Below, piece after piece: positions 1 through 40,573 of a DNA stretch of 40,573 nucleotides (positions are counted from its first letter, which is position 1; the number at the start of each line of letters is the position of its first letter). The notes beneath the pieces are model-generated. The model was not told the origin of the DNA. It saw only the letters and a program-made list of their open reading frames with translations, and did no database searches. The position numbers and the translations under genes were made by a program. The DNA comes from Bacillota bacterium (GTDB taxonomy: Bacteria; Bacillota; Negativicutes; Sporomusales; CTSoil-080): positions 1 to 40,573 of the forward strand of contig JAGGAD010000030.1 in assembly GCA_017889625.1 (NCBI GenBank), written 5' to 3'.

Positions 1-516
1 TGTAGTACCGTGAATTCCGTAGGCATCGAAATTAAGTCCCATCCAGCGGCTACCTAGTACGCCGCCGGGGTTAATGATTTTGCTCGCTATAAGGTAGTTG
101 CCTTCTGGAGTTGGCGTCGCTGGCTTACCAATGGCAACCGGATATTGGTGTAATGGGGAATTGCCTTCAAAGAGGGTAAGCTGACGGGAAGACTTAGCGA
201 TTAAAATGTTAGCACGTGAAAGGAATTGATTTCTTAATGGCTTAACGACTGGAGTTATTTCCTTTGTGGTGGTCTTATGTAGTCGGCAATAGGTAATAGG
301 ATTAATTTCGCCGGTAACTGCTAAACCATTTATTTCTTGAAAATTACTCACAGCATCAACGGTATTGGCATCGTAGAAACCATGAAAATCGGAGTGGTAG
401 AGACCGTGGTTATAAAGCAACTTTTGAATTTCACAAATCATAGGATGGTGACTGTCCTCGGTAAAGTTAGCAGCCGCTAGATTGCGGTAGGGCAGGTAAA
501 TAACTCGAATCTGCAT
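1..516 (-). CDS. L,D-transpeptidase (YkuD family), 5' part only
   Basis: The gene enters the window from the left. It starts at ATG 516-514, preceded on the minus strand by a strong AGGAGGAG ribosome site, and 172 codons are present. Residues of about 30-75 look like a peptidoglycan-binding-type helical domain (FYDANTVDAVSNFQ...NGLAVTGEI). From about residue 100 the YkuD fold begins (IAKSSRQLTLFEG, YPVAIGKPATPTPEGNY), and the sequence ends at YGIHGT, the first half of the family active site. The catalytic Cys of the later SHGC motif lies outside the window. Known family members cross-link peptidoglycan by 3-3 bonds or anchor proteins. I see no signal peptide at the predicted N-terminus, so export is uncertain. 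The family assignment is firm; the exact role is inferred. Confidence 0.88.
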   Translation of the reverse strand, partial: MQIRVIYLPYRNLAAANFTEDSHHPMICEIQKLLYNHGLYHSDFHGFYDANTVDAVSNFQEINGLAVTGEINPITYCRLHKTTTKEITPVVKPLRNQFLSRANILIAKSSRQLTLFEGNSPLHQYPVAIGKPATPTPEGNYLIASKIINPGGVLGSRWMGLNFDAYGIHGTT

Positions 517-671
517 TTATTTACTCCTCCTGTCGAAATAGTGAACTAAAGCTAAACCATTATATGCAATAGCCGGAGAGAGTGTTTTGTGACAGCTCGT
601 ATAAATCTGGTTGGCAGGGGGAGAATATACTGGATATAAGAAACTGTACTTAGAAAAAATTGATTTACCAA

Positions 672-700
672 TTGCAGGCAAATTTACTTGGGTGTAGAAT
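672..700 (+). promoter_or_regulatory. Candidate SigA promoter of cheW
   Basis: TTGCAG at 672-677 and TAGAAT at 695-700 are separated by 17 bases and lie about 45 bases before the cheW start. The -10 matches 5 of 6 consensus positions; the -35 is weaker. The spacer holds one arm of an inverted repeat described separately. Confidence 0.45.
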
Positions 701-726
701 AAATTACTTAAAATAAGTAAATTTGC
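678..726. repeat. 12-bp inverted repeat around the cheW promoter
   Basis: GCAAATTTACTT at 678-689 is perfectly complementary to AAGTAAATTTGC at 715-726. The left arm fills the -35/-10 spacer and the right arm lies just after the predicted transcription start, immediately before the ribosome site. It could be an operator pair. In RNA, the right arm can also fold with TTACTTA at 704-710, giving an alternative hairpin. Confidence 0.6.
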
Positions 727-742
727 AAGCAGGGGTGTTTTT

Positions 743-1222
743 ATGGCAGATGAAAAAATTGAGCACGAACTTCAATTGGTGGTATTCGTATTAGATACTG
801 AAGAATATGGATTGTCAATAACTAAAGTTCAGGAAATAAACCGAATTATCCCGATTACTAAACTTCCTCAAACACCTGATTTTGTGGAAGGTATTATTAA
901 TCTGCGCGAACGGGTAATTCCTATAATTGACTTAAGAAAACGCTTTCAACTAAAAATATCCGATTATAATGAAAATAGCAGAATTATTATTGTTGAAGTT
1001 TGTGGTCAAACGGTAGGAATTATTGTAGATGCTGTCACTGAAGTAATTAGACTGCAAGAATCCATGATTGAGCCGCCGCCACAAAATTTTATTTTGGATG
1101 CGGAATATGTGGATGGTGTTGGTAAACTGGATAATAGATTGTTGATCTTATTAGATATTGACAAAGTAATTACTAGTAATGAAGAAATTTTACTCAATGA
1201 TTTCCGGCAGATTGGAGCATAA
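743..1222 (+). CDS. cheW: Chemotaxis adaptor protein CheW
   Basis: This 159-residue protein is a single CheW domain of normal length. Typical family segments are QLVVFVLDTEEYGLSI near residues 11-26, the PxTPDFVEGIINLRERVIPIIDLRKRF block at about 42-68, and the IIIVEV/VGIIVDAVTEVIRL region at about 80-105. CheW couples chemoreceptors to the kinase CheA at the inner membrane. ATG at 743 has AGGGGTG upstream. No cheA, receptor, cheB or cheR is visible nearby, so it probably serves an array encoded elsewhere; CheX and CheY proteins lie 10 kb downstream. The ispE start codon follows the stop by only 3 bases, so the two may be translationally coupled. Confidence 0.95.
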   Translation: MADEKIEHELQLVVFVLDTEEYGLSITKVQEINRIIPITKLPQTPDFVEGIINLRERVIPIIDLRKRFQLKISDYNENSRIIIVEVCGQTVGIIVDAVTEVIRLQESMIEPPPQNFILDAEYVDGVGKLDNRLLILLDIDKVITSNEEILLNDFRQIGA

Positions 1223-1225
1223 GTA

Positions 1226-2110
1226 TTGATTGTTGAAGCAAGAGCCAAAATAAACCTGGCTTTAGATATTCTACATAAACGTAGCGATGGATATCACGAA
1301 GTAGAGATGGTGATGCAAACCATTGCCTTGGCGGATGAAGTAAGTCTGGACGAACGGACTGAGGGCATCGTTATAGAAACCAATATGCCAGAGTTGGATT
1401 GCGGACCATCAAACATAGCTTATCGTGCGGCAGCGCTGGTGGCTGATCGTTGTGGGGTGCGCCAAGGAGTCCGGATATTTTTAAATAAAAAAATTCCGCT
1501 GGCCGCTGGCTTAGCTGGTGGTAGCGCTGATGCTGCTGCGGTGCTAACTGGTTTAAATAATCTATGGAGATTAGGATTATCAATAAAAGAGTTGGAAAAT
1601 ATGGGGGGATTGCTGGGGTCGGATGTACCGTTCTGCCTGAATGGCGGAACGATGTTGGCCACTGGACGAGGTGAAACCCTTTCGCCATTGCCGCCGTTGC
1701 CTCATGTCTATATTGTCTTGGCTAAACCTCAAGTTGCTGTATCGACGGCTTGGGCCTATCAAAATTATCAGCAGTCTAGGGTTGGGCTGCGGCCAGATAT
1801 CCGGGGAATGGTTACCAGTTTATTAGAAAATGATATTGCTGGCGTAGCCAGGCGAATGGCTAATGTTTTGGAAACCGTAACTATACCTGTGCATGATGAG
1901 ATTGCTGAGTTAAAAAATATGATGCTAAAAAACGGTTTAGTTGCTAGTATGATGTCGGGCAGTGGACCATCAGTATTTGGGTTGGCTAATGATTATCGGC
2001 AAGCATGTAATGTTGCCGAACAACTTAGGCATTATACGGCTGGCTGGGTCACTGTTACCGAGAGTGTTAATGCGGGAGGGGAAAAATGGAACGCCGGTTA
2101 TCGCCGATAA
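1226..2110 (+). CDS. ispE: 4-diphosphocytidyl-2-C-methyl-D-erythritol kinase
   Basis: IspE phosphorylates CDP-ME at the 2-hydroxyl in the MEP pathway to isoprenoid precursors. The 294 residues match the usual length. The GHMP-kinase ATP loop PLAAGLAGGSADAAA is at residues 91-105. AKINLAL with the conserved Lys8 and GSDVPF with Asp133 supply the catalytic residues, and MSGSGPSVFG near residue 240 is motif 3. Translation starts at TTG 1226, with GGAG about 10 bases upstream inside the end of cheW. The start of the following GntR gene lies inside the last 25 bases of ispE, indicating coupled expression. Nothing looks damaged. Confidence 0.95.
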   Translation: MIVEARAKINLALDILHKRSDGYHEVEMVMQTIALADEVSLDERTEGIVIETNMPELDCGPSNIAYRAAALVADRCGVRQGVRIFLNKKIPLAAGLAGGSADAAAVLTGLNNLWRLGLSIKELENMGGLLGSDVPFCLNGGTMLATGRGETLSPLPPLPHVYIVLAKPQVAVSTAWAYQNYQQSRVGLRPDIRGMVTSLLENDIAGVARRMANVLETVTIPVHDEIAELKNMMLKNGLVASMMSGSGPSVFGLANDYRQACNVAEQLRHYTAGWVTVTESVNAGGEKWNAGYRR

Positions 2111-2772
2111 AACTTAATGGCTATAAGCCTCTGTGGGAAGTGGTAAGTGAAGCTTTGCGTGAAGCTATTGTCACCGAACTATTAAAGCCTGGTGAACGGC
2201 TAATGGAAATTCAGCTGGCTGAAGAACTGGGAGTTAGCCGTACTCCGGTGCGAGAGGCTATTCGCCGCTTGGAGTTAGAAGGATTTTTAGTTACGGTGCC
2301 TAGACGGGGAACATATGTATCTAACTTGTCGATTCGCGATGTTAATGAAGTGTTTGAAATTCGTACGGCACTTGACGTGTTAGCAGCGGAACTGGCGGCT
2401 GAACGGATAACGGAAGAAGAACTTGAACGAATGGAACGGCTATTGGTTCAAATTAGTGAGCATATTGACAGTGGCGATGTTGATAAAATCGTTGAAGCTG
2501 ACGGTAAGTTCCATGATATTTTGTATCAAGCCAGTCGCAATGATCGGTTGGTAGGAATAATTAACAATTTACGAGAACAGTTTACCAGGTTTAGAGCTAT
2601 TTCTATGGCTTACCCTGGAAGGTTGAAAAATACGTTGGAAGAGCATCGGCGTTTGGTGGAGGCTATTGCTCAACGCGATGCGGAATTAGCCAAAGAATAT
2701 GCCCGCGAGCATATGGAAAATGCCGAGCAGATACTTCTTATTGATCTAAGCGAACGTAGGCGGGAACCATAG
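2086..2772 (+). CDS. GntR-family transcriptional regulator with FCD domain
   Basis: The 228-residue protein has an N-terminal winged helix (about 12-80; VSEALREAIV, LAEELGVSRTPVREAIRRLELEG, PRRGTYV) and a C-terminal FadR-type FCD ligand domain (about 85-215). The FCD metal-binding set appears intact as Asp139, His143, His187 and His209. Such regulators usually respond to small carboxylic acids. The ATG at 2086 has a strong GGAGGGGAAAA ribosome site. It overlaps ispE by 25 bases in another frame and is followed 24 bases later by a nucleotidyltransferase, so the three form one unit. The effector and targets cannot be read from the sequence. Confidence 0.9.
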   Translation: MERRLSPIKLNGYKPLWEVVSEALREAIVTELLKPGERLMEIQLAEELGVSRTPVREAIRRLELEGFLVTVPRRGTYVSNLSIRDVNEVFEIRTALDVLAAELAAERITEEELERMERLLVQISEHIDSGDVDKIVEADGKFHDILYQASRNDRLVGIINNLREQFTRFRAISMAYPGRLKNTLEEHRRLVEAIAQRDAELAKEYAREHMENAEQILLIDLSERRREP

Positions 2773-2796
2773 CTTTACCTAAGGAGGGACGCGTGG

Positions 2797-3546
2797 ATGC
2801 ATGACGCCATTATTCTGGCGGGCGGCGAAAACAACAAACTGTTAAATCAAGGTTGCTTTGAGGCGTTAATTGATATTGCCGGTAAGCCCATGGTTACTTT
2901 TGTTGCGGAGGCGTTGGCTGCGAGTGGGCAGGTAAGACGTATTTTTGTTTTAGGACCGTCAGAAGAGTTGGCAAAATGCCAGTTCCCGGCTAATACTATT
3001 GTGCTTGAAGGCGGTAAAAGCATTGTAGAAACCATTCGTAGGGGGATGGTGGAACTTGGCCATAATGAAATGACGCTCGTAGCTACGGCGGACATACCGC
3101 TCTTGACGGCAGAGGCGGTGAATGACTTTCTGGAGCAGTGTCAGCGGGTATCAGCTGATTTATATTATCCGATTGTTCGAAAAGAAATTAATGAACGTCA
3201 TTATCCGGGTGTTCGTCGTACGTATGTCCGGTTTTGCGAGGGGACTTATACGGGTGGTAATTTATTTTTAGTTAAGCCGTCGATTGTTGATTCTTGTGCT
3301 CAGATGGCTGATAAAATAATTGCCAATCGAAAAAATCCGTTACGTCTGTGCCAGTTGTTGGGTTGGCCATTCGTTATTCGGTTTATATTTGGAATTTTGC
3401 ACCTTGCTGATGTAGAGGCAAGAGTAGAGACTCTTCTAGGTATAACGGGAGCGGTTATTCAGTCGCCATATCCTGAATTAGGGATTGATGTAGATAAACT
3501 GAGTGATTTAGAGTTGGTTAGATCGACTTTTTCAGTGCGGGTATAA
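2797..3546 (+). CDS. MobA-like NTP transferase domain protein
   Basis: The 249-residue protein begins with the nucleotidyltransferase signature HDAIILAGGENN and continues with the GKPMVTFVAEAL helix. VATADIPLL carries Asp99, the likely metal ligand. A later YTGGNLFLV segment (about 152-160) is common in this family. The usual Arg-Met and Lys of the nucleotide loop are not obvious, because the loop reads GGENNKLLNQGCFEAL, so the substrate is unclear. It is not a convincing MobA, IspD or GlmU by length or motif. AAGGAGGG precedes the ATG. It follows the GntR gene and ends before a hairpin at about 3572-3592. The family call is good; the function is unknown. Confidence 0.8.
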   Translation: MHDAIILAGGENNKLLNQGCFEALIDIAGKPMVTFVAEALAASGQVRRIFVLGPSEELAKCQFPANTIVLEGGKSIVETIRRGMVELGHNEMTLVATADIPLLTAEAVNDFLEQCQRVSADLYYPIVRKEINERHYPGVRRTYVRFCEGTYTGGNLFLVKPSIVDSCAQMADKIIANRKNPLRLCQLLGWPFVIRFIFGILHLADVEARVETLLGITGAVIQSPYPELGIDVDKLSDLELVRSTFSVRV

Positions 3547-3571
3547 ATAAAAAATGATAGTGTTTAGCGCC

Positions 3572-3600
3572 AGCGCGATATAATGTCGCGCTTTATTACT
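3572..3600 (+). terminator. Probable terminator after the ispE-gntR-NTPase unit
   Basis: AGCGCGA at 3572-3578 pairs with TCGCGCT at 3586-3592 around a 7-base loop, followed by a T-rich tract (TTATTACTTTATTTT). It lies 25 bases after the NTP transferase stop. Confidence 0.65.
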
Positions 3601-3726
3601 TTATTTTGTGAATCTTAACTTATTTATATATTTTTTGCAGGATTTGTTCTTGATGCAGAGAAAATGAATAAAAATGTTTATGGCAAGGAAATCGTTCGGA
3701 TTTTCTGCTGGTTATGGAGGACAGAT

Positions 3727-4542
3727 ATGGAAAAGATACGGCGGCAGGAACGAAGAATTGCGTTAACCAAGATATTAGTTGATCATCCAAATCATTTGTT
3801 TTCACTAAGTTTTTTCAGTGGATTATTTATGGCTGCAAAATCAACTGTTTGTGAAGACGTTGATGCTATTCGCTTGGCAATGGAACAATTTCAATTGGGA
3901 AAATTAGAGACAATTTCAGGTGCTGCTGGAGGAATTAAATATACCCCGGTTAAGGCTGCTATTAAGATAGAAGAAATTTTACTTGAGTTAGCGGCAAAGT
4001 TGTCAACTCCGGATCGGATTATTCCTGGTGGATTTATTTATATGTCTGATATTTTGTTTAATGCCCAGTTAATGTCTCCGGTGGGAGAGGTGTTTATGAC
4101 TCGTTTTAATACTTCCGCACCGGACTATATAATGACAGTCGAGACGAAGGGGATACCGTTGGCTTATTCAACGGCAAAAGCTTTTAATCTGCCGTTAATA
4201 ACTGTCAGGAGTGGTAGCAGGGTGACTGAAGGTCCGACGGTAAGCATAAATTATGTTACCGGATCTTCTAAACGCATCCAAACAATGTCAGTACCGCGCC
4301 GGGCTATTCCCGAAGGAGCAAAGATATTGATTATTGATGACTTTATGAAAGCCGGTGGTACGGCACGGGGGATGGTGGAGTTAGCAGAAGAAGTGGGCGC
4401 GGAGGTTGTGGGTATTGGAGTATTGGTAGCGACTGCACAGCCGGAAGAAAAATTGGTAAAAGACTATGTACCCTTGCTTATCTTACAAGCGGTAGATGAG
4501 CATAATAAAATAACGGACATTCGACCGGCTAGAAGGGACTAA
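3727..4542 (+). CDS. purR: Purine operon repressor PurR
   Basis: This is a Bacillus-type PurR of 271 residues. A winged helix at about 1-70 (RIALTKILVDHPNHLFSLSFFS, SKST-like spacing, GAAGGIKY) is followed by a phosphoribosyltransferase-like domain. The PRPP loop ILIIDDFMKAGGT is at residues 200-212. KGIPLAY and VTEGPTVSINYVTGSS are also typical. In the family, PRPP binding relieves repression of purine genes. I chose ATG 3727, not the in-frame ATG at 3664, because GGAGG lies directly upstream and the N-terminus then matches family length. It is followed by a 356-base gap before glmU; B. subtilis has yabJ and spoVG there. Confidence 0.95.
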   Translation: MEKIRRQERRIALTKILVDHPNHLFSLSFFSGLFMAAKSTVCEDVDAIRLAMEQFQLGKLETISGAAGGIKYTPVKAAIKIEEILLELAAKLSTPDRIIPGGFIYMSDILFNAQLMSPVGEVFMTRFNTSAPDYIMTVETKGIPLAYSTAKAFNLPLITVRSGSRVTEGPTVSINYVTGSSKRIQTMSVPRRAIPEGAKILIIDDFMKAGGTARGMVELAEEVGAEVVGIGVLVATAQPEEKLVKDYVPLLILQAVDEHNKITDIRPARRD

Positions 4543-4553
4543 TATATTTAAAA

Positions 4554-4590
4554 GAGAGCATCAGTTTTATCCTAGAACTGATGCTCTTAC
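4554..4590. terminator. Hairpin after purR, weak or bidirectional terminator
   Basis: GAGCATCAGTT at 4556-4566 pairs perfectly with AACTGATGCTC at 4576-4586, extended by two further pairs. There is almost no T-run on the plus side; on the minus side CTCTTTT follows. The structure is clear but its terminator role is only probable. Confidence 0.5.
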
Positions 4591-4785
4591 AGTGGTTGAG
4601 GCAAACGGTAAAAGTTGCCGGTGAAAAGAGGTTTAAGATCATTTATAAGTGTGTCGATGATATAGTTGTTGTGGATAACGATACTACGGTTGTAGCTATA
4701 CCCTGTGGAGTAGGGTGTATTTATCGGATGAATGACGGGATAACTTAGTATAAAAACGTGTGATGTGATGTATGCGGAAGAGATA

Positions 4786-4815
4786 TTGGTTGTTTTGCTT
4801 AAATCCGGCTATAAT
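4786..4815 (+). promoter_or_regulatory. Candidate SigA promoter for glmU-prs
   Basis: A perfect TATAAT at 4810-4815 has TTGGTT at 4786-4791, 18 bases upstream. The -35 is mediocre. It lies about 84 bases before the chosen glmU start. Confidence 0.5.
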
Positions 4816-4829
4816 ATGACAATAATTTA

Positions 4830-4856
4830 AAAGGAAATCAGAGTATCATGTCGAAG
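4830..4856 (+). promoter_or_regulatory. SigH-like promoter sequence before glmU
   Basis: AAAGGAAAT at 4830-4838 fits the SigH -35 (RnAGGAwWW). After 11 bases, GTCGAAG at 4850-4856 fits the -10 (RnnGAAT) with one mismatch. A transcript starting near 4863 would precede the chosen glmU start at 4899. By rough estimate about one such match is expected by chance in a window this size, so confidence is low. Confidence 0.35.
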
Positions 4857-4898
4857 AGTAAAATGTTTGAGAGTACGTTGAAAACAGGGGGATCAGGG

Positions 4899-6272
4899 AT
4901 GGCGGATTTTGTGGCCATTGTGTTGGCGGCTGGTAAGGGTACCAGAATGAAATCAACACTGCCTAAAGTATTGCATGAGGTTGGCGGCAAGCCCATGGTT
5001 AAGCATGTTTTAGATGCCGCGAAAGCTTCTGGGTCTACACGAAATATCTTGGTTATAGGATTTGGCGGTGAGCGCGTACGTGAAGTTGTTGGATCTGATG
5101 CTGAATACAAAGTGCAGGTCGAACAACTAGGTACAGGGCATGCTGTGCTGGAGACACGAGATATGCTAGCCGATTACGATGGTACGGTTATGGTACTTTG
5201 TGGCGATACGCCGCTGCTTGACGAAAAACTATTAACTAAATTATTTTTTGAACATCGTAATGCGGGGGCACAGGCAACTGTTTTAACAGCAATAATGCCA
5301 AACCCAAATGGATACGGAAGAGTAATCCGTGATCAGACTGGGCGGGTAGTTAAAATTGTTGAACAAAAAGATGCAACACCTGATGAACTTTTAGTGTGCG
5401 AAATAAACACTGGAATTTATTGCTTTGAAAGTAAGACACTATTTTCGCTACTAAGCGGCATCACCTGCGATAACGCTCAAGGTGAGTATTATTTAACAGA
5501 TGTAATTGGAATGATGGTCTGTGGCGGGGGGAAGGTATGGGCTGTTGCTGCCGATGATTACCAAAAAACTATGGGTATCAATTCTAGGGCACAATTAGCT
5601 GAAGCCGAGGGTATTTTGCGACAGCATAAGCTAACTAGGCTTATGGACAGCGGCGTTACTATTATGGATTTAAACTCAACATTCATTGATGAAGAGGTTA
5701 ACATTGCTCCTGATGTGATTATTTATCCATTTACGTGGCTGGAAGGAAAGACCACAATTGGTACAGGGTCAGTAATTGGGCCAAATGTAAGATTTACGGA
5801 CACTGTTGTTGGCGAAAATGTAACGGTACATTTTACTTATGCTCATCAATGCCGGTTATGTAATAACATAACAGTTGGGCCGTATGTTCATTTACGGCCG
5901 GGCACGGTTTTGGCTGATAATGTTAAAGTTGGTAACTTTGTTGAAGTGAAAAATACTAATGTCGGCATTGGCAGTAAGATTCCGCATCTTAGCTATGTGG
6001 GTGATACTGACATGGGTGCGCGGGTTAATATTGGTTCAGGAACAATTACAGTAAATTATGACGGGACTCATAAACACCGCACTATCATTGAAGATGATGC
6101 ATTTATCGGCTGCAATACTAACTTGGTGGCTCCGGTTTCTGTTGGAAAGGGAGCCTATGTGGCTGCTGGCTCAACTATCACTAAGAATGTGCCGTCTGAG
6201 GCACTGGGGGTTGCTAGAGCGCGACAGAATAATATTGCAGATTGGACAACGAAACATAAAGGGCGAAAATAG
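4899..6272 (+). CDS. glmU: Bifunctional GlmU: GlcNAc-1-P uridyltransferase / GlcN-1-P acetyltransferase
   Basis: GlmU makes UDP-GlcNAc for peptidoglycan and other surface polymers. The N-terminal pyrophosphorylase domain carries [10 protein letters not shown] at residues 9-18. The C-terminal half is a left-handed beta-helix of hexapeptide repeats from about residue 250, with the acetyltransferase catalytic His363 in PHLSYVGD followed by [12 protein letters not shown] start at ATG 4899 (457 residues) because the family begins a few residues before VAIVLAAG and AGGGGGATCAGGG precedes it. The in-frame ATG at 4848 would add 17 unusual residues and lies on a SigH-like promoter. prs follows 13 bases later. 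Confidence 0.95.
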
Positions 6273-6285
6273 TGGGGGGAGAAAA

Positions 6286-7239
6286 ATGGTATTAGAGAAT
6301 GGAAAACGGCTTAGAATTTTAACAGGTAACGCTAATCCTAAATTAGCTGAGGAAATCGCAGCTTATTTAGGGCTGTCGGTGGGAGAAACCTTTGTTGGAC
6401 GGTTTAATAATGGTGAGACGCAGGTTATGATTGATGAAAGTGTGCGTGGCGCCAATGTATTTATTGTTCAACCAACCTGTCAACCGGTAAATGATACGCT
6501 GATGGAGCTTTTAATTATGGTTGACGCTGTCCGGAGAGCTTCGGCTACTCAGATTACAGCAGTTATTCCTTATTATGGGTACGCTCGTCAGGATCGTAAA
6601 ACCCGGGGCCGTGAACCTATTTCCGCCAAGTTAGTGGCCAACCTATTGACCACTGCCGGGGTGACCAGAGTTGTCACGATGGACCTCCATGCTGGACAGA
6701 TTCAAGGATTCTTTGATATTCCAGTCGATCATTTGTTAGGTGTACCAATTTTATCAGATTATATATCAGCTAAACAGATGGATGATTTAGTAGTGGTATC
6801 TCCGGACCTTGGTGGAGTATCTAGAGCCAGGCAGTTAGCAGATAGGCTTCATGCCCCTATTGCAATTATTGAAAAACGTCGCCCGGCTCCAGGTGTGGCT
6901 GAAGTTATGAATCTTATTGGTAATGTTGAAGGTAAGACTGCGGTAATTATTGATGACATTGTCGATACTGCCGGATCATTGACAGAAGGTGCTAAAGCTC
7001 TTGATAAGTATGGGGCTAAAGAAGTTTATGCTTGTTGTACGCATGCTGTACTTAGCGACCCGGCGATAGCAAGGGTAGAAGCGTCCAATATAAAAGAACT
7101 TATTGTTACAAATACAATTCCGCTTCCGCCAGAAAAATGCAGCCCGAAAATTAAAGTATTATCGGTAGCGCCACTCTTTGGGGAGGCAATTATTCGTATT
7201 TTTGGCGACTTGTCAGTAAGCAAACTGTTTGACGCGTAA
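6286..7239 (+). CDS. prs: Ribose-phosphate pyrophosphokinase (PRPP synthetase)
   Basis: Prs converts ribose-5-phosphate and ATP to PRPP, the substrate sensed by PurR and used by Upp in this window. The 317 residues match class I enzymes. The family features are [10 protein letters not shown], the flexible loop [15 protein letters not shown] (about 101-115), MDLHAGQ with His135, and the PRPP loop [13 protein letters not shown] at about 219-231. ATG 6286 has GGGGGGAG upstream. The frame stays open far upstream over the end of glmU, but that extension is not family-like. glmU-prs is a conserved pair in Firmicutes. Confidence 0.97.
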
Positions 7240-7243
7240 AACT

Positions 7244-7879
7244 ATGTTAGAATATATAATTGAGAGGGCGGGGGTGGCCGATATACCGGCCATCGCCGCG
7301 CTGTTTACCGAGAGCTTCAAAGCTAGTGTCCTGCATCACTGTGGAGGAAAAGTGCCAAAACCTCAAGCGATGCGGGACGTATTTGCCTTAGTGTATGAAG
7401 CTGAGCCCAAAGCGGCCTTTGTAGTTCGTTTGAGCCGAGATAGTAGCGTGGTAGGGTATTGCTTTGCTCCCGCGCTTCTTACTAGGCTGTGGATTCGAGC
7501 GGTGCTGGGGGGACACGTGTTTAAATGGTTTTGGCGGTGGATCACTGGTCAGTATGGTTTTAGTTTTCAGCCAGTTAAAGTTATCCTATTAAATAAGGTA
7601 GCTTTCTTACGGTCGGCAGCAGCGCCAACCAAGGCGGCTAATGCTCGGATTTTGTCCATCGCAGTGGCGAAAAGTTTTCGGGGGCAGGGTATTGCGGGAG
7701 AACTTATTGCGGTGGCGCTTACATACTTTCGGTCAGCTGGAGTGAGAAGGGCTCGACTTGAAGTACGCCCCGACAATATTGCCGCTGTTAAGGTATATAA
7801 AAAACATGGTTTTGTCGATGGTGGATTAACCTATGATTCGCAAGGACCTTGGCTGATCATGTTTAAAGAAATGGAGTAA
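7244..7879 (+). CDS. GNAT-family N-acetyltransferase
   Basis: A 211-residue protein with a GNAT fold: IIERAGVADIPAIAALF (beta1-alpha1), then a core with ILSIAVAKSFRGQGIAGELIAVAL, where RGQGIAG (146-152) is the acetyl-CoA pyrophosphate loop, and ARLEVRPDNIAAVKVYKKHGFVDGG near the C-terminus. ATG 7244 is preferred. An in-frame TTG at 7229 overlapping prs is possible. Four bases separate it from prs, so it is probably cotranscribed. The region of residues 80-120 is rich in Trp and hydrophobic residues (RLWIRAVLGGHVFKWFWRW) and may be a membrane-associated insert. The acceptor substrate is unknown. Confidence 0.85.
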   Translation: MLEYIIERAGVADIPAIAALFTESFKASVLHHCGGKVPKPQAMRDVFALVYEAEPKAAFVVRLSRDSSVVGYCFAPALLTRLWIRAVLGGHVFKWFWRWITGQYGFSFQPVKVILLNKVAFLRSAAAPTKAANARILSIAVAKSFRGQGIAGELIAVALTYFRSAGVRRARLEVRPDNIAAVKVYKKHGFVDGGLTYDSQGPWLIMFKEME

Positions 7880-7887
7880 GAGCTACT

Positions 7888-8703
7888 ATGCTGGACTTGA
7901 ATGTACGTCTGGTTAGCATCCTTGGGGTGTTGACAGTGATCGTTCTGGTTGGGCTGACATTTGATTATTTCGGTAAACTGCGCCGACAGTTTCGGCTTGG
8001 GCTTTTGGTGGCATTTTTGGGGATTGCAGCCGGGGGCTTATTTACATTTATGGCGGTAATCCCGGATGAAAAATTTTACGGACCTGTTTTTTCCGAGGTT
8101 AAGACATCACGAAAGGTTGTAGCGTTAACCTTTGATGACGGTCCTTACCCGCCATATACTGGACAGATTCTAGATGTACTTAGGGAAGAACAGGTTTCAG
8201 CAACTTTTTTTGTGGTAGGGAAGAATGCGGAAAAATATCCGGACTTGGTGCGGCGTATAGTGAACGAAGGGCACCAAGTAGGAAATCATACTTATAGCCA
8301 TATGGATTTATTAAAAGCGGATAGCAAGACAATTGCTCAAGAAGTTGACCGGACAAGTGCTATTATTTCGGATATTACAGGAAAAGAAACTAGACTGGTT
8401 AGGCCACCGCATGGCTTTCGTGATGCTGTGGTAATGGAAATGATGACTAAACGCAACCTTAGTGTTGTGGAATGGTCGATAGCTAGTAGAGACTGGACTA
8501 ATCCCGGGGTGGACGAAATTGTTAACCGAACATTGAGCAAAATAAAAAATGGGTCAATAATTCTTTTGCATGATGGGGATGGAACAGCGCAAGCCGCTTC
8601 GCGAGAAGAAACGGTTGCGGCAGCTCGCCGCATCATTGACGAACTAAAGAACCAAGGGTATATTTTTGTTACTGTAAGTGAGATTGTTAATCCGGAGGAA
8701 TAA
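7888..8703 (+). CDS. Membrane-anchored polysaccharide deacetylase (NodB domain)
   Basis: The 271-residue protein has two N-terminal hydrophobic segments (about 8-25 and 38-57), then an extracytoplasmic NodB domain. The five family motifs are visible: TFDDGP with Asp83/Asp84, HTYSH with metal ligands His134 and His138, RPPHG at 172-176, the DW of SRDWTNPG, and ILLHDGDG with His228. Family members deacetylate peptidoglycan GlcNAc or similar polymers. ATG 7888 lies 8 bases after the GNAT stop. The stop TAA directly abuts the pth ATG, whose ribosome site lies in the last codons here. An unlinked sporulation role is possible but not shown. Confidence 0.92.
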   Translation: MLDLNVRLVSILGVLTVIVLVGLTFDYFGKLRRQFRLGLLVAFLGIAAGGLFTFMAVIPDEKFYGPVFSEVKTSRKVVALTFDDGPYPPYTGQILDVLREEQVSATFFVVGKNAEKYPDLVRRIVNEGHQVGNHTYSHMDLLKADSKTIAQEVDRTSAIISDITGKETRLVRPPHGFRDAVVMEMMTKRNLSVVEWSIASRDWTNPGVDEIVNRTLSKIKNGSIILLHDGDGTAQAASREETVAAARRIIDELKNQGYIFVTVSEIVNPEE

Positions 8704-9261
8704 ATGAAGATAATCGTAGGTTTGGGCAATCCTGGAATCCAATACAGTAATACCAGACATAATGTTGGATTTATGACAGTAGATAGATTGGCAGCACATT
8801 GGCAAATAGCTTCTTGGAAAGATAAATTTGACGCATTAGTAGCTGAATACCGTGGCGCTGACACTGTGCTATTAATAAAACCCCAGACTTATATGAACCT
8901 GAGCGGTTTGGCAGTGAAGTCGATAGTTAATTGGTATAAACTATCCGCCGAAGATATCACAGTTATTTATGATGATCTCGACTTGCCGGTTGGAAAGCTG
9001 AGATTACGAGCTAAAGGCGGGGCTGGTGGTCATAGGGGGATAGCATCGTTACTTGCCGAACTAGGCCAGGATAATTTTTCCAGAGTACGTGTTGGCATCG
9101 GTCGTCCCCCTGAGTACATGGAAACCGCTGATTATGTGTTAGGGCGGTTTTCGTCTGAAGAAACACCGTTGATAGAACAAGCAATTAAACGCGGGACTGA
9201 AGCAGTCGAAGCTATTTTGCAAAAAGGGCTGGCTAGAGCGGCCAACGAATATAATAGGTAA
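8704..9261 (+). CDS. pth: Peptidyl-tRNA hydrolase
   Basis: Pth recycles peptidyl-tRNA released by stalled ribosomes. The 185-residue length is standard. VGLGNPG opens the protein, NTRHNVGF contains the catalytic His19, KPQTYMNLSG lies at about 60-69, and DDLDLPVGKLRLRAKGGAGGHRG is the conserved Asp/Gly-rich centre. The ribosome site CCGGAGGAATAA overlaps the stop of the deacetylase gene, and the start codon follows it with no gap, so translation is probably coupled. The linkage to glmU-prs matches other Firmicutes. Confidence 0.97.
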   Translation: MKIIVGLGNPGIQYSNTRHNVGFMTVDRLAAHWQIASWKDKFDALVAEYRGADTVLLIKPQTYMNLSGLAVKSIVNWYKLSAEDITVIYDDLDLPVGKLRLRAKGGAGGHRGIASLLAELGQDNFSRVRVGIGRPPEYMETADYVLGRFSSEETPLIEQAIKRGTEAVEAILQKGLARAANEYNR

Positions 9262-9296
9262 TGACAATAATTAGTGATTAAATGAGGTGAAGCGCT

Positions 9297-10538
9297 TTGT
9301 TGACTGCGCTATACGCAGATGCGAACGGAGAAATATATGACGCCCCTGGATATGGCGCGGTAGGACGAAGTGGGTCGTCTGATTTGCTACTTACAATGGA
9401 AGATGTTATTCCGTTGCCTAAAGGAACGGATTTGATGTTTTTACCGGGTTGCAGTGCAATTGCCGAGCACTCTGGTAAGCAAGAACCAATTGCGGGGGCA
9501 TTATTGGCGGTTGCGGCAGTGTTGCCCGTTGGTTATACCCGGACACATCTTCCGGCATATGTTAAACAAGATGAGGCCCCGATATTGCCGCTCTATGGCT
9601 ATACGGCGGTAGCGTCTCATAAAGATAAACTATACGTGGCGGCGGTCAAAAGTGATGATAATACCAAATGGCATCCACATCGTTTTAACACGCCGGATTT
9701 AGCAGATAAAATTTCCAAGGTTCGCCAGGAAGTTGGTAATAACCGTTTGGTGGAGCATTTAGCTAGATGCTCATTGGAATGGCATTGCTGTACAGCCGAA
9801 AATTTATTTTACCATCGTTGGGAAGCTGGCATTCCCGTATCGCCAAACTGCAATGCCAACTGTTTGGGATGTATTTCACTTCAGCCTTCAGGCTGCTGCC
9901 CGGCAGCTCAGAGTAGGATTGATTTTAAACCGAGTGTAGAAGAAGTAGCGGCAATTGCGGTTTATCATCTTAAAAGTGCTCCGGAAGCAATAGTAAGCTT
10001 TGGGCAGGGCTGTGAGGGCGAACCGTCGTTGGCGGCAGACACCATTGCCAGCGCAATTAAATCTATTCGTAAACAAACAGGGCGCGGGGTAATAAACATT
10101 AATAGCAATGCTGGGTTTACAGAAGGAATAAGGAAGATTGTCGATGCTGGCCTGAACACTATACGCGTTAGTGTAATCAGCGGGCGGGAACAAACGCATC
10201 AGGCCTATTATCGCGGCAATTATTCTTTGAAAGAGGTAAAAAAATCAATTGCCTATGCCAAAGAAAAAGGGGTATATGTATCCTTAAATATGCTGTTGCT
10301 TCCTGGACTTAATGATTTGCCGGAGGAAACTGCAGCTTGGCTAGCTTTTATTCGAGAAACCGACATAGATATGATTCAACTTCGCAACCTTAATATCGAT
10401 CCGGACGTGGTTTGGAGTGCCATAGCCCCGGTAACGAACAAGCCAATTGGCATAAGATTATTTATCGATACCTTGCGCCGGGAATTCCCGGTTGTAAAAA
10501 TTGGAAATTTCAGCCGCTATGTAAGCATTGAACCATAA
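9297..10538 (+). CDS. Uncharacterised radical SAM protein
   Basis: A 413-residue protein with an N-terminal domain of about 180 residues that I do not recognise, then a radical SAM barrel. The cluster motif CNANCLGC supplies Cys185, Cys189 and Cys192 (CX3CX2C). VSFGQGCEGEP (about 233-243) resembles the glycine-rich SAM loop, and RVSVISG and SLNMLLLPGLNDLPEE fit later barrel strands. Further cysteines at 158, 164, 165, 200, 201 and 239 could bind a second cluster or form part of the active site. The start is TTG 9297, with GAGGTGA upstream; ATG starts are absent nearby. It follows pth by 35 bases and ends at a strong terminator. The reaction is unknown. Confidence 0.85.
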   Translation: MLTALYADANGEIYDAPGYGAVGRSGSSDLLLTMEDVIPLPKGTDLMFLPGCSAIAEHSGKQEPIAGALLAVAAVLPVGYTRTHLPAYVKQDEAPILPLYGYTAVASHKDKLYVAAVKSDDNTKWHPHRFNTPDLADKISKVRQEVGNNRLVEHLARCSLEWHCCTAENLFYHRWEAGIPVSPNCNANCLGCISLQPSGCCPAAQSRIDFKPSVEEVAAIAVYHLKSAPEAIVSFGQGCEGEPSLAADTIASAIKSIRKQTGRGVININSNAGFTEGIRKIVDAGLNTIRVSVISGREQTHQAYYRGNYSLKEVKKSIAYAKEKGVYVSLNMLLLPGLNDLPEETAAWLAFIRETDIDMIQLRNLNIDPDVVWSAIAPVTNKPIGIRLFIDTLRREFPVVKIGNFSRYVSIEP

Positions 10539-10847
10539 TCAAATAGATTATATAAAATGGCACACCATGATGAAATATACCTTGGATCAATTTCATCATG
10601 GTGTGCCATTTTCGTTGGATTGCATAGTTCCTACTCAATAGTGGGGAATAAAGCGTGTAGTTGAGTGGAAATCTATAGGGGTGGTCGGATCAAAAGTGAA
10701 AAATTTCGGCATGAAATATTTATTTGATAGTATATTTTGTTAGTCGTTGCAAACATATGAAGGTTATTACGAAATAATAGCGAATTTTGTAATATCACCA
10801 AAAATCAACTGATATGTAGGATGTATTATGAAAAGGAGGCTGAATAA
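10539..10847. other. Intergenic region before the CheX/CheY cluster
   Basis: The 309 bases hold the 23-bp terminator hairpin, then an AT-rich leader. I see no convincing SigA or flagellar-sigma promoter, riboswitch or small ORF. AAAAGGAGG at about 10830-10838 is the ribosome site of the next gene. Confidence 0.6.
10554..10614 (+). terminator. Terminator with perfect 23-bp stem
   Basis: The arms at 10554-10576 and 10590-10612 are perfectly complementary over 23 bases, with a 13-base loop. The arms begin and end in A and T tracts, so it can work in both directions. It closes the purR-to-radical-SAM block 16 bases after the last stop codon. Confidence 0.88.
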
Positions 10848-11705
10848 ATGGGTGTTAGAGTTATGGTTGTAGATGATTCTACTTTTTCTAGGGCGGTAAT
10901 TGCAGATGCGCTAGCGGAAGGTGGCTATGAAGTTGTTGGTGAGGCTGAGTCTATTGATTCATTGATAAAAATATACGATGAGTGCAAACCTGACGTTGTT
11001 ACTATGGACATAGCCATGCCTGGAGCTGATGGGTTTGAATGCAGTAAAGCTCTTATTATGCATGATCCCAAAGCTAAAGTTGTGTTGGTAAGTTCGATGA
11101 AGGATGAGGAGACCGAACAGGAGGCTAAGCGTGTCGGGATAGTGGGATATGTCCAAAAACCTGTAGATGCAGAGTCATTAGTAAAGATAATTAACAATGT
11201 TATGGCACCAGATTCTATGTATAAAAATTTAGAGCATTCGGCAGTAGATATTTTTAAAGAAGCATTAGCCCAAAGCATTACCCGGATGACTAAAACCACG
11301 GCTGAATTTGAGGATGGAACTGTGGGCAATCAGGCCGTTTCTCAAGGAATTACAGTAGTGATTGGAATTATTGGGAAATATTCAGGAAACATGATTTTTG
11401 ATTTAGCTGTTGACACGGCAGATAAAATGGCTAAGGTTATTTTGCGGCGCGAAGCAAAAAACCGGGAAGAAGTAGTTTCCTTAGTTGCTGAATTTGCTAA
11501 TGTCGTTGGTGGTGTAGCATGCTCGATGCTGAACAAGAAAGAAAAGGCCTTTGGACTTAGAGTGGCTCCGCCGAGTGTTTTTTATGGTGAAGCAACTGAA
11601 GTTGTAAGTCCTAACATCCAATGCCAAAACGTATTTGCGGAAACTGATTTTGGACGCATGGCACTGAGCGTGGGCTTTAAGAAGGGGTCAGTACTATGGA
11701 TGTAA
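10848..11705 (+). CDS. Response regulator: CheY receiver fused to CheX-like phosphatase domain
   Basis: The 285-residue protein has a receiver domain (about 3-118) with the acidic pair Asp9/Asp10, phosphoacceptor Asp54 in VVTMDIAMP, Ser82/Ser83 and Lys104 in QKP. A CheX/CheC-type domain follows (about 130-285). Its helix LVAEFANVVGG gives the E-x-x-N catalytic pair as Glu215 and Asn218. CheX-type enzymes dephosphorylate CheY-P, so the fusion may switch itself off or act on the CheY encoded at 13049. AAAGGAGG precedes ATG 10848. The next gene, a stand-alone CheX, starts inside the last 10 bases. Confidence 0.9.
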   Translation: MGVRVMVVDDSTFSRAVIADALAEGGYEVVGEAESIDSLIKIYDECKPDVVTMDIAMPGADGFECSKALIMHDPKAKVVLVSSMKDEETEQEAKRVGIVGYVQKPVDAESLVKIINNVMAPDSMYKNLEHSAVDIFKEALAQSITRMTKTTAEFEDGTVGNQAVSQGITVVIGIIGKYSGNMIFDLAVDTADKMAKVILRREAKNREEVVSLVAEFANVVGGVACSMLNKKEKAFGLRVAPPSVFYGEATEVVSPNIQCQNVFAETDFGRMALSVGFKKGSVLWM

Positions 11706-12157
11706 ATTCGATAAATCCTATTTTAGATGCTTTTGTTAATATATTGCCACAATTAGGATTTAAAACTATAGAAAAAAAAGCGGTGAAAGTGGCCGAATCC
11801 AGTTTGCGGAGTTCGGGTCTAATTGTTAATATTGGTGTTATGGGACCGCTTAAAGGGGCAATATTAATTGGGATGGACACTGATTCAGCTAAGAAGTTTG
11901 CCTCAAAAATGATGATGGGTATGGAAGTTGCTGAGCTTGATAGCTTGGCGCAGAGCGCGATTTCCGAAATGGGAAATATGGTCTGCGCTAATGCCTGCAC
12001 TAATTTTAGTCAGTCAGGTATGGGTGGACTGGATATTTCGCCACCGACACTGTTAATTGGTAAAGATGCAACAATTAAGTTGTCAGTGCCTAAAGTAATT
12101 GGTGTTACTTTTGTAGTTGATGGTATCACAATCGACGTATATGTAGGATTATTTTAG
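11696..12157 (+). CDS. cheX: Chemotaxis phosphatase CheX
   Basis: A 153-residue CheX of normal length. MGPLKGAILIGMD and the helix AISEMGNMVCANA carry Glu91 and Asn94, the E-x-x-N phosphatase pair. A second segment, GLDISPPTLLIGKD (about 111-124), is also typical of CheX. In the family this protein removes phosphate from CheY-P and resets the flagellar switch. It overlaps the upstream CheY-CheX gene by 10 bases, which suggests translational coupling and linked stoichiometry. GAAGGGGTC lies before ATG 11696. It is followed 10 bases later by a TPR gene. Confidence 0.9.
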   Translation: MDVNSINPILDAFVNILPQLGFKTIEKKAVKVAESSLRSSGLIVNIGVMGPLKGAILIGMDTDSAKKFASKMMMGMEVAELDSLAQSAISEMGNMVCANACTNFSQSGMGGLDISPPTLLIGKDATIKLSVPKVIGVTFVVDGITIDVYVGLF

Positions 12158-12167
12158 AAGCTCTCCG

Positions 12168-12737
12168 ATGTTAAAAGTAGTAAGTTTTGCCGCTGAAACT
12201 GCTTCTCTTAGCAAAACGGATAAACAAATTGCAGAACTGACAAAAGCCATAGAACAAAAGCCAGATGACTCGACATTATATTATAGTCGAGGGGTAGCGT
12301 ATTATAATAAAAATCGCTTTGAAGAGGCAATTAAAGATTTGACTAGAGTAGTTGAGGTTAAGACCAGCGATGCTAATGCCTACTTATGGCGCGGTTTATC
12401 GTATAATAGATTAGGACAAGAGGAACTAGCCTTGAACGATTATAGTCAAGCTGTAATCTGTAATCCTTTTCTAGAAGAGGCTTATTACAATCGGGCGGCT
12501 ATTTTTGCTAAGCGTGAACAATATGAATTAGCATTAGGTGACTGTGAACGAGCTATACAGAATAATCCTAATAATGCCAATAGCTATCTTATTCAAGCGA
12601 ATATATATGAAAACAATCATTTATATCAAGAAGCGATTGTTACTTATAAAAAATTACTGGCAAACGTTATGCTTCAAGATAGTGAAGCGATAAAAATTGC
12701 TAAAGAGCATATTCGAGTGCTTGGGAGCACTCTTTAA
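12168..12737 (+). CDS. Tetratricopeptide repeat protein
   Basis: The 189-residue protein is almost entirely TPRs. About four full 34-residue repeats run from residue 35 to 170, each with the pattern A/G-x-x-Y and a following E/L-A-I/L (YYSRGVAYYNKNRFEEAIKD, YLWRGLSYNRLGQEELALND and similar). There is no signal peptide or membrane segment, so it should be a cytoplasmic scaffold. It sits 10 bases after cheX and ends at a strong hairpin, so it is cotranscribed with the CheX proteins. Only a poor ribosome site precedes ATG 12168; coupling to cheX may help. The partner is unknown. Confidence 0.85.
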   Translation: MLKVVSFAAETASLSKTDKQIAELTKAIEQKPDDSTLYYSRGVAYYNKNRFEEAIKDLTRVVEVKTSDANAYLWRGLSYNRLGQEELALNDYSQAVICNPFLEEAYYNRAAIFAKREQYELALGDCERAIQNNPNNANSYLIQANIYENNHLYQEAIVTYKKLLANVMLQDSEAIKIAKEHIRVLGSTL

Positions 12738-12756
12738 AATGGTAATTTATGTATTT

Positions 12757-12788
12757 AAAATGCTTCGCCAAGCTTGGCGAAGCATTTT
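12757..12788. terminator. Bidirectional terminator after the TPR gene
   Basis: A 32-base near-complete palindrome: AAAATGCTTCGCCA, a 4-base loop AGCT, then TGGCGAAGCATTTT. A and T tracts at both ends allow use from either side. It lies 19 bases after the TPR stop. Confidence 0.85.
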
Positions 12789-12800
12789 GATATTAACATA

Positions 12801-12845
12801 TAAAAAACAACGGTGAGAGCTATTTCCGATCTGCTCTCACCGTTG
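12801..12845 (-). terminator. Intrinsic terminator facing the minus strand
   Basis: CAACGGTGAGAGC (12845-12833) pairs perfectly with GCTCTCACCGTTG (12820-12808), and TTTTTTA follows on the minus strand. The plus side lacks an immediate T-run, so the signal points to a minus-strand transcript. Confidence 0.75.
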
Positions 12846-12893
12846 CCCGCCTTTTTCCATCCACCTTACTACGGCACCACCCGTAGTAATCCC
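12801..12893 (-). ncRNA. Candidate small RNA, about 93 nt
   Basis: Read on the minus strand, a predicted start near 12893 is followed by a 9-bp hairpin (12889-12881 with 12874-12866), a purine-rich linker, and a 13-bp hairpin (12845-12833 with 12820-12808) directly followed by six T residues. This is the layout of a free-standing small RNA with an intrinsic terminator. GGA triplets occur near the 5' end, twice in the linker and in the last loop, as in CsrA-binding RNAs. I do not recognise a known RNA family. Confidence 0.5.
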
Positions 12894-12899
12894 TATACT

Positions 12900-12928
12900 A
12901 GGATACAACAAGTTGCGATAAAAATCAA
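12900..12928 (-). promoter_or_regulatory. Candidate promoter of the minus-strand small RNA
   Basis: On the minus strand, TTGATT (12928-12923) and TATCCT (12905-12900) are 17 bases apart, each matching 4 of 6 consensus positions. The predicted start falls at the GGG near 12893, just before the first hairpin. Confidence 0.4.
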
Positions 12929-13048
12929 ATGCTTTATTATATATTTTTTCACTTCTACACATTAAAATAGTCAAGAAAGGAGTTATAAAAAAATGCAAAA
13001 TATTATATTCAAAACATTTTTTAGTCACCGGAAGGGGGGCGATGTTGG

Positions 13049-13411
13049 TTGAAAAAAATGGATATTTTAATCTGCGATGACTCTATGTTGGTACGCAAGA
13101 AACTAAAAGACTTGCTAGAAAAACTAGAATGCCAGGTTTGGGAAGCACGCAATGGGGAAGCGGGTTTTGAGATATACCAACAGGTAAATCCCCACATAGT
13201 ATTCATGGATATCGTAATGCCGAAGATAGGTGGGTTAGAAGCTTTAAAAATGATAAAAGACTATGATCCGAAAGCTAAAGTAATAATGCTTTCGTCTACC
13301 GGAACAGCAACAAAGCTAACGGAAGCAATAAAATGTGGTGCGGTTGACTTTATACAGAAACCGTATGACGATGAACAAATTCGTTGCGTACTCGCGAAAT
13401 TTTCCGGATAA
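13049..13411 (+). CDS. Single-domain response regulator, CheY-like
   Basis: The 120-residue protein is one receiver domain. MDILICDDSMLVRKKLKDLL holds the acidic pair at about residues 10-11, HIVFMDIVMP the phosphoacceptor Asp near 54, LSSTG the conserved Ser/Thr, and FIQKPYD the conserved Lys near 105. It has no output domain, as in CheY or Spo0F. TTG 13049 is the preferred start because AAGGGGGG lies about 10 bases upstream; ATG 13058 would be 19 bases away. It is 12 bases before a CheX-domain gene, which makes it the likely phosphatase substrate. Whether it acts on the flagellar motor is inferred. Confidence 0.9.
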   Translation: MKKMDILICDDSMLVRKKLKDLLEKLECQVWEARNGEAGFEIYQQVNPHIVFMDIVMPKIGGLEALKMIKDYDPKAKVIMLSSTGTATKLTEAIKCGAVDFIQKPYDDEQIRCVLAKFSG

Positions 13412-13423
13412 GGGTGTGGTGGA

Positions 13424-14302
13424 GTGTATAATCAGTATTTTGGTCAATATTTATTAAATAAAGAGCTACTATCGGCTGAACAATTACGGGATATCTTAAA
13501 TCGGGAGCGATTGACTCGTCCTAGACTAGGTCTGCTTGCGATAGACGCTGGATTATTAACGGTAGCACAAGTGGAAAAAATTCATAGTTTGCAGCATGCT
13601 ATGGATAAAAAGTTCGGTGAAATTGCGGTGGAAAAAAATTTTTTAACTATCAAGCAAGTTGAAGATTTATTGATAACCCAGCGAGGAAGACGGCTAAAAT
13701 TAAGCCAGGCAATAGTTGATGCTGGATATCTCAGTTTGTCACGCTTAGAAGCGGTCTGGGAGCAATATAAAGCTGAGACTAATTTAGCTGATGGGAAAAT
13801 TGATACCCTTTACGGAAATCTTGATAATATTGTCCGTGCGGTTGTTGATTTTTCGTCAGCAGGTACTAAAGCAAAGCTGCTTTATGAATACATAGCGCTG
13901 ATGCTCCGAATAATTCCCCGCTTTTTCGATGAAGAACCAATCCTAACGCTTAGCAATGAAAAAGTGCAAGGTACACTTATTTCCCAGACTATGACCGGTG
14001 TAATAAGTATATCTACCGGAGTGATAATGAATGATGAGTTGTTATTGGAAATGGCTAAACGTTATAGTGGTGAAGAACTTATTGAAGTAAATGAATTAGC
14101 GCTAGACAGTATTGCGGAATTTCTGAATGAAACTAACGGAATCTTTACGGTAAATATGTCTGAATCTGGGTTCGAGTTAAACTTAGAGCCGCAGGAAGTT
14201 CAGGGCGATGTATTGCCGAGTCCACGGGCATATCGTATCCCTATTGAAATATCGTGTGGCACGATTGACCTATTCATTTGCATTGGTGATAAAATAATTT
14301 AG
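13424..14302 (+). CDS. MshEN-like tandem repeat domain fused to CheX-like phosphatase domain
   Basis: The 292-residue protein has two parts. Residues 6-121 are four tandem repeats of exactly 29 residues (6-34, 35-63, 64-92, 93-121). Each has hydrophobic-G-x-x-(hydrophobic)2, then a G/N-hydrophobic-L/S turn and a helix. The second fits the MshEN c-di-GMP-binding motif best, with Arg34-Leu35-Gly36, Gly43-Leu-Leu and Gln57. Residues of about 130-290 form a CheX-type domain with Glu232 and Asn235 in AEFLNET (E-x-x-N). Start GTG 13424 has AGGGTG upstream. It follows the CheY-like gene by 12 bases. Ligand binding is inferred from pattern only. Confidence 0.8.
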   Translation: MYNQYFGQYLLNKELLSAEQLRDILNRERLTRPRLGLLAIDAGLLTVAQVEKIHSLQHAMDKKFGEIAVEKNFLTIKQVEDLLITQRGRRLKLSQAIVDAGYLSLSRLEAVWEQYKAETNLADGKIDTLYGNLDNIVRAVVDFSSAGTKAKLLYEYIALMLRIIPRFFDEEPILTLSNEKVQGTLISQTMTGVISISTGVIMNDELLLEMAKRYSGEELIEVNELALDSIAEFLNETNGIFTVNMSESGFELNLEPQEVQGDVLPSPRAYRIPIEISCGTIDLFICIGDKII

Positions 14303-14332
14303 TGATAAATATGCAAACAAGAAAAAAGTAAA

Positions 14333-14348
14333 AAATAGCAAGTTAAAA
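14333..14348. repeat. Small hairpin before rpmE
   Basis: GCAAGTT and AACTTGC are separated by two A residues, upstream of the rpmE promoter. A T-run is missing, so it is at best a weak terminator for the preceding CheX-domain gene. Confidence 0.35.
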
Positions 14349-14358
14349 CTTGCAAATA

Positions 14359-14387
14359 TTGCACATGTTTTTTGGTTATGCTATAAT
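14359..14387 (+). promoter_or_regulatory. SigA promoter of rpmE
   Basis: TTGCAC at 14359-14364 and a perfect TATAAT at 14382-14387 are 17 bases apart, about 48 bases before the rpmE start. Confidence 0.8.
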
Positions 14388-14434
14388 GACATAGCGTGTA
14401 ATCAACCGACAGTGCAAAGCGAGGTGCAATGATA

Positions 14435-14638
14435 GTGAAAGAAAAGATTCATCCAAACTATAGTGAGGCAAAGGTAATTTGCGGTTGTGGCAATACCTTT
14501 ATGACTGGATCCGTAAAAAAAGAACTTCGTGTAGACGTATGTTCAAAGTGTCATCCATTCTTTACCGGCCAGCAACGTGTAGGTGCTGCCCGTGGACGTA
14601 TTGAGAAATTCAATAAGCGTTACGGACAAGAAGGCTAA
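14435..14638 (+). CDS. rpmE: 50S ribosomal protein L31, zinc-binding type
   Basis: A 67-residue L31 that starts [13 protein letters not shown] and holds the four zinc-ligand cysteines at 16, 18, 36 and 39 (CGC and CSKC). This is the zinc-containing form, not the zinc-free paralogue made under zinc starvation. I choose GTG 14435 rather than ATG 14429. GAGGTG (14421-14426) is 8 bases from the GTG but only 2 from the ATG, and the length then matches family members. It has its own promoter and is followed by a GCAA-loop terminator. The next gene, a DUF1385 protein, is a common neighbour in Firmicutes. Confidence 0.95.
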
Positions 14639-14643
14639 GAAGG

Positions 14644-14673
14644 AGCAGAGCAGCAATGCTCTGCTTTATTTAT
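14644..14673 (+). terminator. Terminator after rpmE
   Basis: AGCAGAGCA at 14644-14652 and TGCTCTGCT at 14657-14665 close a GCAA loop, followed by TTATTTA. It lies 5 bases after the stop codon. Confidence 0.75.
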
Positions 14674-14723
14674 AGTATTGAAAAAAACTAGAATGGACTT
14701 TTATATGAGAGGTGAGATTAACC

Positions 14724-15608
14724 GTGGGACCTAAAGTATATGTTGGCGGGCAAGCGGTTATCGAAGGGGTAATGATGCGTGGACCTAAGTACATTGCCAC
14801 TGCGGTTCGCGAGCCATCAGGGAATATTATTGTTCAGAAGGACCTTGTAACGTCGGTCACCGATAAGTATCCAGTGTTGAAAAAACCGCTAATTCGTGGG
14901 GTGGTCATGCTGGTTGAGTCATTAGTGATTGGCCTTAAAGCACTGTCATTTTCGGCCCAGACGGCTGGAGAAGAAGGTGAAACGCTTAATACCAAAGAAA
15001 TCGTTATCACGATGCTAGTAGCCCTAGGCTTGGCGATAGTTCTCTTTATTATAATCCCGACCTATGGGGCTAAATATATCCATAGCACGGTCAGTGATTC
15101 TAGGCTGCTCAATTTATTTGAGGGCTTGCTTAGGCTGGTAATATTTTTTGTGTATGTGGCAGGAATTTCGGCTTTAAAAGATATCCAGAGGGTCTTTCAG
15201 TACCATGGCGCGGAGCACAAGACTATTCATGCATATGAAGCTGGATTACCATTGACTGTTGAAAATGTCCGACCGTATAGCACCCTTCATCCCAGGTGTG
15301 GAACTAACTTTTTGCTTATCGTAATGGTAGTAAGTATTTTGGTGTTTGCTTTCTTAGGGTGGCCTGATTTGTGGCTAAGAATTTTGTCAAGGATAGTACT
15401 ATTGCCGGTAATTGCCGGAATAAGCTATGAAGTACTGAGATTCGCGGGACGAAGTAAAGCGGGCTGGGTCGCATGGCTTATTGCGCCGGGGTTATGGCTA
15501 CAAAAGCTTACCACTAGGCAGCCGAGTGATGATCAAATTGAAGTAGCGATAAAAGCATTGGAAGCAGCGAAGCCTGATGATGTTGACGAGGTGAACGGTA
15601 GTGCTTGA
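14724..15608 (+). CDS. yqhQ: DUF1385 membrane protein (YqhQ family)
   Basis: A 294-residue DUF1385 protein. The conserved N-terminus [17 protein letters not shown] is followed by several membrane segments (about 95-115, 135-160, 205-230). Between them is the family-specific cytoplasmic or surface stretch [15 protein letters not shown] with [11 protein letters not shown], whose His, Glu and Cys residues suggest metal binding. The in-frame GTG at 14712 lies within the ribosome site GAGGTGAG, so GTG 14724 is the better start. The gene overlaps prfA by 8 bases. Its biochemical function is not established as far as I know. Confidence 0.88.
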
Positions 15609-16668
15609 TAAGTTGCAAGCGGTTGAAGATAAGTACATAGAATTGGAGAGCCAAATTAGCGATCCAGCAATAATGGCTAACATGGCAGAATGGCAGAAGC
15701 TGACTAGAGCTCATTCCAAACTGACAAATATAGTTGAAAAGTTTCGTGAGTATAAAAATGTATGTCAAGGTATCAATGAGGCCAAAGCGCTTCTTGATGA
15801 TAAACTTGATGATGACTTTCGGGAAATGGTAACAGCGGAATTGTCTGATTTAAAAACAGCAGAAGAATGTCTGGCTACTGAACTTAAAGTGCTTTTATTG
15901 CCGCGTGATCCTAATGATGAGAAAAACGTAATCATTGAAATTCGCGGTGGGGCCGGTGGCGATGAGGCGGCGCTCTTTGCGGGAGATCTTTTTCGTATGT
16001 ATACGCGTTATGCGGAAAGTCGTGGGTGGAAGACTGAAGTTATGGATGCTAATCCTACTGAGTTAGGTGGGTTTAAAGAAGTAGTATTCGTGGTAGAAGG
16101 AGACGGTGCTTACTCAACATTTAAATATGAGAGCGGCGTTCATCGAGTACAGCGGGTACCGTCAACTGAATCAAGCGGACGTATTCATACCTCGACTGTA
16201 ACTGTAGCCGTTCTGCCGGAGGCTGAAGAAGTAGAGGTCGATGTTAAGGCTAATGACCTTAGGATTGATACCTATTGTGCCAGTGGTGCAGGCGGTCAGC
16301 ACGTCAATAAAACTGAGTCAGCGGTGCGGATCACTCATTTGCCGACTGGTATAGTCGTGCAGTGCCAAGACGAGAAATCTCAATTAAAAAATAGAGATCG
16401 GGCCATGCGGGTACTTCGGGCTAGACTGCTAGAACTGGCTCAAGAATCGCAACACGCTGAGGTGGCTGAAGCGCGTAAAAGTCAGGTAGGTACAGGCGAT
16501 CGCAGTGAGCGGATTAGAACTTATAATTTTCCGCAAGGCCGGGTTACAGATCACCGTATAGGACTAACTCTGCATAAGCTGGACTTTGTTTTGAATGGCG
16601 ATTTGGAGGAATTGATTGGGGCGCTGGTCACAGCTGATCAGAGTGAGCGACTAAAGCAGGTTGAGTGA
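15601..16668 (+). CDS. prfA: Peptide chain release factor 1
   Basis: RF1 reads UAA and UAG. The 355-residue protein has the stop-codon motif P-x-T as Pro187-Ser-Thr189 in RVPSTES, and the catalytic GGQ at residues 231-233 in [34 protein letters not shown] (about 118-136) is also typical. The start is GTG 15601, with GAGGTGA upstream inside the DUF1385 gene. Gln233 is the residue methylated by PrmC, encoded next with overlapping stop and start codons. The prfA-prmC-ywlC order is conserved in Firmicutes. Confidence 0.97.
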
Positions 16669-17534
16669 TGATGATAGATAAAAAGTGGACAATTGGCGAA
16701 ATTATAAATTGGACCAAGCAGTACTTTAGTCAAAAAGGAGTGGATAGTCCGCGCCTTGATGCGGAAGTGCTGCTTTCCCATGTGCTAAGACAGGAACGAA
16801 TCTATCTATATGTAAATTTTGATCAACCGTTAGAAGCAGAGGAACTAAGTCGTTATCGTGAGTTGGTCAAACGTCGGGCATCAAGAGAACCAGTGGCTTA
16901 CATCTTGGGCTGGAAAGAATTCATGGGACTGAAGTTCAATGTTAGTCCGGCGGTACTTATTCCTAGACCGGACACCGAGATCTTAGTAGAATATGCGCTA
17001 AAAAGGCTTGGCGGTAAAAACAAGCCTGATGTGCTTGATGTAGGAACCGGGAGTGGGGCAATTGTTGTCAGTGTACTTAGTAAGGCGCTTGAAGCCAAAG
17101 GTTGGGCAGTAGATATATCGCGGGAGGCCATTGCAATAGCTGAAACAAATGCCGCAACCTGGGGTGTGGCTGAACGGCTTGAATTTAAATTGGGTGACTT
17201 ATTTATTCCGGTGCGTGGACAAACTTTTGATGCTGTTTTAAGTAATCCGCCGTATATTTCGCTTGCTGAGATGGTTGAATTGGCACCTGAGCTGGGATAC
17301 GAACCGAAAAACGCATTAACTGATGGTCGTGACGGCTTGGGCTTTTATCGTAAACTTGTAGCTCAAGGCGCGGCTTATCTCAAACCTGGCGGTTTTTTAG
17401 CGCTTGAAGTTGGTGCTGGTCAAGCTGAAAAGGTAGTGGCATTGGCTGATGGCATTTCGGGACTAAAAGTTGTCGATATTGTCAAAGACTATGCCGGGAT
17501 TGACCGAGTGGTTGTTTTGGAAAGGAGAAATTAA
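16668..17534 (+). CDS. prmC: Release factor N5-glutamine methyltransferase PrmC (HemK)
   Basis: PrmC methylates the GGQ glutamine of release factors using SAM. Residues 1-75 form the helical N-terminal substrate domain (SPRLDAEVLLSHVL, RREPVAYILG-type segment as SREPVAYILGWKEF). The methyltransferase core holds LIPRPDTE, the SAM loop DVGTGSGAI and the signature NPPY at residues 193-196. Length is normal at 288 residues. GTG 16665, ATG 16668 and ATG 16671 are all possible starts; ATG 16668 shares a base with the prfA stop, a common coupling arrangement. The ywlC start overlaps the stop of this gene by one base. Confidence 0.95.
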   Translation: MMIDKKWTIGEIINWTKQYFSQKGVDSPRLDAEVLLSHVLRQERIYLYVNFDQPLEAEELSRYRELVKRRASREPVAYILGWKEFMGLKFNVSPAVLIPRPDTEILVEYALKRLGGKNKPDVLDVGTGSGAIVVSVLSKALEAKGWAVDISREAIAIAETNAATWGVAERLEFKLGDLFIPVRGQTFDAVLSNPPYISLAEMVELAPELGYEPKNALTDGRDGLGFYRKLVAQGAAYLKPGGFLALEVGAGQAEKVVALADGISGLKVVDIVKDYAGIDRVVVLERRN

Positions 17535-18577
17535 TGGAAACCAAGGTTTACGCTATTGATGCTAAATGTCCTGAATTCAGTTCATTAGCCAGGGCGGCAG
17601 AAGTAATAAAATCGGGTGGTTTAGTGGCTTTTCCTACCGAAACCGTTTATGGGCTTGGTGCGAATGGGCTTAACCCTAGTGCGGTTGCTAAAATTTTTAA
17701 AGCCAAAGGAAGGCCATCGGATAATCCGCTAATTCTCCATATAGCTGATAGCTTTGAAGTTGAAAAACTGGTACGGTTAGTACCGGCTAACGCCAGAGTG
17801 CTAATGGAAAAATTTTGGCCAGGGCCGCTTACCCTAGTGCTAAAAAGAACTTTGGCAGTACCTGATGAAGTTACTGGCGGGCTTGACACCGTGGCGATAA
17901 GATTGCCAGATTCTTTAGTCGCTCGTGAACTTATACGGTTAGCTGGGGTGCCGATTGCGGCACCAAGCGCCAACACTTCAGGACGTCCCAGCCCGACTAC
18001 CGCTCAGGCGGTACTAGCTGATCTTGATGGCAAAATTTCAATAGTTGTTGATGCCGGGCCGTGCGGTATTGGTGTAGAATCAACTGTAGTTGATTGTACA
18101 ACTCCGGTACCGACATTGCTTAGACCGGGCGGTGTAACCCTGGAGAAGTTGCTAGCGGTGCTTGGTGAAATTGAACTTGATGCCGCACTTAACAGTGAGT
18201 CGGCGGTGCCGCGGGCTCCAGGAATGAAATATACCCATTATGCGCCATTAGCGCCGATGGTGTTATATGAAGGCGATGAAAGTAATATAAGTGCAGCTAT
18301 TGTTAATGCTGCGACCATAGCCATGACATCAAAACGGGTTGGCGCTGTGGTATCAACTGAAACCGCGGCTTTATTGCCGCCAAAAGTAGCGGTGGCTGCC
18401 TATGGATCGCGCCAGTGTCCTGAAGAAGTAGCGGCGGGTCTGTATCAAGCGTTGAGAGCATTTGATAGTAATCCGGTAGATGTCATCTACGCCGAGGGTA
18501 TCGCTGAAATAGGATTAGGACTAGCGGTAATGAATCGTATGCGTAAAGCGGCAGGCTATCGAATCGTAAATTGTTAG
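17534..18577 (+). CDS. ywlC: L-threonylcarbamoyladenylate synthase (Sua5/YrdC type)
   Basis: This enzyme makes threonylcarbamoyl-AMP from threonine, bicarbonate and ATP, the first step of tRNA t6A modification. The 347 residues contain a YrdC domain (about 12-205; GGLVAFPTETVYGLGANGLN, KIFKAKGRPSDNPLILHI, APSANTSGRPSPT, ESTVVDCT) and a C-terminal Sua5 domain (about 235-345) joined by PRAPGMKYTHYAP, the long Sua5 form. GGAGAAATTA precedes ATG 17534, which overlaps the prmC stop. A palindromic AT-rich hairpin follows. The modified tRNAs read ANN codons; the tRNA-Lys(CTT) encoded just downstream is one candidate substrate. Confidence 0.95.
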   Translation: METKVYAIDAKCPEFSSLARAAEVIKSGGLVAFPTETVYGLGANGLNPSAVAKIFKAKGRPSDNPLILHIADSFEVEKLVRLVPANARVLMEKFWPGPLTLVLKRTLAVPDEVTGGLDTVAIRLPDSLVARELIRLAGVPIAAPSANTSGRPSPTTAQAVLADLDGKISIVVDAGPCGIGVESTVVDCTTPVPTLLRPGGVTLEKLLAVLGEIELDAALNSESAVPRAPGMKYTHYAPLAPMVLYEGDESNISAAIVNAATIAMTSKRVGAVVSTETAALLPPKVAVAAYGSRQCPEEVAAGLYQALRAFDSNPVDVIYAEGIAEIGLGLAVMNRMRKAAGYRIVNC

Positions 18578-18582
18578 TAAAT

Positions 18583-18621
18583 ATTTATTGGAGTATATTT
18601 ATTAAATATACTCCAATAAAT
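18583..18621. terminator. AT-rich palindrome after ywlC
   Basis: Two 19-base arms (18583-18601 and 18603-18621) are fully complementary around a single base, so the usable stem is about 17 bp. There is no G/C-rich core beyond GGAG/CTCC and no T-run outside, so it is a probable rather than certain terminator. Confidence 0.55.
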
Positions 18622-18657
18622 GGAAACTATAGCTGAAATTTGGATGATAATATTTTA

Positions 18658-18686
18658 TTGACAAAGTCATAAAAAAGTAATACAAT
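18658..18686 (+). promoter_or_regulatory. SigA promoter of the tRNA pair
   Basis: A perfect TTGACA at 18658-18663 and TACAAT at 18681-18686 with 17 bases between them, 27 bases before tRNA-Gln. Confidence 0.85.
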
Positions 18687-18713
18687 ACATTATGTCACTT
18701 GGCCGATAGTTAT

Positions 18714-18790
18714 TGGGGAGTTGCCAAGTTGGTTAAGGCATCGGACTCTGACTCCGACATTCGAGGGTTCAAATCCTTCCTCCCCAGCCA
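18714..18790 (+). tRNA. tRNA-Gln (anticodon CTG)
   Basis: A 77-base cloverleaf. The acceptor TGGGGAG pairs with CTCCCCA, and G plus an encoded CCA follow. The anticodon stem TCGGA/TCCGA closes loop CTCTGAC, giving anticodon CTG (reads CAG). The T-arm is GAGGG-TTCAAAT-CCTTC. It shares a promoter and terminator with the next tRNA. Confidence 0.93.
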
Positions 18791-18793
18791 TAT

Positions 18794-18869
18794 GACTCAC
18801 TAGCTCAACTGGCAGAGCGGCTGACTCTTAATCAGTAGGTTCGGGGTTCGATTCCCCGGTGGGTCACCA
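18794..18869 (+). tRNA. tRNA-Lys (anticodon CTT)
   Basis: A 76-base cloverleaf starting GACTCAC, paired with GTGGGTC, then discriminator A and encoded CCA. The anticodon loop CTCTTAA gives CTT (reads AAG). The T-arm is CGGGG-TTCGATT-CCCCG. It lies 3 bases after tRNA-Gln and before a T-tailed terminator. Confidence 0.94.
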
Positions 18870-18877
18870 GTAAATTC

Positions 18878-18911
18878 AAAGACTTTCGGATTAATTCCGG
18901 AAGTCTTTTTT
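18878..18911 (+). terminator. Terminator of the tRNA operon
   Basis: AAAGACTTTCGGA at 18878-18890 pairs with TCCGGAAGTCTTT at 18896-18908 (13 pairs, one G-T), loop TTAAT, followed by a T-run. Confidence 0.88.
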
Positions 18912-18990
18912 ATATTGTTAAATTTGCACAAAAGAGAAACTTAAGTCCAATCGCGTCGAATATAAATAAATATTATGTAAAAGGACCATT

Positions 18991-19061
18991 AGTTCCGGAA
19001 ATATTAAAGAGCCTTAGATGATTTAGCATCTAAAGCTCTTTAATATTTTCTTTACGGAACT
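18991..19061. repeat. 71-base imperfect inverted repeat
   Basis: The inner stem (about 22 pairs with one mismatch, loop at 19021-19026) is extended after a small bulge by AGTTCCG (18991-18997) pairing with CGGAACT (19055-19061). It covers the 3' end of the small minus-strand ORF and may be its terminator; no clear target-site duplication marks it as a mobile element. Confidence 0.6.
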
Positions 19062-19197
19062 GATTAAATTTTAAAAGAACTGTTTCAAGCTCCTGCTCTA
19101 ATTTATCCTTGTGACTGCTCTCAGGGCAACTGGACAATGCTTGACACAACTCGTGAATTTTCATGGCAAAATAATCGTCAAAGCCTGAATGTAGCAC
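19030..19197 (-). CDS. Small protein of unknown function, 55 residues
   Basis: Starting at GTG 19197, the frame has GGAGG correctly spaced upstream on the minus strand. An in-frame TTG at 19212 would lie on that ribosome site. The product is charged and helical (HKDKLEQELETVLLKFNQFRKENIKEL at the C-terminus, with two Cys at about residues 19 and 25). It has no membrane segment. It has the size of Spo0E-type regulators, but the SQELD signature is missing, so I do not call it that. TATAAT-like sequences lie upstream at about 19230-19260. The frame ends inside a strong hairpin. Real but uncharacterised at moderate confidence. Confidence 0.5.
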   Translation of the reverse strand: MLHSGFDDYFAMKIHELCQALSSCPESSHKDKLEQELETVLLKFNQFRKENIKEL

Positions 19198-19449
19198 CTC
19201 TGAGACCTCCAAACCGCTCTAAAATACATTATATGTAAAAACAACCATATTATAACATGAAGAAATAGGAGGTGCAACTCGATTTGCTAATTAAAAATTA
19301 TTATTTTCATAATGGATAAAGAAAGCAGGTTGCAACAGGGATAACGGTGATTGGAGACCTAGTTGAAGGGGTTATGTTTGCGATTTAACAACGTCGGGAT
19401 GACTATCTTGCTAAGGTAGATCATATAATTACCCTGTGGAGGTGGTGGC

Positions 19450-20052
19450 ATGAGCTTGTTGGAAATAGTAGTGCTTAGCGCAGCACTTGGTACGGACTTG
19501 TTTTCGGTAGCTATTCCCATTGGTATGAACAAAGTTCGTAAGACTATTATTTTCAATGCGGCGTTGGTTTTTGCTTTATTTCATATAGTCATGATTTTGG
19601 CTGGCTATTATCTTGGCCATTGCTTGGGTGTTATCGTTCAACATATGGAGACGTATCATTTTGACTGTCAAGTAGGTGCGGCAGAAGATTGGGCAGGAGT
19701 GCTTGGCGCAGTAGTGCTAATAACTCTTGGCTTGCATATGATAAAGGAAAACTTGTTTGGTAAAGGCATAAATGCTGGTGCTTCGTGTCCGTTACAAGGC
19801 TGGGGTCTAGTCGGATTAGCTATTAGTGTAAGCTTAGATGCTTTAGCTGCTGGCTTTAGTTTAGGGATTATGGATGTTGATATGTTAAAGTTGAGTATTA
19901 TTTTGGGTGTGATTATTTTTATAATGGCGATAGTCGGGTTAGCGATTGGACGTAGATTGGGGAAATTGATTGGTGACCGGGCCGAACTAATGGGGGGGTT
20001 AGCATTAGTTCTTTTAGGAGGTCATGTTTTTTGGATGGCAGTATATTTGTAA
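19450..20052 (+). CDS. mntP: Manganese efflux pump MntP family protein
   Basis: The 200-residue membrane protein has six predicted hydrophobic segments and the duplicated half-motif of MntP: GTDLFSVAIPIG near residue 14 and SLDALAAGFSLG near residue 137, with the conserved Asp in each half. The family exports Mn(II). The first copy differs from the common LDAFAVS form, so the ion specificity is less certain. TGGAGGTGG precedes ATG 19450. No yybP-ykoY manganese riboswitch is visible upstream. It corresponds to ywlD in B. subtilis and lies before ywlE, with the intervening tRNAs separating it from ywlC. Confidence 0.85.
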   Translation: MSLLEIVVLSAALGTDLFSVAIPIGMNKVRKTIIFNAALVFALFHIVMILAGYYLGHCLGVIVQHMETYHFDCQVGAAEDWAGVLGAVVLITLGLHMIKENLFGKGINAGASCPLQGWGLVGLAISVSLDALAAGFSLGIMDVDMLKLSIILGVIIFIMAIVGLAIGRRLGKLIGDRAELMGGLALVLLGGHVFWMAVYL

Positions 20053-20111
20053 ATATGCCTAGATATGATAAAATAGTGGCGGATATCCTATGCTGGGGAG
20101 GCGGTGCAGGT

Positions 20112-20579
20112 ATGTTGCGTGTTTTGTTGATTTGTTCGGGAAACACTTGCCGCAGTCCAATGGCGGAGACGTTACTGGCTGACAAAATAAACCAACATGG
20201 TTTGGCGGACCGTATTAAAGTTTTATCTGCAGGACTATACGTTAGCGGCGAAAATTCCGCATCGGCGGGAGCGTTAGCGGCGATGGCTAGACGGGGGTTG
20301 GATTTGACATCCCACCGTTCTCGTCAATTGATGCCAGAATATGTACAAGCTGCCGATTTGGTACTGACCATGACCGGAGCGCATAAACGTATGGTGGTGG
20401 CGACGGTACCAGAAGCAGCGAAAAAAGTTTACACAATAGCTGAGTTTGCAGAGGCAGACAGTGACGTTCTTGATCCTTTTGGCAGCAGTAATGAAATATA
20501 TGAGAAGTGTGCTACGGATATTAGTGAGCTATTAGACAATGCGTGGGGAAAAATAACACTTTTGGCAGGAAAAAATTAA
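20112..20579 (+). CDS. ywlE: Protein arginine phosphatase YwlE (LMW-PTP fold)
   Basis: The 155-residue protein opens with LLICSGNTCRSPMAE. Cys8 and Arg14 form the CX5R loop, and Thr12 occupies the position that selects phosphoarginine over phosphotyrosine (Ile in typical LMW-PTPs). Asp121 in DPFG is the general acid. In Firmicutes, YwlE counters the arginine kinase McsB, which marks proteins for ClpCP. I start at ATG 20112, with GGGGAGG upstream; a longer frame overlapping mntP adds 27 non-family residues. Its place between mntP and rpiB is exactly that of B. subtilis. Confidence 0.93.
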   Translation: MLRVLLICSGNTCRSPMAETLLADKINQHGLADRIKVLSAGLYVSGENSASAGALAAMARRGLDLTSHRSRQLMPEYVQAADLVLTMTGAHKRMVVATVPEAAKKVYTIAEFAEADSDVLDPFGSSNEIYEKCATDISELLDNAWGKITLLAGKN

Positions 20580-20627
20580 TTAATGTAGAAGTGCTGTGAG
20601 ATATTAACAAAATAGGAGTGTAATAAA

Positions 20628-21065
20628 GTGCTTGTTGCTATTGGCAGTGACCATGGTGGTTTTCGATTAAAAGAAGAAATAAAAAAGTATCTTACAAAGA
20701 ATGGGGTGGCGTTTAGCGATTTTGGAACAGATTCAACGGAGTCCGTTGACTACCCTGCTATTGCCCGTGATATTGCCAAGGCGGTTGCTGATGGTCAATG
20801 TCAACGGGGAATTATTGTATGCGGCACAGGTATTGGTGTAAGTATTGCTGCCAATAAAATCAAAGGTATTAGAGCTGCTCTTTGTCATGATGAGTTTTCA
20901 GCTGAGATGTCGCGGGCACATAATGATGCTAATGTTTTAACAATGGGTGAGCGAGTTATTGGTGTTGGCTTAGCGCTAGCTATTGTGGATAAATGGCTGT
21001 CTACTCAGTTTGAAGGCGGACGTCATGCTAAGCGGGTTGCTATGTTGGCGGAATTGGAAAATTAA
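20628..21065 (+). CDS. rpiB: Ribose-5-phosphate isomerase B
   Basis: RpiB interconverts ribose-5-phosphate and ribulose-5-phosphate in the pentose phosphate pathway. The 145 residues are typical: IGSDHGG with Asp8 and His9, DYP at 41-43, GIIVCGTGIGVSIAANK with catalytic Cys65, and HNDANVLTMGERVIG with the conserved His near 98. GTG 20628 has ATAGGAG upstream. The product could feed Prs, encoded earlier in the window. It matches ywlF of B. subtilis in position. Confidence 0.95.
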   Translation: MLVAIGSDHGGFRLKEEIKKYLTKNGVAFSDFGTDSTESVDYPAIARDIAKAVADGQCQRGIIVCGTGIGVSIAANKIKGIRAALCHDEFSAEMSRAHNDANVLTMGERVIGVGLALAIVDKWLSTQFEGGRHAKRVAMLAELEN

Positions 21066-21103
21066 ATTATATAGGCGATAGCTAAACTACAGAAGGTGAT
21101 TAG

Positions 21104-21670
21104 GTGGACACAGAAAATACTGCTATTAGTAAGGCGGTCAGCGCAGCGGTAGAAGAACTATTGGTAGTGGCTGAACTTAGAGCTGGACAAGTCCTGGTTG
21201 TGGGGTGTAGTACTAGCGAAGTACAGGGAAGACATATTGGAACGAGCGGCTCAGAAAAGGTAGCCGTGGCAATTTTGACGGCCCTGAAGGAAACTTGTGA
21301 TCGGAGTCATGTTGCAGTAGCTATTCAGTGCTGTGAACATCTAAACCGGGCATTGGTGGTTGAGCGATCAATTATGGAGTTCTACAATCTTGATGAGGTC
21401 AGTGTTGTGCCTGTACCAGGTGCTGGTGGAGCGTTAGCCGCCCAAGCTATGCAGGACTTTGCTCAACCAGTGGTGGTTGAAAGTATCCAAGCTCATGCTG
21501 GAATGGATATTGGTTTAACTCTAATCGGCATGCACTTAAAACCTGTGGCGGTACCGGTGCGTTTACAGCAAACCTTTATTGGACAAGCCCGTATTAATGC
21601 GGCGAGAACCAGGCCTAAACTGATTGGCGGTGCTAGAGCGGTTTATCAAATTCCTGGTTGTAAAGAATAG
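21104..21670 (+). CDS. ywlG: YwlG family protein (DUF436 / TIGR01440)
   Basis: A 188-residue member of the conserved YwlG family. Family stretches include LVVGCSTSEVQGRHIGTSGS (about 29-48), FAIQCCEHLNRALVVE-like AIQCCEHLNRALVVER, VVPVPGAGGALA and the C-terminal AQTRPKLIGGARAVY-like segment. The GCSTSEVxGxxIG loop suggests a nucleotide- or phosphate-binding site. The function is unknown as far as I know, but the gene is almost always between rpiB and glyA in Firmicutes. GTG 21104 has AAGGTGATTAG upstream. No damage is seen. Confidence 0.9.
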   Translation: MDTENTAISKAVSAAVEELLVVAELRAGQVLVVGCSTSEVQGRHIGTSGSEKVAVAILTALKETCDRSHVAVAIQCCEHLNRALVVERSIMEFYNLDEVSVVPVPGAGGALAAQAMQDFAQPVVVESIQAHAGMDIGLTLIGMHLKPVAVPVRLQQTFIGQARINAARTRPKLIGGARAVYQIPGCKE

Positions 21671-21707
21671 GTGGCTTATTTAACATTAATGTACTAGGAG
21701 GATTAAT

Positions 21708-22943
21708 ATGTCAATACTTGCCGGAGTAGATGCTGAAGTTGCCCAAGCAATAAAATTGGAATTAGGGCGGCAACAAAACAAAATTGAATTAATTGCTTCT
21801 GAAAACTTTGTTTCTAAAGCCGTTTTAGAGGCGCAAGGCTCGGTACTTACTAATAAATATGCTGAAGGATATCCTGGACACAGATATTACGGTGGCTGTG
21901 AATATGTTGATATTGTAGAAACCCTTGCAATTGAAAGGACGAAGGCCTTATTTGGGGCTGAACACGTCAATGTACAGCCTCATTCGGGGGCTCAGGCTAA
22001 TACGGCAGTATACTTTGCCTTTTTAAAACCTGGCGACGTAATTTTGGGAATGAATTTGTCGCATGGCGGTCACTTGACCCATGGCAGTCCAGTTAACATT
22101 TCAGGTAAATATTACAAAGTAGTGCCTTATGGTGTTGATTCAGTTACCAACCGTATTGATTATGATGAAGTTCGTGAATTGGCTCTTAAGCATCATCCTA
22201 AAATGATGGTAGCAGGTGCTAGTGCATATCCACGCATTATTGATTTTGCTCGTCTGGGTGAAATTGCTAAGGAAGCGGGAGCACTATTGATGGTAGATAT
22301 TGCTCATATTGCAGGACTTGTAGCGACTGGATTGCATCCCTCACCAGTACCGTACGCAGACTTTGTAACTACTACTACTCATAAGACACTTCGTGGTCCG
22401 CGTGGGGGTCTTATTATGTGCCGTGCTGAACACGCCAAAGCAATAGATAAAGCTGTCTTCCCTGGTATACAGGGGGGGCCGTTGATGCACGTAATTGCGG
22501 CTAAAGCGGTAGCTTTAAAAGAAGCCATGAGTGAAGAATTCGTATTATATCAGGAACAAATATTGAAGAATGCCAAAGCCTTGGCTGAAAAATTACAGCA
22601 AAAAGGGTTTACGCTGGTTTCTGGCGGGACCGATAACCATTTGATGCTCTTAGATCTTAGACCACAAAAGCTGACTGGAAAAGTAGCCGAAAAACTTTTA
22701 GACGATATTGGCGTCACAGTCAACAAAAACACCATTCCTTTTGACCCAGAAAGCCCGTTTGTCACCAGTGGTATTAGAATTGGTGTTCCGGCAGTTACAT
22801 CAAGGGGGATGACTGAAGACGCTATGGATACAATAGGAGAGATTATTGCCCAAGTGCTAAATAATCCTAATGATGAAGCCTTGAGAGAACAAGTTGCAAC
22901 GCGAGTAAAACAATTGTGTGAAAAATATCCGTTGTACGTATAG
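21708..22943 (+). CDS. glyA: Serine hydroxymethyltransferase
   Basis: GlyA converts serine and tetrahydrofolate to glycine and methylene-tetrahydrofolate, feeding purine and thymidylate synthesis. The 411 residues match the family. [11 protein letters not shown], the folate-side stretch [28 protein letters not shown] and the PLP lysine Lys226 in [14 protein letters not shown] are all present. AGGAGGATTAAT precedes ATG 21708. It lies 37 bases after ywlG and 31 bases before upp. Confidence 0.97.
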
Positions 22944-22974
22944 AATTGAACATAATACAGGAGTGAGATACCCG

Positions 22975-23601
22975 ATGCAGGTAAGAGTTATTGATCATCC
23001 CTTGATTCAACACAAATTATCATTTATTCGTGATGTAAATACAGGCGCAAAAGAATTTCGTGAACTATTAGAGGAAATTGCCATGTTAATGGCGTATGAA
23101 ATTACTCGCAATTTGACGTTAGAGGAAATTGAAGTTAGGACGCCAGTAACAACTTGTAAGTCTAAAGTATTAGCTGGCAAAAAACTAGCGGTAGTGCCAA
23201 TCCTTAGGGCTGGGCTAGGCATGGTTAGCGGTGTGACCAAGATTATTCCTGCGGCTAGAGTTGGACATATCGGAGTTTACCGCAATCCAGAGAATCTTCA
23301 ACCCGTGGAATATTATTGCAAATTGCCTAGTGACATTGCTGAACGAGAAATAGTAGTTGTTGACCCGATGCTGGCGACTGGCGGCTCAGCTGTAGCGGCT
23401 ATCGACATGATCAAGCGTAGCGGGGCAAAAAATATCAAACTAATGTGTCTGGTGGCTGCTCCGCAGGGCGTATTGGTGGTCAATGATCATCATCCCGATG
23501 TTGAAATTTATACCGCATCAGTCGACGAAGGCCTTAATGAACATGGGTACATTGTTCCTGGTCTGGGTGATGCTGGAGACAGGATTTTTGGGACGAAATA
23601 G
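22975..23601 (+). CDS. upp: Uracil phosphoribosyltransferase
   Basis: Upp salvages uracil with PRPP to UMP. The 208-residue protein starts [13 protein letters not shown], and later has the family segments [24 protein letters not shown], the PRPP loop [13 protein letters not shown] (about 121-133) and the C-terminal uracil-binding [12 protein letters not shown]. The start at ATG 22975 has CAGGAGTGAG upstream. A longer frame overlapping glyA adds 19 unrelated residues. A strong terminator follows. Genes for the ATP synthase come next in B. subtilis, but here five kilobases of other genes intervene. Confidence 0.97.
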
Positions 23602-23608
23602 CAAAGTT

Positions 23609-23641
23609 ACCCCCAGCCACGAGTGTGGCTGGGGGTTTTTA
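23609..23641 (+). terminator. Terminator after upp
   Basis: ACCCCCAGCCAC at 23609-23620 pairs perfectly with GTGGCTGGGGGT at 23625-23636, loop GAGT, then a T-run. It closes the mntP-to-upp block. Confidence 0.93.
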
Positions 23642-23672
23642 ACACCAGCTTTAATAAAAGGAGGTTGGCAAA

Positions 23673-24122
23673 ATGATTAGGCCCACATGGGATGAATACT
23701 TTATGGATATTGCGCTGGTGGTGGCCAGGCGGTCGACCTGCTTGCGGCGACAAGTTGGCGCAGTAATAGTCAAAGGCAAGCGATTGTTGAGCACAGGATA
23801 CAATGGAGCACCGCAGGGGCTTGATCATTGTGAAACAATTGGTTGCTTACGCGCGAAACAGGCTGTACCGTCAGGTCAGCGTCATGAACTTTGCCGCGGT
23901 ACACATGCAGAGCAGAATGCTATTGTTCAGGCTGCGCTATATGGTGTGGCGATTGCCGGAGCAACGCTATATTGTACGCATCAGCCCTGCTCTGCATGCA
24001 GCAAAATGATAATAAATGCGGGGATTAAACGGGTAGTTTATCAACAAGAGTACCCAGATGAACTGGCCGAACAATTATTAACAGAGTCGGGCATTGAACT
24101 TAATATTTGTCGTAGAATATAA
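23673..24122 (+). CDS. comEB: dCMP deaminase (ComEB family)
   Basis: Converts dCMP to dUMP, the substrate of thymidylate synthase. The 149 residues contain the zinc/catalytic motif THAE (His78, Glu80) and PCSAC (Cys106, Cys109). [23 protein letters not shown] near 25-47 and an extra Cys/His set ([16 protein letters not shown]), typical of deoxycytidylate deaminases, are also present. AAAGGAGG precedes ATG 23673. It is convergent with the dCTP-deaminase-like gene and 61 bases from it, with no obvious terminator between them. The gene sits where B. subtilis has no equivalent, between upp and the atp operon. Confidence 0.93.
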
Positions 24123-24183
24123 AAACAAAATCGCTTATGGTAAGGTGTGGATTAAACTATTATACTAATGTCGCAAATTGTCC

Positions 24184-24699
24184 TTAAAAATCTTTAAAGA
24201 GTTGGCTGGGCATTATGCCATTGTTGTTTTGATATTTTGAGGAAGAATAACGTTCAAAATCCCCTTCAATAGCGTGGTAAAATATTTGGCAAATCTTAAC
24301 ACCGGCATAAATACGAATAGGCTGAATGCAGAACATTTGTAATGTCCAGTAACCAGCAAACCCGACATCGCCAAAGCCGGCAGTTGCGTGGATAAAAAGA
24401 CCTAAACGGCCTACTGAACTGCGGCCCTCAAGCATCGGTACATAGTTATCTGTTTTAGTGTATTCTACGGTACGCCCTAAATAAAGTTTGCCGCTTTCTA
24501 ACACCAATCCCTCTGGAGGAATCGTAAGTCGTGTAACCTGGTTTTCTTGCTTCATATCCAGGATGGAGTTTGAGTACACCATTAGTTCATTATGTAAAGT
24601 AAGATTATAACTATTGGGATTTAGTTGCTTCTCGTTAAAAGGCTTAATTATAATGTCGCTACCAAGCTTATTTTTAATTTGCAACCCAGATAAAATCAT
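24184..24699 (-). CDS. dcd: dCTP deaminase homologue with Gln at the catalytic Glu position
   Basis: The 171-residue protein has the Dcd fold and motifs: SYNLTLHNEL, LEGRSSVGRLGLFIHATAGFGDVG with Ser94, Arg98 and Ala107 matching E. coli Ser111, Arg115 and Ala124, and the C-terminal SSSKYQNNNGIMPS lid. The catalytic general base Glu138 of E. coli, in the strand after the GFxG turn, aligns with Gln121 (codon CAA at 24339-24337). Deamination of dCTP to dUTP may therefore be lost or altered. AAGGGAG precedes ATG 24699. It may be a dUTPase-like or regulatory dCTP-binding protein. The substitution is seen; the effect is inferred. Confidence 0.88.
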   Translation of the reverse strand: MILSGLQIKNKLGSDIIIKPFNEKQLNPNSYNLTLHNELMVYSNSILDMKQENQVTRLTIPPEGLVLESGKLYLGRTVEYTKTDNYVPMLEGRSSVGRLGLFIHATAGFGDVGFAGYWTLQMFCIQPIRIYAGVKICQIFYHAIEGDFERYSSSKYQNNNGIMPSQLFKDF

Positions 24700-25017
24700 T
24701 GCGAGATCTCCCTTCGAACTAAAAATTTAAAAGCATTTAGTACCGTATTTCGTGGGTTAAACAAAATAATCCTGTTTGCTTTGGAGAAAAGCCTAGTAGC
24801 TGATTGGTCATTAAAAACTCAATAAGCACTACTTTTTAGCGAGTGAGCATATTAGTGAAAAACAGAACTTGTATTTAGGTGTACAAATAAAAAAAACTTA
24901 TGCTAAAAAATGAGATTGTTATGTTAAAAATAATAGGCAGCATCAAACCAAGGTTAATTGACAACCTCGGATGGCTGCGGTAAAATAGCACCGATACCAT
25001 TAAAGAGTTAACGGGTA
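24700..25017. other. Divergent intergenic region between dcd and wecA
   Basis: The 318 AT-rich bases contain promoters on both sides: a possible dcd promoter on the minus strand (TTGTTT and TACTAA near 24740-24767) and a good SigA promoter for wecA. I see no riboswitch, terminator or additional gene. Confidence 0.6.
24958..24986 (+). promoter_or_regulatory. SigA promoter of the wecA-like gene
   Basis: A perfect TTGACA at 24958-24963 and TAAAAT at 24981-24986 are 17 bases apart, 31 bases before the start codon. Confidence 0.8.
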
Positions 25018-26070
25018 ATGGTTAGAAATGGGGTGTTCGAAATTAAAGCGTATATTGTCGCTTTTACAATAGCTTTGGCAGTCGCTTATTTAATAACTCC
25101 GCAGGTCAAGCGCTTGGCGATAAAAGTGGGGGCACTTGATGCGCCTGATGCTCGAAAGGTTCACACCAAACCCATTCCACGTATGGGAGGGGTGGCTATT
25201 TACTTGGGGTTTGTGCTGGCAGTTATTGCTAGTATGCATATTAGTCACGAAGTTTTAGGATTGCTTCTTGGGGGAACGGTTATCTTTATTGTGGGGATTA
25301 TTGATGATTTGATGCAGTTGCCGGCTAAAGTTAAACTATTGGGGCAAATTTTGGCGGCTATTGTGTTGGTTTTGTTTGACATAAAAATTGACTGGCTGAC
25401 AAATCCGTTTGGTGAAATGCTATATCTTGGGTACCTTGCAATTCCAATTACCATCTTGTGGGTAGTTAGCTTGACTAATACGGTTAACTTGATTGATGGA
25501 TTAGACGGTTTAGCGGCTGGAGTGTCAACTATTGCCGCGGTTGCTATTTTGCTTGTAGCTGTTCACATGAATTTTTGGATAGTGGCGGTTCTTACTGCTG
25601 CGTTAGCGGGTAGTGCTCTGGGATTTCTTCAACATAACTTTAATCCTGCTGAGATTTTTATGGGAGATACCGGGAGTATGTTTCTTGGATATATGTTGGC
25701 CGCCATTTCTATTTTAGGTACGGTCAAAAGTGCGGCAACGATTGCTTTAGTGGTACCAATTGTGGCACTAGGATTGCCAATCATGGATACCGCATTTGCC
25801 ATTATTCGCCGTTACTCTAGTGGACATCCTATTTTTGAACCGGATAAAGGTCATCTTCATCATCGTTTACTAGCGTTGGGATTGACGCAGAAACAAGCGG
25901 TGCTGTTGATGTATGTTATCAGCGGATGCTTGGGGTTAAGCGCCATTGCCTTATCTGAAGTCAACCAAGGCTATGGGATAGGTATTATTATATTAATACT
26001 TTTTTTAGCTGTTTTTGGTGCGAGAAAAATTGGCGTGTTAAAAACCCATGATTCGGTAAAAAGTCATTAA
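25018..26070 (+). CDS. wecA: Undecaprenyl-phosphate GlcNAc-1-phosphate transferase (WecA/TagO family)
   Basis: The 350-residue integral membrane enzyme moves a sugar-1-phosphate, probably GlcNAc-1-P, from UDP-GlcNAc to undecaprenyl phosphate, starting a surface glycan. About 10-11 membrane segments are visible. Family loops are DAPDARKVHTKPIPRMGG (about 40-57), IIDDLMQLPAKVK, NLIDGLDGL at 157-165, EIFMGDTGSMFLGY and HLHHR from 279. These match TagO/WecA better than MraY. ATG 25018 has no strong ribosome site; GTG 25033 is an alternative. A terminator separates it from wecB, whose enzyme uses the same UDP-GlcNAc pool. Confidence 0.88.
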   Translation: MVRNGVFEIKAYIVAFTIALAVAYLITPQVKRLAIKVGALDAPDARKVHTKPIPRMGGVAIYLGFVLAVIASMHISHEVLGLLLGGTVIFIVGIIDDLMQLPAKVKLLGQILAAIVLVLFDIKIDWLTNPFGEMLYLGYLAIPITILWVVSLTNTVNLIDGLDGLAAGVSTIAAVAILLVAVHMNFWIVAVLTAALAGSALGFLQHNFNPAEIFMGDTGSMFLGYMLAAISILGTVKSAATIALVVPIVALGLPIMDTAFAIIRRYSSGHPIFEPDKGHLHHRLLALGLTQKQAVLLMYVISGCLGLSAIALSEVNQGYGIGIIILILFLAVFGARKIGVLKTHDSVKSH

Positions 26071-26125
26071 ACGATAATTATTAGTCCAGAATGTTTCGAA
26101 AGTGAAACGCTATGGCGTACGCGCG

Positions 26126-26163
26126 GTAAAGACCTGGCGCAAGCCAGGTCTTTACTGTTTTTA
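26126..26163 (+). terminator. Terminator after the wecA-like gene
   Basis: GTAAAGACCTGGC at 26126-26138 and GCCAGGTCTTTAC at 26143-26155 form a perfect 13-bp stem with GCAA loop, followed by TGTTTTT. Confidence 0.9.
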
Positions 26164-26194
26164 ATATATCTTATTAGTGGGAGAGTGGTGGCTC

Positions 26195-27352
26195 GTGTCC
26201 ATAAAAGTCATGACAGTTTTCGGTACACGGCCCGAGGCGATAAAAATGGCGCCGGTTGTGCGGGAATTGGCGAAGTACCCCGATTTGATTACTCCGTTAG
26301 TTACGGTTACAGCACAACATCGGGAAATGTTAGACCAAGTGTTGCAATTATTTTCGATTAAGCCTGACTATGATTTAGATATTATGAGTAAGAGACAAAC
26401 CCTTTTTGACATTACCGGCAAGGCACTGCAAGGCTTGAATGAAGTATTCATTAAAGAACGACCTGATATAGTACTGGTACATGGTGACACCACTACGACG
26501 TTTGTGGGTGCTCTTGCATCTTTTTATCATCAAATAACAGTAGGTCATGTAGAGGCTGGTCTAAGAACTGGGGACAAATATTCTCCCTTTCCTGAAGAAA
26601 TGAACCGAAAATTGACGGGGGCCTTGACCGATATTCATTTCGCACCAACGATGAGTTCACGACAGAACTTACTGACTGAAGCTGTTCAGCAGGATAAAAT
26701 ATTTGTTACCGGAAATACAGTTATTGATGCGCTAATTGCGACCGTTGATGAAAACTACAGTTTCAGCGGTTCTATCGCTAATATTGATTTTAAATCGAAA
26801 CGAGTAGTGCTTATAACTACTCACCGGCGGGAAAACCTCGGGGAGAGAATGCGCCATGTATACCAGGCACTAAGAGACATAGTAAATGAGTTTGATGATG
26901 TTGAAGTAGTGTTTCCTGTACATAAAAACCCTCGGGTGCGGGTTGCTGTTGAAGCCGAACTGGGGGGGCTTGAACGAGTCCATTTAATAGATCCTTTAGA
27001 CTATCAACCATTTGCTAATTTGTTGGCTCGCTCTTATTTGGTGCTTACCGACTCCGGCGGTATTCAAGAAGAAGCTCCAGCCCTTGGAAAACCGGTGCTT
27101 GTTCTTAGGGATACTACCGAACGGCCTGAAGCCATTGGCGCGGGCACGGTAAAACTTATTGGGACGGACCGTGAGCGGGTCTACGCTGAAACCAAAGCTC
27201 TTTTAACAAGCAAAGAACAATACAAAAGTATGGCCGCTGCATGCAACCCCTATGGTGATGGTTTGGCAGCAAAGCGTATTGTTGAATATATTCTTTGGAA
27301 ATATGGGCTTGCTGGCAAAGTTCCGGCGGGCTATGAGTGTACCATTGGTTGA
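26195..27352 (+). CDS. wecB: Non-hydrolysing UDP-GlcNAc 2-epimerase
   Basis: Converts UDP-GlcNAc to UDP-ManNAc for teichoic-acid-like or other surface polymers. The 385 residues carry the WecB/MnaA hallmarks: KVMTVFGTRPEAIKMAPV at the N-terminus, TAQHREMLDQVL, VHGDTTTTF, HVEAGLRTGDKYSPFPEEMNR, THRRENLG and LTDSGGIQEEAPALGKPVLVLRDTTERPEA. I prefer GTG 26195; the in-frame GTG at 26177 adds six residues (MGEWWL) that include its ribosome site. It resembles the B. subtilis mnaA gene, whose product works with TagO. Here the two genes are adjacent. Confidence 0.93.
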   Translation: MSIKVMTVFGTRPEAIKMAPVVRELAKYPDLITPLVTVTAQHREMLDQVLQLFSIKPDYDLDIMSKRQTLFDITGKALQGLNEVFIKERPDIVLVHGDTTTTFVGALASFYHQITVGHVEAGLRTGDKYSPFPEEMNRKLTGALTDIHFAPTMSSRQNLLTEAVQQDKIFVTGNTVIDALIATVDENYSFSGSIANIDFKSKRVVLITTHRRENLGERMRHVYQALRDIVNEFDDVEVVFPVHKNPRVRVAVEAELGGLERVHLIDPLDYQPFANLLARSYLVLTDSGGIQEEAPALGKPVLVLRDTTERPEAIGAGTVKLIGTDRERVYAETKALLTSKEQYKSMAAACNPYGDGLAAKRIVEYILWKYGLAGKVPAGYECTIG

Positions 27353-27402
27353 AAAAGTTCCTATAATTAAAAACTATTGAAGTATAGGATAAAATGATAC
27401 AC

Positions 27403-27445
27403 TTTTCGACACACTTTAAAGGGGTTTCGGTATAAATGTCGAAAA
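27403..27445. promoter_or_regulatory. Paired Spo0A-box-like inverted repeat before the ATP synthase operon
   Basis: TTTTCGACA at 27403-27411 and TGTCGAAAA at 27437-27445 form a 9-bp inverted repeat spaced by 25 bases. Each contains a perfect 0A box (TGTCGAA). Between them lies TATAAA at 27431-27436, and TCGACA at 27406-27411 could serve as -35 with a long 19-base spacer. Bound Spo0A~P would cover the promoter. The sequence match is direct; the regulation is inferred. Confidence 0.45.
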
Positions 27446-27519
27446 TTATAAAGAAATTAAATTAGTTAATTTTGGGAACATAACAAGCACGCTAAAACTA
27501 CTAAAGTGAGGTCGGGTTG

Positions 27520-27744
27520 GTGAAAAAGGATGATAAGCGCCAGCTTATGGCAGCCTTTGGCTTAGTTGGTAGTATGGGCCTTAGTATGGTGGCTACGGTA
27601 GCCGTGGGCGTTTTAGCAGGGCGGGCTGTAGATCAGTGGCTGACGTCTAGTCCGTGGGGAACTGTAGTTGGCATTATATTGGGCCTGCTTGCGGGACTTT
27701 GGGTTACATATAAGCGAATTATTGAGGTTGAAAAATTAAACTGA
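27520..27744 (+). CDS. atpZ: AtpZ-type small membrane protein of the ATP synthase operon
   Basis: A 74-residue protein with two membrane helices (about 15-35 and 45-65). The segment VAVGVLAGRAVDQWLTSSPWGTVVGIILGLLAGLWVTYKRI has the Gly-rich and Asp pattern of AtpZ/AtpI-type proteins. In the family it partners AtpI in Fo assembly or Mg/Ca uptake. GTG 27520 is spaced best from GAGG; TTG 27517 is equally in frame. Its stop shares a base with the atpI start, showing tight coupling. It is the first gene of the ATP synthase operon. Confidence 0.85.
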   Translation: MKKDDKRQLMAAFGLVGSMGLSMVATVAVGVLAGRAVDQWLTSSPWGTVVGIILGLLAGLWVTYKRIIEVEKLN

Positions 27745-28136
27745 TGCAGGAATACACAGTTCAAATAAAACGCAATTTGGTGCAATTACTTGTTTTAGCG
27801 GTTGGTGAAATTGGCATTGCCTGGGGATATGGTTATGAGATGGCAGCCTTAAGTCTTTTGCTGGGTAATATTGCTAGCATAATTTACTTTTGGCAATTAA
27901 CTTCTCGTGTCAAACGTAGTAGCGCATTACCGGCAGGTAAAGCGGTAGCGAAGATGCAGTTTGGCTGGATTCTTTCCCTGGTTTTTATCGCATTATTCCT
28001 TGCATTATCAACTAAGATAATGCAAGTTGATTTTCTTTTTGTTGTTATTGGAATGTTTTCCTTTCAAATTGCATTATTCATTGACTCAATAGTCATTGCT
28101 TTAAAATCAGTATTAATCTTAATAAGAAAGGGGTGA
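27744..28136 (+). CDS. atpI: ATP synthase subunit I
   Basis: The 130-residue AtpI has four hydrophobic segments (about 12-30, 32-50, 70-90 and 93-115) separated by a basic loop (QLTSRVKRSSALPAGKAVAKMQ). AtpI helps to assemble the c-ring of Fo. ATG 27744 overlaps the atpZ stop by one base, and AtpB begins 4 bases after this stop. The sequence is poorly conserved in the family, so the call leans on topology and position. Confidence 0.85.
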   Translation: MQEYTVQIKRNLVQLLVLAVGEIGIAWGYGYEMAALSLLLGNIASIIYFWQLTSRVKRSSALPAGKAVAKMQFGWILSLVFIALFLALSTKIMQVDFLFVVIGMFSFQIALFIDSIVIALKSVLILIRKG

Positions 28137-28140
28137 TATT

Positions 28141-28821
28141 ATGGGTGGCGCTCACGAAATAGGTGCTCATAAGCTGGCTCACTGGGCGGGGTTGACGTTC
28201 AATATTGATACGTTATACATGACTTGGATAAGTATGGCGATTGTTATTGTATTCGTCTTTGTGGCCACAAGGGGCTTAAAAATGGTTCCCGGCAAGTGGC
28301 AAAATTTTATGGAGTTAGTTGTGTCGTACTTGTTGGATCAAATTGATTCAAACATGGGGTCGAAAGGCCGGAAAATGGCACCGTTGCTTATTAGTCTGTT
28401 CCTGTTTTTGTTGGTGGCAAACTGGTTAGGGTTGATACCAGGATTTTCCTCTCCAACGAGTGATTTAAATACTACATTGGGGTTGGCATTGCTGGTTATT
28501 GCGTTAGTACACGTCCTGTCAATAGTCAACAAAGGACCGGTCGCGTACATAAAACATTATTTTCAACCATATTTTCCGTTTGTTGTTATTAACCTTATTG
28601 AAGAAATAGCAAAACCTGTTACGCTGTCGTTCCGGCTTATGGGCAACATTTTTGCTGGTGAAGTGTTGATTATAATTTTGGGAATACTTGTTCCAATGTG
28701 GATTCCTATTCCTAATGTTATATGGTTAGCGTTCAGTGTTTTTGTTGGCGTTGTACAAGCGTTTATCTTCACGATGCTGTCCATGTCATATTTGTCTAAT
28801 TCGATGAATGATAGTCACTAA
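28141..28821 (+). CDS. atpB: ATP synthase Fo subunit a
   Basis: The 226-residue membrane subunit provides the proton half-channels. LSFRLMGNIFAGEVL holds the essential Arg of the a-c interface. Other family stretches are KMVPGKWQNFMELVVSYL, APLLISLFLFLLVANWLGLIPGFSSPTSDLNTTLGLAL and VGVVQAFIFTMLSMSYLSNS at the C-terminus. AAAGGGGTG precedes ATG 28141. It follows atpI by 4 bases and is followed by atpE. Confidence 0.96.
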   Translation: MGGAHEIGAHKLAHWAGLTFNIDTLYMTWISMAIVIVFVFVATRGLKMVPGKWQNFMELVVSYLLDQIDSNMGSKGRKMAPLLISLFLFLLVANWLGLIPGFSSPTSDLNTTLGLALLVIALVHVLSIVNKGPVAYIKHYFQPYFPFVVINLIEEIAKPVTLSFRLMGNIFAGEVLIIILGILVPMWIPIPNVIWLAFSVFVGVVQAFIFTMLSMSYLSNSMNDSH

Positions 28822-28836
28822 TATCAAAAAAAATAA

Positions 28837-29121
<285 letters not shown>

Positions 29122-29193
29122 AAAGAGGTGAGGTGACGTAGTCTAAGTAAGTCTTGTCGCCTCCCTTAACGCCTACAAGAGGAGGGGCCTTAA

Positions 29194-29690
29194 TTGGTTG
29201 ACTTGAATGCTACGCTTATTGCGCAGATCATAAATTTTTTAATTCTAGTTGTCATCCTTACCTGGGTGGGCTATAAACCGTTAATGAAGGCGTTGGCTGA
29301 CCGTCAGGCTCATATTGCTGAGAGCCTGGAAACCGCTGAACGAGAAAAAGTGGTAGCTGAAGAGCTTAAACTAGAGTATCAGCAGCAATTGGCTCAGGCC
29401 CGCAGTCAGGCCCAGGCAATTGTCGAAAAGGCGACTAAATTGGCAGAGCAGACCAAAGACGAAATTCTACAAGAAGCCCGGGCTGAACATGCACGCCTCT
29501 TAAAGGTTGCAGCTGATGAAATTTCCCGGGAACGCGAACGGGCATTAGCCCAGATGCGTAGTGAAGTAGTCAGCCTGTCGATTGCGGCAGCTGGTAAAGT
29601 CATTGGAAATAATCTGGATGCTGCCGCTAATGCTGGGTTGGTAACTGATTTTATTAACAGGCTTGATGATCAGAAGTTGGGTGATTTGAA

Positions 29691-29697
<7 letters not shown>
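29194..29697 (+). CDS. atpF: ATP synthase Fo subunit b
   Basis: The 167-residue subunit is one N-terminal membrane helix (about 5-25; LIAQIINFLILVVILTWVGYKPL) followed by a long charged coiled coil (30-150) that forms the peripheral stalk with delta. TTG 29194 has GAGGAGGGG upstream. The 72 bases between atpE and atpF hold no hairpin strong enough to be a terminator. The atpH start overlaps this gene by 7 bases. A TTGTCGAAAA sequence near 29418 inside the gene matches the Spo0A box but is probably incidental. Confidence 0.95.
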
Positions 29698-31798
<2,101 letters not shown>

Positions 31799-31804
31799 TA
31801 ACTG

Positions 31805-32656
31805 ATGCCTAGCGTACAGGATATACGTCGCCGTATAAAAAGTGTAAAAAGTATCCAACAAATAACCAAAGCAATGAAAATGGTCGCAGCGGCTCGCTTG
31901 AGGCGCGCGCAAGAAAGAGCAAATTCCTCACGTCCTTACACAGAAAAAATGCGTGAGATACTAGCCAGTGTGGCTAGTAGTAGCGGAGATGCTAAGCATC
32001 CTTTGCTTGAGGTACGGGAAGTAAACCGTACAGGGTTTGTGGTTTTGGGAGCTGATAAAGGTTTAGCTGGGGCTTATAGCTCCAACTTGATGCGGGAAGT
32101 TTTACCGCAGATTCAGAAAAAGCAAGATGTAGAAATTATCGCTGTTGGTCGAAGAGTCAATGATTATTTTCGTCGGCGTAACTATAAGCTTGGTCAGCAA
32201 TTCACCGGCTTTTCCGAAAGACCAACCTTTCAACATGCTGTGGAAATAGCAAACGAAGTAGCGAAAGCTTATACTTCCGGGCAATACGATGAAGTTTATT
32301 TAGCTTATACTAAATTCCATTCGCCGATTCATCATGAACCGGCAGTGATTAAGCTATTGCCACTTGAGGATACTTCAGGCGAAAAAGCCCAAGCCACTGG
32401 AGAATATATTTTTGAGCCATCAGCAGAAGAAGTGCTGAGCCTTTTGTTGCCGAAGTACCTGGAAACAGTGATTTTTGGCGCGTTGGTTCAATCCGCTGCG
32501 AGCGAGCTTGGAGCACGAATGTCGGCAATGGGATCCGCTACCGACAACGCTCAAGAGCTTATTTCTAAACTCGTTCTCAACTACAACAAAGTACGCCAGG
32601 CTAATATCACCCGTGAGATAACTGAAATTGTGGGCGGTGCCGAGGCGCTTAAATAA
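31805..32656 (+). CDS. atpG: ATP synthase F1 subunit gamma
   Basis: The 283-residue gamma subunit is the central rotor. The N-terminal helix IRRRIKSVKSIQQITKAMKMVAAARLRRAQ and the C-terminal helix LGARMSAMGSATDNAQELISKLVLNYNKVRQANITREITEIVGGAEAL are the coiled-coil shaft and are well conserved. Asp-Lys-Gly-Leu-Ala-Gly-Ala (DKGLAGAY) marks the core. GCGAGGTGATAACTG precedes ATG 31805. Confidence 0.97.
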   Translation: MPSVQDIRRRIKSVKSIQQITKAMKMVAAARLRRAQERANSSRPYTEKMREILASVASSSGDAKHPLLEVREVNRTGFVVLGADKGLAGAYSSNLMREVLPQIQKKQDVEIIAVGRRVNDYFRRRNYKLGQQFTGFSERPTFQHAVEIANEVAKAYTSGQYDEVYLAYTKFHSPIHHEPAVIKLLPLEDTSGEKAQATGEYIFEPSAEEVLSLLLPKYLETVIFGALVQSAASELGARMSAMGSATDNAQELISKLVLNYNKVRQANITREITEIVGGAEALK

Positions 32657-34078
<1,422 letters not shown>

Positions 34079-34081
34079 CAA

Positions 34082-34492
34082 ATGTCCAATAAAATAAGGC
34101 TAGACATTGTTACCCCTGAGCGGATTATCTTTTCTGAAGACGTTAATATGGTTATAGCTAGAGCCACTGATGGTGACTTGGGCGTTTTGCCGGGTCATGC
34201 CCCGCTTATTGCTGGACTTGATATTTGGCCGCTACGGATTATGAAGGACGAAGGTGAACAAGAAATTGCCATTTGTGGTGGATTTATCGAAGTTCGTCCC
34301 GAAAAAGTTTCCATATTGGCAAGTTGTGCAGAACTGCCTGAAGAAATTGATGTAGAACGGGCTGAAAACGCTAAAAACCGGGCAGAAATGCGTCTTAAAG
34401 AAAAGGACTCGTCTGTAGATTTAGCGCGTGCTGAATTAGCGCTAAAGCGAGCTATTATTCGCTTGCGTGTGTCAAAGCTTAAAAGTCAATGA
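34082..34492 (+). CDS. atpC: ATP synthase F1 subunit epsilon
   Basis: The 136-residue epsilon subunit has the N-terminal beta-sandwich (IRLDIVTPERIIFSEDVNMVIARATDGDLGVLPGHAPLIAGL) and a C-terminal helical hairpin from about residue 88 (EEIDVERAENAKNRAEMRL) that regulates hydrolysis. ATG 34082 lies 3 bases after the atpD stop. A strong terminator 8 bases after the stop ends the operon. Confidence 0.96.
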   Translation: MSNKIRLDIVTPERIIFSEDVNMVIARATDGDLGVLPGHAPLIAGLDIWPLRIMKDEGEQEIAICGGFIEVRPEKVSILASCAELPEEIDVERAENAKNRAEMRLKEKDSSVDLARAELALKRAIIRLRVSKLKSQ

Positions 34493-34499
34493 TTGTTTA

Positions 34500-34538
34500 G
34501 TAAAAACCGGCCGGGAATATTTCCCGGTCGGTTTTTAC
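34500..34538 (+). terminator. Terminator of the ATP synthase operon
   Basis: The arms 34500-34517 and 34521-34538 give 18 pairs (one G-T) around a 3-base loop, flanked by A5 and T5 tracts, so it can work in both directions. Confidence 0.92.
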
Positions 34539-34623
34539 TTTATATAAACGTGGTTAATTTTACATTGCATAGCACCCCTAAAAACTGGCAAGAATGTTCT
34601 TAAAGGCTGGAATGGGGAGTGTT

Positions 34624-35379
34624 ATGTTAAAACGTTGGTTTAGTGTGGTAATTATTATCAGTTTATTGGTCATATTTGGGGTTGAACATTCAGCGGCGGT
34701 TAAACCGGTTGACGCTGCTGGTATATTGAGTAATGCCATGATAGCGTCTGGCGCTAGCGTAAAAGAAATTAATATTAGCGGTTGGTGCAAACTGGCATAT
34801 GAGGATTTAGATGAAAATGCTGTTAACAATATAATAATTTCTTCGGCAAAAGAACTAGGCCTAAAAATAGATGATGTAAAAATAACGAATAATGTAAACA
34901 ATCAATTGGCAGTATCCAAAGGTGAAGTAAAAGATGGGAATTTTTACGTTGATATTATTGTCGAACAAATTATTCGTCCGCCTAAAAGTAGGTCCGAAAC
35001 ATATCTATCGGTATATGTTGCAACCGAGGGAGGAGAAGATGGTGCTAAGCTTTGGTTAAATAGAGTAAAAGATACTTTAACTAGAAAAGATGATAATCCA
35101 GAGATATCTACTTGCCTGGTAGGCTGGCTTGATGGTAAACTAGAACAGGATATTTGGGTGAAAAAACTCTCAAATGCTCTTAGGGTACTAGGTGTTTCAG
35201 AGGCACAGAGTCTCGTTCAATCGGACTTTATAAGCATCACTGGTTATTCACCGCTGCTCGATGAGTGGCTAAAGATGGGGGACAAGCCGGTAAATGTCAA
35301 TCTGGCCATGCGCTACAGTTCGTACGATGACCGTACCTATGTAATTATCGGTTCGCCGGTTATTGCCGGGGAATATTAG
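34624..35379 (+). CDS. ywmB: YwmB family protein (DUF1779), exported
   Basis: A 251-residue protein with an N-terminal hydrophobic signal or anchor (about 5-22; WFSVVIIISLLVIFGVEHSAAV), then an extracytoplasmic domain resembling YwmB. Visible features are VKEINISGWCKLAYEDLD, KDTLTRKDDNPEISTCLVGWLDGKL and ITGYSPLLDEWLKMGDKPVNVNLAMRYSSYDDRTYVIIGSPVIAGEY. The last stretch is the most conserved in the family. The function is not established. ATG 34624 is chosen because GGGGAG lies 6 bases upstream; an ATG at 34594 would place non-hydrophobic residues before the signal. ywmB-murA-spoIID is the B. subtilis order. Confidence 0.85.
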   Translation: MLKRWFSVVIIISLLVIFGVEHSAAVKPVDAAGILSNAMIASGASVKEINISGWCKLAYEDLDENAVNNIIISSAKELGLKIDDVKITNNVNNQLAVSKGEVKDGNFYVDIIVEQIIRPPKSRSETYLSVYVATEGGEDGAKLWLNRVKDTLTRKDDNPEISTCLVGWLDGKLEQDIWVKKLSNALRVLGVSEAQSLVQSDFISITGYSPLLDEWLKMGDKPVNVNLAMRYSSYDDRTYVIIGSPVIAGEY

Positions 35380-35396
35380 CTATGGGAGGTACTTAA

Positions 35397-36653
35397 GTGG
35401 AAAAACTTATTATCAGCGGGGGCAAGAGGTTGACGGGGAGTGTCAAGGTTAGTGGTGCAAAAAATGCGGTGTTGCCGATAATTGCAGCATCACTTTTAAG
35501 CTCAACTCCGAGTAGATTGGAAGAGATACCTGATCTTGATGATGTGCGTACGATTTCTGAGGTGCTTAGCCATTTAGGAGCGGTTATTACCCGTGATGAA
35601 CCGGGATCATTGGTAATTGACGGAACTAATATAACAAATTGCGAGGCACCATATGAGTTTGTTCGCAAGATGCGTGCATCATTTTATGTTATGGGGCCAC
35701 TATTAGCGCGAAAAGGTCAAGCTAAGATTTCATTGCCTGGAGGCTGTGCTATCGGAACTAGGCCGATAGACTTACATTTAAAAGGCTTTGAAGCTTTAGG
35801 GGCTGAAATTGAATTAGGCCATGGCTTTATTGAAGCACGGGCACCGAGGGGATTAACCGGAGCGCGGATATATCTTGATTTTCCAAGTGTAGGTGCAACC
35901 GAGAATATAATGATGGCTGCAAGTTTAGCTAAAGGACAGACTATCTTGGAAAATCCGGCAGAGGAGCCAGAGATAGTCGATCTTGCCAACTATATTAACG
36001 CCATGGGTGGTAAAATTCGCGGGGCAGGAACTAATGTTATCCGTATTGAGGGCGTTGACGAATTGAAAGGAACGACGCATGTCGTAATTCCGGATCGGAT
36101 CGAAGCCGGTACGTATATGGTGGCTGCAGCGATAACCGGTGGCGATGTATGGATTGAAAATGCTATTACCGAACATTTGAAGCCATTAGTCGCTAAGCTC
36201 AAAGAAGCCGGAGTGCTAATCGAGGAACGAGTTGACGGGGTTAGGGTCTCAGGATGTACTAACTTGCGGGCTGTAGATATAAAGACATTGCCTTATCCAG
36301 GGTTTCCCACTGATATGCAGGCCCAATTTATGGCGTTGATGACGGTAGCTAGTGGTACTAGTGTTATTACTGAAACCGTGTTTGAAAATCGATTTATGCA
36401 TGTCGATGAACTCAAAAGGATGGGGGCCAATATTAAAATTGATGGACGCAGTGCAGTTATTGAGGGCGTGGAAGCGCTTAATGGTTGCCAAGTTAAAGCA
36501 ACGGATCTGAGAGCTGGTGCTGCGATGGTATTGGCGGGACTGATTGCTAAGGGTGAGACTGAAATTGGTTGTATTCACCATATTGATCGTGGCTATGAAG
36601 GGCTGGTTGATAAACTGCGCGGTATAGGGGCCAAGATTGACCGCATTGGCTAA
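35397..36653 (+). CDS. murA: UDP-N-acetylglucosamine 1-carboxyvinyltransferase (MurA)
   Basis: MurA transfers enolpyruvate from PEP to UDP-GlcNAc, the first committed step of peptidoglycan synthesis, using the product of GlmU. The 418 residues are standard. Lys22-type [30 protein letters not shown], the active-site Cys117 in [14 protein letters not shown] (target of fosfomycin in the family) and [15 protein letters not shown] are visible. GTG 35397 has GGGAGG upstream. It is 17 bases after ywmB. The intact Cys suggests fosfomycin sensitivity at the target level; this is inference. Confidence 0.97.
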
Positions 36654-36671
36654 TTTGCACTTATAAATTTT

Positions 36672-36712
36672 AAGGGGCTGTCTCTATTAAGAGATAGTCC
36701 CTTTATATTTTT
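36672..36712 (+). terminator. Terminator after murA
   Basis: AAGGGGCTGTCTCT at 36672-36685 pairs with AGAGATAGTCCCTT at 36690-36703 (two G-T), loop ATTA, then TATATTTTT. Confidence 0.85.
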
Positions 36713-36741
36713 GTACAATTAGTTAACTAAATATAAAAAAT

Positions 36742-36768
36742 AAAGGAATTTCAATAAATATGTAAAAT
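36742..36768 (+). promoter_or_regulatory. SigH-like promoter of the sensor kinase
   Basis: AAAGGAATT at 36742-36750 is a full match to the SigH -35 (RnAGGAwWW). After 11 bases, GTAAAAT at 36762-36768 matches the -10 (RnnGAAT) at all but one position. It lies about 50 bases before the kinase start, with only a weak SigA alternative nearby. Confidence 0.5.
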
Positions 36769-36818
36769 AATAGAAATTATAGAAAAAATAACTAAAACCA
36801 GGGAGGGCTATACTGAGT

Positions 36819-38465
36819 ATGGAATCTGGTTTAGCGTTAAATATTAGTGCGACAGTATTAACTTTAATGGCCTATATATACCTTTATGTCCAATATCGCC
36901 AGGAATGCCTTGCTAAGTGGATGGCGGGTTGGGTTATATATCTTCTTAGACAAGTGTTTTTAGAGCAACTATTTGTTGAACAGCAATTATCGCCAAGTTT
37001 GATGATTGTATATAGTGCAATGACACTAATATATAGCTTGTTGATGATTTCGGGAACCATGGCGTTTGCTAAGCTAAGAGCACCACACTTAAACAAAATG
37101 ATTATAACCGTTGGTATGACTATTATAATCATTTGCGGAGTACTATTAAAGCTACCGATTTCTGCTTGTACCTTGCCAGTAATAATAGTAACGGGATTTA
37201 CCTATATAACTACGGGTATAATTTTTTTAAAGATATATGTAAAGGGATTGGGAAATATGTTTGCTGGTACGGCTTTTATTATACTGGGAGTACATTCACT
37301 TAATATGATATTTTTGCTTCCCTGCCATAAGTTATTGGAATGGGGATTTTTAGTGGACGGTTTAATTAGAATGACTATTGCTATTGCCATAGTCATTGTT
37401 TATTTTGAAGAAGTGCGGAAGAAACTAGCTGAACAAGGAACGTATTTTCGGTTGTTGACTGAGAATGCAACTGATATAATTTATCGCTATCGCTTGATAG
37501 ACCCCATCGGCGTTGAATATGTAAGCCCGGCGGTAAAAAAGTTAACCGGATATAATCCGGATCACTTTCGCAGCCTTTGGCAGGTTTTAAAGGCTATTTA
37601 TCCGGCTGATCGTCCTAAATTCCGTGAAATTTCACTAACAGCTGGTACGGAAGATGACTTTGCCACAATAAGAGTACGGCATAAAAATGGTGACATTGGA
37701 TGGGCTGAACAAAAAAAATCGATAATTTACGATGATAAAGGTCGTCCCATTGCGGTAGATGGAATTATTAGAGATGTAACTCAAAGAGTTCGATTAGAAA
37801 ATGACGTGGCTAGATTGGACCAACTTAATATTGCCGGTCAGATGGCGGCAAATCTAGCTCATGAAGTACGTAATCCATTGACAACCTTGCGAGGATATTT
37901 GCAATTTCTTGGTGTAAAAGAGGAATTTGAAGAATATAAAGCTAGATTTAGCCTTATGCTAGAAGAAGTAGATCGAACAAATACAATTATTACCGAATAC
38001 CTGGCATTGAGCAAACATAAAGTTGTTGATATGAAAAAACGCAAAATTGACGATATAGTAAAGATTATGTACCCGTTGCTGCAGACGGATGGTAATGCAT
38101 CAAATGTTGAAGTAGAATTATCTTTAGCGACAAAGTCAGATATATGGTTAGATGACAAAGAAATAAAACAACTAATTCTAAACCTTACACGGAATGCTAT
38201 TGAAGCTATGCCGGGTGGTGGAAAAATTAGACTTGTTACCACTGAAACCGATGAAGGTATTATATTTTCAGTAATAGATAATGGAGCTGGTATACCACAA
38301 CATATCTTAGAAAACATAGGTAAACCATTTTTTACGACGAAAGAAAGTGGTACTGGATTGGGGTTGGCTATTTGTTATCGAATCGTCGGAAGGCATCATG
38401 GAAAATTAGATATTGCAACGGGAATAAGTGGTACAACAATAAAAATATGGTTCCCGGTTGCTTAG
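36819..38465 (+). CDS. Membrane PAS histidine kinase, sporulation-kinase type
   Basis: The 548-residue protein has about seven N-terminal membrane segments (1-205), a PAS domain (about 208-325), a HisKA domain with phosphoacceptor His348 in LAHEVRNPLTTLRGYLQFL, and an HATPase domain with the N-box LTRNAIEAM, G1 DNGAGIP, F-box PFFTTK and G2 GTGLGLAI. The H-box is close to the sporulation kinases KinA-KinE. No response regulator is adjacent, as expected for kinases feeding Spo0F or Spo0A. GGGAGGG precedes ATG 36819. Its place between murA and spoIID and a SigH-like promoter support a sporulation role, which is inferred. The signal sensed is unknown. Confidence 0.88.
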   Translation: MESGLALNISATVLTLMAYIYLYVQYRQECLAKWMAGWVIYLLRQVFLEQLFVEQQLSPSLMIVYSAMTLIYSLLMISGTMAFAKLRAPHLNKMIITVGMTIIIICGVLLKLPISACTLPVIIVTGFTYITTGIIFLKIYVKGLGNMFAGTAFIILGVHSLNMIFLLPCHKLLEWGFLVDGLIRMTIAIAIVIVYFEEVRKKLAEQGTYFRLLTENATDIIYRYRLIDPIGVEYVSPAVKKLTGYNPDHFRSLWQVLKAIYPADRPKFREISLTAGTEDDFATIRVRHKNGDIGWAEQKKSIIYDDKGRPIAVDGIIRDVTQRVRLENDVARLDQLNIAGQMAANLAHEVRNPLTTLRGYLQFLGVKEEFEEYKARFSLMLEEVDRTNTIITEYLALSKHKVVDMKKRKIDDIVKIMYPLLQTDGNASNVEVELSLATKSDIWLDDKEIKQLILNLTRNAIEAMPGGGKIRLVTTETDEGIIFSVIDNGAGIPQHILENIGKPFFTTKESGTGLGLAICYRIVGRHHGKLDIATGISGTTIKIWFPVA

Positions 38466-38492
38466 CGTTGCTAGAAAGTGAATTATAGCCTG

Positions 38493-38521
38493 TCATACCT
38501 TAAAGTCGGTTAGCATATCAT
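38493..38521 (+). promoter_or_regulatory. Possible SigE promoter of spoIID
   Basis: TCATACC at 38493-38499 and CATATCAT at 38514-38521 are 14 bases apart and match SigE consensus (KMATATT and CATACAHT) at 5 of 7 and 6 of 8 positions, about 32 bases before the start codon. The match is imperfect, and spoIID is known as a SigE gene in B. subtilis. Confidence 0.35.
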
Positions 38522-38553
38522 TGTATTGCTAAAATAGGGTGGGAGGGGCAGGC

Positions 38554-39543
38554 GTGAAAAAGTTTATAGCACTTATCACTGGATTTATTATTGGGGCAGT
38601 CATTATTATTCCGGTACTAGTTATTTACGTGTTGGGGGGGCCAATAATGACGAATTCCAGTAAACCGATGGCAGGGGAAGATGTAAGCATAAAAGTATAT
38701 GTAGCGAGCCAAGATCAAATAATTCAACTTAGTCTAGAAACATATGTAAAAGGAGTCGTGGCAGCGGAGATGCCAGCAGAATTTGAGCTTGAAGCTTTAA
38801 AGGCGCAGGCCGTGGCCGCAAGAACGTACGCTGTAAAGAATATGGCCTTATTTGGAGGAAGTGGACTTAGTGGTCATGAAGGAGCAGATGTCAGTACTGA
38901 CCAACGGCAGGGTCAGGCGTGGGTAAGCTGTGAAGAGCTTAAAAAACGTTGGGGAGAAGTTGCCTACAACCGTTATTGGGATAAAATAAGTCAAGCTGTT
39001 GAAGGGACACGGGGTATTATTGCTGTATATAATGGTGAGCCAATTAATGCATTTTTCCATTCTACTAGTGGCGATCGAACTGCCAGTGCCAAAGAAGTCT
39101 GGGGTATAGATTATCCGTACTTACAAAGCGTAGCATCTCCCTGGGACCAAAAATCGCCGCGATACCTTGAGACTAAAGAGTATTCTTATGTTGAACTAGA
39201 AGCGAGATTAGGTCCGGAGGCCGGAGTAATGGCGGCAGTGCAGGGTGGGAATGGTATTGTTCAAATTATTGATCGAACAGATTCAGGTAGAGTGAACAAA
39301 ATACGTCTTGGTAGTAAAACTTTGTCGGGTATTGAATTGAGACAAAAACTAGAATTGCGGTCAAGTAATTTTACCGTGGAGACTACTGGCGATAAAGTAT
39401 TATTTAAGACTATTGGCTATGGACATGGGGTAGGAATGGGGCAGTATGGGGCTAATGGTATGGCCAAAGAAGGGAAAACCTACCAACAAATTTTATCGTA
39501 TTATTATACCGGAATTGCCTTAAAAAATATTTTTGGGTCTTAA
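38554..39543 (+). CDS. spoIID: Stage II sporulation protein D
   Basis: SpoIID is the mother-cell lytic transglycosylase that cuts peptidoglycan during engulfment. The 329-residue protein has one N-terminal membrane anchor (about 5-28) and the family core: LETYVKGVVAAEMPAEFELEALKAQAVAARTYA, where Glu72 of AEMP is the likely catalytic acid, then AFFHSTSGDRTASAKEVWG and GYGHGVGMGQYGANGMA near the C-terminus. GTG 38554 has GGGAGGGG directly upstream; the in-frame GTG at 38539 overlaps that site. It is followed by spoIIQ 39 bases later, as in B. subtilis. Confidence 0.95.
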   Translation: MKKFIALITGFIIGAVIIIPVLVIYVLGGPIMTNSSKPMAGEDVSIKVYVASQDQIIQLSLETYVKGVVAAEMPAEFELEALKAQAVAARTYAVKNMALFGGSGLSGHEGADVSTDQRQGQAWVSCEELKKRWGEVAYNRYWDKISQAVEGTRGIIAVYNGEPINAFFHSTSGDRTASAKEVWGIDYPYLQSVASPWDQKSPRYLETKEYSYVELEARLGPEAGVMAAVQGGNGIVQIIDRTDSGRVNKIRLGSKTLSGIELRQKLELRSSNFTVETTGDKVLFKTIGYGHGVGMGQYGANGMAKEGKTYQQILSYYYTGIALKNIFGS

Positions 39544-39582
39544 AGCGGGGGCTAGTGGGCATAATGATAGCGAGGTGATAAA

Positions 39583-40293
39583 ATGCCTGGCAAATTATGG
39601 CCATTTTTTTTATACTTAAAAAAATGCAGCAAAAGTAAGTTTGTGTTGCGCTGGTTGTCGGTGTGGGTTGCCGTAGTCTTTCTAATAGTGGCAGCCGTAC
39701 TGGCATCAGTGCTAAGTAGCAATGGGGGTTTATATACAAAAAAAATGCCAGAACCAAAGCTGACCCGCTATGAATCGGCGACCCCGCTTGCTGTGCTTAA
39801 ACAAGAAGAATCGCCGCCTAACATATCGACAAATGAGCCGCTGCCGGATAAAAAGGTAGAACCTCATACAGTTGGCGTTGATGGTGATTTGCCAAAACCT
39901 GTATCATTGAGCAAGCGACCACTTACTGGTGAGGTGATACTTGGCTACGGATGGCAACAGCGTCCAGTTTTTAATGATTGGCGATTTCATACGGGTATTG
40001 ACATCAAGGCTGAAATAGGAAGTCTAGTAGTCAGTGCAACAGACGGTAAAGTTGTAGTTGTAAAACAGGATAACTATTATGGCTGGATGGTTATTGTAGA
40101 AACTAAGGGAACAACATTATGCTATGCTTCATTAGGGGAGGTAGCTGTTAGGGGGCAGCAAGAACTAGTAGCAGGGACAAAAATCGGTACAGTAGGCACT
40201 TCCAGCGGAGAACCATACCCACATTTGCACTTTTCATCAAAAGAAGGCAATAGTTATATTAATGTCGCGGACCTTTTGGACAGAATTAAATAA
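39583..40293 (+). CDS. spoIIQ: SpoIIQ-type M23 (LytM domain) protein
   Basis: The 236-residue protein has an N-terminal membrane helix (about 22-45), a linker rich in Pro and Glu, and a LytM domain (about 112-236). The zinc ligands are intact (His136 and Asp140 in HTGID, His216 in HLHF), and His214 is also present. The second catalytic His of active M23 peptidases is Ser183 in CYASLGEV, as in B. subtilis SpoIIQ (YQSL). In the family SpoIIQ binds SpoIIIAH across the septum. Position after spoIID supports the call. GCGAGGTGATAAA precedes ATG 39583. Confidence 0.85.
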   Translation: MPGKLWPFFLYLKKCSKSKFVLRWLSVWVAVVFLIVAAVLASVLSSNGGLYTKKMPEPKLTRYESATPLAVLKQEESPPNISTNEPLPDKKVEPHTVGVDGDLPKPVSLSKRPLTGEVILGYGWQQRPVFNDWRFHTGIDIKAEIGSLVVSATDGKVVVVKQDNYYGWMVIVETKGTTLCYASLGEVAVRGQQELVAGTKIGTVGTSSGEPYPHLHFSSKEGNSYINVADLLDRIK

Positions 40294-40370
40294 AACGATA
40301 AGGTTGTCTACCCGTTTTGGATAGCTCAAAAATACCCCTATCCCAGGAAACAGGTGCGGCAGAATACTTT

Positions 40371-40396
40371 AATGCGTGATAAGTCACGCATTTTTT
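40371..40396 (+). terminator. Terminator after spoIIQ
   Basis: AATGCGTGA at 40371-40379 pairs with TCACGCATT at 40384-40392 around a 4-base loop, followed by a T-run to 40396. The T-run overlaps a possible SigE promoter for spoIIID. Confidence 0.88.
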
Positions 40397-40417
40397 GTTT
40401 TTGTCCGCATATACATG
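40388..40417 (+). promoter_or_regulatory. Possible SigE promoter of spoIIID
   Basis: GCATTTT at 40388-40394 (6 of 7 to KMATATT) and TATACATG at 40410-40417 (6 of 8 to CATACAHT) are 15 bases apart, 34 bases before the start. It overlaps the terminator of the upstream gene. Confidence 0.35.
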
Positions 40418-40451
40418 GTAGCAAACAGAGGGCGAGGGGGAAGTGAAATAC

Positions 40452-40573
40452 ATGAAAGATTATATCCGGAAGCGGGTACTGGATATTTGTGATTACATTC
40501 TGGAAAGCAAGCAAACAGTCCGGCAAGCTGCGACTGTATTTGGCGTAAGTAAAAGCACAGTACATAAAGATAT
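40452..40573 (+). CDS. spoIIID: Sporulation transcription factor SpoIIID, 5' part
   Basis: The first 40 codons are present and the gene runs off the window. KDYIRKRVLDICDYILESKQTVRQAA followed by FGVSKSTVHKD is the DNA-binding helix-turn-helix of SpoIIID, which controls mother-cell genes together with SigE and SigK. ATG 40452 fits the family N-terminus, with GAGGGGGAA about 10 bases upstream; an in-frame GTG at 40443 is too close to that site. It follows spoIIQ and a terminator. Confidence 0.93.
   Translation, partial: MKDYIRKRVLDICDYILESKQTVRQAATVFGVSKSTVHKD

Follow-up and report, generated by a model that had tools for sequence, protein, structure and literature searches.

c-di-GMP controls chemotaxis at the motor through YcgR. 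Control by c-di-GMP is also known at the receptor methyltransferase, where it is exerted through MapZ (PMC6370697). Among the domains that bind this nucleotide, MshEN has been characterized in MshE, in which Gly, through its backbone, and Gln, through its side chain, make the polar contacts to the ligand. The isolated N-subdomain of MshE binds c-di-GMP with a KD of 0.35 uM, and MshEN binds cGAMP weakly (PMC5013675). The GSPII-B domain of PilF, which has Lys at motif position 1, shows a higher affinity for c-di-GMP, and an extended consensus allows R, K or L at position 1 of both motifs (PMC11731258). On the side of phosphate removal, an acidic and an amide residue are the catalytic requirements of the CheC/CheX/FliY family (PMC3035606). 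MshEN together with CheX, among other domains, was named in one sentence of the text of Wang et al. 2016 (PMC5013675). Our literature search found neither an experimental study of an MshEN-CheX protein nor any tested example in which c-di-GMP acts on the dephosphorylation of CheY-P.

Here we describe a gene of this kind, found in a 40,573-nucleotide stretch of DNA from a Bacillota bacterium (hereafter, the window). The open reading frame has a GTG start at its first position and a stop codon at its end, and the AlphaFold model of its product has a mean pLDDT of 88.9. The features of the gene and of the CheY gene before it are listed in Table 1.

Table 1. Positions in the window of the CheY gene, the MshEN-CheX gene and the parts of the encoded protein
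Feature	Position	Strand	Basis
Single-domain CheY response regulator, presumed substrate	13049..13411	+	Pfam Response_reg, 98.5 bits
MshEN-type repeat array fused to CheX, 292 aa	13424..14302	+	ORF, family of full-length relatives, AlphaFold model
Repeat unit 1, residues 5-28, YFG...E28, degenerate c-di-GMP half-motif	13436..13507	+	
Repeat unit 2, residues 34-57, RLG...Q57, equivalent to MshE motif I; G36/Q57 invariant (86 relatives)	13523..13594	+	
Repeat unit 3, residues 63-86, KFG...Q86, equivalent to MshE motif II; G65/Q86 invariant (86 relatives)	13610..13681	+	
Repeat unit 4, residues 92-115, KLS...Y115, degenerate	13697..13768	+	
Linker, residues 121-143, pLDDT <50 at 124-130	13784..13852	+	AlphaFold model
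CheX phosphatase domain (predicted), residues 144-289	13853..14290	+	Fold match, invariant E/N, T. maritima CheX alignment
Predicted catalytic E232	14117..14119	+	Alignment to T. maritima CheX
Predicted catalytic N235	14126..14128	+	Alignment to T. maritima CheX

The repeat array and the CheX domain

We analyzed the periodicity of the target protein by BLOSUM62 autocorrelation, in which lags 29 and 58 scored far above every other lag; the lag-29 score was reached by none of 20,000 shuffles. The N-terminal part divides into four gap-free units of 29 residues, starting at residues 5, 34, 63 and 92 and spanning residues 5-120, a stretch that is free of insertions and deletions in all 86 relatives. 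Therefore, the 29-residue periodicity is real and under constraint, and the initial annotation, which had described four exact tandem units of this length, was right on this point. It had also correctly read unit 2 as R34-L35-G36 with G43 and Q57, and units 3 and 4 do have Lys in place of Arg (positions 63 and 92), as it stated. Its reading needed some correction: only units 2 and 3 of the target combine the ligand-type Gly with the terminal Gln, and units 1 and 4 do not have both. Unit 1 starts with Y-F-G and ends with E28, a position occupied by Gln in about half of the relatives; unit 3 starts with K-F-G and has N72 in place of Gly; and unit 4 has Ser94 in place of Gly and ends with Tyr115. 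No unit of the target protein fits the relaxed c-di-GMP pattern of Wang et al. Three further residues are without counterpart in the MshEN consensus, namely the nearly invariant H54 (13583-13585 in the window) and the invariant D61 (13604-13606) and Q95 (13706-13708), of which D61 sits in a linker that is non-conserved in MshE.

The relationship to MshEN that had been proposed for this part of the protein was recovered both by profile comparison and by structure prediction. The target scored 50.6 bits against a cut-off of 38, in two matched stretches, with the NCBIfam model NF053729 (c-di-GMP_motif, "MshE-related c-di-GMP-binding"), which was also matched at E <= 0.001 by 86/86 aligned relatives. 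When the first family profile was compared with PDB sequences, MshE (5htl) ranked top with an E-value of 1.3e-6; with the profile from a larger alignment, PilF came first and MshE second. Among the adjacent pairs of units, units 2 and 3 gave the best score against MshE. In the AlphaFold model, residues 32-89 superpose in exact register on residues 7-64 of c-di-GMP-bound MshE (Z 10.9-11.5, 1.5-1.7 Å), with R34, G36, Q57, K63, G65 and Q86 at the places of R9, G11, Q32, R38, G40 and Q61 of MshE, and units 2 and 3 of this predicted model superpose in exact register on c-di-GMP-bound PilF GSPII-B as well. The predicted model has the four-helix bundle fold of 5htl over residues 32-89, and the two 24-residue motifs and 5-residue spacer of MshEN_N are present with an exact 29-residue period. 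Thus, the structural similarity to MshEN on which the initial annotation had staked its reading is found in the predicted repeat pair. The Pfam MshEN model PF05157 gave no match at the target locus, and its one match in the same genome is at another locus. PF05157 appears to cover the C-terminal subdomain of MshEN, as it aligns after the repeats in a glycosyltransferase relative (L107, see below), and its non-match at the target is consistent with the absence of this subdomain. Two weak Pfam matches located on the repeats, FumaraseC_C and DUF4388, were below the cut-off in the target and were rejected.

The contact residues themselves are strongly conserved. G36, Q57, G65 and Q86 never vary in the 86-member alignment; residues 5-115 contain only seven invariant columns, and these four are among them (P 6e-6), whereas the equivalent positions of units 1 and 4 vary among the relatives. 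Motif position 1, which is R34 in unit 2 and K63 in unit 3 of the target, is Lys or Arg in 66/67 and 62/67 non-redundant relatives, respectively. Lys in place of Arg does not argue against binding, because Lys gives the higher affinity in PilF GSPII-B (PMC11731258). The pocket on the Gua2 side (L35/V79/L83) is close to the three-Leu cluster of MshE. On the Gua1 side, the pocket consists of V50, H54 and F64 where MshE has three leucines, and His54 occurs in 62 of the 67 non-redundant relatives. In XpsE, which has lost binding, the position equivalent to H54 carries the change L29R, among many others (PMC5013675).

The initial annotation had also placed a CheX-type domain with Glu232 and Asn235 after the repeats. 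This was confirmed by the modelled C-terminal fold, which matches T. maritima CheX (1squ) with a Z of 17.4 and the B. burgdorferi CheX-CheY-BeF3 complex (3hzh) with a Z of 17.3, and by the alignment of E232 and N235 with the E-x-x-N of T. maritima CheX, despite a Pfam CheX score of 20 bits that lies below the gathering cut-off of 27; a paralog in the same genome scores 30.8, above this cut-off. Identity to the solved CheX structures is 15-22%, and both E232 and N235 are invariant in 86/86 relatives.

The CheY gene, related loci and genome distribution

The CheY gene ends 12 nt upstream of the target ORF and encodes an acidic pocket (D10/D11), a phospho-acceptor (D54), S82 and K104. We searched contigs for relatives; a single-protein query gave no confirmed match, but an alignment query succeeded, and full-length relatives were found across Bacillota. 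A CheY gene lies directly upstream in 79/80 fetched loci across the phylum at a spacing of -8 to 82 nt, with an 8-nt overlap between the two genes at 20 of the 80. D10, D11, D54 and K104 are conserved in all 80 CheY proteins and S82 in 79 of them. Since the wider gene neighbourhoods differ between loci, the CheY and MshEN-CheX pair behaves as a unit. The sole relative without an upstream CheY (L028; locus L110, G024:C72, 3677-4642, minus strand) is preceded by a carboxylase-like gene.

We also examined the surroundings of the pair. Upstream in the window, a REC-CheX fusion is encoded at 10848-11705, a stand-alone CheX at 11696-12157 and a TPR protein at 12168-12737, so that three CheX-type domains and two receivers lie within 3.5 kb, the target included. 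This block is shared by only one other locus (L025) among the 80. A lone CheW gene is found at 743-1222, beside metabolic and regulator genes. No c-di-GMP riboswitch was found upstream of the target in the window or at eight other loci, and promoter and terminator scans gave only background-level signal.

The paralog in the same genome (L106) stands in an apparent operon (G000:C87, 3408-8000, minus strand) with CheY and a 1094-aa CheA-like HAMP-Hpt-HATPase kinase, which shows a weak CheX-like match at its C-terminus. An MCP-like gene and CheW are found nearby on the other strand. The same kinase type occurs at five other loci, and its position beside the paralog points to a likely phosphate source in that subgroup. 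Several other relatives were also observed. At one locus (L108, G276, 1367-2381), the gene after CheY encodes a CheX-type protein of 222 aa in which no MshEN repeats are recognisable, and G054 and G337 match only in the C-terminal part; proteins of the L108 type look as if they had naturally lost the sensor array. Two carrier genomes have second, more divergent copies (G373:C17:46525-47247 and G541:C10:24030-24893; E 1.5e-31 and 5.5e-38), which possibly belong to another subfamily. The same profile also found a protein in which MshEN-type repeats are joined to a family 2 glycosyltransferase of the NfrB/BgsA-like type (L107, 493-2727, minus strand).

Next to the locus data, we analyzed the co-occurrence of the gene with c-di-GMP and chemosensory genes. 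Because a phylum-wide sample was near saturation (GGDEF in 297/318 genomes, FliG in 266/318), we turned to the family of a Ruminococcus carrier, in which motility varies, with 198 genomes (31 carriers and 167 non-carriers). In counts that ignore kinship and completeness, GGDEF was found in 31/31 carriers and 116/167 non-carriers (Fisher p 7e-5), CheW in 29/31 and 43/167 (p 6e-13), and FliG in 22/31 and 47/167 (p 9e-6). The nine carriers without a FliG match all have CheW. Therefore, a chemosensory rather than strictly flagellar role is indicated for the gene, and a strictly flagellar role was rejected. The genome from which the window derives has at least 10 GGDEF domains, as well as FliG and CheW domains.

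Proposed mechanism and alternative explanations

The two folds, the conserved contact and catalytic residues, the linkage to CheY and the co-occurrence with GGDEF and chemosensory genes were all established computationally. From them we infer nucleotide binding, phosphatase activity, the substrate and, as pure inference, the coupling of c-di-GMP to the phosphatase; taken together, and in agreement with the initial annotation, we consider it probable that the target is a CheY-P phosphatase controlled by c-di-GMP, in a two-gene cassette with CheY. In such a mechanism, the main site at which the four-unit helical array binds c-di-GMP would lie between units 2 and 3, and binding would shift the array relative to the CheX domain via the low-confidence part of the linker (residues 124-130). 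This shift may alter either how well CheY-P reaches E232/N235 or how the CheX domains are arranged, and the rate of phosphate removal from the CheY encoded just upstream would then change with c-di-GMP. We propose more tentatively, with a little under an even chance in our estimate, that in a Bacillota-wide cassette of these two genes c-di-GMP directly determines how long CheY-P lasts, through the His/Phe pocket, including in genomes with CheW in which no FliG was found. If this is true, the cassette would tie together, within a single enzyme, the two main decision systems of bacteria, and would do so in bacilli, clostridia and Sporomusa-type bacteria alike.

We also considered the possibility that the array descends from MshEN, binds no nucleotide and acts as a docking or dimerisation module that places the CheX phosphatase near CheY or the chemosensory array. 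This seems unlikely to us, although several observations point to it: the Gua1 pocket differs from that of MshE, the motif is degenerate in units 1 and 4, some relatives of the same class keep CheY and CheX without recognisable repeats, and loss of binding is known for MshEN domains of the XpsE type (PMC5013675). However, XpsE has lost contact residues of this kind (PMC5013675), whereas all 86 relatives keep the c-di-GMP-contact Gly and Gln of units 2 and 3, and the corresponding positions of units 1 and 4 do vary. The presence of GGDEF genes in every carrier of the sampled family also speaks against an array that binds no nucleotide. It is likewise conceivable that c-di-GMP is bound and that the CheX domain is a reader or sink of CheY-P rather than a phosphatase, since this domain is divergent from the solved CheX structures and binding of CheY-P without catalysis is known for some members of the FliM/FliN/CheC superfamily. 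We regard this as improbable, because the catalytic Glu and Asn that phosphatases of the CheX family need (PMC3035606) do not vary in any of the relatives.

A different ligand, such as 3',3'-cGAMP, sensed with a modified first-guanine pocket, would agree with the conserved His and Phe that stand in place of Leu in one pocket but not in the other and with the weak binding of cGAMP by MshEN (PMC5013675). Yet both half-sites retain the Gln and the Gly that makes backbone contacts, and the GGDEF co-occurrence does not favour another ligand; we therefore give this explanation only a slight chance.

Comparison with known systems

Compared with the MshEN (GSPII) domains of V. cholerae MshE and T. thermophilus PilF, the target has in common the 24-residue motif and 5-residue spacer, the fold and register over residues 32-89, and the contact Gly and Gln and basic first residue in units 2 and 3. 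It differs in having four units instead of two, no C-terminal subdomain or ATPase, His and Phe in the first guanine pocket, and Phe at position 2 of motif II. In the NfrB/BgsA-type glycosyltransferases, of which L107 is an example, MshEN-type repeats also precede an effector, but that effector is a glycosyltransferase. With CheX of T. maritima (1squ/1xko) and B. burgdorferi (3hzh), the target shares the whole-domain fold (Z 16-17) and a single E-x-x-N active site, and it differs from them in the N-terminal sensor array, an identity of only about 15-22% and the fixed upstream CheY gene.

The same domain pair is found in the MshEN-CheX proteins of Wang et al. 2016 (PMC5013675, Supplementary Table 4), to which the target can be likened by name only; the main text of that paper gives no function, partner, pocket detail or distribution for them. 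The pairing has thus already been recorded and is not new. The new elements are the conserved cassette with CheY, its distribution, an array of four units that lacks the MshEN C-terminal subdomain, the His/Phe-modified guanine pocket and the kinase-linked paralog. Finally, MapZ, a PilZ adaptor of P. aeruginosa, also brings c-di-GMP input into chemotaxis signalling, but it acts on the receptor methyltransferase CheR1 and not on CheY-P removal (PMC6370697), the step at which we suggest that the MshEN-CheX protein would act.
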